From contig JABDAV010000008.1 in NCBI GenBank assembly GCA_013289015.1, positions 1-50,848 on the forward strand: 50,848 nucleotides of DNA, in the 5' to 3' direction. The translations under genes were made by a program, and so were the position numbers. This document shows, one piece after another, positions 1 through 50,848 of the stretch. Every line of letters begins with the position of its first letter. Positions within the stretch are counted from its first letter, which is position 1. Source of the DNA: Bacteroidota bacterium. GTDB lineage: Bacteria; Bacteroidota; Bacteroidia; Chitinophagales; Chitinophagaceae. The notes below the pieces were generated by a model. That model was not told the DNA's origin, made no database searches, and saw only the letters and a program-made list of their open reading frames with translations.

Positions 1-1
1 T

Positions 2-175
2 GATCTCAATGAATTTATAGAATTGCTTAAAAATTCAGAAGATCTTTTCAAACCATTTGATCATGGAAACGGTCAGAACCTTGTGCGCGAAGCAATGCTG
101 ATAGCAGATCACAACAGCTATCATGTTGGCGAAATAATCGTGTTAAGAAGATTACTAGGTAATTGGAAGAGCTAA
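2..175 (+). CDS. DinB-family protein, C-terminal fragment (cut by window edge)
   Basis: The frame is open from the window edge to a TAA and gives about 57 residues. It contains A-D-H-N-S-Y-H-V-G-E-I followed by L-R-R-L-L-G. This is the last helix of the DinB/YfiT four-helix bundle fold, whose final metal-binding histidine sits in an HxxYHxG-like motif. DinB-like proteins in Bacteroidetes are usually uncharacterised metal-dependent enzymes, often thiol- or stress-linked; the exact reaction cannot be told from this fragment. The stop lies 35 bases before the next start codon on the same strand. The family call rests only on the C-terminal motif, because the N-terminal histidines lie outside the window. 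Confidence 0.72.
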   Translation, partial: DLNEFIELLKNSEDLFKPFDHGNGQNLVREAMLIADHNSYHVGEIIVLRRLLGNWKS

Positions 176-210
176 TTCATAATCCATTTTGTAAATAAGT
201 TTCAACTCAA

Positions 211-1710
211 ATGTCAGATATAAGAAAGCAAACCATTCAATCAAGCATTATTGTTTATTTCGGTTTTTTGGTTGGCGCTTTCAACATGTATTTTTATTCA
301 AAGAATGGATCGTTTACAACAGATCAGTTCGGATTAACGCGTTTGTTCTTTGATTTTGCCCAAAACATTTTTGCATTTGCAAGCCTTGGAACTACTCCTG
401 TTCTGTATAAATTTTATCCTTATTATAAAGACAATCTTTCAGATAAAAAAAATGATCTGCTTACCTGGGTATTGGTTGCTTCTGTAATAGGTTTTATTCT
501 TGTAACCATTACCGGCATTATATTCGAGCCGTTTGTAGTACGAAAGTTTGCAGAACGCTCTACTTTATTTTTAGACTTCTATTACCTTGTTTTTCCATTT
601 AGCCTGGGTTATTTATTGTTTGCAATATTGGAAGGATATTCATGGGCATTACGAAGAACTGTTGTTACAAATGCGCTTAAAGAAACGATGATGCGGATCA
701 TTACTACTGTTTTTATCCTGCTTTATTATTTTAAGCTTATAAGCTTTGCACAATTCATGTATTTATTTTCTGCAGTGTTTTTAATTATTGCGATAATGCT
801 TGGGATGTATTTGTGGCGCATTCACCAGTTCCACATAACATTTACAGTTAGCCGGGTTACAAAAAAGTTCATCAAAAAAATGATGGGTTTGCAGTTTTTT
901 GTTTTCGGTGGTATTTGTCTGAATGCGGTTGCTATAACCATTAGTGGTATTTTAATTGCAAGTAAAATGGGTTTAACTGCAACAGCCGTTTTTAGCCTGG
1001 CAGCTTATGTTGCTAATCTTATTGAAATTCCGCAGCGCAGCCTTACTTCTATATCAACAGGTGTTTTGTCAAGAGCATGGAAGGATAAAGATTTTGCAAC
1101 CATCAACCGCGTATATCACCGATCCAGTATAAACATGTTATTGCTTTCTGTTTTTGTTTTTGGAAATGTATGGCTAAATGTTGCACAAGGCATTAATCTT
1201 CTGCAAATACAAAATGCTTATGCCGCAGGTTTAAGTGTAGTATTTGTGCTCGGTATAGCTAAAATAATTGATGCAGGCACAGGTGTAAATTCTGTAATAA
1301 TTGTAACCTCAACTTTATGGAAATTTGAATTTTACACAAATGTTGTTTTACTGGCTTTGCGCATACCGCTTGCATATATCTTAATTCAACGTTATGGTAT
1401 TATAGGCCCTGCTTATGCAGAACTTATTTCGCAAATTGTCTACAACTTTATACGGTATGAATTTCTTCGCAGAAAATTTAAAATGCAACCGTTTAATAAC
1501 GAAACCATTTATGCATTGTTATTGAGTATTGCCGCGATTGTTGCTACTTACTTTTTATTTTACAGGATAAATAGTTGGCTGGGCATCTTCATTCGCTCAG
1601 GTTTATTTTCAGGGTTGTTTATTGGCGGCATATTTTTATTAAAGCTCACCCCTGATGCAATGCAATTGGTTGATGTAGCCAAAACACGAATACAGGATTG
1701 GAAAAAATAA
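211..1710 (+). CDS. Polysaccharide flippase-like membrane protein (Wzx/MATE-type exporter)
   Basis: This 499-residue protein is almost entirely hydrophobic helices separated by short basic loops, about 12 to 14 membrane segments. It has the overall pattern of the multidrug/oligosaccharidyl-lipid/polysaccharide exporter superfamily, and the length is normal for Wzx-like lipopolysaccharide or capsule flippases. Family members move undecaprenyl-linked oligosaccharides across the inner membrane. The N-terminal stretch Q-S-S-I-I-V-Y-F-G-F-L-V-G-A-F-N is a typical first helix. No glycosyltransferase gene lies directly next to it, so the substrate is unknown. A second flippase lies at 38796-40112 on the other strand, this time beside a glycosyltransferase. 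The fold is clear; the substrate is inference. Confidence 0.82.
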   Translation: MSDIRKQTIQSSIIVYFGFLVGAFNMYFYSKNGSFTTDQFGLTRLFFDFAQNIFAFASLGTTPVLYKFYPYYKDNLSDKKNDLLTWVLVASVIGFILVTITGIIFEPFVVRKFAERSTLFLDFYYLVFPFSLGYLLFAILEGYSWALRRTVVTNALKETMMRIITTVFILLYYFKLISFAQFMYLFSAVFLIIAIMLGMYLWRIHQFHITFTVSRVTKKFIKKMMGLQFFVFGGICLNAVAITISGILIASKMGLTATAVFSLAAYVANLIEIPQRSLTSISTGVLSRAWKDKDFATINRVYHRSSINMLLLSVFVFGNVWLNVAQGINLLQIQNAYAAGLSVVFVLGIAKIIDAGTGVNSVIIVTSTLWKFEFYTNVVLLALRIPLAYILIQRYGIIGPAYAELISQIVYNFIRYEFLRRKFKMQPFNNETIYALLLSIAAIVATYFLFYRINSWLGIFIRSGLFSGLFIGGIFLLKLTPDAMQLVDVAKTRIQDWKK

Positions 1711-1873
1711 CTTTTTGTTTGTTTGCCTGTACAATTATTAAACCGATAAAATGATGTTTAAAAATTTTGGAGATAATTGTGTTTAAACAACACAAAGATT
1801 TCTATTAATAATTAAAGGATTTTTTTTTAGTTTTAATAAGACATAAGAGAATAGCTGACACAATTTTTTATCT

Positions 1874-2185
1874 GTGAATATACTTTACCTGGTATTATCG
1901 GTTTTTGCGGTGTGGAGATTAACGCATTTGTTTGGTAAAGAAGATGGTCCGTTCGATATAATTTTTTTATTAAGAAGAAAAGCAGGTAATGGTTTTTTCG
2001 GCAAGCTGATGGATTGTTTTTATTGCCTCAGCATTTGGATTGCGTTGCCCTTTGCAATATGGCTCGGACAAATATGGATAGAAAAATTTTTAGTATGGTT
2101 TGCATTATCAGGCGCTGCTTGTTTGCTTGAACAGGCAACAACAAAAAATGATCCAGACAATACGCCAACTTATCATGAAGATTAA
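1874..2185 (+). CDS. DUF1360-like small membrane protein
   Basis: The 103-residue protein starts at a GTG codon. An N-terminal hydrophobic stretch is followed by W-R-L-T-H-L-F and, in the middle, C-F-Y-C-L-S-I-W. The CxYC-plus-W pattern flanked by membrane helices is characteristic of DUF1360 proteins, small membrane proteins known from sporulation loci and phage genomes. Function is unknown. It is followed 45 bases later by a small cysteine-containing protein with phage-like features, so the two may be transcribed together. The 163-base spacer upstream is AT-rich and I see no clear promoter in it. An in-frame ATG start is not available near the N-terminus, so GTG is preferred. Confidence 0.62.
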   Translation: MNILYLVLSVFAVWRLTHLFGKEDGPFDIIFLLRRKAGNGFFGKLMDCFYCLSIWIALPFAIWLGQIWIEKFLVWFALSGAACLLEQATTKNDPDNTPTYHED

Positions 2186-2230
2186 AAAGAGTCAACGTAT
2201 AACATAAAACTTATCACTTAAATTTACTTT

Positions 2231-2485
2231 ATGTGCAACTGTGGAAAGAAAAGAAGTTCATCCCCTGTTCAAAGTCAACAAAGAATTGTTGCAAAACCTC
2301 ACCCTTTTCTTGCTTCTGCCAGTCACACAATTTTGTTTCAATATGTCGGTAATACGGCACTTTCCATAATCGGCAGGAGTACAAGAAAAAGTTATCGTTT
2401 TAATTTCCCGGGAGATATAAAACCTGTTGCCATTGCTGATGCACCGGATATGAAAGCTGTGCCTGTATTGAAATTGGTTGAATAA
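2231..2485 (+). CDS. Small conserved protein of unknown function, phage-protein-like
   Basis: The 84-residue protein opens with M-C-N-C-G-K-K-R and ends with a compact beta-rich segment: an L-F-Q-Y-V-G-N-T-A-L-S-I-I-G stretch, then Y-R-F-N-F-P-G, then D-A-P-D-M-K-A-V-P-V-L. Short proteins with a Cys/Lys-rich start, a Y-x-G-N-T...G...Y-R-F...P-G core and an A-V-P-x-L ending resemble small proteins of tailed-phage structural modules. I know of no assigned function. It sits between the DUF1360-like gene and a convergent NlpC/P60 lipoprotein gene. An overlapping antisense frame exists but has no coding character. The reading frame is well supported; its origin is inference. Confidence 0.6.
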   Translation: MCNCGKKRSSSPVQSQQRIVAKPHPFLASASHTILFQYVGNTALSIIGRSTRKSYRFNFPGDIKPVAIADAPDMKAVPVLKLVE

Positions 2486-2502
2486 TATATTGATGTGCAA
2501 TC

Positions 2503-3177
2503 TTACTTTATTACTCTTCCTGCACCTGCATATCTTTTACTCCAATAACTATCATTAAGATCTGTGATAGTAACGCCTTCACTTGTAGCTGCATGTACAA
2601 ATTTATTATTACCAACAAATAAACCTACATGCGATATTCCGCGGCCGCTTTTGAAAAACACAAGATCGCCTTCTTTTATTTCTGCATCACTTATCGGCTG
2701 CGCAAAATTGTATTGCTCTGCTGCAGTTCTTGGTACTTCAACTCCATATACATTGCGAAGAATTGTTTGAGTAAATGCGGAACAATCAATGCATGATTCA
2801 TCGTTTCCGCCAAGACAGTAACGCGTTCCCCACCAATGATCAATTTGTTGTAATAAAGGCAGGTTGTTTAATTGCTCAACCGGCATGTCTATCATTATTG
2901 CATATTTTATCTGCAACCAATCTGCTTTCTCGATATTAAAAGATGAAGACGTATTAGAGAAAGATTTATTTCCTCCCTGCTGAACATGTGTATATGCGTA
3001 ATTACTATTTTTTTTCTCGCCGGGATTTATACTAACATTATCTAAAAAGCGTGGATCTGTTTTGGATGAAGTCTTTGATGGATTTTTATGGGCTGACGAT
3101 TGCTGTAAACTTTTACAACTGCTTAAAATTATCAGCAGGCAAACGGTTTGTAATAGTCGCAGATTCATCTGAAGCAC
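2503..3177 (-). CDS. NlpC/P60-family cell-wall peptidase lipoprotein
   Basis: The 224-residue protein has a lipoprotein signal (hydrophobic stretch ending L-S-S-C, lipidated Cys about residue 21), then about 60 low-complexity Ser/Asn/Lys-rich residues, and a C-terminal NlpC/P60 (C40) domain. The catalytic Cys is in I-D-C-S-A-F (about C132), the His in I-S-H-V-G-L-F (about H183), and a third polar residue in F-V-H-A-A-T (about H195). Such enzymes cut gamma-D-glutamyl-diaminopimelate or related peptide bonds in peptidoglycan. The lipobox places it in the periplasm, membrane-anchored. It converges on the small gene at 2231-2485 and diverges from dnaE. All family catalytic residues are present, so an active hydrolase is expected. 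Confidence 0.88.
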   Translation of the reverse strand: MLQMNLRLLQTVCLLIILSSCKSLQQSSAHKNPSKTSSKTDPRFLDNVSINPGEKKNSNYAYTHVQQGGNKSFSNTSSSFNIEKADWLQIKYAIMIDMPVEQLNNLPLLQQIDHWWGTRYCLGGNDESCIDCSAFTQTILRNVYGVEVPRTAAEQYNFAQPISDAEIKEGDLVFFKSGRGISHVGLFVGNNKFVHAATSEGVTITDLNDSYWSKRYAGAGRVIK

Positions 3178-3355
3178 GCAATATAAATTGCATTTCCAAA
3201 AACGAAACTAAAAGTGCATAAATTTCATGGCTGGAATTAATAATGTGCAAAATGTGGAAAACCATGAAAGCATCTTTGAGCGTTATTTAAGAAATTTGTT
3301 GGTTCTAAAATAGCTGTTAGCCAATAGCATTAGCTAATAGCCTTAAACTTAAAAA

Positions 3356-6300
3356 ATGCGTTTTTCTCATCTTCACGTTCACACACAATATTCATTGCTT
3401 GACGGCGCTGCAGGCATCGATTCATTATATAAAAAAGCAGCCAGGCATAATATGCCGGCATTGGCGATTACTGATCATGGAAACATGTTTGGCGTATTTG
3501 AATTTGTAAAACAGGCGTGGAATAATACACGCGTTGTTGGTATTGATGAAAATGGAAAAGAAAAAAGAGAACCAGTTGTAAAACCAATTGTTGGCTGCGA
3601 GTTTTATGTGGTGCAGGACAGGCATAGAAAAACATTTTCAAAAGAACAGAAAGACGAACGCTTTCACCAGGTTTTACTGGCAAAGAATAAAAAAGGTTAT
3701 GAGAATCTTATCAAGCTTACATCGCTTGGTTTTATTGAAGGATATTACAGCAAATACCCGCGCATTGATAAAGGCCTGATCGAAAAATATCATGAAGGCA
3801 TTATAGCAACAACCTGTTGCATTGGCGCTTATGTGCCGCAATCAATATTGCACAAATCAGAAGAAGAAGCTGAGAAAGAATTTCAATGGTGGCATAATTT
3901 ATTTGGTGATGATTATTTTATTGAATTGCAAAGGCATAAAATTCCTGAGCAGGAAAAGATCAATGCAACGTTGCTAAAATTTTCAAAGAAATATAATGTG
4001 CCGGCTATTGCAACCAACGACAGTCATTATACAGAAAAAGAAGATTACAATGCACATGATATTCTGCTTTGCATTAATACGGGGGAAAAGCAAAGCACAC
4101 CTGGTTTTGATGATTTTGTGAATGATGATCTGCATGTAAAGAACCGTCGCTTTAAATTTCCAAACGACCAGTTCTATTTTAAATCGCAGGATGAAATGCT
4201 GGATACATTTAATGATGTGCCACATGCTTTAGATAACACAAACATAATCGTTGACAGGGTTGAAACACTTGACCTGAAGAAAGATATTTTATTGCCTGCA
4301 TTTCCTGTTCCGCAGGCATTTCAAACAAGCGATGATAAGAATATCAATCAATGGAATTACCTGCATCATCTCACTTATGAAGGTGCGAGAGTGCGTTATG
4401 GCGAAATAACTGAAGAGATACGCGAGCGTTTGGATTTTGAATTGTTCACTGTTAAAACCATGGGCTTTGCAGGCTACTTTTTAATAGTAAGCGATTTTAT
4501 AAAAGTTGGAAGAGAACGCGGCGTGTTTATTGGTCCCGGCCGTGGTTCTGCTGCGGGCAGCGTGGTTGCATATTGCATCGGCATTACCAACATCGACCCA
4601 ATAAAATATAATTTGCTGTTTGAGAGATTTTTGAATCCTGACCGTAAAACAATGCCTGATATTGATACGGATTTTGATGATGAAGGCAGGCAAAAAGTAA
4701 TTGACTATGTTGTTGAGAAATATGGCAAGAGCCAGGTAGCCCAGATCATTACATATGGTACAATGGCTGCGAAGATGAGCATTAAAGACGTAGCGCGTGT
4801 AATGGATCTGTCTTTGCCGGAAAGCAATGCTTTGGCCAGGATGGTTCCCGACAGGCCGGGCACATCTTTAAAATTTATTTTGAATGCACCGCTTACCATA
4901 AAAGATGGCGAAAAATCTTTGGAAGAAAAAGGTTACGCCGGTGAAGAATTAGATAACATAAAAAAACTGCGTGAGATTCATAAAGGCGATGATATACGCG
5001 GGCAGGTATTGCGTGAAGCCGAACGATTGGAAGGAAGTGTGCGCAACACAGGTATTCATGCAGCAGGTATCATCATAGCCCCTAAAGATCTTACTGAATT
5101 AATTCCTGTTGCCACATCAAAAGAATCTGATCTGTGGGTTACACAAATTGAAGGAAGTACGATTGAAGAAGCTGGTGTATTAAAGATGGACTTTCTTGGC
5201 CTGCGTACTTTATCCATTTTAAAAACTGCATTGGAACTTATCAAACAAAATCATAAGATAGAGGTTAACCTTGACGACTTGCCATTAGATGATTCAACAA
5301 CTTTCCAGTTATATCAGCGTGGTGAAACCAATGCAACATTCCAGTTTGAAAGTGCAGGCATGCAAAAATATCTGCGTGAATTAAAGCCCGATAAATTCGG
5401 CGATCTTATTGCGATGAATGCATTGTATCGTCCGGGACCAATGGCTTACATTCCGCAATATGTATCACGCAAGCATGGCCGGGAAGAGCTGGTGTATGAC
5501 GTGCCTGAAATGGCTGAATATCTTGAAGAAACTTACGGCGTAACGGTTTACCAGGAACAGGTGATGCTGCTTTCGCAAAAACTTGCAGGGTTTACAAAAG
5601 GTGAAGCAGATGTGTTGCGCAAAGCAATGGGGAAAAAAGACAGGAAAACACTGGATAAGATGAAAGACGGTTTCATCAAAGGCGCAACAGCAAAGGGTTT
5701 CAAGGCAGATGTGCTTGAAAAGATATGGCACGATTGGGAGGCGTTTGCGCAGTATGCGTTCAATAAATCACATTCAACCTGCTATGCATTGGTGGCGTAT
5801 CAGACAGGTTATTTAAAAGCGCATTATCCGGGAGAATATATGTCTGCCGTGTTGAATCATTCAGGCAGCATTGACAAGGTCACATTCCATATGGAAGAGT
5901 GTAAACGCATGGGTTTGAAAGTGCTTGGTCCCGATATCAATGAATCATTAAAAGGTTTTGCCGTTAATGCAAAAGGAGAGATCCGTTTTGGTTTGGGCGG
6001 GTTGAAAGGTGTTGGCGAAGCTGCTATTGAAAGTATTATCGAAGAACGAAAAAACAATGGTGTTTATACAGATATTTTTGATTTTATCAAACGTGTGAAT
6101 CAACGGACAGTAAATAAAAAATCAATTGAAAGCCTTGCCAACTCCGGTGCATTCGATTGTTTTAAAGATGTACATCGTGCACAATATTTTTATACATCAG
6201 CCAACGATAATGTAACAGGCATCGAACGTATCATCCGTTTTGGAAATACTTTCCAGGCTAATAAACAACAACAGGCAAATACATTGTTTGGCGATACTGT

Positions 6301-7021
6301 TTTGCCTGCAATCGCTTCTCCGCTTTTACCTAAATGCATTGAATGGGCATTAACTGAAAAACTCGACCGTGAAAAAGAAGTTACGGGTATGTTCATGAGC
6401 GGGCATCCTTTGGATCATTTCAAATTTGAATTAAAATATTACGGCATTACAAAACTTATTGACTTTACGGAAATAAAAGAATCAAACACATTGGCTGCTG
6501 CGCATCGTGAAAAAAATATGCGCATTGCAGGGTTGGTTACTGATGCACAACATCGTATTTCCCGCAATGGTAAAAATTTTGGTTCGATGATAATTGAAGA
6601 CTTCAGCGGCAAGGCAGAATTAATGTTGTGGAGTGATGATTATGTGAAGTTTAAAAATTATATAGAAAAAGGAAACAATTTATTGATCTATGGTTATTTC
6701 AAACAACGATATAATGGTGATGAATACGAGTTTAAAGCAACGGCCATCAATCTTTTGGAAACAGCAAAAATGAATCTTACGCGTAATCTTGAAATTTGTA
6801 TCGAGCCGGCTTCGGTAACAGATGAGTTTGTAAATTTTATTGCGGACAATGTGAGATCAAATCCCGGAAAATCTTCGCTCAGATTTAAAATAAAAGAACC
6901 ACAGGAAAATCTTGAAGTGGTATTGAATACAGCAGAAAAAGGTTTTACAATGAATGAAGAAATGGCTGCATTTTTATTAGATAACCCGGATGTAGAAGTT
7001 AGTGTGGGTTTGTTTAATTGA
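3356..7021 (+). CDS. dnaE: DNA polymerase III alpha subunit
   Basis: This is the 1221-residue replicative polymerase catalytic subunit. The N-terminal PHP domain begins S-H-L-H-V-H-T-Q-Y-S with conserved His pairs. The C-family polymerase active site is P-D-I-D-T-D-F (Asp about 435 and 437), with a third acidic residue in K-M-D-F-L-G-L (about 612). A tandem helix-hairpin-helix region containing G-L-K-G-V-G-E-A-A-I follows, and an OB-fold near residues 1055-1100. The length fits Bacteroidetes DnaE. No intein or frameshift is seen. The spacer upstream carries a short-word repeat of the taatagc type just before the ATG. It is a single gene with divergent and co-directional unrelated neighbours. 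Confidence 0.98.
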   Translation: MRFSHLHVHTQYSLLDGAAGIDSLYKKAARHNMPALAITDHGNMFGVFEFVKQAWNNTRVVGIDENGKEKREPVVKPIVGCEFYVVQDRHRKTFSKEQKDERFHQVLLAKNKKGYENLIKLTSLGFIEGYYSKYPRIDKGLIEKYHEGIIATTCCIGAYVPQSILHKSEEEAEKEFQWWHNLFGDDYFIELQRHKIPEQEKINATLLKFSKKYNVPAIATNDSHYTEKEDYNAHDILLCINTGEKQSTPGFDDFVNDDLHVKNRRFKFPNDQFYFKSQDEMLDTFNDVPHALDNTNIIVDRVETLDLKKDILLPAFPVPQAFQTSDDKNINQWNYLHHLTYEGARVRYGEITEEIRERLDFELFTVKTMGFAGYFLIVSDFIKVGRERGVFIGPGRGSAAGSVVAYCIGITNIDPIKYNLLFERFLNPDRKTMPDIDTDFDDEGRQKVIDYVVEKYGKSQVAQIITYGTMAAKMSIKDVARVMDLSLPESNALARMVPDRPGTSLKFILNAPLTIKDGEKSLEEKGYAGEELDNIKKLREIHKGDDIRGQVLREAERLEGSVRNTGIHAAGIIIAPKDLTELIPVATSKESDLWVTQIEGSTIEEAGVLKMDFLGLRTLSILKTALELIKQNHKIEVNLDDLPLDDSTTFQLYQRGETNATFQFESAGMQKYLRELKPDKFGDLIAMNALYRPGPMAYIPQYVSRKHGREELVYDVPEMAEYLEETYGVTVYQEQVMLLSQKLAGFTKGEADVLRKAMGKKDRKTLDKMKDGFIKGATAKGFKADVLEKIWHDWEAFAQYAFNKSHSTCYALVAYQTGYLKAHYPGEYMSAVLNHSGSIDKVTFHMEECKRMGLKVLGPDINESLKGFAVNAKGEIRFGLGGLKGVGEAAIESIIEERKNNGVYTDIFDFIKRVNQRTVNKKSIESLANSGAFDCFKDVHRAQYFYTSANDNVTGIERIIRFGNTFQANKQQQANTLFGDTVLPAIASPLLPKCIEWALTEKLDREKEVTGMFMSGHPLDHFKFELKYYGITKLIDFTEIKESNTLAAAHREKNMRIAGLVTDAQHRISRNGKNFGSMIIEDFSGKAELMLWSDDYVKFKNYIEKGNNLLIYGYFKQRYNGDEYEFKATAINLLETAKMNLTRNLEICIEPASVTDEFVNFIADNVRSNPGKSSLRFKIKEPQENLEVVLNTAEKGFTMNEEMAAFLLDNPDVEVSVGLFN

Positions 7022-7039
7022 TATATATTTTTAAATTTG
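7009..7039 (+). promoter_or_regulatory. Bacteroidetes-type promoter (TTTG - 19 nt - TAAATTTG)
   Basis: TTTG at 7009-7012 and TAAATTTG at 7032-7039 are 19 bases apart. This matches the Bacteroidetes sigma factor consensus (TTG/TTTG at -33, TAnnTTTG at -7). The -33 element overlaps the last codons of dnaE. The expected transcription start is about 25 bases ahead of the TonB-domain gene at 7071. Confidence 0.7.
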
Positions 7040-7070
7040 CATCTCAAATTTTACTAACTGCAGAATCCTG

Positions 7071-7799
7071 ATGAAGCAATTTGTTTTTTTAGCATGTTTA
7101 ATCATGTTCTCTTGCAAAATTTTCGCAAATGATACTTTATTCTTTCGTATTCCCAATCGCTGGCGGCCAGTAAAAAATATGGGTGGCAACTTTGTGCGAA
7201 AAGTTATACCAGCTGCTGATAGCGGTTTTCTCGCACTGGATTATAACGGAACTGATTTGATTGGCAGAGGCTACTACAGCGATACAAGTTTTACTGTCAA
7301 CTTGTATTGTCATTATTATTATAATCCTGATAAAGGTTTTCCGCAGGAAATTAAATGTTACGACAGTGTTGGCGATTTAACAATGCATGCTGAATTAAAT
7401 AAAGATGGAGATACTATATGGCGGCAATCATTCAGTAATGAAGAAGTGATAGGCTCAAAAGTCTTTCCAGAATACGAATCTGATAGAACGATATTTTTTT
7501 CAATGCTAAAACCGGCTGTGTTTCCAGGTGGCTATACTAACTGGAAAAAGTTTGTGACTTACAATATGAAGTATCCTAAGGATGCAAAAAAACAGAGGAT
7601 ACAAGGATCAGTAACAGTAGAATTCGTAGTGTCAAAAGGTGGAAAAATAACCAATGCAAAAGTTATAGCATCTGCAAATGCTTTATTAGATAATGAAGCG
7701 CTCAGGCTTATTAGTTCTTCTCCCGATTGGTTGCCTGCCGAAGAAAACGGAATTAAAATAGATTTCACACAAAGGCAATTGATTGTTTTTAAATTGTAA
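7071..7799 (+). CDS. Periplasmic protein with TonB C-terminal domain
   Basis: The 242-residue protein starts with a signal peptide (M-K-Q-F-V-F-L-A-C-L-I) and a central region of unclear fold with W/Y-rich strands. It ends in a TonB_C domain, about residues 150-242: F-P-G-G-Y-T-N-W...Y-P-K-D-A...Q-G-S-V-T-V-E-F-V-V, then L-D-N-E-A-L-R-L-I and W-L-P-A. There is no N-terminal membrane anchor plus Pro-rich spacer of the kind TonB itself has, so it is probably a periplasmic TonB-domain protein rather than the classical energy transducer. Such proteins are abundant in Bacteroidetes and mostly uncharacterised. It has its own well-formed promoter. Confidence 0.82.
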   Translation: MKQFVFLACLIMFSCKIFANDTLFFRIPNRWRPVKNMGGNFVRKVIPAADSGFLALDYNGTDLIGRGYYSDTSFTVNLYCHYYYNPDKGFPQEIKCYDSVGDLTMHAELNKDGDTIWRQSFSNEEVIGSKVFPEYESDRTIFFSMLKPAVFPGGYTNWKKFVTYNMKYPKDAKKQRIQGSVTVEFVVSKGGKITNAKVIASANALLDNEALRLISSSPDWLPAEENGIKIDFTQRQLIVFKL

Positions 7800-7998
7800 A
7801 AGATGCTTTCTGCAAAAAGTGATTGACTGCATAAAAGTGATGTTACCAAATTCAAAGCAATTATTCGAACTTTTACAAAGGAAAAACATACGCCCGATCA
7901 TTTCAGAACAACTAAATTTATAGGCAAACAATAATCTATATTCAGAGATATGAATGTTATTGTAATTTATCTTACATAAACATTTCAATTATTAACCT

Positions 7999-9360
7999 AT
8001 GGACAGAAAAACATTTTTACAAACAGCATCTGTTGCAGCTGGCGGCATAATTGTTTCAGATATGATCGGCTGCAAACCTTCTCAAAAAATTTCAGCAATG
8101 AATGAACATCTCACAAACTGGGCCGGTAATTTAACTTATAGTACAGGCAGCGTATATTATCCGAAAACAATTGAAGAAGTGCAGGAAGTTGTTAAGAAAT
8201 GCAATAACCTCAGAGCGCTGGGTTCAAGGCATTCTTTCAACACTATTGCAGACAGCACGGCGAACCAACTTTCATCACAGAACCTGAATAAAATAATATC
8301 ATTAGACAAAAATGCAAATACAGTAACGATAGAATCCGGAACACGCTATGGTGATTTTGCACCTTATCTTGATGAAAACGGTTACGCCCTGGCGAACCTT
8401 GCATCGTTGCCACACATCACCGTTGCAGGTGCATGCGCAACAGGAACGCACGGCTCAGGTATAAATAATGGTAACTTGTCTACGTCTGTTGCTGCAATTG
8501 AATTTGTGAATGCGAAAGGAGAAGTTGTTACTTTATCAAAGAAAAAAGACGGAGATAAATTTTATGGCGCTGTTGTACATCTTGGAACGATAGGTATTAT
8601 TACGAAAGTTACACTTGATATTATACCTACATTTAAAATGAAACAGGTTGTTTATCTTGATATGTCCATGAGCGAATTAAAAAATAATTTTAATGACCTT
8701 GAATCTATGGGATACAGTGTAAGCCTGTTTACCGATTGGAAAAATAAAAACATTAATGAAGTATGGATCAAAAGCCGCGTTGATAATAGTTTAACAACTA
8801 TCGCAACTGAATTATATGGTGCAAAGCCCGCTGATAAAAATATGCATCCAATAGCAAGCGAGTCTGCTGAAAACGTTACAGATCAAATGGGCATTCCCGG
8901 GCCATGGTATGAAAGAATGCCGCATTTTAAAATGGGGTTTAAACCAAGTGCCGGAAAAGAATTGCAGACCGAATATTTTGTACCGATCGAACATGCTTAT
9001 GATGCAATAATGGCTGTAGAAAAACTGAATGAAAAAATAACGCCGCATCTTTTTATTACAGAAATACGAACCATTCATGCGGATGAATTTTGGATGAGTC
9101 CCTGTTATAAACAAACTTCTGCAGCAATTCATTTTACCTGGAAACAGGAAACCGATGCAGTGATGAATTTACTACCGTTGATCGAAGAACAGTTATCACC
9201 ATTCAATGCTAAACCACACTGGGCAAAGTTGTTTACAATGCAGCCAAAAGTTTTGCAATCCCGTTATGAAAAGCTTGCAGATTTTAAACTGCTTGTTGAA
9301 GAATTCGATTCCAAAGGAAAGTTTAGAAATGCATTCGTGGAGAAGAATCTTTATAGTTGA
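7999..9360 (+). CDS. FAD-linked oxidase of the sugar-lactone/alditol oxidase type (BBE/ALO)
   Basis: The 453-residue protein has a secretion-type leader beginning M-D-R-K-T-F-L-Q-T-A-S-V-A-A-G-G and containing a Cys at D-M-I-G-C. The FAD_binding_4 domain follows, with L-G-S-R-H-S-F-N, the P-H-I-T-V-A-G-A-C-A-T-G-T-H-G-S-G flavin loop, and a C-terminal D-arabinono-lactone-oxidase-like domain ending H-W-A-K-L-F. H-W-x-K-L is the hallmark of the ALO/alditol oxidase group, which oxidises sugar lactones or alditols with O2. The leader resembles a Tat-like signal but lacks the twin arginine (R-K instead), and the Cys may be lipidated. The physiological substrate cannot be read from the sequence. 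Confidence 0.88.
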   Translation: MDRKTFLQTASVAAGGIIVSDMIGCKPSQKISAMNEHLTNWAGNLTYSTGSVYYPKTIEEVQEVVKKCNNLRALGSRHSFNTIADSTANQLSSQNLNKIISLDKNANTVTIESGTRYGDFAPYLDENGYALANLASLPHITVAGACATGTHGSGINNGNLSTSVAAIEFVNAKGEVVTLSKKKDGDKFYGAVVHLGTIGIITKVTLDIIPTFKMKQVVYLDMSMSELKNNFNDLESMGYSVSLFTDWKNKNINEVWIKSRVDNSLTTIATELYGAKPADKNMHPIASESAENVTDQMGIPGPWYERMPHFKMGFKPSAGKELQTEYFVPIEHAYDAIMAVEKLNEKITPHLFITEIRTIHADEFWMSPCYKQTSAAIHFTWKQETDAVMNLLPLIEEQLSPFNAKPHWAKLFTMQPKVLQSRYEKLADFKLLVEEFDSKGKFRNAFVEKNLYS

Positions 9361-9415
9361 TTAAATCAATCAACATTTATTATTCCCGTTTCAACTTTTG
9401 AAAAGAATGATCTGA

Positions 9416-9763
9416 ATGAATATCGAAACACTCCGTGAATATTGTCTTTTCAAAAAAGCAGTAACAGAAGATTTTCCTTTTGGTGAAACTACTTTGGTAT
9501 TCAGAGTAGAAAATAAAATATTTTTATTGGTTGCGCTTGATGCTGACCCTTTGCAGTTCAATGCTAAATGTGATCCCGAAAAAGCAATTCAACTGCGTGA
9601 AGAATATGACGCTGTTAAACCTGGTTATCACATGAATAAAACGCATTGGAATACTATTATAATTGATGGAAGCATTTCAGTCAAACTTCTAAAAGAAATA
9701 GTTGATGATTCGTATGATCTTATTGTAAAGTCATTGCCTAAAAAATTAAGAGAAGAATTATAG
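9416..9763 (+). CDS. MmcQ/YjbR-family protein
   Basis: The 115-residue protein matches the MmcQ/YjbR family throughout: N-terminal I-E-T-L-R-E-Y-C-L, F-P-F-G-E-T-T-L-V-F-R-V, C-D-P-E-K-A-I-Q-L-R-E, P-G-Y-H-M-N-K-T-H-W and the C-terminal S-Y-D-L-I-V-K-S-L-P-K. The fold is a CyaY-like alpha/beta domain and members are annotated as DNA-binding. It follows the FAD-linked oxidase on the same strand after 55 bases, so the two may form one transcript, but no functional link is known. The length is normal. Confidence 0.9.
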   Translation: MNIETLREYCLFKKAVTEDFPFGETTLVFRVENKIFLLVALDADPLQFNAKCDPEKAIQLREEYDAVKPGYHMNKTHWNTIIIDGSISVKLLKEIVDDSYDLIVKSLPKKLREEL

Positions 9764-9804
9764 TTACCGGTGGATAATAAATCGGCTTGTAAAACGTAGT
9801 AATC

Positions 9805-9832
9805 TTGCCAACAAAAAATTCTGTTACATTTG
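9805..9832 (+). promoter_or_regulatory. Bacteroidetes-type promoter (TTG - 17 nt - TACATTTG)
   Basis: TTG at 9805-9807 and TACATTTG at 9825-9832, with 17 bases between, fit the Bacteroidetes housekeeping promoter. The predicted start is just upstream of the ATG at 9846, which leaves a leader of only about 8-10 bases for the DUF5103 gene. Confidence 0.65.
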
Positions 9833-9845
9833 AACTATTAGTTTA

Positions 9846-11135
9846 ATGCGAATGAAAAAAATTATTTTGATCGTTTTTTTGAACCTGCTCTTTTTTACAT
9901 ATATTTCTGCACAGCAACCCGATAAAATTGTTATGCCGAACATACATACTGTAAAGTTGTTTATTGCGGGCAGGCAGGATGCTTATCCGATCATCCCGGT
10001 TAATGTAACCAATGCATTGGAATTGCATTTTGATGACCTTGATGCCAACGTTAAAAATTATAATTATACTTATGTTTTATGTGATGCGAATTGGGTTCCT
10101 GCTGATCTGAGCCCGTTTGACTATTTGCAGGGTTTTACACAGGGCAGGTTATCTCAATACCGTAATTCATCTGTTGCTGAAACAAAGTATACGCATTACC
10201 AAATGTTCTTGCCGGAACAAAGCTGTTTGCCTAAGGTAAGCGGCAATTATCTGTTGAAAGTTTACCTGAACGGTGATACTGCAAAACTTGCATTTGCGAG
10301 GCGTATTTTGATAGTAGATAATATTATTCCAATTGCTGCAAAGATCTCGCTGCCGTTTAATACACAAATTTTTCGCACACATCAGAAAATACAATTCATT
10401 ATTGATAAAACGAAGCTTAATGTTTTAAATCCGCAACAACAATTAAAAGTAGTGGTGCTGCAAAATTTCAGATGGGATAATGCAGTTAGTGGCGTACAGC
10501 CAACATTCATGCGCGGCAATCAATATGAATATAATAACGAAACAAACCTTGTGTTTCCTGCAGGAAGGGATTACCGTTGGGTAGATCTGAAAAGTTTTCG
10601 GTTTCAAAGTGAAAGAGTTGATTCTGCAGATCTGAAAATAAAACCATATGCTGTTTGGCTTAAGGCTGATCCACAGCGTACACAAGAACGTTATGTAACT
10701 TATTATGATCTTAACGGCGCTTATGAGATAAGTGCTATTGATGTGAGTAATGCGTGGTTGCAGGGTGATTATGCTAATGTGCATTTTACTTTTGTTCCGT
10801 TGCGTGCAGAAGATTTTGTCAACAAAAAAGTATACATGATAGGAGAGTTGGCAACAGGTAATTGTGATAATGGAACCTGTGAAATGGATTATAACGCCGA
10901 TAAAAAAGTGTATGAAAAAACTTTGCTGCTTAAGCAAGGCTATTATTATTACACCTACGTTACCAAAGCAATAAATCAGAACGGGGGTGTTGCCGAAACT
11001 GCAGATACAGAAGGCGATTTTTCTGAAACAGAAAACAATTATACCATACTTGTTTATTATCGTTCTTTGAGTGACAGGACAGACAGACTGGTTGGTATAA
11101 CAACAATTAACAGTAGAAATATTACTCAGCAATAA
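9846..11135 (+). CDS. DUF5103 protein, type IX secretion system plug family
   Basis: The 429-residue protein has a signal peptide (M-R-M-K-K-I-I-L-I-V-F-L then I-S-A-Q-Q), followed by beta-rich sequence without membrane helices. Recognisable DUF5103 features are the N-D/C-D-A-N-W-type strand (V-L-C-D-A-N-W), D-Y-L-Q-G-F, R-Y-V-T-Y-Y-D-L-N-G and a C-terminal Y-Y-Y-T-Y-V. In Flavobacterium the family member associated with the SprA translocon closes the periplasmic end of the channel (the plug). The same role, at the outer membrane facing the periplasm, is inferred here. It fits the presence of GldD, GldE and a T9SS cargo in the window. It is followed directly by the SRP RNA gene. Confidence 0.82.
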   Translation: MRMKKIILIVFLNLLFFTYISAQQPDKIVMPNIHTVKLFIAGRQDAYPIIPVNVTNALELHFDDLDANVKNYNYTYVLCDANWVPADLSPFDYLQGFTQGRLSQYRNSSVAETKYTHYQMFLPEQSCLPKVSGNYLLKVYLNGDTAKLAFARRILIVDNIIPIAAKISLPFNTQIFRTHQKIQFIIDKTKLNVLNPQQQLKVVVLQNFRWDNAVSGVQPTFMRGNQYEYNNETNLVFPAGRDYRWVDLKSFRFQSERVDSADLKIKPYAVWLKADPQRTQERYVTYYDLNGAYEISAIDVSNAWLQGDYANVHFTFVPLRAEDFVNKKVYMIGELATGNCDNGTCEMDYNADKKVYEKTLLLKQGYYYYTYVTKAINQNGGVAETADTEGDFSETENNYTILVYYRSLSDRTDRLVGITTINSRNITQQ

Positions 11136-11153
11136 ATTTTACACATTAATCAT

Positions 11154-11161
11154 TACATTTG
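11154..11161 (+). promoter_or_regulatory. -7 box (TACATTTG) of the SRP RNA gene
   Basis: TACATTTG lies 5 bases before the first base of the SRP RNA stem at 11166. This spacing fits initiation of the RNA from a Bacteroidetes -7 element. The -33 region carries only a TTTT-type element, a weaker match. Confidence 0.65.
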
Positions 11162-11165
11162 CGGC

Positions 11166-11259
11166 GGCAGGTCTTACACGACCAGCTCCTGCTGAACCCT
11201 CCCAGGGCCGGAAGGCAGCAAGAGTAGGTGGTTGAGCGGTGCGATGTAATCAGCCTGCC
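11166..11259 (+). ncRNA. ffs: Signal recognition particle RNA, small bacterial (4.5S) type
   Basis: The RNA folds into one long hairpin. The terminal stem pairs GGCAGG (11166) with CCTGCC (11254-11259), and the apical domain contains the invariant CCCAGGGCCGGAAGGCAGCA stretch with the GGAA tetraloop and asymmetric internal loop that binds the Ffh M domain. It is about 94 bases long with no Alu domain, the usual form outside Firmicutes. A -7 box sits at the right distance upstream, and eight T residues follow the terminal stem. Its protein partners Ffh (15273-16595) and FtsY (27836-28801) are also in this window. Confidence 0.97.
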
Positions 11260-11267
11260 TTTTTTTT
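11254..11267 (+). terminator. T-run terminating the SRP RNA gene
   Basis: Eight T residues at 11260-11267 follow immediately after the closing strand of the SRP RNA terminal stem, so the mature stem itself serves as the terminator hairpin. Confidence 0.7.
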
Positions 11268-11325
11268 ACCTCCCTGAAAAGGCATTTCTTCACACTAAAT
11301 AAATTTCCGCTAAAGCGGCTTTGTT

Positions 11326-11976
11326 ATGAAATTTTTTATTGATACAGCAAATCTTGCACAAATTAAAGAAGCAAATGATCTTGGAATCCTGGATGGTGTT
11401 ACTACCAATCCTTCATTAATGGCTAAGGAAGGCGTTAAAGGCCAGGATGCAATTATGCAACACTACAAAACCATTTGCGAAATGGTTGACGGCGATATTA
11501 GCGCTGAAGTTGTTTCAACCAAATTTGAAGACATTGTTGAAGAAGGAAAAAAGCTTGCTGCAATACATAAAAATATTGTGGTAAAAATCCCGATGATTAA
11601 AGATGGTATTAAAGCCATCAAATGGTTTACAGATAATGGCATTCCAACAAACTGCACATTAGTATTTTCTGCAGGCCAGGCCATATTGGCTGCAAAAGCA
11701 GGTGCAAAATATGTTTCACCATTTGTTGGCCGTATTGATGACAGCGGTTGGGATGGTATGGAACTAATCGGCCAGATCGCACAGATCTTCGATATCCAGG
11801 GTTATAAAACAGAAGTGCTTGTTGCTTCTATCCGCAATCCGAATCATATTATCCGTTCTGCAGAATTGGGAGCGCATGTTATTACATCTCCGCTTGATTC
11901 AATTCTCGGATTATTAAAGCATCCGCTTACAGATATTGGTCTTGCCAAATTTTTGGAAGATGCTAAAAAAATGTAA
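11326..11976 (+). CDS. tal: Small transaldolase (TalC/FSA-type family)
   Basis: The 216-residue protein is a class I aldolase of the short transaldolase/fructose-6-phosphate aldolase family. It begins M-K-F-F-I-D-T-A-N, has G-V-T-T-N-P-S-L, and the Schiff-base lysine is in V-V-K-I-P-M (K87). The motif S-P-F-V-G-R-I-D-D carries Phe at about position 133. Transaldolase B has Phe at the matching position, whereas true fructose-6-phosphate aldolase has Tyr. I therefore infer transaldolase activity in the cytosolic pentose phosphate pathway. The gene stands alone, with its own terminator at 11998. Confidence 0.93.
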   Translation: MKFFIDTANLAQIKEANDLGILDGVTTNPSLMAKEGVKGQDAIMQHYKTICEMVDGDISAEVVSTKFEDIVEEGKKLAAIHKNIVVKIPMIKDGIKAIKWFTDNGIPTNCTLVFSAGQAILAAKAGAKYVSPFVGRIDDSGWDGMELIGQIAQIFDIQGYKTEVLVASIRNPNHIIRSAELGAHVITSPLDSILGLLKHPLTDIGLAKFLEDAKKM

Positions 11977-11997
11977 CAGCGCCTATATAATTTAAGA

Positions 11998-12020
11998 AGC
12001 CCGCAATTGCGGGCTTTTTT
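11998..12020 (+). terminator. Rho-independent terminator of the transaldolase gene
   Basis: AGCCCGC - AATT - GCGGGCT is a perfect 7-bp stem with a 4-base loop, followed by six T residues. It lies 22 bases after the transaldolase stop codon. Confidence 0.93.
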
Positions 12021-12120
12021 ATTGTGTATTATTTTTGAACTGAAATACTTATCTCGTTCACAATTTTTTTATTTTCCCGATTAATGCTGCAATAATTTTA
12101 TATTGTCAGCTGCAGTATTT

Positions 12121-12155
12121 TGTGGCATCACGGTTGTGTCACTCCCTTTTACTGT
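12121..12155 (+). repeat. Interspersed GTTGCG/CGCAAC-type repeat, degenerate copy
   Basis: GTGGCATCACGGTTGTGTCA followed by CTTTTACTGT closely matches the copy at 40899-40956, with the central hairpin partly lost (GTGTCACT instead of GCGTCGCAAC). It sits in the spacer between the transaldolase and cupin genes. The stretch to its left is AT-rich and shows nothing else. Confidence 0.55.
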
Positions 12156-12190
12156 AGTTTTTCATGGCATCAGTTTAAAACTTGAACAGC

Positions 12191-13081
12191 TTAACTGTTA
12201 GCCAAACCGAGTTCTTTATTTGCTGCATCAAAAATTTTTCTTTCTTTCCATTCATACCATTTATGCGGCATTGTTTTTTTCATGAGCGTATCAATGTTAC
12301 GCATGCCTGCAATATTCCATAAACCTTTTAGTTTCCCGGTCATAGAGCTGTTCAAAGCGCGAAGGCTCATGGCAAACCCGCTGTCAAGATATTCCATATG
12401 ATGCCAATAACCGCCCGGCATAAATAAAGTATCACCATGTTCTAATGTTATCTCAAAGCCGTTTGCAGTTTCAACAGCAGGAAACTTTTCTATATCCAGT
12501 TTGCTTTTACCGGCATCATAATAATTGCTGAAATCTGCAAGACTCAATACTTCAAAAGGTTTCCGGTAAAGCTTGTGCTGTTCTGAATAAGGAAACAATA
12601 AAACTTTTTTTCTTCCTGCAAACTGTGTGTGTAAAATATGACTGAGGTCAATATCAAAATGAATGTGTGTGATAGAACCCTGCCCTCCTGTAAATAACAT
12701 CGGCACTCTTTTTACAAATCCTTTCATGTATTTATCAGGCCAGGTAAAATCTTTTGTAAGCTGCGGAGCATGACTGAAGATATTGAATAAAAAAATGCGC
12801 CATGCTGCAGGTCCCTTTCTTATCATATCAACATACTCTGCAAATGTTTTATAATCATCTGCTTTATTAATAGGCGTGTAAGCATCACTTTTTACGTTGT
12901 TATAAAGCGCTACTTTTTGATCACCTACAATTTCTTTGAAATAATCCCAGTTCCATTTTGTATAGGCAAGCCATTGCTTTGAGAAATTTTTAATAACAAC
13001 GGGTGTATTGTTATTAAAATAGGTGCGTTTAAAATCTTCAGGAGAAATATCGTCAACTACAGGTACCGGTTTTAAATGCAT
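12191..13081 (-). CDS. Cupin-like (JmjC/FIH-type) Fe(II)/2-oxoglutarate oxygenase
   Basis: The 296-residue protein has the cupin_8 layout. The N-terminal F-K-R-T-Y-F-N-N-N-T-P-V-V-I-K-N-F is the usual start of FIH/JmjD5-like proteins. Iron ligands are in T-H-I-H-F-D-I-D (H141, D143) and the distal His in G-G-Y-W-H-H-M-E (H227 or H228). K-K-V-L-L-F-P-Y lies between them. The family hydroxylates amino-acid side chains of proteins or small molecules in the cytoplasm; the substrate is unknown. It is divergently transcribed from exonuclease III with about 116 bases between. All metal ligands are present, so it should be catalytically competent. Confidence 0.85.
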   Translation of the reverse strand: MHLKPVPVVDDISPEDFKRTYFNNNTPVVIKNFSKQWLAYTKWNWDYFKEIVGDQKVALYNNVKSDAYTPINKADDYKTFAEYVDMIRKGPAAWRIFLFNIFSHAPQLTKDFTWPDKYMKGFVKRVPMLFTGGQGSITHIHFDIDLSHILHTQFAGRKKVLLFPYSEQHKLYRKPFEVLSLADFSNYYDAGKSKLDIEKFPAVETANGFEITLEHGDTLFMPGGYWHHMEYLDSGFAMSLRALNSSMTGKLKGLWNIAGMRNIDTLMKKTMPHKWYEWKERKIFDAANKELGLANS

Positions 13082-13197
13082 ACGAAAAATTTGAATCGCA
13101 AAATTAATTTATACGATTGTTAACGCAAAGTTGATATTGAAGGTAATAAGCAGTCATTAAGATTTGGCAGCTGCTTAACTTCGGGCAAAGTTATATC

Positions 13198-13965
13198 ATG
13201 CGCATAATAAGCTATAATGTAAACGGTATCCGCGCAGCTTTAAACAAAGGGTTATCAGACTGGTTGAAAACAGATCCTGCTGATGTTGTTTGTATACAGG
13301 AAACAAAAGCGCATAAGGAAAATGTAAATCACGAGCAAATAACAACACTTGGGTATAACGACTATTGGTATGCTGCACAAAAAAAAGGTTATAGCGGCGT
13401 TGCGGTTTTTACTAAAACAAAACCGGATAATGTTGTGTTTGGAACAGGGCATAAAGTAAGTGATGATGAAGGACGTGTTTTACAATTGGATTTTGGTGAT
13501 GTAAGATTGATCAATGCTTATTTTCCTTCGGGAACAACAGGAGAAGTAAGGCAAACTTTTAAATATGAATGGCTGAATGAATTTTTTAATTATCTCGATA
13601 AATTAAAACAAACGCATCCGAAGCTCATTCTTTGCGGAGATTATAATATTGCGCACAAGGATATAGATATTCATAATCCCAAAGGCAATGTAAAAACATC
13701 AGGATTTTTGCCGGAAGAACGTGCATGGATGGATAAGCTTTTTGCGAATGGCTGGATTGATGCATTCAGGAAAGTAAGGCCCGAACCGCATCGTTATAGC
13801 TGGTGGAGTCAGCGGTTTCCAAATGTAAGAGCAGAAAATAAAGGGTGGAGGATTGATTATATCAACGTAACTGAGCCTTTAAAGAACTCAATAAAAGACG
13901 CTGAAATATTACCCGAAATAAAACACAGCGATCATTGTCCTGTTTATCTTGAAATTAATATTTGA
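13198..13965 (+). CDS. xth: Exodeoxyribonuclease III
   Basis: The 255-residue protein covers the whole EEP nuclease fold of the ExoIII/AP endonuclease family. Visible are I-I-S-Y-N-V-N-G-I-R-A (N7), C-I-Q-E-T-K (catalytic Glu about 35), the L-C-G-D-Y-N-I-A-H loop, Y-S-W-W-S, W-R-I-D-Y and the terminal S-D-H-C-P-V (D245, H246). It repairs abasic sites and 3'-blocked ends in base-excision repair, a pathway also served by MutY in this window. DUF4286 follows after 3 bases, so the two are co-transcribed. Confidence 0.95.
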   Translation: MRIISYNVNGIRAALNKGLSDWLKTDPADVVCIQETKAHKENVNHEQITTLGYNDYWYAAQKKGYSGVAVFTKTKPDNVVFGTGHKVSDDEGRVLQLDFGDVRLINAYFPSGTTGEVRQTFKYEWLNEFFNYLDKLKQTHPKLILCGDYNIAHKDIDIHNPKGNVKTSGFLPEERAWMDKLFANGWIDAFRKVRPEPHRYSWWSQRFPNVRAENKGWRIDYINVTEPLKNSIKDAEILPEIKHSDHCPVYLEINI

Positions 13966-13968
13966 CAT

Positions 13969-14274
13969 ATGTTTATTTATAACGTTACAACTAAACCTGA
14001 CTGGAGCATAAGTGATGCGTGGGTTGAATGGATGCTGAAAGAACACATGCCCGTTTTGCTTGAAACAAATTGTTTTGTACGATGCCAGTTATTAAAACTG
14101 CATGAGCAGGATGATATAGAAGGGCCGACTTACGTGGCGCAATATTTTGCTGAAAGTAAAGCTTTATACAACCGTTATCTTGAAATATTTGCAAACGACT
14201 TTCGTAAAGCAGTAATTGAAAAATGGGGTAGTAATTTTATTTCTTTCAGAACATTACTTGAAGTGATTGAATAA
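13969..14274 (+). CDS. DUF4286 family protein
   Basis: The 101-residue protein shows the full DUF4286 pattern: M-F-I-Y-N-V-T, W-V-E-W-M-L-K-E-H-M-P, V-R-C-Q-L-L-K-L, Y-V-A-Q-Y-F and F-R-K-A-V-I-E-K-W-G. It is a small alpha/beta protein of the dimeric ferredoxin-like type, without signal peptide, found almost only in Bacteroidetes. The function is unknown. The start is 3 bases after the exonuclease III stop, implying translational coupling. Confidence 0.9.
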   Translation: MFIYNVTTKPDWSISDAWVEWMLKEHMPVLLETNCFVRCQLLKLHEQDDIEGPTYVAQYFAESKALYNRYLEIFANDFRKAVIEKWGSNFISFRTLLEVIE

Positions 14275-14720
14275 TTGCCGAAGCAAATGCGTGCAGCACA
14301 AGGGTGTGCTCCCGATTAAGTTCGTATTGGCAATCAAGCTAACTTTCTTTATGCATCACTTAAATACAATTGTTATATGCTCAAGCCGCATGGCTTCGTT
14401 GTCTCATCGGCGCTGTTTTCGCTTCTTTGAAAAAAATTTCCTTCGGATTTTTTTCAATCCCGACAAGTCGGGACCGAACCGAAAGAGGCGCCTTATATGA
14501 CAACTGGTAACAACCTGAAATTACAGGCATTAATTACTCTGAAACTCAAGCTGGGTTTATATTTAAAACGATTACAGCAATTTTTTAACTTGACGCTTAT
14601 GCGATTAAGTTCGGGACGAGCTCTGCCGTGCTCAATACATTACTACACAGCCGGCAACCTAAAATAAAAAAATCCCGATATTGCTATCGGGATTTTAAAG
14701 AAAATTTTTTCCCTGGTTAC
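14275..14720. other. Palindrome-rich intergenic spacer between convergent genes
   Basis: This 446-base spacer holds no credible gene. It contains several inverted repeats: AGCACA/TGTGCT (14295-14310), GTTGTC/GACAAC (14398-14403 with 14499-14504), TGA7T/AT7CA (14428-14437 with 14447-14456) and TCCCGAC-AA-GTCGGGA (14458-14473). A 12-base direct repeat CGATTAAGTTCG lies at 14313-14324 and 14602-14613. The nested pairs suggest a foldable, possibly mobile, palindromic element. The terminator of rpsP lies at its right end. Confidence 0.5.
14671..14694 (-). terminator. Rho-independent terminator of rpsP
   Basis: AATCCCGATA - TTGC - TATCGGGATT is a perfect 10-bp stem. Read on the minus strand it is followed by a T-run, as expected for the end of the rpsP transcript. 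On the plus strand the T-run is shorter. Confidence 0.88.
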
Positions 14721-15158
14721 TTACGCTCCTGCTGAATTTTGCGATTCAACTCTTCTTACAGTTGGCTGAGGGCGGCTTGCAATCCTGGATCGCTTGTGCT
14801 CATCACTGCGGCGCTTTATATGCGCTTCGTGTTCTTCATGCCATTTCTGGAATTTTTGCATGGCTGCTACTTCATCGAACAGTCCAAGTTTTACACCGCG
14901 CAATAAGTGTTTTAGATAGAGCACTCCTTTAAAGGATAAAATGCGCCTAACAGTATCTGTTGGTTCAGCGCCTTTGTGCAACCATTCTAAAGCTTTTTGA
15001 CGATCTAACTGGATTGTTGCTGGAACAGTTAGCGGATTGTAGGTACCGATCTTCTGGATAAATTTTCCATCACGGGGCGCACGGGCATCGGCTACAACGA
15101 TAAAGTAAAAAGGTCTCTTTTTACTTCCGTGCCTTTGAAGTCTGATTTTTACTGCCAT
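14721..15158 (-). CDS. rpsP: 30S ribosomal protein S16
   Basis: The 145-residue protein starts [18 protein letters not shown], the invariant S16 start. It continues with [21 protein letters not shown] and [10 protein letters not shown]16 binds 16S rRNA during 30S assembly. The core is about 90 residues; the extra basic, low-complexity tail of about 55 residues is common in Bacteroidetes S16 but absent from the E. coli protein. It lies downstream of ffh on the same strand with about 115 bases between, and is followed by a strong terminator. Confidence 0.97.
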
Positions 15159-15272
15159 TTTAAATAGAAATTTAAAGGCCTTGTTAAAAGGTTTAAATGA
15201 ATAATGGACTGCGAATGTAAGAGATAATTTATTATCAGGTAAAACACTGGCTATAAATTAATTTTTTTTTAA

Positions 15273-16595
15273 TTAACGCTTCATTCCCGGCATCCGCATG
15301 CCTCCCATTGGCATTTTATTCATGTTTTTCATCATTTGTTTCATTTGGTCAAACTGTTTCATTAAAGCATTAACATCTTCCATTGATTTTCCAGCCCCTT
15401 TTGCCAACCGGTTTCTTCTGCTTTGAGAGATAACATCAGGATTTGCTCTTTCGTAAGGCGTCATTGAATTAATAACCGCTTCAACTCCTTTGAAAGCATC
15501 ATCGCTTATATCAATATCTTTTATGGCTTTTCCCATCCCGGGGATCATGCCCATCAAATCTTTCAGATTCCCCATCTTTTTTATTTGCTGAAGCTGATCG
15601 TAAAAATCCTGGAAATCAAATTGGTTCTTGCGTATTTTCTTTTCCAGTCTCCTGGCCTGCTCTTCATCAAATTGCGCCTGTGCTTTTTCAACCAGTGAGG
15701 TAATATCACCCATGCCTAAAATACGCTGGGCCATACGTTCGGGGTAGAACACATCAAGCGTATCTAATTTTTCACCACTGCTTACAAATTTTATAGGTTT
15801 ATTTACGGTGTATTGAATGGATAAAGCAGCACCACCACGTGTATCCCCATCTAATTTGGTTAAAACAACCCCGGAAAAATTAAGACGGTCATTGAAGGCT
15901 TTTGCAGTGTTCACTGCATCCTGGCCAGTCATTGAATCAACAACAAATAATATTTCTGTTGGATTAACGGCTGCTTTGATATTAGCAACTTCAGTCATCA
16001 TTGCTTCATCAACAGCCAAACGGCCCGCCGTATCTATAATAACTACATTCTTATTTTTTGCCTTTGCTTCTTTAAGAGCATTTTGTGCAATTACAACCGC
16101 ATCTTTTGTTTCAGGTTCGCTGTAAACATCTACTTTAATTTGCTCGCCAAGAATTTTTAACTGGTCAATAGCTGCAGGGCGATAAATATCTGCTGCAACA
16201 AGCAAAGGAGATTTTTTTTGATTCTTCAGGTAATTGGCAAGCTTGCCGCTGAAAGTTGTTTTACCACTACCTTGTAAACCTGCAATCAATATAACAGCAG
16301 GATTTCCGGTTACATCAAATCCGGCCTCTGTTCCGCCCATTAATTCGGTAAGCTCATCCTGCACAATTTTTACCATTAACTGGCCGGGACTAATGGCATT
16401 GATAACCTTTTCACCTGTTGCTTTTTCTTTTACACGGTCAGTAAACTCTTTGGCTATTTTATAGTTAACATCGGCGTCAATTAAGGCACGGCGAATATCT
16501 TTAACCGTATTGGCAATATTCAGGTCGTTTATTCTTGCTTCACCCTTTAAATTCTTAAAAGCACTTTCAAGCCTTTCGGTAAGATTATTGAACAT
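15273..16595 (-). CDS. ffh: Signal recognition particle protein Ffh
   Basis: The 440-residue SRP54 GTPase has the N domain, then the G domain (G-L-Q-G-S-G-K-T-T P-loop, D-T-A-G-R-L, T-K-L-D-G-D-T-R-G-G), and the M domain (M-G-N-L-K-D-L-M-G-M-I-P-G-M-G, then R-R-N-R-L-A-K-G). It ends in a Met/Gly-rich tail. It binds signal sequences and SRP RNA and docks with FtsY at the inner membrane. Both partners are encoded in this window. TATATTTG on the minus strand at 16622-16615, about 20 bases ahead of the ATG, is a plausible -7 box. It is upstream of rpsP on the same strand. Confidence 0.98.
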   Translation of the reverse strand: MFNNLTERLESAFKNLKGEARINDLNIANTVKDIRRALIDADVNYKIAKEFTDRVKEKATGEKVINAISPGQLMVKIVQDELTELMGGTEAGFDVTGNPAVILIAGLQGSGKTTFSGKLANYLKNQKKSPLLVAADIYRPAAIDQLKILGEQIKVDVYSEPETKDAVVIAQNALKEAKAKNKNVVIIDTAGRLAVDEAMMTEVANIKAAVNPTEILFVVDSMTGQDAVNTAKAFNDRLNFSGVVLTKLDGDTRGGAALSIQYTVNKPIKFVSSGEKLDTLDVFYPERMAQRILGMGDITSLVEKAQAQFDEEQARRLEKKIRKNQFDFQDFYDQLQQIKKMGNLKDLMGMIPGMGKAIKDIDISDDAFKGVEAVINSMTPYERANPDVISQSRRNRLAKGAGKSMEDVNALMKQFDQMKQMMKNMNKMPMGGMRMPGMKR

Positions 16596-16704
16596 AAATA
16601 ATTTTTAGGGATTGCAAATATATATAACGAATAACCAGCAGTAAAACCTTTGCTTTACCTATTTTGAATTAGCTTTATTTTTGATGATAATTTAAAGTTT
16701 AATT

Positions 16705-17115
16705 ATGATACAACGTATACAATCCCTTTGGTTGCTGGCAGCTTCTGTCTGCACTTTTTTGAGCATGAAGTTTCCTTTTTACTATATTGGTCCACACACT
16801 GAGCTTACTTCAGACCAGTTCAACGCTACAACCAAAATTGTTCTGTTAATGTTAACCTCAATTCTTGGCGCTCTTTGCCTGTTTACCATCTTCATATATA
16901 AACAAAGAAAACTACAATTATGGTTAGCTATACTTGCCATAATAATAAGTATTCTGAATATTTTCCTCTATTTTAATTATAAAAAAGATTATACAGGTGG
17001 GGGCCTCGCTTTAACTTCAGTTATGGTATTTGCTGTGCCGGTATTTTTGTTTTTTGCTGTACAGGGAATTTATAAAGATCAAAAGCTTGTAAAAAGTATG
17101 GACAGGTTGCGATGA
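16705..17115 (+). CDS. DUF4293 family integral membrane protein
   Basis: The 136-residue protein begins M-I-Q-R-I-Q-S-L-W-L-L-A-A, the hallmark start of DUF4293, and has four hydrophobic helices separated by short polar loops (F-I-Y-K-Q-R-K-L-Q after the second). The family is restricted to Bacteroidetes and has no known function. The protein is predicted to be in the inner membrane. It is divergent from ffh and convergent with the S74-domain gene, sharing a bidirectional terminator with it. Confidence 0.88.
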   Translation: MIQRIQSLWLLAASVCTFLSMKFPFYYIGPHTELTSDQFNATTKIVLLMLTSILGALCLFTIFIYKQRKLQLWLAILAIIISILNIFLYFNYKKDYTGGGLALTSVMVFAVPVFLFFAVQGIYKDQKLVKSMDRLR

Positions 17116-17133
17116 AGTTTGATATTATTTTTA

Positions 17134-17170
17134 AAAAAGAGGAAAATTGCTTTACAGTTTTCCTCTTTTT
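17134..17170. terminator. Bidirectional terminator between DUF4293 and S74-domain genes
   Basis: A 13-bp perfect stem (AAAAAGAGGAAAA / TTTTCCTCTTTTT) with an 11-base loop lies between two convergent genes. T-rich tracts flank it on both strands, so it can stop transcription from either side. Confidence 0.88.
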
Positions 17171-17194
17171 ATTTTCAATTTATTTGAGGAAGTA

Positions 17195-18997
17195 TTATTT
17201 TTCAACCGCCATTTTTTTTGATGGAGAAACAACACCATCAGCAATTATGAAATACGTATAAACGCCTGCAATAAATTTATTTAAATCAATATTTGTTTTA
17301 TTTGACGAAGCAGGAATATTCTGATTTGACACAACATTTCCAGTTGCATTTACAATTATCAGCGAAGCATTTTTTACGTTCTGCGGAATTTTATAACTGA
17401 TCGAAGTTGTGTTGCCAGAAGGATTGGGCACATTCTGATCAAGTATAATGGTTGAAAAATTTTGTACTGTTGATGTATTCATTGTATTTGAAGAGCTATT
17501 ACTATTCATTTGCTGTAATGCTGATTGAACATTTTGCAATTGTTTTTTCAGCTCATCATTTTCATTACTCAATTCCTGCACAGCTTTTACCAATGAAGGA
17601 ATAAGCTCAGCATACACAAGCGAATAATTGTCTTTATCATTTTCAGGTGTGTGTACACCATCAAAATTGTAATTGATATCTTTTGCAACCTTTGCTACAT
17701 CCTGTGCAATAAAACCACTGCGCACAACTTTTTCTGATTTAGCATATGCATCTGAACTTTTGCTTACAACAGAGTCAGGAATGCCTAAAAACTTTTCATA
17801 CTTTCTTGCATCAAGAGAATATGAAACCGGTTTTAATTTATTGATGAATGCAAGTCCCGGAATATTATCCTGTATATTTTTTTTGAAGCGAAGATCGCTT
17901 AATGTGCTCCATCCAACCTGTCCGCCTATAACAGTTACAGCACTGTTACCAATAACAACTTTATTAGAAGCATTTACGGATGCTGAAAAACCAATTACAG
18001 TTGCATTGCTAAGATTATTTAATGCAACATCTGCCTGCGCGCCAATAGCTGTATTATTCGAACCGGTTGTGTTTTTACCAAGCGCCATTACACCCATTGC
18101 AACATTATAACTTCCGGTTGTGTTATTATACAAAGCATGATAAGCGGTGGCAGCGTTGAATGAGCCTGTTGTATTAAAGTATAAACATTCAAACCCGTGT
18201 GCACTTTGAAATGCACCGCTTAAATTATTATATAATGAACTTACACCTGTTGATGTATTATGCCAGCCAATAAGATTGCTGTACATGGCCTGCACACCCG
18301 TTGCAGTATTGCCATCGCCCGACTGGTTTGAATACAATGCATATGCGCCGCTTGCGGTGTTGGCTTCAGAAATTAAATTGTTCAATAATGCAAATGCGCC
18401 TAACGCTGTGTTAGCTCTCCCGGAAACATTTGAGAACAAAGCCTGCGCACCAATGGCTGTACAACTGTAACCTGTTTGATTACTATACATTGTATTAAAA
18501 CCCGTAGTTGTATTATATGAAGCAATGTTGGAAACGCCTGAATTGACGCCAATGAATGTATTGTTGGTATCGCTGATGCTGATAAATTTATTGCTTTGAA
18601 GATACAAGCCGCTGTCAGTAGAAATTTTTCCGGATGTGGTTATATCGCCGTTATCTGCGCGTATATAAAATACTGGTACCGATGAACCATTTCTAAACTC
18701 GTATTTTAAATCTGTTGCGTTAAAGAATAAACCATAATTAGAGTTGTTGATGAATTGAAATGCATATTTATTCGCACCGACTTTATATGTTCCTTTGCCC
18801 GTAAAACTCATGTTGCCTGCAGTATCAACAACTACATAATTTTTAAAGCTTCCAAAACGAGAACTGCCGATAACCTGTAATGCAGATGCAGGCGTTACCG
18901 TTCCAATGCCAACATTACCTGTTGAAGGAAATATATTTTGCGCTTTTGTTGAGATAATTATGCATATAGCAAAACAGATAAGTAAAATGTTTTTCAT
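17195..18997 (-). CDS. Secreted protein with adhesin-like repeats, S74 chaperone domain and T9SS sorting domain
   Basis: The 600-residue protein starts with a signal peptide (L-L-I-C-F-A-I-C-I-I, ending T-K-A-Q) and a short beta domain. About eight imperfect 23-24-residue repeats of the form N-T-A-x-G-x-x-A-L-x-x-N-x-x-G follow (residues about 145-330). These resemble the left-handed beta-roll of trimeric adhesin heads. Next is an S74 intramolecular chaperone domain starting D-L-R-F-K-K-N-I (about 368), then a coiled coil (about 468-497). The C-terminal type IX sorting domain, about the last 80 residues, has V-P-N-P-S-G-N-T-T and A-G-V-Y-T-Y. Export by T9SS to the cell surface or medium is inferred. 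No other tail genes are present, so it is not a prophage fibre. Confidence 0.87.
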   Translation of the reverse strand: MKNILLICFAICIIISTKAQNIFPSTGNVGIGTVTPASALQVIGSSRFGSFKNYVVVDTAGNMSFTGKGTYKVGANKYAFQFINNSNYGLFFNATDLKYEFRNGSSVPVFYIRADNGDITTSGKISTDSGLYLQSNKFISISDTNNTFIGVNSGVSNIASYNTTTGFNTMYSNQTGYSCTAIGAQALFSNVSGRANTALGAFALLNNLISEANTASGAYALYSNQSGDGNTATGVQAMYSNLIGWHNTSTGVSSLYNNLSGAFQSAHGFECLYFNTTGSFNAATAYHALYNNTTGSYNVAMGVMALGKNTTGSNNTAIGAQADVALNNLSNATVIGFSASVNASNKVVIGNSAVTVIGGQVGWSTLSDLRFKKNIQDNIPGLAFINKLKPVSYSLDARKYEKFLGIPDSVVSKSSDAYAKSEKVVRSGFIAQDVAKVAKDINYNFDGVHTPENDKDNYSLVYAELIPSLVKAVQELSNENDELKKQLQNVQSALQQMNSNSSSNTMNTSTVQNFSTIILDQNVPNPSGNTTSISYKIPQNVKNASLIIVNATGNVVSNQNIPASSNKTNIDLNKFIAGVYTYFIIADGVVSPSKKMAVEK

Positions 18998-19611
18998 ATT
19001 ATTTTTTTAGTTTAATGAAAGCGAATAATTATAAAACAAGATAAGAAGTTGTATTGTAAATACTTAACGTGCGTTCGGTTTAAGCATGAAGTAACCCTGA
19101 AAGGATTAAATTTGAATAGCCCCGTAGGAATTACGGGAGAATAAATGTGTAAAAGACATTGAACCACACAGGGGTTCAATTGATTGATCCTGATATTCAC
19201 GTTATTTAGTATGCGATAGTACAGGCCTGACTATACACCTGAGTACCTTTTGCCATGGAATTGACAGGAAGCTGATAGGGGTTTAGTATGGGGTGAGGTT
19301 ACTATAAGGTCTCTATAAGGTCTCTATAAGGTCTCTATAAGGTTACTATAAAGTCTCTATGAAAGTGAAGCAGAGTGGAAAGGATGTGTAGTTTTATACA
19401 GCTGTTTACAAACAGGATATTGTGGTATGTAAAATAAGTATAAAGCCCGGAATGGCAAAAAAAACGTTGGGGTGACGGCCTAACTTCGTATCGAAAAACA
19501 AACAGCATATTATTCAACAGGAATTCAAATTGCTTATCCAGAACTCACATTAATAAAGTATCGGGATGCATCATTATTTACAGAAAGCAGGTAAGAGAGG
19601 AGTTGTGGCTG
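18998..19611. other. 614-base spacer with a minisatellite and no credible gene
   Basis: Between the S74-domain gene and the LutB-like gene I see no frame with family features. An antisense-length frame at 19012-19200 has an amino-acid composition typical of chance. The main structure is the 11-bp tandem array at 19297-19362. The left part is the presumed 5' leader and promoter region of the S74-domain gene. Confidence 0.6.
19297..19362 (+). repeat. Six-unit 11-bp tandem array (GGTCTCTATAA)
   Basis: The units are GGTTACTATAA, GGTCTCTATAA three times, GGTTACTATAA and a degenerate AGTCTCTATGA. The period is exactly 11 bp with no spacers. The first and fifth units share the TA variant, suggesting duplication of blocks. 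No coding role is apparent. Confidence 0.93.
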
Positions 19612-20991
19612 CTATGAATTTTTCTTCATGTCTTTCCACATTTCATTAAATGTTCTTTCGCTGAAATGCAGATCAGCTCTATGTTTCGTCCAACCTTTAA
19701 ATATACTGTTCACTACTTTGTTTTTCATTTTGCCGTTACTCATGTTCATCATGTTGCGGCTTAAGCTTGCCTGTTTCCAGAGCTTCCATGCAACACGTTC
19801 CGCAACTGAGGCATCACCTTCAACCACAGATTCGCGCCTGTTCTCCAGCAATAATTCATGTAGGTTAATTCTCACCGGGCAAACCTCTGTGCAATTGCCA
19901 CATAAAGAAGATGCATAGCTTAAATGTTTATATGCTTTCAGGTTTTTCAAATGCGGAGTGATAACGCTGCCTATTGGTCCGCTGTAAGTTGTATCATAAC
20001 TATGGCCACCGATATTTTTATAAACAGGACAGGCGTTTAAACAAGCACCGCAACGAATACAATACAATGCTTCGCGGGTTATGGGATTCGCAAGCAAATT
20101 TGTCCTGCCATTATCTAATAATATCACATACATTTCTTCGGGTCCATCGGTTTCGTTTTTTTGTTTGGGACCTGATATGATAGTGTTATAAACAGTCAAT
20201 CTTTGCCCTGTACCAAATGTTGCGAGCAAAGGCAAAAACAAAGCAAGATCATCGATGGAAGGAATTATCTTTTCAATGCCGGCAACAACAATATGTGTTT
20301 TGGGAAAGGCGCTGCTTAACCTTGCATTGCCTTCGTTTTCTGTTACTGATATCGAACCGGTATCGGCAATTAAAAAGTTTGCACCGGTTACACCCACTTC
20401 GGCCTCAACATATTTTTTCCTGAGCTTTTCTCTTGCAAATTGTGTTAGTTGTTGGGGTGATAAATTTTCAGGAGCATTTAGTTTTTCAGTAAAAAGTTTT
20501 GCAACATCTTCTTTGCTTTTATGCATTGCAGGTGTGACAATGTGATAGGGTGGTTCGTCATCTAACTGCTGGATATATTCGCCTAAATCTGTTTCAACAC
20601 TATCAATATTATGCTTCGCCAAAAATTTATTCAGGTGAATTTCTTCGGTGACCATACTCTTGCTTTTCACCAGCGTTTTACAATTTTTTGCTTTGCATAT
20701 TTCACCAATTTCTTTTAATGCTTCTTCCGCTGTTTCTGCCCAAATAACTTTTGCGCCGCGTGCCGAAATATTTTTTTCAAATGTTTCCAGCATCACATCA
20801 AGCTTTTCAATAGCACTCCATTTTATATTTTTTGCGCGCTTGCGTGCCAGCATCAAATCGTCAAACTGGGCTTTGCCCTGGGGTACAACCGCATTGTATT
20901 TGCCAATGTTAAAATTAATTTTCCTGCGATGATCAAGATTAGCTGCTTTAATTGTGCTCTTTGCTATAAATGTTGACGCGGTTTTGCTCAT
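19612..20991 (-). CDS. LutB-like iron-sulfur protein (lactate utilisation)
   Basis: The 459-residue protein has a LUD domain (about residues 60-300), with V-G-V-T-G-A-N-F-L-I-A-D-T-G-S-I. A ferredoxin-like region follows: C-I-R-C-G-A-C-L-N-A-C-P (C311, C314, C317, C321) and C-G-N-C-T-E-V-C-P-V (C364, C367, C371). LutB works with LutA and LutC in cytoplasmic oxidation of L-lactate to pyruvate. No LutA or LutC gene is adjacent, so the partners must lie elsewhere or the function differs. DUF3109 is 33 bases upstream on the same strand. The length matches LutB. Confidence 0.9.
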   Translation of the reverse strand: MSKTASTFIAKSTIKAANLDHRRKINFNIGKYNAVVPQGKAQFDDLMLARKRAKNIKWSAIEKLDVMLETFEKNISARGAKVIWAETAEEALKEIGEICKAKNCKTLVKSKSMVTEEIHLNKFLAKHNIDSVETDLGEYIQQLDDEPPYHIVTPAMHKSKEDVAKLFTEKLNAPENLSPQQLTQFAREKLRKKYVEAEVGVTGANFLIADTGSISVTENEGNARLSSAFPKTHIVVAGIEKIIPSIDDLALFLPLLATFGTGQRLTVYNTIISGPKQKNETDGPEEMYVILLDNGRTNLLANPITREALYCIRCGACLNACPVYKNIGGHSYDTTYSGPIGSVITPHLKNLKAYKHLSYASSLCGNCTEVCPVRINLHELLLENRRESVVEGDASVAERVAWKLWKQASLSRNMMNMSNGKMKNKVVNSIFKGWTKHRADLHFSERTFNEMWKDMKKNS

Positions 20992-21024
20992 AGTGAATGG
21001 TGAATAGTGAGTTTATTAATTCCA

Positions 21025-21609
21025 TTATTTTTTATTTGAATAGTCTGCAGCCGCTTCCAATGCTTTGTAAAATTCTTCACCGTATTTGCGAATGATGGAT
21101 TCTTTTAAAAAAACATACACAGGCACTTGTAAACGCTTGCCTAATTTACATGCTGCTTTGCATAAATCCTGCCTGGGTTCATAATTCAAATATTCAAGAT
21201 CCGAATCTTCTTTGCTTTTACTAACTCTTATTGGGAACAAGTGGCAGCTTAATGGTTTTCTCCAGTTTATTTTTCCTTCATTATAAGCTTTTTCAATGCC
21301 ACATTTTATAATGCCATTCTCATCTCTGTAGCCATAAGCACACATCTCACCTTTAATGGTTGGCGTAACCCACCCAAACTCCCCGTCATAATGATATTTC
21401 CCTTGTTTTTCTATTTCTTTAATCCCGGGTTCTGTGAGATAGGGTTTTACGGCTTCGTAATTATGTATCAGTTCATCAAGCTCGCTTACGTCAAGGGGAG
21501 CGCCTGCATCACCGTCTTCGCAACAACCACCTTTGCATTTCACCAGGTCACAAACAAATTGCTTCTCTATAATTTCATCACTCACTAATTTGTTATCTAT
21601 TGCAATCAT
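21025..21609 (-). CDS. DUF3109 family cysteine-rich protein
   Basis: The 194-residue protein has the N-terminal C-D-L-V-K-C-K-G-G-C-C-E-D-G-D-A-G-A-P-L and later C-A-Y, I-K-C-G-I-E-K-A, L-S-C-H-L-F-P-I-R and D-L-C-K-A-A-C motifs. This eight-Cys layout is DUF3109, related to the zinc/iron-chelating CxxCxxCC proteins. It has no signal peptide and is presumably cytoplasmic. The function is unknown. The ATG lies only about 5 bases downstream of a TATTTTTG -7 box, so the transcript may be leaderless. It precedes the LutB-like gene on the same strand. Confidence 0.9.
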   Translation of the reverse strand: MIAIDNKLVSDEIIEKQFVCDLVKCKGGCCEDGDAGAPLDVSELDELIHNYEAVKPYLTEPGIKEIEKQGKYHYDGEFGWVTPTIKGEMCAYGYRDENGIIKCGIEKAYNEGKINWRKPLSCHLFPIRVSKSKEDSDLEYLNYEPRQDLCKAACKLGKRLQVPVYVFLKESIIRKYGEEFYKALEAAADYSNKK

Positions 21610-21613
21610 AACG

Positions 21614-21621
21614 CAAAAATA
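21614..21621 (-). promoter_or_regulatory. -7 box (TATTTTTG) abutting the DUF3109 start codon
   Basis: On the minus strand TATTTTTG ends 4 bases before the ATG at 21609-21607. A -33 CAAA/TTTG-type element is only loosely placed (25 bases away), so the -7 call is stronger than the whole promoter. Confidence 0.45.
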
Positions 21622-21684
21622 AAAAGTAAAAATTCAAAACCTGCAGCAAAGAAACGAGGCATGCAATATTACAATTCACAACTT

Positions 21685-22353
21685 TTATTTCCATTTGAAA
21701 GTATTGATCAAATGCTTCATGTCGTCAACAAGAAACTGGTTGATAGGCCTAAGCGAATCTTCATTCGGAGTTGCATCAAAATATAAAGCGCCGCGTATAA
21801 AATTTTTAGTTGAATCTGTAAGAAAAAACTGGTTAGCCGTTGCCACATCGCCTTCAACTTTAAAAAATTCTCCATGTACATTGTTTGAAATATTCATGGC
21901 AGAATCATCAATGTAAGAAGCTTTTATAGAATGTTTGTTGGTAAGATTGAATGCATCGTTCAGCAAACTATCAAGTTTATACTTACCGATAACTTTATAA
22001 CTTAAATAAATGCGTGCATTGAATTGCGGAAAATCAATGTTTATCCACCATGGGTTTTCTGTTCGGTCTCCAAAAAAAGTACTGTCTTTTATCACATTTG
22101 CATAAACCGGATATTCAAAGCTGTAAGGATAACCGGCCTTATCAAATGCCTGGTATTTCTTTTCAGGAAAATCTATTTTAAAGTAACCTGCAGGTTTTGG
22201 CGTATATGGTGAGTTGCAGCCGAGGAAAGTGAAAAGTGGAAAGTAAAAAGTAAAAAATAAAATGCAGGAGGTTTTTGCTGATCGTTGTTCAGGAGTTTTT
22301 GATTTTTGATTTTTGAATTTTGCTTTACTTCTCTTTTTTCTCTGCAGTAACAT
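21685..22353 (-). CDS. gldD: Gliding motility lipoprotein GldD
   Basis: The 222-residue protein carries GldD motifs: Y-T-P-K-P-A-G-Y-F-K-I-D-F-P just after the lipidation Cys (F-L-G-C-N-S), then Y-P-Y-S-F-E-Y-P, W-W-I-N-I-D-F-P-Q-F-N-A-R-I-Y-L-S-Y, and G-A-L-Y-F-D-A-T-P-N-E-D-S-L. GldD is an essential lipoprotein of Flavobacterium gliding/T9SS. Its start overlaps the end of gldE by 29 bases. The N-terminus is odd: about 30 basic polar residues precede a Phe/Thr-rich signal stretch encoded by simple-sequence DNA. No other ATG, GTG or TTG in frame lies before the lipobox. Confidence 0.92.
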   Translation of the reverse strand: MLLQRKKRSKAKFKNQKSKTPEQRSAKTSCILFFTFYFPLFTFLGCNSPYTPKPAGYFKIDFPEKKYQAFDKAGYPYSFEYPVYANVIKDSTFFGDRTENPWWINIDFPQFNARIYLSYKVIGKYKLDSLLNDAFNLTNKHSIKASYIDDSAMNISNNVHGEFFKVEGDVATANQFFLTDSTKNFIRGALYFDATPNEDSLRPINQFLVDDMKHLINTFKWK

Positions 22354-23671
22354 GTGGCTTAATAGTGATTTTTATTTTCTGCAAACGGTTCTTAAACATT
22401 TCCAATACCACGAACTCAAAATCGCCGCTGGTTATTACCTGGTTTTGCTGAGGAATTTCGCCCGCAATTTCCAGCACAAGACCGGCAAGCGAATCGCTTT
22501 CTCCCTTTATAGGTTCAAAAGTATCCGATGGTAGTTGCATGATGCGGCAAACATCATTTATCATGGTACTGCCTTCAAAAATAAAATTATAGTCGTCGAT
22601 CTTTTTATGATCCATATCCTCCTCATCAAACTCATCTTTTATATCGCCGGTAATTTCTTCCAGTATATCTTCAAGTGTAACAATGCCGCTTGTGCCGCCA
22701 AACTCATCTACGACCACGGCAAAGTGAATGTGTTTCGTTTGAAACTCATGCAGCAGGTCATCAATAAGTTTATGTTCATGCACAAAAGTTGTTGGGCGCA
22801 GCAGGCTATGCCAGTCAAAATTTTCCATGGTGTTTATAAAAGGCAAAAGATCTTTTGTGTTAAGGATGCCTGCAATATCATCAAGATTGGAGTTATAAAC
22901 GGGCAGTCTGCTGTAATGCAGTTCTTCAATGTGTTTTAAGAGATCTGAAAAAGAAGTATTGTATTCGATGCCGCTTACATCAAGCCTGGTACGCATTACT
23001 TGCTTCACTGTTATATTGCTGAATTTTACAATGCCTTTCAGAATATTTTTTTCCTTTTCAGAAGCTGAGTTATTGGTAGTGATATCAATTGCATGATCAA
23101 GCTCTTCAAGACTGTAAGATCCTTTCTTTTTTTTTGATAATCTCTTTTCGATGATATCAGAATACTTAACCAGCCAGTTGCCCATTCCATGAAAGAGATA
23201 ATAAGTGGCTTCAGTAATTATTCCAAAGTTTTTAAGAAATCTTGTATTGTTTTGACTGGCATAAATTTTTGGGATCACCTCGCAAAACAAAACAAGCAAT
23301 GATGTAACTGCTACCACTTTAATAATAAATACAACTACCTGCCGTTGTTCAAACTGTAAAGCATTATCCAGTAAAAGATTGGAGATAATGATAATTGCAA
23401 TGTTTGCAAAGCTGTTGGCAATTAACAACGATGCCAGTAAGCCTTTGGGGTCTTCAAGCAGATTAATAATTCTTTTATAATAAGATTGTTCTTTTGTTTT
23501 TAAAAGATTGATCTCTTTGAACGTTAATGAAAAGAATGCAACTTCTGCTCCTGCAACAATAAACGACAGCATCATAAAACCGATCAGCAGAAACACGAGT
23601 ACAGTAGTAGCTTGTGAATCTATTGTGGAATGAATTTGTAAGAGAGAGAGAGCACGAGAGAAAATTTCCAA
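22325..23671 (-). CDS. gldE: Gliding motility-associated protein GldE (CNNM/CBS hemolysin-like)
   Basis: The 448-residue protein has an N-terminal CNNM (DUF21) domain with about four membrane helices (residues about 20-150), two CBS domains (about 215-340; V-M-R-T-R-L-D-V-S-G-I and V-V-D-E-F-G-G-T-S-G-I-V-T-L-E-D), and a C-terminal CorC_HlyC transporter-associated domain. Proteins of this type resemble CorC/magnesium-efflux proteins. In Flavobacterium GldE supports gliding together with GldD. The order mutY-ssb-gldE-gldD on one strand is the layout I recall as conserved in Bacteroidetes, which supports the gldE call over a generic hemolysin. Confidence 0.92.
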   Translation of the reverse strand: MEIFSRALSLLQIHSTIDSQATTVLVFLLIGFMMLSFIVAGAEVAFFSLTFKEINLLKTKEQSYYKRIINLLEDPKGLLASLLIANSFANIAIIIISNLLLDNALQFEQRQVVVFIIKVVAVTSLLVLFCEVIPKIYASQNNTRFLKNFGIITEATYYLFHGMGNWLVKYSDIIEKRLSKKKKGSYSLEELDHAIDITTNNSASEKEKNILKGIVKFSNITVKQVMRTRLDVSGIEYNTSFSDLLKHIEELHYSRLPVYNSNLDDIAGILNTKDLLPFINTMENFDWHSLLRPTTFVHEHKLIDDLLHEFQTKHIHFAVVVDEFGGTSGIVTLEDILEEITGDIKDEFDEEDMDHKKIDDYNFIFEGSTMINDVCRIMQLPSDTFEPIKGESDSLAGLVLEIAGEIPQQNQVITSGDFEFVVLEMFKNRLQKIKITIKPHVTAEKKEK

Positions 23672-23741
23672 ATTATAAATTTTTGTTATGCTGTTTTAGC
23701 ATCAGCAAAATAGTGTTATTGCAAATAACATAAAAATTCAA

Positions 23742-24191
23742 TTAAAATGGCAAACTTCCCGTTGGTTCGTCTTCGCCCGATGAATCTTTATTGCTGAATC
23801 CTTCAAGTGCATCAGTATCCGGCGGCAGGATGGGAGGAAAATTATTGCCGGTATTATCGCTTCTTTTATCAAGCATGATCAGGTTATCGGCAACTATTTC
23901 GGTTGCAAATTTTTTGTTGCCTTCCCTGTCTTCCCAACTGCGTGTGCGCAGGCGGCCTTCAACATAAATCAAGCTTCCTTTGTGTAAATATTTTTGAGCC
24001 AGTTCAGCCAATCCTCTCCATAAAACAATAATATGCCATTCTGTTTGAGAAATAAGTTTGCCGTTTTTATCCTTATGAGTTTCTGTTGTAGCCAGCGGAA
24101 ATTTGGCAACACTGATGTTTTTTTCCAGGTACTGTATTTCGGGATCTTTGCCGAGGTTGCCAATAAGAATTACCCTGTTTACTCCTCTCAT
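23742..24191 (-). CDS. ssb: Single-stranded DNA-binding protein
   Basis: The 149-residue protein has the OB-fold of Ssb: V-N-R-V-I-L-I-G-N-L-G-K-D-P-E near the start, F-P-L-A-T-T-E, T-E-W-H-I-I-V-L-W-R-G-L-A-E and Y-V-E-G-R-L-R-T-R-S-W. It ends in an acidic tail that recruits repair and replication proteins, although the final residues are T-G-S-L-P-F rather than the classical D-D-I-P-F. It sits between mutY and gldE on the same strand. The start M-R-G-V-N-R is standard for Bacteroidetes. Confidence 0.97.
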   Translation of the reverse strand: MRGVNRVILIGNLGKDPEIQYLEKNISVAKFPLATTETHKDKNGKLISQTEWHIIVLWRGLAELAQKYLHKGSLIYVEGRLRTRSWEDREGNKKFATEIVADNLIMLDKRSDNTGNNFPPILPPDTDALEGFSNKDSSGEDEPTGSLPF

Positions 24192-24282
24192 ATATAAGTT
24201 TATTTAGATCGCCTTGTTTAGCCAGTTCTTTAAAAAAGCAACTTAAAGTTATACAAAAGATTTAAAGGTGAATGAGTTAAAA

Positions 24283-25365
24283 TTATAAAACCTGCGCCTG
24301 TATTGCTTTTTTTTGAGTGAACTGGTGTATAAAGCGCGGGAACGCTTTTAGTTTTATTTCGTCATCAGTTAGCCAGTAACCGTTTGCATCCTGCAATTTT
24401 TCGGGTATTGTAAACAAATCAACACAAATAAAATATCCATGTATGAACCGGTGCGTGAGTGTTTGTTTTTTGGCGGCAATGATATAAATGCTTTTTACTT
24501 TTTCTATATTGAAATAAGTTTTAAGCCACGTATTTATTTTCTTTATATCCCATTCGGGATTAACTGTTGTTTCTTCGGGATAAAATTCGTGCAGGTTTTG
24601 CCAGATATCTTTTGCAGTGCGTTGTTGAACAAACTTTTTATGACCAATCGAAAAAATGAAATAAGAGAGCCATCTTTCTTTTTTTATAATGCTTTTTTGT
24701 TTTACCGGTAAAACAGCAACATTGCCTGAATTGAACGCGGTACAAGTTACTTTCATCGGGCAATGGTTGCACAAAGGCACAGGCTTGCAAACCGTGGCTC
24801 CGAAATCCATTATCGACTGGTTGTATTCACCCGGTTGTTTTTTATCTAAACATTCCTGCGCAAGCCGGGAAAAAAAATGTTTGCCTTCAGTAGAATCTAC
24901 CGGGATGTCAATTCCGAAATATCTTGAGAGCACACGCAATACATTTCCGTCAACAACAGCATAAGGCAGATCAAAACAAAAAGACGCAATTGCATTGGCG
25001 GTATAAGCCCCTATGCCTTTCAGCTTTAAAATAGCATCATATTCTGCAGGAAAATTGCCGGCATATTTTTCATTCACCGTTCTTGCAGTATGCAATAAAT
25101 TTTTGCAACGCGAATAATAGCCTAAGCCTTCCCACAGCTTAAAAACTTCTTCATCTTTTGCGTTCGCGAGCGCTGAAATATTTGGATATTGTTGTATGAA
25201 TCTCTCATAATAATTCCAGCCCTGTTCAACTCTTGTTTGTTGTAAAATGATCTCGCTTAACCAAACTTTGTATGCATCTTTTTCGCCTTTCCAGGGCATG
25301 GTTCTTTTATTTTCTTTACGATTCCATTTTAATAAAAGCTCCCTGAATTGTTTTTTATTCTTCAT
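24283..25365 (-). CDS. mutY: A/G-specific adenine glycosylase MutY
   Basis: The product is 360 residues from the ATG at 25365 (M-K-N-K-K-Q-F); an upstream start at 25413 would read into the minisatellite and is rejected. Visible are P-W-R/K-type D-A-Y-K-V-W-L-S-E-I-I-L-Q-Q-T-R-V, the helix-hairpin-helix L-K-G-I-G-A-Y-T-A-N-A-I with catalytic Asp in V-V-D-G-N-V-L-R, and the [4Fe-4S] loop C-K-P-V-P-L-C-N-H-C-P-M-K-V-T-C. The loop spacing is C-x5-C-x2-C-x5-C, one residue shorter at the first interval than the usual x6. A NUDIX-like C-terminal domain follows. It removes adenine mispaired with 8-oxoguanine. Confidence 0.95.
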   Translation of the reverse strand: MKNKKQFRELLLKWNRKENKRTMPWKGEKDAYKVWLSEIILQQTRVEQGWNYYERFIQQYPNISALANAKDEEVFKLWEGLGYYSRCKNLLHTARTVNEKYAGNFPAEYDAILKLKGIGAYTANAIASFCFDLPYAVVDGNVLRVLSRYFGIDIPVDSTEGKHFFSRLAQECLDKKQPGEYNQSIMDFGATVCKPVPLCNHCPMKVTCTAFNSGNVAVLPVKQKSIIKKERWLSYFIFSIGHKKFVQQRTAKDIWQNLHEFYPEETTVNPEWDIKKINTWLKTYFNIEKVKSIYIIAAKKQTLTHRFIHGYFICVDLFTIPEKLQDANGYWLTDDEIKLKAFPRFIHQFTQKKAIQAQVL

Positions 25366-25384
25366 ACAGCATAACTCTAATGGC

Positions 25385-25573
25385 AAAAGTATCTTTGTTG
25401 AGGCTAAAAGCATCTTCGCTGATGCTAAAAGTGTTTCCCTTCAAGCTAAAAGCATCTCCGTTCACACTGAAAGCGTCTTCGTTGATACTAAAAGTGTCTT
25501 CGTTCATGCTAAAAGTGTCTTCGTTGATACTGAAAGTGTCTTCGTTCATTCTAATAGCATCTCCGGAGATGCT
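25385..25573. repeat. Nine-unit 21-bp tandem array between mutY and an MBL-fold gene
   Basis: Nine contiguous 21-base units run without spacers, of the form AAAAGTGTCTTCGTTGATACT and variants such as AAAAGCATCTTCGCTGATGCT. The last unit contains an 18-bp perfect palindrome (AGCATCTCC/GGAGATGCT, 25556-25573). Because 21 is a multiple of three, several frames stay open on both strands and encode heptad repeats (K-V-S-S-L-I-L on plus, N-E-D-T-F-S-I on minus). The array ends 2 bases before the stop codon of the metallo-hydrolase gene (25575-25577). Confidence 0.95.
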
Positions 25574-25574
25574 T

Positions 25575-26318
25575 TTAACAATTCCTGCAGAATGGTGTTT
25601 TCACATCATGATAAAATAAAAAAGCCCAGCCTTCTTTAGCGCCTTCTTCCCACCATTGCCTGCGCAGTTCCATTGCCTTTTTGCCGTTAAAATCATATTT
25701 GGCAACAAAGCGGTGTTTCATTTGCTGCAATTGCGGCGCATCGTCTGCACCAAAAAAAATAATCTCATCGTTTTCTTTTATCCAAAAAACCTGGTGATGC
25801 GGGCTGTGAGCGCCGGTTATTTTATAATGAATGTATCCATCAATTATGCCTTCCGGCTCGTTTAAAAAAACCACCTGTGAATTGTGTTCAAGTATTGATA
25901 GCTCTTCTGTCATGAAAGATGGAAAGCCGGTATTCATCGCAAAATCAAATTCAGCTTGCTGTACATAATAAATCGCATTGGGAAACGAAAGATGATAATG
26001 CCCCAGTTTATCTTTATAGCTCACGCCGCCTGCATGATCTTTATGTAAATGCGAGAGTAAAACTTTTGTAACAGATTCAGGCTTTATGTTTTTCTCCAGC
26101 AGGTTTTTATGCAACTGCATCTGGCCGTTTTGCATAAACCCAAGGCCTGTATCAAGCAATAAAACATCTTTGTTGGTTATCACGATAAACGGCTGAACTT
26201 CTACCAGTAAACTTCCGGCGTTGCGTTGCTGCAAATCATCTTTATTAAGATCAAAAGGAACAAAAATTTTAGACTTGTCAATTGTAAAAACGCCCTCGCT
26301 TAGCGGAATTATCTGCAT
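25575..26318 (-). CDS. MBL-fold metallo-hydrolase
   Basis: The 247-residue protein has the metallo-beta-lactamase fold signature L-S-H-L-H-K-D-H-A-G-G (HxHxDH), preceded by L-L-L-D-T-G-L-G-F. Downstream metal ligands are in G-A-H-S-P-H-H-Q (His) and G-A-D-D-A-P (Asp), with a final His in F-Y-H-D-V. It is a cytoplasmic binuclear zinc hydrolase; the closest pattern is the group related to AHL lactonases and AttM-like enzymes, but the substrate is uncertain. The stop codon lies at the edge of the 21-bp tandem array. It is divergent from ribBA. Confidence 0.88.
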   Translation of the reverse strand: MQIIPLSEGVFTIDKSKIFVPFDLNKDDLQQRNAGSLLVEVQPFIVITNKDVLLLDTGLGFMQNGQMQLHKNLLEKNIKPESVTKVLLSHLHKDHAGGVSYKDKLGHYHLSFPNAIYYVQQAEFDFAMNTGFPSFMTEELSILEHNSQVVFLNEPEGIIDGYIHYKITGAHSPHHQVFWIKENDEIIFFGADDAPQLQQMKHRFVAKYDFNGKKAMELRRQWWEEGAKEGWAFLFYHDVKTPFCRNC

Positions 26319-26422
26319 GCCGCAAATTAGGCAATATTCTATTTTTCATATTACCTGGTTCCATTGCTGTTTTGTTTATAACGATTCATGGGTATGCAAT
26401 ATCAGGCATCGCCTCTTTAACA

Positions 26423-26450
26423 TTGCTTATGAATGGTTGTATTACCTTTG
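26423..26450 (+). promoter_or_regulatory. Bacteroidetes-type promoter of ribBA (TTG - 17 nt - TACCTTTG)
   Basis: TTG at 26423-26425 and TACCTTTG at 26443-26450 lie 17 bases apart. The ATG at 26465 is 14 bases after the -7 box, which leaves a leader of about 10 bases. No room remains for an FMN riboswitch. Confidence 0.68.
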
Positions 26451-26464
26451 CATAAAATTTATAT

Positions 26465-27670
26465 ATGCTGAATACGATTGAAAGTGCGATTGAAGATATA
26501 AAGAAAGGTAAGCTGGTAATTGTGGTAGATGATGAAGACCGCGAAAATGAAGGCGATTTTATAACGGCTGCCCGCAATGTTACGCCGGAAATTATCAATT
26601 TTATGAGCAAAGAAGGCAGAGGTTTGATTTGTGTACCGATGACAGAAGAACGCGCCGATAAACTGAAGCTTGACCTGATGGTAACGAATAACACCGCATT
26701 GCATGAAACACCTTTTACTGTAAGCGTTGACTTGATTGGTCACGACTGTACAACCGGCATCAGTGCGCATGACCGCGCAAAAACGGTACAGGCATTAATT
26801 GATCCTAACACAAAACCGGAAGATTTAGGAAGGCCCGGACATATATTTCCATTACGTGCAAAAAATGGCGGTGTTTTAAGAAGAACTGGCCATACAGAAG
26901 CTACGGTTGATCTTGCGAGACTTGCCGGTTTTGAACCTGCTGGCGTTTTGGTTGAGATAATGAATGAAGACGGAACAATGGCGCGTTTGCCGCAACTCAG
27001 AATAATTGCTGATAAGTTTGATTTGAAAATTGTTTCCATAAAAGACTTAATTGAATACAGGCTTAAAACAGATTCTACTATTGAAGAAATAGTGCGTGTT
27101 GATATGCCAACAAAATATGGCATGTTCAAGCTGGTAGCTTTTAAAGAAAAAATTACCGGCGGCGAACATCTTGCCTTGATAAAAGGTGAATGGCAAAAAG
27201 ATGAACCTGTTTTAACGCGCGTGCACTCAAGTTGTTTTACCGGTGATATTTTAGGAAGCTTCCGTTGCGATTGTGGCGAGCAATTACACAAAGCCATGCA
27301 AATGGTAGAAGCAGAAGGTAAAGGCGTTATTCTGTATATGAACCAGGAAGGCCGCGGTATTGGGTTAATAAATAAACTGCGCGCATATAAACTGCAGGAA
27401 GAAGGCATGGATACTGTTGAAGCTAATCTGCATTTAGGTTTTGGAATGGACGAAAGAGATTATGGAGTTGGTGCACAAATTTTGCGGCATCTTGGTGTAA
27501 CCAAATTAAAATTGATGAGCAATAATCCGAAAAAACGTGCAGGCTTAAGCGGTTATGGTTTGGAGATGGTTGAGATCGTTCCTATTGAAATAAAACCGAA
27601 TGAGCACAATGAAAAATATTTAACTACCAAGCGTGATAAAATGGGGCATAAAATTTTATCACATAAGTAA
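26465..27670 (+). CDS. ribBA: Bifunctional 3,4-dihydroxy-2-butanone-4-phosphate synthase / GTP cyclohydrolase II
   Basis: The 401-residue fusion carries an N-terminal RibB domain (about residues 1-200; [11 protein letters not shown] metal motif, [15 protein letters not shown]). The C-terminal RibA domain (about 205-401) has [14 protein letters not shown] with the C-x10-C-x-C zinc site and N-Q-E-G-R-G-I-G-L. It makes both riboflavin precursors, from ribulose-5-phosphate and GTP, in the cytoplasm. Both active sites look intact. It has its own promoter, with no other rib gene nearby. Confidence 0.98.
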
Positions 27671-27675
27671 TTTTT

Positions 27676-27724
27676 TGGTGACCAGCTTTTTGTAGTGCTA
27701 TTAAGCTTCGTTGCGTCGCAACAC
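27676..27724 (+). repeat. Interspersed GTTGCG/CGCAAC-type repeat copy
   Basis: GGTGACCAG at 27677, then GCTTCGTTGCGTCGCAACAC at 27705-27724, with the perfect GTTGCG-T-CGCAAC hairpin. The element starts 6 bases after the ribBA stop. The rest of the spacer up to ftsY holds simple AAATCA-type words only. Confidence 0.65.
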
Positions 27725-27835
27725 TGCATCTGCAACAAACCATTCAACTACAGGTTTCAATTTCAAATCATACATCACAAAAATTATAACTGAATAAAAA
27801 TCAGACATCATCAAATCATAAATCAGAAATAAAGC

Positions 27836-28801
27836 ATGGGTTTCTTCAACAAATTATTTGGTAAAAAAGAGAAAGAAAGTTTAGATGAAGGTTTACAAAA
27901 AACCAAAACGGGATTCTTAGAAAAAATTACAAAGGCAATAGCAGGTAAAAGCACTGTTGATGAAGAAGTGCTCGATAATCTTGAAGATGCCCTGGTAAGC
28001 GCAGATGTTGGTATTGATACAACCATTGAAATTATTAAGCGTATTGAAGATCGTGTGGCAAAAGATAAATACATTAATACAAGTGAACTGAACCGGTTAT
28101 TGCAGAATGAAATTGAAAATATTTTAACTGATGCGCCTGAAGATTCGTACAAAGAATTTGACCTGCCTGAAGATAAAAAGCCTTATGTGTTGTTGGTGGT
28201 GGGTGTAAATGGCGTTGGCAAAACAACAACTATTGGTAAGCTTGCATACAATTATAAAAAAGCCGGCAAGAATGTTTTGCTTGGCGCTGCTGATACATTT
28301 CGTGCAGCAGCAGTTGACCAGCTTACCATCTGGAGTGAACGTGTAAATGTGCCCATTGTAAAACAACCAATGGGCAGCGATCCCGCTGCTGTGGCTTATG
28401 ATGCAGTGCAAAGCGCCGTTGCAAAAAAATCGGATATAGTAATAATTGATACTGCCGGCCGATTGCATAACAAAGTGCATTTAATGGAAGAGCTTTCCAA
28501 AATAAAACGTGTTATTCAAAAAGTAATCCCCGATGCGCCGCATGAAGTGCTGCTGGTGCTGGATGGCTCAACAGGACAGAATGCAGTAGAGCAGGCAAAA
28601 CAATTTACTGCCGCGACAGATGTTACATCAATTGCTATTACAAAATTAGATGGCACTGCAAAAGGTGGCGTTGTACTTGCTATTGCAAACCAGTTTAAAA
28701 TTCCTGTAAAATATATTGGTGTAGGAGAGAAGATGGATGATCTTTTGATATTTGACAGGCACGAATTTGTTGACAGCTTGTTCAATTTGGAGAAAGCATA
28801 A
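27836..28801 (+). CDS. ftsY: Signal recognition particle receptor FtsY
   Basis: The 321-residue SRP receptor GTPase starts with a short amphipathic helix (M-G-F-F-N-K-L-F-G-K-K) in place of the long acidic A domain of E. coli. The NG domain follows: G-V-N-G-V-G-K-T-T-T (P-loop), D-T-F-R-A-A-A, D-T-A-G-R-L-H-N-K, T-K-L-D-G-T-A-K-G-G, and the terminal Y-I-G-V-G-E-K-M-D-D-L. It docks ribosome-SRP complexes to the inner membrane. Its partners Ffh and SRP RNA lie 11-17 kb away in this window. Confidence 0.98.
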   Translation: MGFFNKLFGKKEKESLDEGLQKTKTGFLEKITKAIAGKSTVDEEVLDNLEDALVSADVGIDTTIEIIKRIEDRVAKDKYINTSELNRLLQNEIENILTDAPEDSYKEFDLPEDKKPYVLLVVGVNGVGKTTTIGKLAYNYKKAGKNVLLGAADTFRAAAVDQLTIWSERVNVPIVKQPMGSDPAAVAYDAVQSAVAKKSDIVIIDTAGRLHNKVHLMEELSKIKRVIQKVIPDAPHEVLLVLDGSTGQNAVEQAKQFTAATDVTSIAITKLDGTAKGGVVLAIANQFKIPVKYIGVGEKMDDLLIFDRHEFVDSLFNLEKA

Positions 28802-28819
28802 TTATTTTAAATTTGTGCT

Positions 28820-29219
28820 ATGGAGGCATTACTGCAAAAACCTAAAACTTTAGTTGATGTGTACAGGCTGTTGCCTGAAGGTACCCCCATCCAGGTTATA
28901 CAAAATCAATTCTATATGAGCCCTTCGCCATTATTCAATCACTTTTTCCAATAAGCATTTTATTAAAGAAGATGGCATTTATGGTGCGCCTGATCTGATT
29001 GTAGAAGTGCTTTCTCCAGGCAACCGTAATACAGATCTTATAAGAAAGAGAGCCATATACGAGCAGTTTGGTGTAAAAGAATATTTTATTGTTAAGCCTG
29101 CCGATAAAACTGTATTAAGTTTTTATTTAAAAGATGGAAAGTATGCTGAACCTAAAAAACAGAAAGCAAAATTTACAAGGAAATTACTTGGTAAGACTTT
29201 AAGGTTTTTAATTTGCTGA
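28820..29219 (+). pseudogene. Uma2 family (DUF820) endonuclease-like pseudogene with internal deletion
   Basis: The first frame opens at ATG 28820, M-E-A-L-L-Q-K-P-K-T-L-V-D-V-Y, then L-P-E-G-T-P...Y-M-S-P-S-P, and stops at 28952-28954. From about 28944 a second frame, shifted by one base, continues with K-E-D-G-I-Y-G-A-P-D-L-I-V-E-V-L-S-P-G, Y-E-Q-F-G-V-K-E-Y-F-I-V and ends at 29219. Both pieces fit Uma2/PDDEXK-like proteins of about 190-200 residues, so the middle (roughly 60 to 70 codons) is missing, with the junction near 28940. The P-D-L-x-V-E-V active-site strand remains. It is non-functional as read. Confidence 0.8.
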
Positions 29220-29230
29220 ATAGCGATATG

Positions 29231-29279
29231 CAGCACAAGTGTTGCGACGCAAGGAACGATGCCACAACGATCAACTGCT
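29231..29279 (-). repeat. Interspersed GTTGCG/CGCAAC-type repeat copy
   Basis: The segment ACAAGTGTTGCGACGCAAGG and its continuation AACGATGCCA are identical over 30 bases to the copy at 35641-35674. Read on the minus strand it aligns with the 40899 copy, including the CAGTTG and GTGGCATC words. It lies between the Uma2 pseudogene and the SirB1-like gene. Confidence 0.85.
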
Positions 29280-29297
29280 GATTATATAAAAATTCTT

Positions 29298-30170
29298 CTA
29301 CTGAGATAACAAATTTGAAAGCTGTAATAATTCATTACGCTTATATAAATTCTGCGGACTATCAAAGCAGCGCGCTAATTCTTCGGTCAAAACCTGCACA
29401 ACCCTTACCGCGTTTAAAGGTTTGAAATAAGATGGAACCGGTGGTACATTAATGCGTTTGAAATAATTCTCTACATCTTTATGTGTAAAAGGCTGGCCCG
29501 TGGTGGCATCAACATAAAAATGAATTTTCTTTTGAGGGTTGCCATTATATGAAGCAACATCATAATCTTCATTAAAAAAAGCAAGTACAAACTGTCGCGG
29601 TATATTAATGGCTCTTACGGGCATTGCCAGCAATTCAGCCAACACCAGGTAAAGTATACCATTTGAAAGTGTGTTGCCCTTTCTTGTTTGCAGAACCTTA
29701 TGTATGAAAAAATCGTCGGGGTTTGCATAGGCAACTTCAGATCCTTTTAAGTTGTAGTAATTATAAACGATACTTGAAATAACATTTGCCTGTTCAAGCG
29801 GGGTAAGAAAGCTGTTGAGCTCAAGCCATACATTCCTTCTTATTTTTTCTATTTCCTGTATAACGGGCGAGGTTTGCAGATCAGGGTATTGAAATCGTGC
29901 AACCAGCAGTGCGCCAAATAAAAGATCATGGTAAGCACTGTCACGCCACTCCGTAATATCACTTACAAGATCTGTATAATGCAGCCGGTGAATGATCATT
30001 TCAATACGTTCCTGCACAGATTCACTGATCGTATTTTCCCAAAGATTTTCAAGGTTTGGAATAATGCTTTTGCCATAATGCACTATGCGGGTACTTACCG
30101 TAGAAAAAACTTCTTCATCGGGATCGTCGATCAAAGTGAGCAAAGCAGATATTTCAGTGTTCTGATGCAT
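29298..30170 (-). CDS. SirB1-like transglutaminase-fold protein, probably inactive
   Basis: The 290-residue protein begins with a HEAT-like helical segment (about residues 5-70). A SirB1/transglutaminase-like domain follows, with L-E-Q-A-N-V-I-S-S-I-V-Y, R-K-G-N-T-L-S-N-G-I-L-Y-L-V-L-A and I-N-I-P-R-Q-F-V-L-A-F-F, then H-F-Y-V-D-A-T-T-G. The positions of the catalytic Cys (near T167/L168) and His (Q193) of transglutaminases are not conserved, so a non-catalytic role is likely. It is cytoplasmic, without signal peptide. It is transcribed in the same direction as topA, downstream of it. Confidence 0.82.
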   Translation of the reverse strand: MHQNTEISALLTLIDDPDEEVFSTVSTRIVHYGKSIIPNLENLWENTISESVQERIEMIIHRLHYTDLVSDITEWRDSAYHDLLFGALLVARFQYPDLQTSPVIQEIEKIRRNVWLELNSFLTPLEQANVISSIVYNYYNLKGSEVAYANPDDFFIHKVLQTRKGNTLSNGILYLVLAELLAMPVRAINIPRQFVLAFFNEDYDVASYNGNPQKKIHFYVDATTGQPFTHKDVENYFKRINVPPVPSYFKPLNAVRVVQVLTEELARCFDSPQNLYKRNELLQLSNLLSQ

Positions 30171-30250
30171 AAATAAAACACAAACTAATTACTTTTTATA
30201 ATGTGCAATTTAAAAATTTATCACATGACTGTGTATAAATAAACAAAAGC

Positions 30251-30277
30251 CTGATAAACAAAATTGCTTTGTTTATC
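30251..30277 (-). terminator. Inverted repeat downstream of topA, possible terminator
   Basis: TGATAAACAAA - ATTGC - TTTGTTTATCA is a perfect 11-bp stem 49 bases past the topA stop. No long T-run follows on the minus strand, only CTTTTG, so termination is plausible but not certain. Confidence 0.5.
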
Positions 30278-30325
30278 AAGCGTCTTTGTTATTATGAAAT
30301 ACGTATAATTACAATAAAGTAAATA

Positions 30326-32668
30326 TTAAGATCTCTTTTTTTTGCGCGTAATTTTTTTAGGAGGATTTGCCTTCAGCTCTTCAATTATTTGTTTAGCTTC
30401 TTCAATGCTTAGATCTGCTGCGCGTTCCTGATGTTCTTTGGCAAGTTTGTAATTGCGCAAACCTTGTTTAATGTAGGGCCCGTACGGCCCGCGGAGAATT
30501 TGAATTTTTTCTTTTGGAAAAACTTTTAAAGTGCGTTCTTCTTTTGCTTTACGCTTTTCTTCAACAATAGGGATTGCTTCTTCCAGCGTAATGCTGTACG
30601 GATCATATTCTTTACCGAGCGAATAGAATTGTTTATTGTGTGCGACAAAAGGACCAAACCTTCCAATATTCACTGTTACACCTTCATTTTCAAATTGACC
30701 AAGTGTTCTTGGCAATTTAAATAACTCCATTGCTTCATCAAGACTGATGGTTTCAATGCTTTGTGTTGATTTCAATTTTGCAAAGCGTGGTTTGTCTTCA
30801 TCGCCCGCATCGCCGATCTGCACCATTGGCCCATAGCGGCCCATGCGTGCAACGATTTTCTTGCCCGAGTGTTGATCTATACCCAATTCTCTTTCCCCTT
30901 TTATGCGTTCTGCATTTTCAAGCGTATGTTCAACATCTTTTTTAAATGGTTTATAAAAGCCATCAATTGTTTTTTCCCATTGTTTTTTGCCTTCTGCAAT
31001 TTCATCAAATTCTTCTTCGATCCTGGCAGTAAAACCATAATCCATTATGTCAGAAAAATATTCGACCAGAAAATCGGTTATCACCAAACCAAGATCAGTA
31101 GGAAATAATTTTGATCGTTCAGCGCCTGTTATTTCCTGTTCTGTTTTCTGATCGATCTTATCATGTTTAAAAACAAGCACGCGGTAATCTCTTAAAGTTC
31201 CTTCTTTATCACGCTTTTCAACATAACCTCGTTTCAAAATAGTTGATATAGTTGGTGCATATGTAGATGGCCTTCCAATGCCAAGCTCTTCTAGTTTTTT
31301 TACAAGTGATGCTTCTGTGTAACGCGGAGCAGGCCTTGTAAAACGTTCAATGGCTTTCATTTCATTTAATGATAATGCCTGGCCAACTCTTAACTGTGGC
31401 AACATGCCTTCTGTATCTTCTTCAGCTATTTCATCATCATCTTTATCTTCCATGTATACTTTCAAGAAGCCGTCGAACTTCAATACTTCGCCTTGCGCTG
31501 TTAATTCCTGGTTATTTGTTGAAATTGAAATTTTTGCTGTTGTCTTTTCAAATTCAGCATCACTCATCTGGCTTGCGATTGTACGCTTCCAGATTAATTC
31601 ATACAAACGTTTTGTATCAGCATCATCAACCGTTACATTATCTATATAAGTTGGGCGAATTGCTTCATGCGCTTCCTGCGCACTTTCATTTTTGTTTTTG
31701 TATTTGCGTGGCTGCAAATATTTATCTCCGTATTGTTTGCTTATGTTGCCATAAATATCATTCAGCGCTGTATCGCTCAAACTCACACTATCTGTACGCA
31801 TGTACGTAATGTTACCACTCTCATATAATTTCTGCGCAAGCACCATTGTTTTACTAACACCATAACCCAGTTTACGGCTTGCTTCCTGTTGCAATGTTGA
31901 AGTGGTAAAAGGTGCAGGAGAAGATTTTTTTGCCGGCTTAACCTGAATATCGCTAACAGTATAATTTGCACCAACACAGCTTTGTAAAAATGCTTCTGCA
32001 TCTTCAGCATTTTTTTGCCGGCTGCCTTCTGCTTTAAAGCTTACATTCTTATCATTGATATCTTTTCCGCTGAAGATCGCTTCAAGTTTAAAACTGCTTG
32101 CAGCATTAAATGCATTTATTTCTCTTTCACGTTCAGCAATCAAACGCACCGCAACACTTTGCACGCGGCCTGCGCTTAATGAATTTTTCATGCTCATCTT
32201 GCGCCATAATACAGGACTTATTTCAAAGCCTACAATTCTATCTAAGATTCTTCTTGCCTGCTGCGCATTAACCAAATGCATATCAACTGTGCGCGGATTT
32301 CTTACGGCGCTTTGAATGGCAGGCTTTGTTATTTCATGAAAAACGATGCGTTTTGTTTTTGCAGGATCAAGGCCAAGCACTTCACACAAATGCCAGCTTA
32401 TGGCTTCACCTTCGCGGTCCTCATCTGTTGCCAGCCAAACTTCATCAGATTTTTTTGCGATCTGCTTTAATTCTTTTACAACCTTTTGTTTGTCTTCAGG
32501 AATAATATAGCGTGGAGAATAATGATTATTTACATCAATGCCCATATCATCTTTTTCCAAGTCGCGGATGTGACCATAAGAGCTTTTTACCTCGAAGTCA
32601 CTGCCAAGATATTTTTCAATGGTTTTAGCTTTTGCGGGACTTTCAACTATCAATAAATTTTTAGCCAT
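30326..32668 (-). CDS. topA: DNA topoisomerase I
   Basis: The 780-residue type IA topoisomerase has a TOPRIM domain at the N-terminus (L-L-I-V-E-S-P-A-K-A-K-T-I; D-E-D-R-E-G-E-A-I). The catalytic tyrosine is in Y-M-R-T-D-S-V (about residue 290), and G-I-G-R-P-S-T-Y-A follows. C-terminal repeats of the G-R-Y-G-P-M-V type (G-R-F-G-P-F-V, G-P-Y-G-P-Y-I) replace the zinc fingers of E. coli TopA, and the tail is Lys-rich. It relaxes negative supercoils. The length is normal for Bacteroidetes. Confidence 0.98.
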   Translation of the reverse strand: MAKNLLIVESPAKAKTIEKYLGSDFEVKSSYGHIRDLEKDDMGIDVNNHYSPRYIIPEDKQKVVKELKQIAKKSDEVWLATDEDREGEAISWHLCEVLGLDPAKTKRIVFHEITKPAIQSAVRNPRTVDMHLVNAQQARRILDRIVGFEISPVLWRKMSMKNSLSAGRVQSVAVRLIAEREREINAFNAASSFKLEAIFSGKDINDKNVSFKAEGSRQKNAEDAEAFLQSCVGANYTVSDIQVKPAKKSSPAPFTTSTLQQEASRKLGYGVSKTMVLAQKLYESGNITYMRTDSVSLSDTALNDIYGNISKQYGDKYLQPRKYKNKNESAQEAHEAIRPTYIDNVTVDDADTKRLYELIWKRTIASQMSDAEFEKTTAKISISTNNQELTAQGEVLKFDGFLKVYMEDKDDDEIAEEDTEGMLPQLRVGQALSLNEMKAIERFTRPAPRYTEASLVKKLEELGIGRPSTYAPTISTILKRGYVEKRDKEGTLRDYRVLVFKHDKIDQKTEQEITGAERSKLFPTDLGLVITDFLVEYFSDIMDYGFTARIEEEFDEIAEGKKQWEKTIDGFYKPFKKDVEHTLENAERIKGERELGIDQHSGKKIVARMGRYGPMVQIGDAGDEDKPRFAKLKSTQSIETISLDEAMELFKLPRTLGQFENEGVTVNIGRFGPFVAHNKQFYSLGKEYDPYSITLEEAIPIVEEKRKAKEERTLKVFPKEKIQILRGPYGPYIKQGLRNYKLAKEHQERAADLSIEEAKQIIEELKANPPKKITRKKKRS

Positions 32669-32683
32669 GCATTTTTATTTTTT

Positions 32684-32735
32684 TGTGACCGGCAACCGTG
32701 CAGATGTCATCTTCGTTGTGTCACTCACTTATGCT
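32684..32735 (+). repeat. Interspersed GTTGCG/CGCAAC-type repeat, degenerate copy
   Basis: GTGACCGGCAACCGTGCAGA, then GTCATCTTCGTTGTGTCACT, matches the order of words in the 40899 copy, but the central hairpin is degraded. It sits in the leader region of topA. Confidence 0.45.
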
Positions 32736-32899
32736 TTTACATCAATGTTCAGCATGCGTGAACCGTGCAATATTAGAACAAAGAAATTAAAACGGGGAAA
32801 TGTGAAGATTTAAGAGTAGTGAAAAGGTGGGCTACTTCAAATTGTCAATTGTTTTTTCGTTTCCTCTCGCATCAATATATTTCCAAAATATCCAACCAT

Positions 32900-35023
32900 T
32901 TAGACTGGAATTTTTTCCCGTGATTTCTTTGTCACTTTTATTGCAGCAGCAGAGGGGCTCATGTTAGGCTCTCCATTATACATTATTTTTTTTGAAAGAG
33001 GATTAAAAGTGGCAGTTGCTTTCAAGTTAGTTCTTGAAAAATAGTGAAATATTTCAATCTGACTATTCGCTAATGAAGGGTCTTCTTTCAATGTTTCCAA
33101 GGAATCTAATTTTGAAGAATGGATTTCTTTATCAGGACTTGGAATATCGTCGATGCTAATTATTTTACTTTCACCCTTGCCATCAATACTTATTTTATTA
33201 AGATATTCTAAAGCTTTAAGGTTTGCACCAATACTTCCGGACTTTTCATTTGTGCAACCAAATTCTGTGACACATGCTCTTTTAAGTTGTACCCAAGCCA
33301 CTTTCTTGTGTGTCTGAATATAGTTAAGCATTTTACTAATCAAAGTACTTTGATTGTTTAATCCGCGTGAATATCTCATTATGTAATCACGCTCATTATT
33401 AGCGCCAGGTACTGCTCCGGTATTAAATACGCTTTTAATTGATCCATGATTTTCTTGAATTCTATTTAGATTACTTGTTTTCAAATAAGGTTCAACAAAA
33501 CGGGTTAAGAAAATATCTTTATCACCATCAACAAAAATTTCATTGCTATCAATCATTTCCTGGCACTTTTCAATGATGAGTTCGATAACCTGTTCAAATC
33601 TTTGAGGTTGTAAGTTTTCTTGCAAATCAAATAATTCATTTTGCCGTGTCTTTAATTCTTTGCTCAAAATATTTTTAATGAACTCTTTTGGCTCATCGCT
33701 TATTCTCTGTTCAATTTCCTGGATTTGATTTATTAATTCTTCTATTCTTTCTCTCATGGTAAGAATTTTTTTATCAATTAAGTTCTTCTCAATATTATTG
33801 AAGTTAATAGTGTTGGCTGAAATTATATTATCCAATTCACCAACTTCAACAAGCCTTATCCCCTTGCTTTCCTGTGGTTGATTATTCTCTCTTGTTGAAA
33901 TTTCTTTGATGCCGATAATTGCTTTTTGGGAAGGGCAAATATTTTTATCAGTACCATATAAACTCCAATTCCTATCCATTTTTGGTAACCCATGTTCTTT
34001 CCAAAGCCCCGCATTATCAAGCACAATTCCATATTGTTTGTTTTGATGAGGCCGCATACACCGGCCAACCTGTTGCAGAAATAAGGTTAACGATTTAGTA
34101 GGCCTTGCAAGTTGAACAGCATCAACATCGGGACAATCAAAGCCTTCAGTAAAAATATTTACGTTGCATAAAATTTTAAATTGATTATTTCTAAAATCAC
34201 TTACAATTTTCCTGCGTTCGTCGGTTGCGGTGTAAGTGTCAATAGCTTTTGCAGTAAAACCGCTACTGTTATATTTTTCTACAATTTTTGTACAGTGTGC
34301 TCTGTTAACAGCGAATACAATCATCTTTTTGTTATGGGCAAAATCAATATAGCTTTGAACTAAATCAGCCATTACTGCATTGTCCTGCATTACTTCACTT
34401 AATTCCGTTTCGTCATAGTCGCCAGCCCTTATTTTAATATTGCTTATATCGGGCGTATGGCTTGCAAAATATCTTATGTCAGATAAGTGATTGTTTTTGA
34501 TGAACCATTTAATTGAATCGGTTGTAATTAATTTATCAAATAAATCCCCGAAGCCTTCGCCGTTTGTTCTTATCGGTGTAGCAGTTACGCCTAAGAATTT
34601 GCTGCCTGGATAAAACTCCCAAAGTTTTTTGTAAGTACTTGCTAAGGCATGATGCGCTTCATCAATAATTACCAATGAAAATATATCTTTTTGGTGTTCA
34701 TCCCGCCTTACCAAAGTTTGAATAGAAGCAATCTGTATAGGCGAAGATTGGTCACCGATGAAGTTGGATGATATTATGCCAGCAGTTAAATGAAAATCTT
34801 TTACCAATCTTTTGAATGCCTGGTCAACTAATTCTTTTCTATGCGTTATGATTAAAACTTTTTTATCAGGGTAAAGTTCAGTTGTAAATTTTCTTACGAG
34901 TTCACAAAAGAGCGTGGTCTTTCCTGTTCCTGTTGGCATTTGAAACAATACACTATTACTGTCTTTCCAAGCATGCATAATGTCATCAATTCCATTTGTC
35001 TGATAGTCTCTTAGATTAACCAA
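32900..35023 (-). CDS. SF2 DEAD/DEAH helicase, 3' end frameshifted
   Basis: The 707-residue protein has motif I M-P-T-G-T-G-K-T-T (K35), DEAH box I-I-D-E-A-H-H (D121), motif III-type T-A-T-P and motif VI Q-Q-V-G-R-C-M-R-P (about 317-325). A coiled coil (about 410-475) and a C-terminal domain ending S-P-S-A-A-A follow. After the stop, another frame continues as K-N-S-S-L-N-G-W-I-F-W-K-Y and ends at 32832. That is the normal end of a DUF4357-like SPSxAA...NGWxxW domain, so one base is probably missing between about 32911 and 32931. It overlaps the upstream toxin gene by 8 bases. Related helicases occur in restriction and defence loci. No nuclease motif is seen. Confidence 0.85.
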   Translation of the reverse strand: MVNLRDYQTNGIDDIMHAWKDSNSVLFQMPTGTGKTTLFCELVRKFTTELYPDKKVLIITHRKELVDQAFKRLVKDFHLTAGIISSNFIGDQSSPIQIASIQTLVRRDEHQKDIFSLVIIDEAHHALASTYKKLWEFYPGSKFLGVTATPIRTNGEGFGDLFDKLITTDSIKWFIKNNHLSDIRYFASHTPDISNIKIRAGDYDETELSEVMQDNAVMADLVQSYIDFAHNKKMIVFAVNRAHCTKIVEKYNSSGFTAKAIDTYTATDERRKIVSDFRNNQFKILCNVNIFTEGFDCPDVDAVQLARPTKSLTLFLQQVGRCMRPHQNKQYGIVLDNAGLWKEHGLPKMDRNWSLYGTDKNICPSQKAIIGIKEISTRENNQPQESKGIRLVEVGELDNIISANTINFNNIEKNLIDKKILTMRERIEELINQIQEIEQRISDEPKEFIKNILSKELKTRQNELFDLQENLQPQRFEQVIELIIEKCQEMIDSNEIFVDGDKDIFLTRFVEPYLKTSNLNRIQENHGSIKSVFNTGAVPGANNERDYIMRYSRGLNNQSTLISKMLNYIQTHKKVAWVQLKRACVTEFGCTNEKSGSIGANLKALEYLNKISIDGKGESKIISIDDIPSPDKEIHSSKLDSLETLKEDPSLANSQIEIFHYFSRTNLKATATFNPLSKKIMYNGEPNMSPSAAAIKVTKKSREKIPV

Positions 35024-35315
35024 TGTATTTGTGTTTAGGATTTCTGCTTGTGTGAAAAATTGATTGAATAATTATTATGTCTTTACCTTTTTCAATTCTA
35101 TAAATAATCAGGAATGGAAATTTTCTTACCCTTGTTTCTCTTAGATTTTTATTTCTTTTAGCGTAGCGTTCCGGATTTTCTTCTATTTGTTGAATTCTTT
35201 TAAATACTTCAATTTCAAATTTATCACCCAGTTCAGACTGTTGCTTCTCATACCAAAGCCAAGCATCAGATAGTTCCTTTCTTGCTCTCGCGGTTAGATT
35301 GGAAAAATATCTCAC
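35016..35315 (-). CDS. RelE/ParE-family toxin
   Basis: The 99-residue protein has the ParE/RelE pattern: A-R-K-E-L-S-D-A-W-L-W-Y-E near the start, G-D-K-F-E-I-E-V-F-K-R-I-Q-Q-I-E-E-N-P-E-R-Y, and a C-terminal Y-R-I-E-K-G-K-D-I...I-F-H-T-S-R-N-P. This fits type II toxins that cut mRNA at the ribosome or poison gyrase; the sequence does not decide which. It overlaps the antitoxin gene by 4 bases and the helicase gene by 8 bases, so all three should be translationally coupled. Confidence 0.9.
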   Translation of the reverse strand: MRYFSNLTARARKELSDAWLWYEKQQSELGDKFEIEVFKRIQQIEENPERYAKRNKNLRETRVRKFPFLIIYRIEKGKDIIIIQSIFHTSRNPKHKYIG

Positions 35316-35569
35316 TTAGTCCTGTATTTTGCTTTAAAATCTTCCATAAAATTTTTTACTTCCTCAATTGTATAACCTTCGGATTCACCTTTTTCCCATG
35401 CTTCAAGTTCTTTGTCCAGCTCTTTCACAAATTCTTCATCTTCATACCATGGTTTTGTTTCTTCATCTTCATCAAAATCATCGTCATTCACACTGCTGTA
35501 TAATAAATCTGCAATAGCGATTTTTTCTTCATCAGGAAGTTTCAGCAATTCTTTTATATTATAAGGCAT
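35312..35569 (-). CDS. Addiction-module antitoxin-like protein
   Basis: The 85-residue, strongly acidic protein has a start helix L-L-K-L-P-D-E-E-K-I-A-I-A-D-L-L-Y-S-S like the putative addiction-module component family. A D-D-D-F-D-E-D-E-E-T-K-P-W-Y stretch follows and then L-E-A-W-E-K-G-E-S-E-G-Y-T-I-E-E-V. Antitoxins of this family bind and neutralise RelE/ParE toxins. It is the first gene of an operon with the toxin (4-base overlap) and the helicase. No classical DNA-binding motif is evident, so autoregulation is uncertain. Confidence 0.82.
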   Translation of the reverse strand: MPYNIKELLKLPDEEKIAIADLLYSSVNDDDFDEDEETKPWYEDEEFVKELDKELEAWEKGESEGYTIEEVKNFMEDFKAKYRTK

Positions 35570-35640
35570 ATAAACTTTATTGAGTAATAAAATTACAAAG
35601 ACTAAATGAAAAGGAATTTTAAATGCTGCTTAAAAATATA

Positions 35641-35674
35641 CAGTACAAGTGTTGCGACGCAAGGAACGATGCCA
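35641..35674 (-). repeat. Interspersed GTTGCG/CGCAAC-type repeat copy
   Basis: The segment matches the copy at 29231-29265 at 33 of its 34 bases, the only difference being CAGT for CAGC. It sits 71 bases upstream of the antitoxin start, in the spacer shared with the end of lepA. Confidence 0.85.
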
Positions 35675-35700
35675 TGAAATACTTCAGTTGGTATCAAATA

Positions 35701-35774
35701 AACCACAAAGACACGAAGACGCAAAGTATCACAAAGACTTAGTGTAACTTAATGTCTTTGTGTCTTCGTGGTTC
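35701..35774. repeat. ACCACAAAGACAC-type long imperfect palindrome
   Basis: AACCACAAAGACACGAAGAC at 35701-35720 pairs with GTCTTTGTGTCTTCGTGGTT at 35755-35774; the arms differ at two positions out of 20, and the middle is also AAAGAC/GTCTTT-rich. It lies 46 bases downstream of the lepA stop on the minus strand and may act as its terminator. I recall similar words as a widespread palindromic repeat in environmental bacteria. Confidence 0.8.
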
Positions 35775-35819
35775 GAATAAAAAAATATTAATTTCCCTTC
35801 AGGGAATAAGATGGAGCTT

Positions 35820-37604
35820 CTAATCCAGCTTCAGCACCGCTAAAAATGCTTCCTGTGGAACTTCAACGTTACCGATCTGGCGCATGCGTTTCTTGCCTTC
35901 TTTTTGTTTTTCAAGCAGTTTGCGTTTACGACTGATATCACCACCATAACATTTTGCAGTAACATCTTTTCTGAAAGCGCTGATGGTTTCGCGTGCAATG
36001 ATCTTTGCGCCAATAGCAGCTTGTATTGCGATTGCAAATTGTTGTCTTGGTAAAAGTTCCTTTAGTTTTTCGCAAAGCTTTCTTCCGAAATCCTGCGCGC
36101 GGCTGCGATGAATTAATGCACTTAATGCATCTACTTTATCAGCATTTAATAAAATATCCATCTTCACAATATCAGCTTCGCGATAACCGATAGGAGTATA
36201 GTCGAATGAAGCATAACCACGCGTTGAACTTTTTAATTTATCATAAAAATCAAACACGATCTCGGTTAAAGGCATTTCAAAAATTAATTCAACACGCGTT
36301 GTAGTTAAGTAAGATTGGTTGATGAGAATGCCACGTTTGCCTAAACACAAAGTCATAATGTTGCCGATATATTCAGGCTGCGAAATTACCTGCGCACGAA
36401 TGTAGGGCTCATCAATATAATTAATCTTGGTGGTATCCGGCATTTCTGCCGGATTGTTCACGATAATATTTTCGCCGCTGGTTGTGTAGGCATGAAAGCT
36501 AACGTTAGGAACAGTTGTAATTACTGTTTGATTGAACTCGCGTTCCAAACGTTCCTGTATAATTTCCATGTGCAGCAAACCGAGAAATCCGCAACGGAAA
36601 CCAAAGCCTAAAGCTTGCGATGTTTCCAATTCATACGTAAGCGATGCATCATTCAATTGCAGTTTATCCATGCATTCGCGCAACTCTCCAAAATCATCGG
36701 TTGATACAGGATAAATGCCTGCAAATACCATTGGTTTTACATCTTCAAAGCCCTTAATGGCCTCGCCGGGATTTGATGCCACAGTAATGGTATCGCCAAC
36801 CTTAAGTTCTTTTGCATTTTTTATTCCGGTGATGATGTAACCAACGTCACCGGTTTTTACCCTGTCTTTTGGGAGTAAACCTAATTTTAAGGTGCCTACT
36901 TCAGCAGCCTGGTATTGTTGGCCGGTTGAAATGATCTTGATGACTTCATCTTTCTTTACCGAACCATTGAATACACGGAAGTAAGCAATGATACCGCGGA
37001 AACTGTTGAACACACTGTCGAATATCAAAGCCTGCAAAGGTGCATCAGGCTTGCCTGTTGGTGCAGGAATGCGTTTAACAATAGCTTCTAAAATTTCTTC
37101 AATACCAATTCCGTTTTTTGCGCTTGCCAACAAAATTTCTTCTTCTTTGCAACCGATCAATTCCATTACCTGGTCTTTCACTTCGGCGATCATGGCGCCA
37201 TCCATATCTATCTTGTTAATAACAGGAATTATTTCCAGGTCATTCTCAATTGCTAAATACAAATTGCTGATAGTTTGCGCCTGTATGCCCTGCGTTGCAT
37301 CCACTAACAACAAAGCTCCTTCGCACGCTGCTAACGCGCGGCTTACTTCATAACTAAAATCAACGTGACCGGGCGTATCAATTAAATTAAAAATATATTT
37401 TGCGCCATTATAACTATAATCCATTTGAATGGCGTGACTTTTAATGGTAATTCCCTTTTCACGTTCAAGGTCCATATCATCCAGCACCTGCGCCATCATA
37501 TCTCTTTCACTGATAGTTTTGGTATGCTCTAATAAACGATCTGCAAGCGTACTCTTTCCATGGTCAATATGCGCAATAATGCAGAAATTCCTGATCTCCT
37601 TCAT
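35820..37604 (-). CDS. lepA: Elongation factor 4 (LepA)
   Basis: The product is 594 residues from ATG at 37604 ([19 protein letters not shown]); an upstream TTG at 37613 is rejected because it lies inside a likely -7 box. GTPase motifs are [14 protein letters not shown] and N-K-I-D. The characteristic C-terminal domain has [22 protein letters not shown]. It is a ribosome-associated GTPase that affects translation under stress. It stands apart from the glycosyltransferase gene upstream by 46 bases. Confidence 0.97.
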
Positions 37605-37610
37605 AAGCGG

Positions 37611-37618
37611 CAAAGATA
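37611..37618 (-). promoter_or_regulatory. -7 box (TATCTTTG) abutting the lepA start codon
   Basis: On the minus strand TATCTTTG ends 6 bases before the ATG. A transcript starting the usual few bases downstream would have almost no leader. No good -33 element was found, so confidence is limited. Confidence 0.5.
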
Positions 37619-37650
37619 ATGTTGGGTTTGTTAATTGATTTGAAATGCTT

Positions 37651-38796
37651 TTAACGACCTAATACTTCATTGTAAACAGCAAGAAATTGATTTGCGATAG
37701 TTTGATAATTGTATTTCGAAATTGCGCTTTTTGAAATGGTTTCCAGATCGAATTTATTCAGATTATTCATTATTGAAATGATAGCTTTTTGAAGTTCATC
37801 TGTATTACCCGTCTCAACCAAAATTCCGTTGGTTTCATTTACAGCTTCCATAATACCACCAACATTTGACGCCACTACCTGCAAACCGCAACATAAAGCT
37901 TCAACAATAACACAGGGAAAATTTTCGTGTTTGCTGAACAAAATGAATGCATCAGCCTGCTGCATTTGCTTTGCAACTTCTTCATAACTTATTGCACCGG
38001 TAAATTTAATTTTTGATTGAAGGTTTAATTGTTCAACCAGTTGTTCATAATCTTTATTGATTGGCCCGCAAATGATCAGTTCCCAATCATTTCTTATTGC
38101 CTGGATATTTTTAAATGTTTGAATGATCTTGCCAACATTCTTTACAGGATGCATTGTTGAAGCATGCAGCCATCTGAAAACGCTGTTTTTTTGTTTTGGT
38201 TTGAAGTTGAAATGATTTGTATCAACAACATTTGGAATACCGCGTATATCGTTTATGTGAAACATTTGTTTTAGAACCTTTGCTATGGCTAAAGAAACGT
38301 TTGTTACCAATGCTGCCTGCCGGAATATTTTTTTTGTATAATACCTGAAAAAAAAACTGTGTTCGTTAAATTTATCTTTTAAGGAAGATTGCTCCGAAAC
38401 GATATAAGGAATATTGAATTCTTTATAAAACCTCAGTGAAATAATACCGGCTTTCATAGGTACATGAACGTGAATTAGATCAGGCCTGCCTTTCTCTTGT
38501 ATATATTGATGAATGATCTTCCTGTAATAATTTAAATAAGCTTTATTATATCGTATCTTATCAATTATAGCAATTCCTGTTTTTTTAAAATAGAAATAAT
38601 GTATGGCTTCATGCAGTTTACCATCATCGTTTATAACAACTTTATTTAAATAACCAAAATCTTTTCCTGCTTGTATTACGTGAATAAGATCAATAGGTAT
38701 TAAAGTTGAAACTGCTTTTGCATGGCGTTGTATGAAATCGCCATTCGTTGGCTCATATTCATCGGGATACCAGCTTGCCAGCCATAAGACTTTCAT
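37651..38796 (-). CDS. Glycosyltransferase family 4-like protein
   Basis: The 381-residue protein has the GT-B fold: N-terminal [23 protein letters not shown], and the C-terminal group 1 signature [20 protein letters not shown] (E-x7-E pattern). This retaining, sugar-nucleotide-dependent enzyme acts at the cytoplasmic face of the inner membrane. It overlaps the flippase gene by 1 base, and the pair is likely to build and export one glycan. Donor and acceptor are not readable. Confidence 0.9.
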
Positions 38797-40112
38797 TAAG
38801 CAGCTTTATTAAATTTTAATAATGAAAATAAGACTGCATAGTCTGTTTTTTTCCATTTGAAAAACTCTATCCAGGATATAGAATAATCACGATAAAAATT
38901 CCACATGGAGAAACCTGCATTAGCCATATAGCTTGCTGTGCTTACTGCCGCAGCGGCGATTATTCCATAACGGGGAACAAAAACCAAATCGCCGGTTATC
39001 ATAACAATCAGTCCGATTATAGCTCCGTATAAATTAATTCTTACTTTGCCTTTACCGGCAAAATGGGCAGATAATAATGAAAGTACGCTCAAAGAAAATA
39101 TCCCGGGAATTATGATGAGCATCGGCAATTGCATTTTATTAAATGTTTCTCCAAAAAGCAGTACAAAAAATTTGCCGCCAAATAAAGCAATTAAAATAAA
39201 TACCAATAAATATAACTGCGAAAATAAACGCGCCATTGTAATGATCGCATCACTTAAAGTTTTCTCCTCAATGCCTTTGGCTGTTCGCGGAAAAACAACA
39301 CTGGCAATTATTTGTGGTACCAAAAGCATTAACTGCCCGAGCTTGGAAACCTGTATATAATTTCCAAGGTCTGCAGCAGTGCATACAGGGCTGTATTTCA
39401 CAAAAAAATAATCTACCCTGTAAACAAGAAAAAAAATTGCATTTGCACCTAACGCAGTTAAAGAATACTTAAGCAGTTTTTTAAAATAGTGGCGTGACGG
39501 GAAACCTATGGCGCCCTCTTTTTTATATTGAATTATATAAGAAAGAAAAACCATTATACCACCGGTTAAAAATGTTGCGAAATACAATAAGATTATCCAT
39601 TCATTGTGACCTGAATGTGTATTTTTATCTTTATCGGGAATTATAAGAACAAAAACAAGATTAACGATAGCTAATAGAAAATTCGGTAAAAAATAATTCT
39701 CCCTCGTATAATACATGCCTACGCAATAATTGGACAGCGCCTGGCCCGATACATATAAAAAAGCAAACCCACAGTACCAGTAAACAAGTGTTTTATCAAC
39801 AGGAGGATTGAACAAAAAGTACAGGTACACCAGACCTGTACTCAACACACCGGCAACTATGCTCCAGGCTGCACCAAGTATAATAAGTTTATTTTTTTCA
39901 ATGATATTCGATGAAGCAAAATAAATAACACCTGCTTCTCCGCCCAGGCTTAAAACCACGTACAGGAATGAAAAGATAACATTCAGGAAATACAAATTCC
40001 CGATATCGGCAGCCTGTAAAAAACGCGATAAGAAAACATTAACCAATAATATGGAAAAAAAATAAAAGCTACGCCAGATGATACTCTGTGTAAGTAATTT
40101 TTTTAAACCCAT
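38796..40112 (-). CDS. Polysaccharide flippase-like membrane protein
   Basis: The 438-residue protein has about 12-14 hydrophobic helices and an N-terminal pattern K-K-L-L-T-Q-S-I-I-W-R-S-F-Y-F-F-S typical of Wzx-like exporters of the polysaccharide_synt family. It overlaps the glycosyltransferase gene by 1 base and follows tpiA by 10 bases, so the three are likely one transcript. Role inferred: flipping lipid-linked oligosaccharide made with the downstream glycosyltransferase. Together with the gene at 211-1710, the window has two such exporters. Confidence 0.87.
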   Translation of the reverse strand: MGLKKLLTQSIIWRSFYFFSILLVNVFLSRFLQAADIGNLYFLNVIFSFLYVVLSLGGEAGVIYFASSNIIEKNKLIILGAAWSIVAGVLSTGLVYLYFLFNPPVDKTLVYWYCGFAFLYVSGQALSNYCVGMYYTRENYFLPNFLLAIVNLVFVLIIPDKDKNTHSGHNEWIILLYFATFLTGGIMVFLSYIIQYKKEGAIGFPSRHYFKKLLKYSLTALGANAIFFLVYRVDYFFVKYSPVCTAADLGNYIQVSKLGQLMLLVPQIIASVVFPRTAKGIEEKTLSDAIITMARLFSQLYLLVFILIALFGGKFFVLLFGETFNKMQLPMLIIIPGIFSLSVLSLLSAHFAGKGKVRINLYGAIIGLIVMITGDLVFVPRYGIIAAAAVSTASYMANAGFSMWNFYRDYSISWIEFFKWKKTDYAVLFSLLKFNKAA

Positions 40113-40122
40113 TTGCGGGATA

Positions 40123-40884
40123 TTATTTCAGGCTTTTGATGATAGCAATAAATTCATCGGCGAGAAGAGAAGCACCGCCAACCAAACCGCCATCAACATC
40201 AGGCTGAGAAAAAATTTCTTTTGCATTAGAAGCTTTTACACTGCCGCCGTATAAGATGCTGATGTTATCTGCAACATCTTTTCCATATTTATCTGCAAGT
40301 ACTTTACGCAGGTGCGCATGCATTTCCTGAGCCTGTTCGCTTGTTGCAGTTTTGCCCGTGCCGATTGCCCAGATTGGTTCGTATGCAATTGCAATTTTTT
40401 GAACATCATCAGCAGAAAAATGAAATAAAGATTCTTCTAACTGTGTTGACACAAATTCATTTTGTGTTTGTGCATCGCGAATGCTTAATGGTTCGCCGCA
40501 GCAAAAGATTGGTGTGATGTTATATTCAAGTGCGATATTTAATTTCTCCGCCAAAAAAGCATTGCTTTCCTGGAAATATTCTCTGCGCTCAGAATGACCG
40601 ATCACAACATATTGTATGTTTAATGATTGCAGCATTTCAACAGAAACTTCTCCTGTGTATGCGCCTGATTTTTTGCTGTAACAATTTTGCGCGGCGATAT
40701 AAAAATTTTCTTTGTTATTTAATTTTTGCTGCGCCAGTTGCAGGTAAGGAGAAGGCACAGCAAATACTGCAAGTTGATCGCTGCTTAAACTAATATCTGC
40801 AGATAAAATGTTATCTAATAAAACTTCGGCTTTATCAACCGTTAAATTCATTTTCCAGTTTGCGGCTGCTATTTGTTTTCTCAT
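40123..40884 (-). CDS. tpiA: Triosephosphate isomerase
   Basis: The 253-residue protein begins M-R-K-Q-I-A-A-A-N-W-K-M-N. It has catalytic His in I-G-H-S-E-R-R, catalytic Glu in Y-E-P-I-W-A-I-G-T-G-K-T-A, and the phosphate loops Y-G-G-S-V-K and G-G-L-V-G-G-A-S-L. It interconverts dihydroxyacetone phosphate and glyceraldehyde-3-phosphate in the cytosol. It is the first gene of a probable transcript with the flippase and glycosyltransferase; the linkage is likely positional rather than functional. Confidence 0.98.
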   Translation of the reverse strand: MRKQIAAANWKMNLTVDKAEVLLDNILSADISLSSDQLAVFAVPSPYLQLAQQKLNNKENFYIAAQNCYSKKSGAYTGEVSVEMLQSLNIQYVVIGHSERREYFQESNAFLAEKLNIALEYNITPIFCCGEPLSIRDAQTQNEFVSTQLEESLFHFSADDVQKIAIAYEPIWAIGTGKTATSEQAQEMHAHLRKVLADKYGKDVADNISILYGGSVKASNAKEIFSQPDVDGGLVGGASLLADEFIAIIKSLK

Positions 40885-40898
40885 ATAAAATTTTTTTG

Positions 40899-40956
40899 GT
40901 TACCGGCAGTTGTACTTGTGGCATCACGGTTGCGTCGCAACACTTTTACTGTTGAT
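40899..40956 (+). repeat. Interspersed GTTGCG/CGCAAC-type repeat, best-preserved long copy
   Basis: GTTACCGGCAGTTGTACTTG, then TGGCATCACGGTTGCGTCGC, then AACACTTTTACTGTTGAT. The central GTTGCG-T-CGCAAC can form a perfect 6-bp hairpin. It lies between tpiA and the GlmU-like gene. Confidence 0.8.
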
Positions 40957-40971
40957 ACCCTGAGCATCTGC

Positions 40972-42139
40972 TTATAACCGGCGCTCAAAAATATACTTTA
41001 ACACAGAAATTTCTGCAGAAGATAATTCAAGGCCTTTCATTTTTTTCCAGTTGTTGATGTGTTCAACCGCTTTATCAAACTTATAATTTGAAGTATGATG
41101 TATTCCCCATCTGAAATCACCAATAGTTTTAGGCATTAATCCTTCACCAAAAATATTATTGCAAATACCAATAATTGAACCTGAATTAAGAGAAGTATTT
41201 ATTGCAGTACGATTATAGTCGCCCATTATCATTCCGAATTTTTTACCAACATGTATGTTTCTTCCGGAGGCATCATGCAATACATTTATTTCCCCCCCGG
41301 TATTTTTTACATTACTGTTGCTGGTTCCCGCACCGAGATTGCACCACCAATCAATTACTGCATTGCCAAGATAACCATCGTGCGCTTTATTGCTATAACA
41401 TTGCAACAGGCTGTTCTTTAATTCTCCTCCAGCCGTACAATTAGGGCCAACAGTAGTAGCGCCATAAATTTTTGTTCCCATTTTTACAATAGCACTTTCA
41501 CAAATTGCAATGGGGCCGCGCAAAACACTGCCTTCCATCACCGTTGCATTTTTACCGATATACACAGGCCCGGTGGATGCATTAATGATGCAACATTCAA
41601 CAACAGCGCCTTCTTCAATAATTACATTTTCAGGCTGAATAACTTTATTGGTATCAGAAATTGTTTGTGTGGTACTTCTTGCAAAAAGCAATAAAAAATC
41701 CCGTCGCAACTGTTCATTATTCCAAACAATAAGCTGCCATGGATATTCCAGACGTTGCGCAGATTTTACCCGGATAATTTTTTTTAAAATATGATGCAGA
41801 CCTGGCAGCATTAAACTCCGAAATATTAACTGTTGTTCTGCCTGCTACAATACCTTGTTCATCATACAAAGCTTCGCCTGTTTGAAGCGAAAGAATTTGC
41901 GAACGTATGTCATCATCATCTTTGAGCATTGCATCTATCATCAAATATTCATCATCAGGAAGCAGGCCATATAATCCGGACAAATATTTTTCTGCAAGCA
42001 CATAAACAGGAAAGCCGCTGATTGCTTCCCATCTTTCTTTCACTGAAAAAATCCCGCAACGTATGTCTGCAACTGCTTTCGTTTGTGCAAGCGGATATAA
42101 ATTTTGCTTCGCATCTGTATCAAGTAAAACGATTACCAT
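40972..42139 (-). pseudogene. GlmU-like sugar nucleotidyltransferase, frameshifted at an A8 tract
   Basis: Two minus-strand frames form one protein of about 390 residues. The N-terminal part (42139 to about 41790) has L-Y-P-L-A-Q-T-K-A-V-A-D-I-R-C-G-I, the start of the Bacteroidetes putative sugar nucleotidyltransferase family. The C-terminal part (to 40972) has the Y-P-W-Q-L-I-V-W-N-N linker and a left-handed beta-helix with hexapeptide repeats (G-P-V-Y-I-G, E-G-S-V-L-R-G, G-T-K-I-Y-G). The frames join if the run of eight A (T at 41778-41785 on plus) were seven. Family members probably make nucleotide-activated amino sugars. The break may be a sequencing error, slippage control or real decay. 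Confidence 0.85.
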
Positions 42140-42236
42140 TATTTGTAAAGATATTGTTGTAAAAAAGAGAATGAAAAATTTATAATCTCTTTCGCATTAC
42201 ATTTACCGCGTTACAAAAGCAATAAAGCAACCGTTC

Positions 42237-43409
42237 ATGCATTTTAGAAAAGCAGCTCCTCTTTTTTTTCTTGCTGTAGTAAGTATGTGTTTTAGTATGT
42301 GCTCTTCAACTTCAGTAAAAGATAATGGTAAGAAAAATGGAAAAGATACAACACTTAATAAACCTGATTTTGCATTCAACCCATTAAGTGATCAACAGAC
42401 AGCTGCATACCAGGCAGCCGTTGAAGATTTTTATGAAACACATTTTGTAAAAACAGGTTTTAATGGTGCAATTCTTGTAGCAAAGAATGGACAGATTGTT
42501 TTTGAACAATACAGAGGCTACAGCAATTTTGTAACAAAGGAAAGTCTTAACGAACATTCTCCATTTCACATCGCTTCTACTTCCAAAACATTTACAGGAA
42601 TGGCGATATTGAAATTATGGGAAGAAGGAAAGCTTTCGCTTGATGATTCGTTACAAAAATATTTTCCAAATCTTCCGTATCATGGGATTACTATAAAAAT
42701 GATGCTGAGTCACCGAAGTGGTTTGCCGAATTATCTATATTTTATGGACAGTATTTGGGACAAGCACAAGGAAATGACAAATGAAGATGTATTGAATGCT
42801 TTGATCGTTCATCATCCCCGCATACAAAACCTGCCCGATAAAAGATTTCAATATTGCAACACCAACTTTATGTTGCTTGCATTGATAGTAGAAAAAATAA
42901 CGGGAGAGAATTTTCCTGATTATATGAAGCAGCATGTATTTGAACCGCTTGGTATGCATGATACTTTCATTTTTTCAATAAAAGATACTGCTAATTATAA
43001 TCCTACCTGGTCTGTATCACGGCCTTTTCTTATGGATGCTTATGATTGCACTTATGGCGATAAAAATGTGTACAGCACCGTTCGCGATCTTTTTGCGTGG
43101 GATAAATCTTTATACCAGCATACATTCTTAAAAAAATCTACGCTGGATATGGCTTTTACACCCACGAGCAATGAAGTGCGTTCCATGCATAATTATGGCT
43201 TGGCCTGGAGATTATTTATTAAAAATGAAGACACTGTTGTGTATCATAACGGCAAATGGCACGGAACAAATACTTCATTCATAAGACTGGTGCAGGATAC
43301 AGCTACCATAATTGTTTTGGGTAACAAAGAAAACCGGAACATTTACCAGGCGAAAGAAATGGAAAACATTTTCAACGGCAAATCAGAAATGGATAAACTG
43401 GATGAATAA
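42237..43409 (+). CDS. Serine hydrolase of the beta-lactamase/class C family
   Basis: The 390-residue protein has an N-terminal hydrophobic signal (L-F-F-L-A-V-V-S-M-C) and Cys-rich end. The SxxK motif is in I-A-S-T-S-K (S114, K117), YxN in Q-Y-C-N-T-N (Y206, N208) and the third motif in Y-H-N-G-K-W-H-G. All three are intact, so an acyl-enzyme hydrolase (esterase, D-aminopeptidase or PBP-like) is expected, in the periplasm. The lipobox is weak, so anchoring is uncertain. It is divergent from the GlmU-like gene and followed by a terminator. Confidence 0.9.
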   Translation: MHFRKAAPLFFLAVVSMCFSMCSSTSVKDNGKKNGKDTTLNKPDFAFNPLSDQQTAAYQAAVEDFYETHFVKTGFNGAILVAKNGQIVFEQYRGYSNFVTKESLNEHSPFHIASTSKTFTGMAILKLWEEGKLSLDDSLQKYFPNLPYHGITIKMMLSHRSGLPNYLYFMDSIWDKHKEMTNEDVLNALIVHHPRIQNLPDKRFQYCNTNFMLLALIVEKITGENFPDYMKQHVFEPLGMHDTFIFSIKDTANYNPTWSVSRPFLMDAYDCTYGDKNVYSTVRDLFAWDKSLYQHTFLKKSTLDMAFTPTSNEVRSMHNYGLAWRLFIKNEDTVVYHNGKWHGTNTSFIRLVQDTATIIVLGNKENRNIYQAKEMENIFNGKSEMDKLDE

Positions 43410-43500
43410 TGAATGAATTTATTTTAACCCGTTGGTCAATTAACCCGGCATAAGTAAAACAGGGAACAAAATATTGGTTAATTAACTATTAAAAACACAC

Positions 43501-43544
43501 AAAACAGAGACAAAAGAGAGGCAAAACACAGACAGAACATACAA
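43501..43544 (+). repeat. Short 11-bp tandem array (AAAACAGAGAC-like)
   Basis: Four contiguous 11-base units: AAAACAGAGAC, AAAAGAGAGGC, AAAACACAGAC and AGAACATACAA. They are diverged but in register. The second and third supply the left arm of the terminator stem. Confidence 0.65.
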
Positions 43545-43572
43545 TCTTTCTATGTTTTGCCTGATTTTTTTT
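43519..43572 (+). terminator. Rho-independent terminator after the serine hydrolase gene
   Basis: AGGCAAAACA (43519-43528) pairs with TGTTTTGCCT (43553-43562), with a 24-base loop, and eight T residues follow (43565-43572). The long loop makes it unusual but the T-run is clear. Confidence 0.75.
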
Positions 43573-43753
43573 ATTCTTTAAATTGATGTTGATAATATTT
43601 ACTCAATACAGGTTAAGGAATTTTGCCTTCACTTTCTGCCCGTTAAAAACAAAGTAACTTAGAGGCACATAGTAAAAATGTTATTATTGAGTTCCAATTA
43701 TTTTTAATCGTACACCAGGTTTATATTACTATGCACTAATTAAAACTTACTGT

Positions 43754-43761
43754 TATTTTTG
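43754..43761 (+). promoter_or_regulatory. -7 box (TATTTTTG) of sucD
   Basis: TATTTTTG ends 21 bases before the ATG at 43783. No clear -33 TTG is found in the spacing window, so only the -7 element is called. It also covers the TTG that might otherwise be taken as a start codon. Confidence 0.5.
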
Positions 43762-43782
43762 CAGACTTTTAATAAACTACAC

Positions 43783-44655
43783 ATGAGCGTATTGCTTAAT
43801 AAAAATTCAAAAGTTATTGTACAGGGATTCACCGGAACAGAAGGCAGTTTTCATGCCAGCCAGATGATCGAATACGGAACACAGCTTGTTGGCGGAGTTA
43901 CACCGGGTAAAGGTGGAACAACCCATCTTGACAGGCCGGTGTTTAATACGGTTGCTGATGCATTGAAGGAAACCGGCGCCAACGTAAGCATCATATTTGT
44001 TCCGCCTGCATTTGCGGCTGATGCTATCATGGAAAGTGCGGAAGCAGGAATAGAACTGATAGTTTGTATAACAGAGGGTATTCCGGTTCAGGATATGGTG
44101 AAAGTGAAAAATTATTTATTGGGGAAATCATCACGATTAATTGGTCCCAATTGTCCCGGTGTTATTACGGCAGATGAAGCTAAGGTTGGAATTATGCCCG
44201 GATTTATTTTCAAGAAAGGCCGCATAGGAATAGTTTCAAAATCAGGTACACTTACTTATGAAGCAGCTGACCAAGCGGTAAAAGCAGGACTTGGAATCAG
44301 CACTGCTATCGGCATTGGTGGCGATCCCATCATTGGTACGACCACAAAAGAAGCGGTTGAATTATTTATGAACGATGATGAAACCGATGGTATTATCATG
44401 ATAGGTGAAATAGGTGGAGGCATGGAAGCTGAAGCTGCACGATGGATAAAAGAAAATAGCCGCAAACCTGTTGTTGGTTTTATTGCAGGGCAAACGGCTC
44501 CAGCCGGCCGAAGAATGGGACACGCTGGAGCAATAATTGGCGGAGCAGATGATACAGCTGCAGCTAAAATGAAAATATTGACTGATTGTGGGGTACACGT
44601 GGTGGCAAGTCCTGCAGACATAGGCAAAACCATGGCTAATGTTTTAAACAAATAA
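43783..44655 (+). CDS. sucD: Succinate-CoA ligase alpha subunit
   Basis: The product is 290 residues from ATG ([18 protein letters not shown]). A TTG 24 bases upstream is rejected because it lies within a -7 box. The CoA-binding Rossmann domain carries G-G-V-T-P-G-K-G-G, and the ligase domain [11 protein letters not shown] with the phosphorylated His in G-H-A-G. It couples succinyl-CoA to succinate with ATP or GTP formation in the TCA cycle. The partner sucC is not adjacent; in this group the subunits are often separate. Confidence 0.97.
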
Positions 44656-44754
44656 TTTCGTTGATCCAACTATTTTCTAGGGTCACATTATATTAGACCT
44701 GTACTGGCAGGCTCATAATTTATTTCATTTATTTCTTTCAGATACTTTCCTTAA

Positions 44755-45756
44755 ATGGAAAAAAGCAGTTTCATAGATTATATCAGGATTTTTTGCCGTA
44801 GCGGTCATGGCGGTGCCGGTAGCCGGCATTTTATGCGTACGAAATTCAATCCAAAGGCTGGCCCTGACGGTGGCAATGGTGGCAGAGGCGGGCATATCAT
44901 TCTCAAGGGCAATAAGCAATTATGGACACTTCTTCACCTGAGATATTATAAAAATGTTATTGCTTCAGATGGAGAAGGAGGTGATAAAAATAATTGTACA
45001 GGAGCAGATGGAAGAGATATAACTATCCAGGTGCCGCTGGGCACTGTTGCCAGGGATGAGGAAACCGGCAAGCTGGAAGCTGAAATTTTGGAAGACGGGC
45101 AGGAAGTTATTTGGTTACGCGCCGGGCGCGGCGGATTGGGTAATGCAAATTTTGCAACAGCTACCAACCAGGCTCCCGAATACGCACAACCTGGCGAACC
45201 GGGAATTGAATCCTGGAAAACACTGGAATTAAAAGTACTGGCTGATGTTGGGTTGGTTGGGTTTCCAAATGCAGGCAAATCAACATTATTGTCTGTCATT
45301 ACCGCAGCCAAGCCAAAAATTGCAGACTATGCTTTTACAACATTAACCCCACAATTGGGCATTGTGGAATACCGTGATGGCAAATCTTTTTGTATTGCAG
45401 ATTTGCCTGGTATAATTGAAGGCGCAGCAGAAGGAAAAGGACTTGGTCATCGTTTTCTCAGGCATATTGAAAGAAATGCAGCCTTGTTATTTGTAATTCC
45501 TGCCGATAGTAATAATCATACAAAAGAATTTGAAATTCTGTTAAATGAATTGAAAGAATTCAATCCTGAAATGCTACAGAAAGATTTTCTAATCGCTATC
45601 AGCAAAAGCGATATGCTTGATCATGAATTGAAAAAGGCAATTATAAACGAACTCCCCAAAAACATTCCCCATATATTTATTTCATCCATCACCAGCCAAG
45701 GCATGAGCGAACTAAAAGACCTGCTCTGGCAAACACTCAATAAAAAACCAGAATAA
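44755..45756 (+). CDS. obg: GTPase Obg
   Basis: The 333-residue protein starts with the Obg glycine-rich domain ([11 protein letters not shown] and [11 protein letters not shown]). The GTPase domain has [18 protein letters not shown] and S-K-S-D. There is no C-terminal OCT domain; the protein stops after the G domain, which is normal outside Firmicutes. It works in late 50S assembly and stress control. It follows sucD by 99 bases on the same strand. Confidence 0.97.
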
Positions 45757-45939
45757 ACTTACAATCGTTAGTAAAAAATTTTTCTGAAGCAGGGTTACCT
45801 TATTTCTTTAAAAGTATTAATGTGTAATTATTACACAATTACGTATTGAAGGATCAAAATTAACTGCCTTGTTTTGCCTTTGAAAAACTCGATTGTTGTC
45901 CATTAATGATAAATTTTTTTAACATTAAAACAGACAATT

Positions 45940-46371
45940 ATGAAACAGTCATTTTTGAAATTATCAGGAAAAAAATTCGTAGCAGCGGTTATTTTATCGG
46001 CATCTTTAGCACTTACATCTGTTGCCGCAACTGCACACGTTAGCAAAAATTATATTGAAATAGTATCCGGCGAAAATACCAATGTCCAATTCACAGGCAG
46101 CACCAGCGATGCTTTATTGTTTAAAGTGCATGTAAAAAATGAAAAAGCAGACAACTTCACTTTAACAATCAGGAATAACAGCGGTGATGTTTTATTCGCC
46201 AAAACTTTTAATGAAGCAGATTTTGAAAAACAATTCAAACTGATCAAAGGCGACCAGGATAATTCACAGTACACTTTCACTATTACTTCAGCTAACAAAA
46301 ACCTGGAAGGTACTTATGTTGTAACTACTTCAGAACATACAGTTGATGATGTAGCTATAAACAAGCTTTAA
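45940..46371 (+). CDS. Small secreted protein of unknown function
   Basis: The 143-residue protein has a clear signal peptide (K-K-F-V-A-A-V-I-L-S-A-S-L-A-L-T, cleavage after A-T-A). The mature part is about 110 residues and beta-rich: V-Q-F-T-G-S-T-S-D-A-L-L-F-K-V-H-V, F-T-L-T-I-R-N-N-S-G-D-V-L, and Y-T-F-T-I-T-S. It is reminiscent of DUF3244-like periplasmic proteins of Bacteroidetes, but I do not recognise the family firmly. It is a single gene with its own terminator. A TTTGCCTTTG word about 60 bases upstream resembles a degenerate -7 box. Confidence 0.75.
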   Translation: MKQSFLKLSGKKFVAAVILSASLALTSVAATAHVSKNYIEIVSGENTNVQFTGSTSDALLFKVHVKNEKADNFTLTIRNNSGDVLFAKTFNEADFEKQFKLIKGDQDNSQYTFTITSANKNLEGTYVVTTSEHTVDDVAINKL

Positions 46372-46394
46372 TTATTTCTAATATCTATGTATCA

Positions 46395-46427
46395 ACTTCC
46401 CAATAATTTAAAAATTGGGAAGTTTTT
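46395..46427 (+). terminator. Rho-independent terminator after the small secreted protein gene
   Basis: ACTTCCCAAT - AATTTAAAA - ATTGGGAAGT is a 10-bp perfect stem, followed by five T residues and an AT-rich tail. It lies 23 bases after the stop codon. Confidence 0.9.
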
Positions 46428-46511
46428 ATTTTATAACCTCTCTAACAATTCATTGTAAAAAAGTTCTCAACCTCTTTTTTATTTTTGCATTTCGTAATAA
46501 AATAATAACCA

Positions 46512-46544
46512 TTGCTGTTATTATTGCACTGACCTTTATTTTTG
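46512..46544 (+). promoter_or_regulatory. Promoter of the L,D-transpeptidase gene (TTG - 22 nt - TATTTTTG)
   Basis: TTG at 46512-46514 and TATTTTTG at 46537-46544 fit the Bacteroidetes consensus. The ATG at 46566 is 21 bases further on. A second TATTTTTG stands at 46480-46487 and might be an alternative start site. Confidence 0.55.
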
Positions 46545-46565
46545 ATATGTAAATATGTCCCCCTG

Positions 46566-47408
46566 ATGAAGAAATTAATTCTGGCATGTGCGGCTTGTGT
46601 TGTTGTTTGTTCTTCAATGATCGCCATAAACTCAAAAAAAGCTATGGCTTCGGATCCTGGTAAAACAGCATCTGCAAACATTAGTATGGGCACAGACAAT
46701 TCCTTTGAAATAAAATATTGGATAGACTCATTATATAATAAAATGGGCTTGGCCTCGGTTAATTTATCACGTGATGTATTTTTTACTGCCTGCAAAGGTT
46801 ACGAGTATATGCTGTCGCAGAATGCGTTGATGAAACAAGGCATTTTAACTGTCTGCGACTTTAGTCAAAGCAGCAGTAAAAAAAGATTGTATGTGCTGGA
46901 TTTAAACAAGTGCAAAATAATCTTTAATACATATGTATCTCATGGCCATAATTCCGGCAATGATTATGCTACAACTTTTTCTAACAGCAACGAATCGCAT
47001 AAAAGTTGCCTTGGTTTTTTACGTACTGCCGAAACTTATAATGGCGACAACGGATATAGTATGAGGCTTGACGGAATGGAAAATGGTTTTAACGATAATG
47101 CAAGAGAAAGAGCGATTGTAATGCATGGCAGCAATTATGTAAACGACCAGCGTGCTTCAAAAGGCGCTATGATGGGCCGTAGCTTTGGTTGCCCGGCAGT
47201 TCCTGCAGCAGAAGTAAAAAATATTATTAATTGCATTAAAGGTGGCAGTTGCTTTTTCGACTATTATCCTGATAAATATTATACGCAGGTTTCCAAAATA
47301 TTAAATGCAAATTTCTCCTGGCCTGTTGTTCAGACTATTCAATTGGCTTCAATAAAAATTCCTGATAGCCTGCTTAAATTTCCTATACATATAGATCCTG
47401 TTAATTAA
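46566..47408 (+). CDS. L,D-transpeptidase-like murein catalytic-domain protein (YkuD_2 type)
   Basis: The product is 280 residues from ATG (M-K-K-L-I-L-A-C-A-A-C-V-V-V-C), preferred over an upstream TTG inside a -7 box. A signal peptide is followed by the YkuD_2 domain with A-I-V-M-H-G-S-N-Y-V and the catalytic His and Cys pattern (H-G in M-H-G; S-F-G-C-P-A-V). The Cys nucleophile is in G-R-S-F-G-C-P. The family forms 3-3 crosslinks in peptidoglycan or attaches proteins to it, in the periplasm. It is a lone gene with its own promoter. Confidence 0.9.
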   Translation: MKKLILACAACVVVCSSMIAINSKKAMASDPGKTASANISMGTDNSFEIKYWIDSLYNKMGLASVNLSRDVFFTACKGYEYMLSQNALMKQGILTVCDFSQSSSKKRLYVLDLNKCKIIFNTYVSHGHNSGNDYATTFSNSNESHKSCLGFLRTAETYNGDNGYSMRLDGMENGFNDNARERAIVMHGSNYVNDQRASKGAMMGRSFGCPAVPAAEVKNIINCIKGGSCFFDYYPDKYYTQVSKILNANFSWPVVQTIQLASIKIPDSLLKFPIHIDPVN

Positions 47409-47475
47409 TAGTTAGATTTAACCCTTACAATACAAGCAGTATAAATATCATCCGGAGAAATTAGATTTTTTCCAT

Positions 47476-47483
47476 TACTTTTG
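47476..47483 (+). promoter_or_regulatory. -7 box (TACTTTTG) of rpsO
   Basis: TACTTTTG lies 50 bases before the rpsO ATG, leaving a leader of about 45 bases. No strong -33 TTG is at the right spacing. The leader could hold an S15-binding autoregulatory structure, but I cannot show one. Confidence 0.55.
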
Positions 47484-47532
47484 CCGCCTTAATAGAAAGA
47501 AGAAAAATCTGGATGCAATTAAATAATTTAAG

Positions 47533-47805
47533 ATGTCTTATTTAACTACTGAAAAGAAAACAAACATTTTTACCGAATTTGGAGGTAAACCAGAAAACAC
47601 CGGTTCTGTTGAAGCTCAGATTGCTTATCTTACTGAACGTATTTCAAGTATTTCAAAACACCTGAAGACTAATAAAAAAGACTTCAGTACAAACAGTGGT
47701 CTCATGCTCATGGTGGGTCAGCGCAAACGCTTACTAACTTATCTTCAGAAAAAAAACCTGCAGGGCTATCGCGCCTTAATTGAAAAGTTAGGCCTCAGAA
47801 AATAG
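47533..47805 (+). CDS. rpsO: 30S ribosomal protein S15
   Basis: The 90-residue protein has T-G-S-V-E-A-Q-I-A-Y-L-T-E-R-I, then H-L-K-T-N-K-K-D-F-S-T, and R-K-R-L-L-T-Y-L-Q-K-K-N, the S15 signature. It binds helices 20-22 of 16S rRNA early in assembly. The terminator at 47824 lies between rpsO and pnp; the rpsO-pnp order is a widespread pair. Confidence 0.98.
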   Translation: MSYLTTEKKTNIFTEFGGKPENTGSVEAQIAYLTERISSISKHLKTNKKDFSTNSGLMLMVGQRKRLLTYLQKKNLQGYRALIEKLGLRK

Positions 47806-47823
47806 CTTGAATAAAATATTGCG

Positions 47824-47857
47824 ATCCCAACTAAAATATGGTTGGGATTAGTTTTTT
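47824..47857 (+). terminator. Rho-independent terminator after rpsO
   Basis: ATCCCAAC (47824-47831) pairs with GTTGGGAT (47841-47848), with a 9-base loop, and six T residues follow at 47852-47857. Confidence 0.85.
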
Positions 47858-47980
47858 GAGGAATACGCCGATTCATTTCTGCTGTTTAGTATACGGGTTT
47901 ATTATGATGCCAACCAGTCTTTCAGCATATTTGCCCAATTATTTTCTCTTTCTCCATTATTAATTAAAATCTGAGAAGTT

Positions 47981-50122
47981 ATGTTATCTCAACCTATACA
48001 ATCAACATTCACACTGCCCGGTGGGCAGGAAGTGATCATTGAAACGGGTAAGCTTGCACGGCAGGCCGACGGTGCGGTTACAATACGCCAGGGCAATTGC
48101 ATTATTCTCGCCACAGTGGTTGCCTCAAAAGAGCCAAGAGAAGGTCAGGATTGGTTTCCATTAACTGTTGATTACAACGAAAAATTTGCTTCAGCCGGAA
48201 GAATTCCCGGTTCATTTTTTAAACGCGAAGGAAGGCTCAACGATTATGAAATACTTATCAGCCGCCTCATCGATCGCGCTTTACGCCCATTATTTCCAGA
48301 AGACTATTTCTGCGATGTGCAGGTATTGGTTACACTCATCTCATCAGATGCTGAGGTCATGCCTGATTCTTTAGCATGCCTGGCTGCAAGTGCTGCGCTG
48401 GCTGTTTCAGATATTCCTATTAAAGAAATTATTTCTGAAGTGCGCGTTGCAAGAGTTGATGGTGAAATGGTTATCAACCCAACACGTACACAGGCGTCAA
48501 AGGCCGACATGGATTTTATTATTGGCGCTACAGAAAAGAACCTCATGATGGTTGAGGGTGAGAGTGAAGAATGCAGCGAAGAAGATCTTGTAAATGCATT
48601 ACAGCTTGCGCATGATGCCATCCGTGTTCAGATAAAAGCACAGCAGGAATTGCGTGATAAACTTGGTGTAACACAGAAACGTGATTATGCAAAAGCGGAA
48701 GTAAATGAAGAACTGAAACAAAAAGTAATTGAATTTTGTAAGGACAGGCTTTACCAGGTTGCATCCGGGGGCACTGCAAAAACCGAAAGGTCAGACGCAT
48801 TCAAACTTATTAAGGATGAATTATTATTAAGCCTGCCTGAAGATACTACTGATGTGCATTTAAAGCTTGCTAAAAAATATTATGACGACCTTCAATGGGA
48901 AGTTGTTCGCAACATGATGCTTGATGACCGTAAGCGTCTGGATGGCCGCAAACTTGACGAGGTTCGCGCACTGAGCATGGAAGCAGATGTCCTTCCTTCT
49001 CCGCATGGCTCTGCATTATTCACAAGAGGTGAAACACAATCTTTAACTACCGTTACATTAGGTACTCCGTTAGATGAATTATTGGTTGAAAGCGCTGCTA
49101 CAAGCGTGTACAGCAATTTCATCTTACATTATAATTTTCCTCCTTTCTCAACCGGCGAAGTTAAACCTATGCGTGGCCCGGGCAGGAGAGAAGTTGGCCA
49201 TGGTAACCTTGCCATGCGCAGTTTAAAGCAGATGATGCCGGGAAAAGATTATCCCTATACCGTGCGCATTGTAAGTGATATTTTAGAAAGCAATGGTTCA
49301 TCATCAATGGCTACTGTTTGTGCAGGATCACTGGCACTAATGGATGCAGGTGTTCCTCTTCCAAAACATGTAAGCGGTGTTGCCATGGGATTGATAACAA
49401 GAGCTTCCGACAATAAATATGCGATCCTTACAGACATTCTTGGTGATGAAGATCATTTGGGTGATATGGATTTTAAAGTAACAGGAACCCGCGATGGTAT
49501 TTGCGGTGTGCAGATGGATATTAAGGTCGATGGCTTAAGCATGGATGTTATGCGCGAAGCGCTTGGGCAGGCACGTACGGGAAGATTACATATTCTTGAT
49601 GCAATGTACATAGCGGTTGAAGTTGCAAGACCTGAAGTTAAAGAACATGCACCGCGTATGGAAAAACTGATCATTGATAAAGAATTTATCGGTGCAGTCA
49701 TCGGGCCCGGCGGTAAGGTTATACAGGAGATACAAAAAGAAACCGGTACAACAATTAACATAGAAGAAGTAGGCAACTTTGGTGAAGTAAGCATTTTCTC
49801 TACCAATAAAGAAAGTGTTGAAAAAGCAGTAAAGTGGGTAAAAGGAATTGTTGCAGTACCGCAGATAGGGGATGTATATGAAGCCAGGGTAAAGAGCATT
49901 CAGCCTTATGGCGCTTTTGTTGAATTTCTTCCGAAAAAAGAAGGATTATTGCACATTAGCGAAATAAGCTGGAAACGCCTTGAAACTATGGAAGGCATTT
50001 TTAACGAAGGTGATGTGGTTAAGGTGAAACTTGTAGGGCTTGATCCCAAAACCGGCAAGTTTAAATTAAGCCGTAAAGCTTTAATGCCTAAGCCCGAGCA
50101 TCAAACCAGGTCGCAGGAATAA
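47981..50122 (+). CDS. pnp: Polyribonucleotide nucleotidyltransferase (PNPase)
   Basis: The 713-residue protein has two RNase PH domains (first with F-F-K-R-E-G-R and L-I-D-R-A-L-R-P; second with G-R-R-E-V-G-H-G-N-L-A and a D-x-x-x-D pair in G-D-E-D-H-L-G-D-M-D-F). A KH domain follows (I-G-A-V-I-G-P-G-G-K-V-I-Q-E-I), then S1 (G-A-F-V-E-F-L-P). It degrades RNA 3' to 5' with phosphate. The length is normal. It follows rpsO after a terminator, so partial read-through or its own weak -7-like CATATTTG (47926-47933) may drive it. Confidence 0.98.
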   Translation: MLSQPIQSTFTLPGGQEVIIETGKLARQADGAVTIRQGNCIILATVVASKEPREGQDWFPLTVDYNEKFASAGRIPGSFFKREGRLNDYEILISRLIDRALRPLFPEDYFCDVQVLVTLISSDAEVMPDSLACLAASAALAVSDIPIKEIISEVRVARVDGEMVINPTRTQASKADMDFIIGATEKNLMMVEGESEECSEEDLVNALQLAHDAIRVQIKAQQELRDKLGVTQKRDYAKAEVNEELKQKVIEFCKDRLYQVASGGTAKTERSDAFKLIKDELLLSLPEDTTDVHLKLAKKYYDDLQWEVVRNMMLDDRKRLDGRKLDEVRALSMEADVLPSPHGSALFTRGETQSLTTVTLGTPLDELLVESAATSVYSNFILHYNFPPFSTGEVKPMRGPGRREVGHGNLAMRSLKQMMPGKDYPYTVRIVSDILESNGSSSMATVCAGSLALMDAGVPLPKHVSGVAMGLITRASDNKYAILTDILGDEDHLGDMDFKVTGTRDGICGVQMDIKVDGLSMDVMREALGQARTGRLHILDAMYIAVEVARPEVKEHAPRMEKLIIDKEFIGAVIGPGGKVIQEIQKETGTTINIEEVGNFGEVSIFSTNKESVEKAVKWVKGIVAVPQIGDVYEARVKSIQPYGAFVEFLPKKEGLLHISEISWKRLETMEGIFNEGDVVKVKLVGLDPKTGKFKLSRKALMPKPEHQTRSQE

Positions 50123-50153
50123 ACTAAGTTTATTGTATAAATAATAAGTAAAG

Positions 50154-50180
50154 CCCAATGTTTAAAGCATTGGGTTTTTT
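50154..50180 (+). terminator. Rho-independent terminator after pnp
   Basis: CCCAATG (50154-50160) pairs with CATTGGG (50168-50174), with a 7-base loop; six T residues follow at 50175-50180. It is 32 bases after the pnp stop. Confidence 0.92.
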
Positions 50181-50345
50181 ATTGGCTCTAAAATCAAAAA
50201 AAGAGAGTTCCAAACTTAATGGTTCATATCAATTAAAATATAAACAAATAATTGATTTAATGTGTTAATCTCCGCTCGCCTAATCCTCACATTAACTAAT
50301 CACTTTTTACAGGTATCTTGGCATTCAAAACCTACACGCTTGCTC

Positions 50346-50848
50346 ATGGGCAAGAAATCACTGATATTTTTATGCTTTACTTTTAGCGCTTTCCATATTT
50401 TTTCACAAACACTTAATGAAAAAAAAGCAGAGCATCTTGGTTTAAAAGATGGTTTGCCTGATGCAGGCATCACTTCCATTTGCCAGGATGAAGATGGTTT
50501 CCTGTGGATAGGAACCACGAATGGCCTAAGTAAATACAACGGCGTTGAATTTCAAAATTATTATCATACAAAAGACAGCAATTCATTGCCCGGTAATTAT
50601 ATCAGGAAGATCATCAATCTTTCTCATCACCGCATATTGATTGGCGATGCATCGGGTTTAAGTATTTTTTATACCGGTAAAAATATTTTCAAAAACCTGT
50701 TCATACAAGCGCTGCAAAACACTTTTCCTTTTGAAAACAATTTTACAATCGTGGCGGTTGATGCGAACCAGAATATCTGGGCAGTTTCACAAACTACATT
50801 GTATAAACTTGATACAAACCTTCACATCATTCAATCATGGAAACAGCC
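50346..50848 (+). CDS. Two-component sensor with Reg_prop beta-propeller, N-terminal part (cut by window edge)
   Basis: The frame is open from ATG to the window end, about 167 residues. It has a signal peptide (M-G-K-K-S-L-I-F-L-C-F-T-F-S-A-F ending F-S-Q). L-G-L-K-D-G-L-P-D-A-G-I-T-S-I-C-Q-D then D-G-F-L-W-I-G-T-T-N-G-L-S-K-Y is the Reg_prop repeat; a second blade (N-Q-N-I-W-A-V-S) follows. Such proteins carry a periplasmic propeller, a Y_Y_Y domain and then either a histidine kinase (hybrid sensor) or a response module, which are outside the window. The stretch 50123-50345 holds the pnp terminator and an AT-rich leader. Confidence 0.85.
   Translation, partial: MGKKSLIFLCFTFSAFHIFSQTLNEKKAEHLGLKDGLPDAGITSICQDEDGFLWIGTTNGLSKYNGVEFQNYYHTKDSNSLPGNYIRKIINLSHHRILIGDASGLSIFYTGKNIFKNLFIQALQNTFPFENNFTIVAVDANQNIWAVSQTTLYKLDTNLHIIQSWKQ

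What the first reader, a model, noticed from the sequence alone, without database searches (positions are those of the whole stretch)
25385..25573. Nine-unit 21-bp minisatellite, open in several frames, ending in an 18-bp palindrome
Seen: units of 21 bases without spacers lie between the mutY start and the stop of an MBL-fold gene. Multiples of three keep heptad frames open on both strands, e.g. K-V-S-S-L-I-L on plus and N-E-D-T-F-S-I on minus. The final unit holds AGCATCTCC/GGAGATGCT. Inference: variable-number tandem repeat, possibly a protein-binding or transcript-processing site that separates the mutY-ssb-gldE-gldD operon from its neighbour, or by chance a source of new small proteins. 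A 21-bp period is about two helical turns.
Basis: partly seen in the sequence, partly recalled or inferred. Interest (0 to 1): 0.55.

Follow-up and report, generated by a model that had tools for sequence, protein, structure and literature searches.

The report
Period-locked 21-bp repeats between bacterial genes
A nine-copy 21-letter DNA repeat beside a DNA-repair gene turns out to be one of many repeats between genes in its bacterial family that share a length of 21 letters, about two turns of the DNA helix, but mostly not their sequence.

Summary
In detail: nine spacer-free 21-bp units at 25385-25573, the last holding an 18-bp palindrome (25556-25573). The array fills the gap between the stop of an MBL-fold gene and the conserved mutY start, both on the minus strand. 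In five of seven congeners mutY follows the MBL gene directly, without an array.

The larger result is a class. In 2.03 Mb sampled from nine genomes of the family, 28 of 56 intergenic periodic segments (segments at my own query's hits removed) have period 21, 42 or 63, against 0 of 8 genic ones; 20 of the 28 come from one genome. Unit sequences are mostly unrelated. At one junction (exonuclease-ligase) three congeners carry three different 21-bp arrays and four have none. As a class the units carry dyad symmetry, so the terminal palindrome is the best copy of a weak dyad in all nine units.

Coding is not general, no gene orientation is preferred, and Ku is not required. Best reading: period-locked quasi-palindromic minisatellites, made and replaced by hairpin-prone slippage where insertions are tolerated. 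Main rival: phased protein-binding arrays. Why 21 bp is open. My ten paper searches found no description of the class.

The parts
25385..25573 (.). Array of nine 21-bp units without spacers, + strand consensus AAAAGYRTCTYCGTTSATRCT
   Evidence: TRF and pattern match
25556..25573 (.). Perfect 18-bp palindrome in the ninth unit; the best copy of the dyad carried weakly by the other units
   Evidence: Sequence; first eight units pair at 37 of 72 positions on the same axis, 19.0 (sd 8.1) in column-permuted units, P 0.021
25355..25549 (-). 64-aa open frame of NEDTFS-type heptads running from the array past the mutY start; probably not a gene
   Evidence: no Pfam match; not shared by the congeners, which lack the array
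24283..25365 (-). mutY, start placed at the position shared with congeners; a longer frame begins inside the array at 25413
   Evidence: Pfam HhH-GPD
25575..26318 (-). MBL-fold hydrolase gene; its stop touches the array
   Evidence: Pfam Lactamase_B; present in 8 of 8 genomes of the genus

Best explanation
The array is one member of a class of intergenic minisatellites whose unit length is fixed near 21 bp while the unit sequence is largely free. Shown here: the period bias, the scarcity of unit sharing between loci, absence from genes in the sample, recurrence and replacement at the same junctions, and static dyad symmetry of the units. Inferred: an array starts from a local quasi-palindromic stretch, grows in 21-bp steps by strand slippage or template switching helped by hairpins, persists where 100-400 extra bases do no harm, and is later lost or overwritten by another. 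On this reading it has no dedicated function for mutY. What sets 21 bp (two turns of 10.5 bp) is not shown; a same-face constraint on the paired or protein-bound intermediate is a guess.
For: Period: 28 of 56 intergenic segments at lag 21, 42 or 63, 0 of 8 genic. Unrelated units: 19 of 1540 consensus pairs match at 16 or more of 21 positions, mostly families within one genome or orthologous arrays. Turnover: exonuclease-ligase junction, 3 of 7 congeners with different arrays; upstream of murD, 6 of 12. Dyads: mean pairing 0.637 against 0.530 permuted, 25 of 56 arrays above z 2. Gene orientation as in all gaps.
Against: Slippage alone has no known reason to prefer 21 bp. No excess of compensatory change within arrays. 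Dyads are weak or absent in many arrays, including a z of only 1.26 for this one when the axis is free. 20 of the 28 segments come from G226. No within-species variation was seen, because no strains were available.
Confidence: 0.5

Rival explanations
1. Phased binding arrays: dyads repeated every two helical turns place dimers of a DNA-binding or nucleoid protein side by side on one face, where they cooperate in bending, bridging or silencing. Recognition would be by shape, or by several different proteins.
For: 21 bp is two turns; off-periods in G226 such as 41, 43, 44, 83 and 85 stay near multiples of 21; dyad symmetry above the permuted null; some arrays look by eye like a conserved core with a variable spacer.
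Against: Most units are unrelated between loci, hard for a sequence-specific protein; arrays are absent from most orthologous junctions examined; no binding data.
Confidence: 0.25
2. RNA-level element: tandem hairpins in the transcript protect, process or terminate mRNA between cistrons.
For: Array RNA folds better than dinucleotide shuffles on both strands, z -3.35 and -4.66; tiled units of 17 unbiased arrays fold better than tiled shuffled units, mean z -1.1 and -1.2; 21 of 37 arrays lie between co-directional genes.
Against: The dinucleotide null destroys the repetition; 10 of 37 arrays lie between divergent genes and the split follows that of all gaps; no terminator-like site in the array; no Rfam match at gathering threshold at the array, and three hits far below it, to eukaryotic families.
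Confidence: 0.1
3. Coding: the array is a small gene, or keeps ribosomes moving between the MBL gene and mutY, with a heptad peptide.
For: A 64-aa frame starts 26 nt after the MBL stop and ends just past the mutY start; in 17 unbiased arrays 4.35 of 6 consensus frames are open against 3.72 in shuffled units, z 2.8.
Against: That null shuffles single letters and ignores dinucleotide bias; stops in 17 of 45 matches; 0 and 1 open frames in the two other arrays of the own genome; periods not divisible by three occur; no genic array of period 21 in the sample.
Confidence: 0.06
4. The 21-bp unit is three diverged heptamers, an extension of the 7-bp arrays.
For: Heptamer arrays are frequent in G226 and known elsewhere (PMC4679880, abstract and two sections read).
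Against: No similarity at lag 7 inside units: z -0.54 in 51 arrays, 0.77 in 17 unbiased arrays.
Confidence: 0.04

Closest known systems
BrickBuilt, a minisatellite inside a MITE of Porphyromonas gingivalis (PMC4596501; abstract and passages read)
   Same: Spacer-free short direct repeats, always intergenic, in Bacteroidota
   Different: 23-bp unit of one sequence family, 19 copies of the element in one strain, with leader, tail and inverted ends; here 21 bp, mostly unrelated units, and no leader or tail seen at this array
Intergenic heptamer arrays such as TAACTGA (PMC4679880; abstract, introduction and Bacteroidetes section read)
   Same: Intergenic tandem arrays, some in Bacteroidetes, where two of the species described have close relatives without obvious repeats at the same place
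   Different: 7-bp unit of one sequence, often just upstream of start codons; no lag-7 similarity in the 21-bp units
Prokaryotic satellites as surveyed by Subirana and Messeguer (PMC6749651; opening part, two sections and passages read)
   Same: Short tandem arrays, patchy between species
   Different: The parts read stress multiples of three, coding repeats and microsatellite-derived units; the words Bacteroid, Chitinophaga, 21 nt and 21-mer do not occur in the main text
Plasmid iterons (recalled, no call)
   Same: Direct repeats spaced about two helical turns
   Different: One set per replicon beside its initiator gene; here many unrelated sets on chromosomes

Membership tests
Minisatellite / tandem repeat | Head-to-tail copies of a unit of about 10-100 bp | tested here: met
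Minisatellite / tandem repeat | Copy number varies between strains (VNTR) | not testable with these tools
   One genome per species; between species the array is present in G000 and absent at this place in the seven other genomes of the genus
MITE-borne minisatellite (BrickBuilt-like) | One element dispersed at many loci | tested here: not met
   Outside the array the unit pattern gives 4 matches at 3 mismatches in the own genome, control 3
MITE-borne minisatellite (BrickBuilt-like) | Leader and tail with short inverted ends | tested here: inconclusive
   The array ends at the MBL stop and about 19 nt before mutY; no inverted ends seen by reading, no dedicated search
REP / BIME | Conserved palindromic unit found many times per genome | tested here: not met
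   Unit found only in this array in the own genome; palindrome perfect in one unit of nine
CRISPR array | Repeats separated by unique spacers | tested here: not met
   Units abut
Heptamer array | 7-bp period | tested here: not met
   TRF gives 21 and 63; no lag-7 signal in the class
Protein-coding repeat | Unit in frame inside a conserved gene | tested here: not met
   Array lies between genes; array ORFs without Pfam match; congeners lack it
Plasmid iteron set | Binding by a cognate initiator next to an origin | not tested

The most novel reading that the evidence does not exclude
Some genomes of this family contain an active, sequence-independent process with a two-helical-turn ruler that keeps writing and rewriting 21-bp dyad arrays into intergenic DNA, either by enzyme-driven amplification or because a nucleoid protein selects phased dyads by shape; the mutY array is one recent product.
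Probability: 0.3. Interest if true: 0.82.

Novelty: new variant of a known kind. Interest (0 to 1): 0.52.

Why it matters
The bacterial minisatellites I read about are one sequence family copied around, derived from microsatellites, or coding repeats. A class in which the length is fixed and the sequence is free points to a physical ruler in how repeats are born or in what binds them, and it offers natural replicates (same junction, different arrays) for testing this. It also warns annotators: such arrays create spurious open frames and shifted start codons, as here for mutY.

Tried and rejected
Spread of the window unit. BLAST of the array: 1 of 59 genomes, the own one. Unit pattern in the genus: five hits at up to 2 mismatches outside G000, in three of the seven congeners; no tandem array of unit 15 bp or more at them; four of the five were read and show no repeats, L020 was not read and has the same matched letters as L021. 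Relaxed exact pattern in 394 genomes: 6 with a match, only G000 with more than one, against 8 genomes with a hit to the reversed control; no array at the five other loci. Viral contigs: 0. The nearest units elsewhere are two arrays of G032: L199 matches at 16 of 21 consensus positions, and by eye parts of L195 look closer still. Whether this is kinship is unresolved.

Ku-dependent joining of staggered nicks as the 21-bp ruler: rejected as a requirement. Ku is in 13 of 27 genomes, but in 1 of 13 of the genus of G226, the richest sample.

Compensatory evolution: striking by eye in the murD and ligase arrays, but as a class not above three false pairing rules (mean maximum z 2.52 against 2.43, 2.51 and 2.59); not claimed.

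Strand composition of arrays in operons: purine 0.51, above 0.5 in 11 of 21; no bias. The first attempt to place orthologous gene starts was faulty and is replaced. The G005 counts at every lag look like an artefact of a run of N (my reading); N was excluded.

Papers: ten searches. Read in part: PMC6749651 (opening part, sections 8 and 9, passages), PMC4679880 (abstract, sections 3 and 12), PMC4060949 (passages), PMC4596501 (abstract, passages). All others were seen as listings with the start of the abstract, including those on quasipalindrome template switching (PMC7202029, PMC3820800). None that I saw describes 21-bp period-locked arrays in Chitinophagaceae; the library lacks most subscription journals.

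Full report
Observation. Nine 21-bp units without spacers lie at 25385-25573. TRF reports 77% matches and no indels over 25385-25554 and also reads the array at period 63. The mean pairwise difference between units is 0.25. The ninth unit holds a perfect 18-bp palindrome at 25556-25573. With the axis fixed by that palindrome, the other eight units pair at 37 of 72 positions, against 19.0 (sd 8.1) when unit columns are permuted, P 0.021. With the axis left free the array is not significant by itself (z 1.26). So the palindrome is best seen as the best copy of a weak dyad in every unit.

Setting. The array fills a 209-nt space between the stop of an MBL-fold gene (25575-25577, minus strand) and the conserved mutY start at 25365. 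In the five congeners where mutY follows directly (G001, G002, G003, G005, G006) no array was found; reading the junctions, the gap is 12 nt in G001, 13 in G002 and 15 in G005. In G004 and G007 no mutY frame was seen in the fetched flank, and no array there either. G002, the nearest by this gene (95% identity), differs at 37 of 94 fourfold sites in mutY and 32 of 74 in the MBL gene. That is time enough for units once alike to reach 0.25 after a gain on this lineage. Independent loss in all the others is possible but less simple.

Spread of the unit. No second array with this unit was found by BLAST in 59 genomes, by the unit pattern in the genus, by a relaxed pattern in 394 family genomes or in viral contigs. 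The nearest are two arrays in G032, with kinship unresolved.

A class appears. The heptad peptide as a query hit 21 of 294 family genomes, the own one included. Of the 29 foreign loci returned, 24 gave a TRF reading of 21, 42, 63 or 84 bp and 5 (L040, L044, L048, L056, L060) did not. This search favours 21-bp arrays by design. I therefore took 2.03 Mb from nine genomes, scored each lag from 9 to 69, and removed the 12 segments at the query's own hits. Of the 64 left, 56 are intergenic: 28 at lag 21, 42 or 63, 14 at lag 14 (heptamers), 4 at lag 11 and 10 at other lags. The 8 genic ones have lags 9, 18, 24, 33, 45 and 51. By genome the 28 are G226 20, G313 3, G001 2, and one each in G000, G212 and G032. 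Several genomes, G226 above all, were picked because they had hits, so these are not family means; G005, G011 and G024 gave none at 21, 42 or 63 in 120 kb each. In 451 kb of G000, TRF finds three arrays of period 21 with at least four copies: this one, L094 and the weak L085. L085 is missed by the lag scan.

Controls with the same scan. 68 named loci around mutY, 1.30 Mb, mostly Chitinophaga: none at 21, 42 or 63, four other intergenic segments (lags 11, 16, 22, 46). 331 kb from order-level relatives: one intergenic segment, at lag 64. 50 kb of E. coli K-12: none. The class is patchy even within the family.

Same length, different letters. Of 1540 pairs of unit consensus sequences from 56 arrays, 19 match at 16 or more positions, 0 in one shuffled set. 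Most are small families inside G226 or the murD orthologues; one is the window with G032. Off-periods in G226 include 41, 43, 44, 83 and 85, near multiples of 21 and not multiples of three. Units show no lag-7 similarity.

Turnover at fixed sites. Seven of eight genomes of the genus have the ligase gene. Three carry 21-bp arrays with quite different units just upstream (G000 purine-rich, G004 with TACATGGCAATGTA-type dyads, G005 built on CGGGAAAA and GGGGGAAA) and four have none; in G003 the upstream neighbour also differs. Upstream of murD in the genus of G226, 6 of 12 loci with upstream sequence carry arrays, some related and some not; the thirteenth locus lacks that flank. At a phytase-like gene 2 of 13 do, with unrelated units; several flanks are short. 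At lipA, only G000 of 7; there the scan reads lag 64, and G005 shows a weak lag-24 segment instead. G226 and G000 were the starting points of these comparisons and always count as positive.

Dyads. Over 56 arrays, which include those found by the query and the orthologous ones, the best dyad axis pairs 0.637 of positions on average. Column-permuted arrays give 0.530 and three false pairing rules 0.47-0.50; 25 of 56 arrays exceed z 2. Compensatory change within arrays is not in excess, so this symmetry may reflect how arrays arise rather than selection on pairing. Quasipalindromes are known template-switch hot spots in E. coli (PMC7202029, start of abstract seen).

Context. Of 37 arrays with two clear neighbours, 21 lie between co-directional, 10 between divergent and 6 between convergent genes; all gaps of 150-2000 nt divide 387, 149 and 84. 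In the co-directional cases the median distance to the upstream stop is 59 nt and to the next start 224 nt. This fits tolerance away from promoters better than a terminator, leader or insulator role.

Interpretation. I favour period-locked quasi-palindromic minisatellites that arise and are replaced by hairpin-assisted slippage in DNA where insertions are tolerated. The period bias, the scarcity of shared units, the turnover and the dyads are shown; slippage, neutrality and the reason for 21 bp are inferred. Phased binding arrays remain a serious rival. Limits: one genome per species, a simple gene finder of my own, one family, and a richest genome chosen by its hits.

Noticed in passing
window 19239-19398; also L091 6480-6610 and L103 6730-6895: An 11-bp array (TTATAGTAACC / TTATAGAGACC) inside a dispersed MITE-like element; the copies share leader and tail sequence by eye, with CTATACA- and TGTATAG-like ends at some of them. 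Resembles the P. gingivalis BrickBuilt layout with another unit.
   Followed up: partly
G226 sample, for example L072 10716-10798, L074 6610-6734, L076 4827-4926: Intergenic heptamer arrays of several sequences occur in the same genome as the 21-bp arrays.
   Followed up: no
L244 and L249, between the array and murD: In L244 the array is followed by a long inverted repeat (TTTCTCAGTGCCTCTGTGGCAA ... TTGCCACAGAGGCACTGAGAAA); L249 has a partly similar stretch at the same place.
   Followed up: no
L166 15113-15642 (Bacteroidaceae MAG): Two neighbouring intergenic arrays with lags 46 (0.98 identity) and 22.
   Followed up: no
window 11158-11264 (+): Small SRP RNA (Rfam RF04183, 87.3 bits), the only Rfam match of the window at gathering threshold.
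   Followed up: no
genus of G226: Ku is missing from 12 of 13 genomes of this genus but present in 12 of the 14 other family genomes searched.
   Followed up: no
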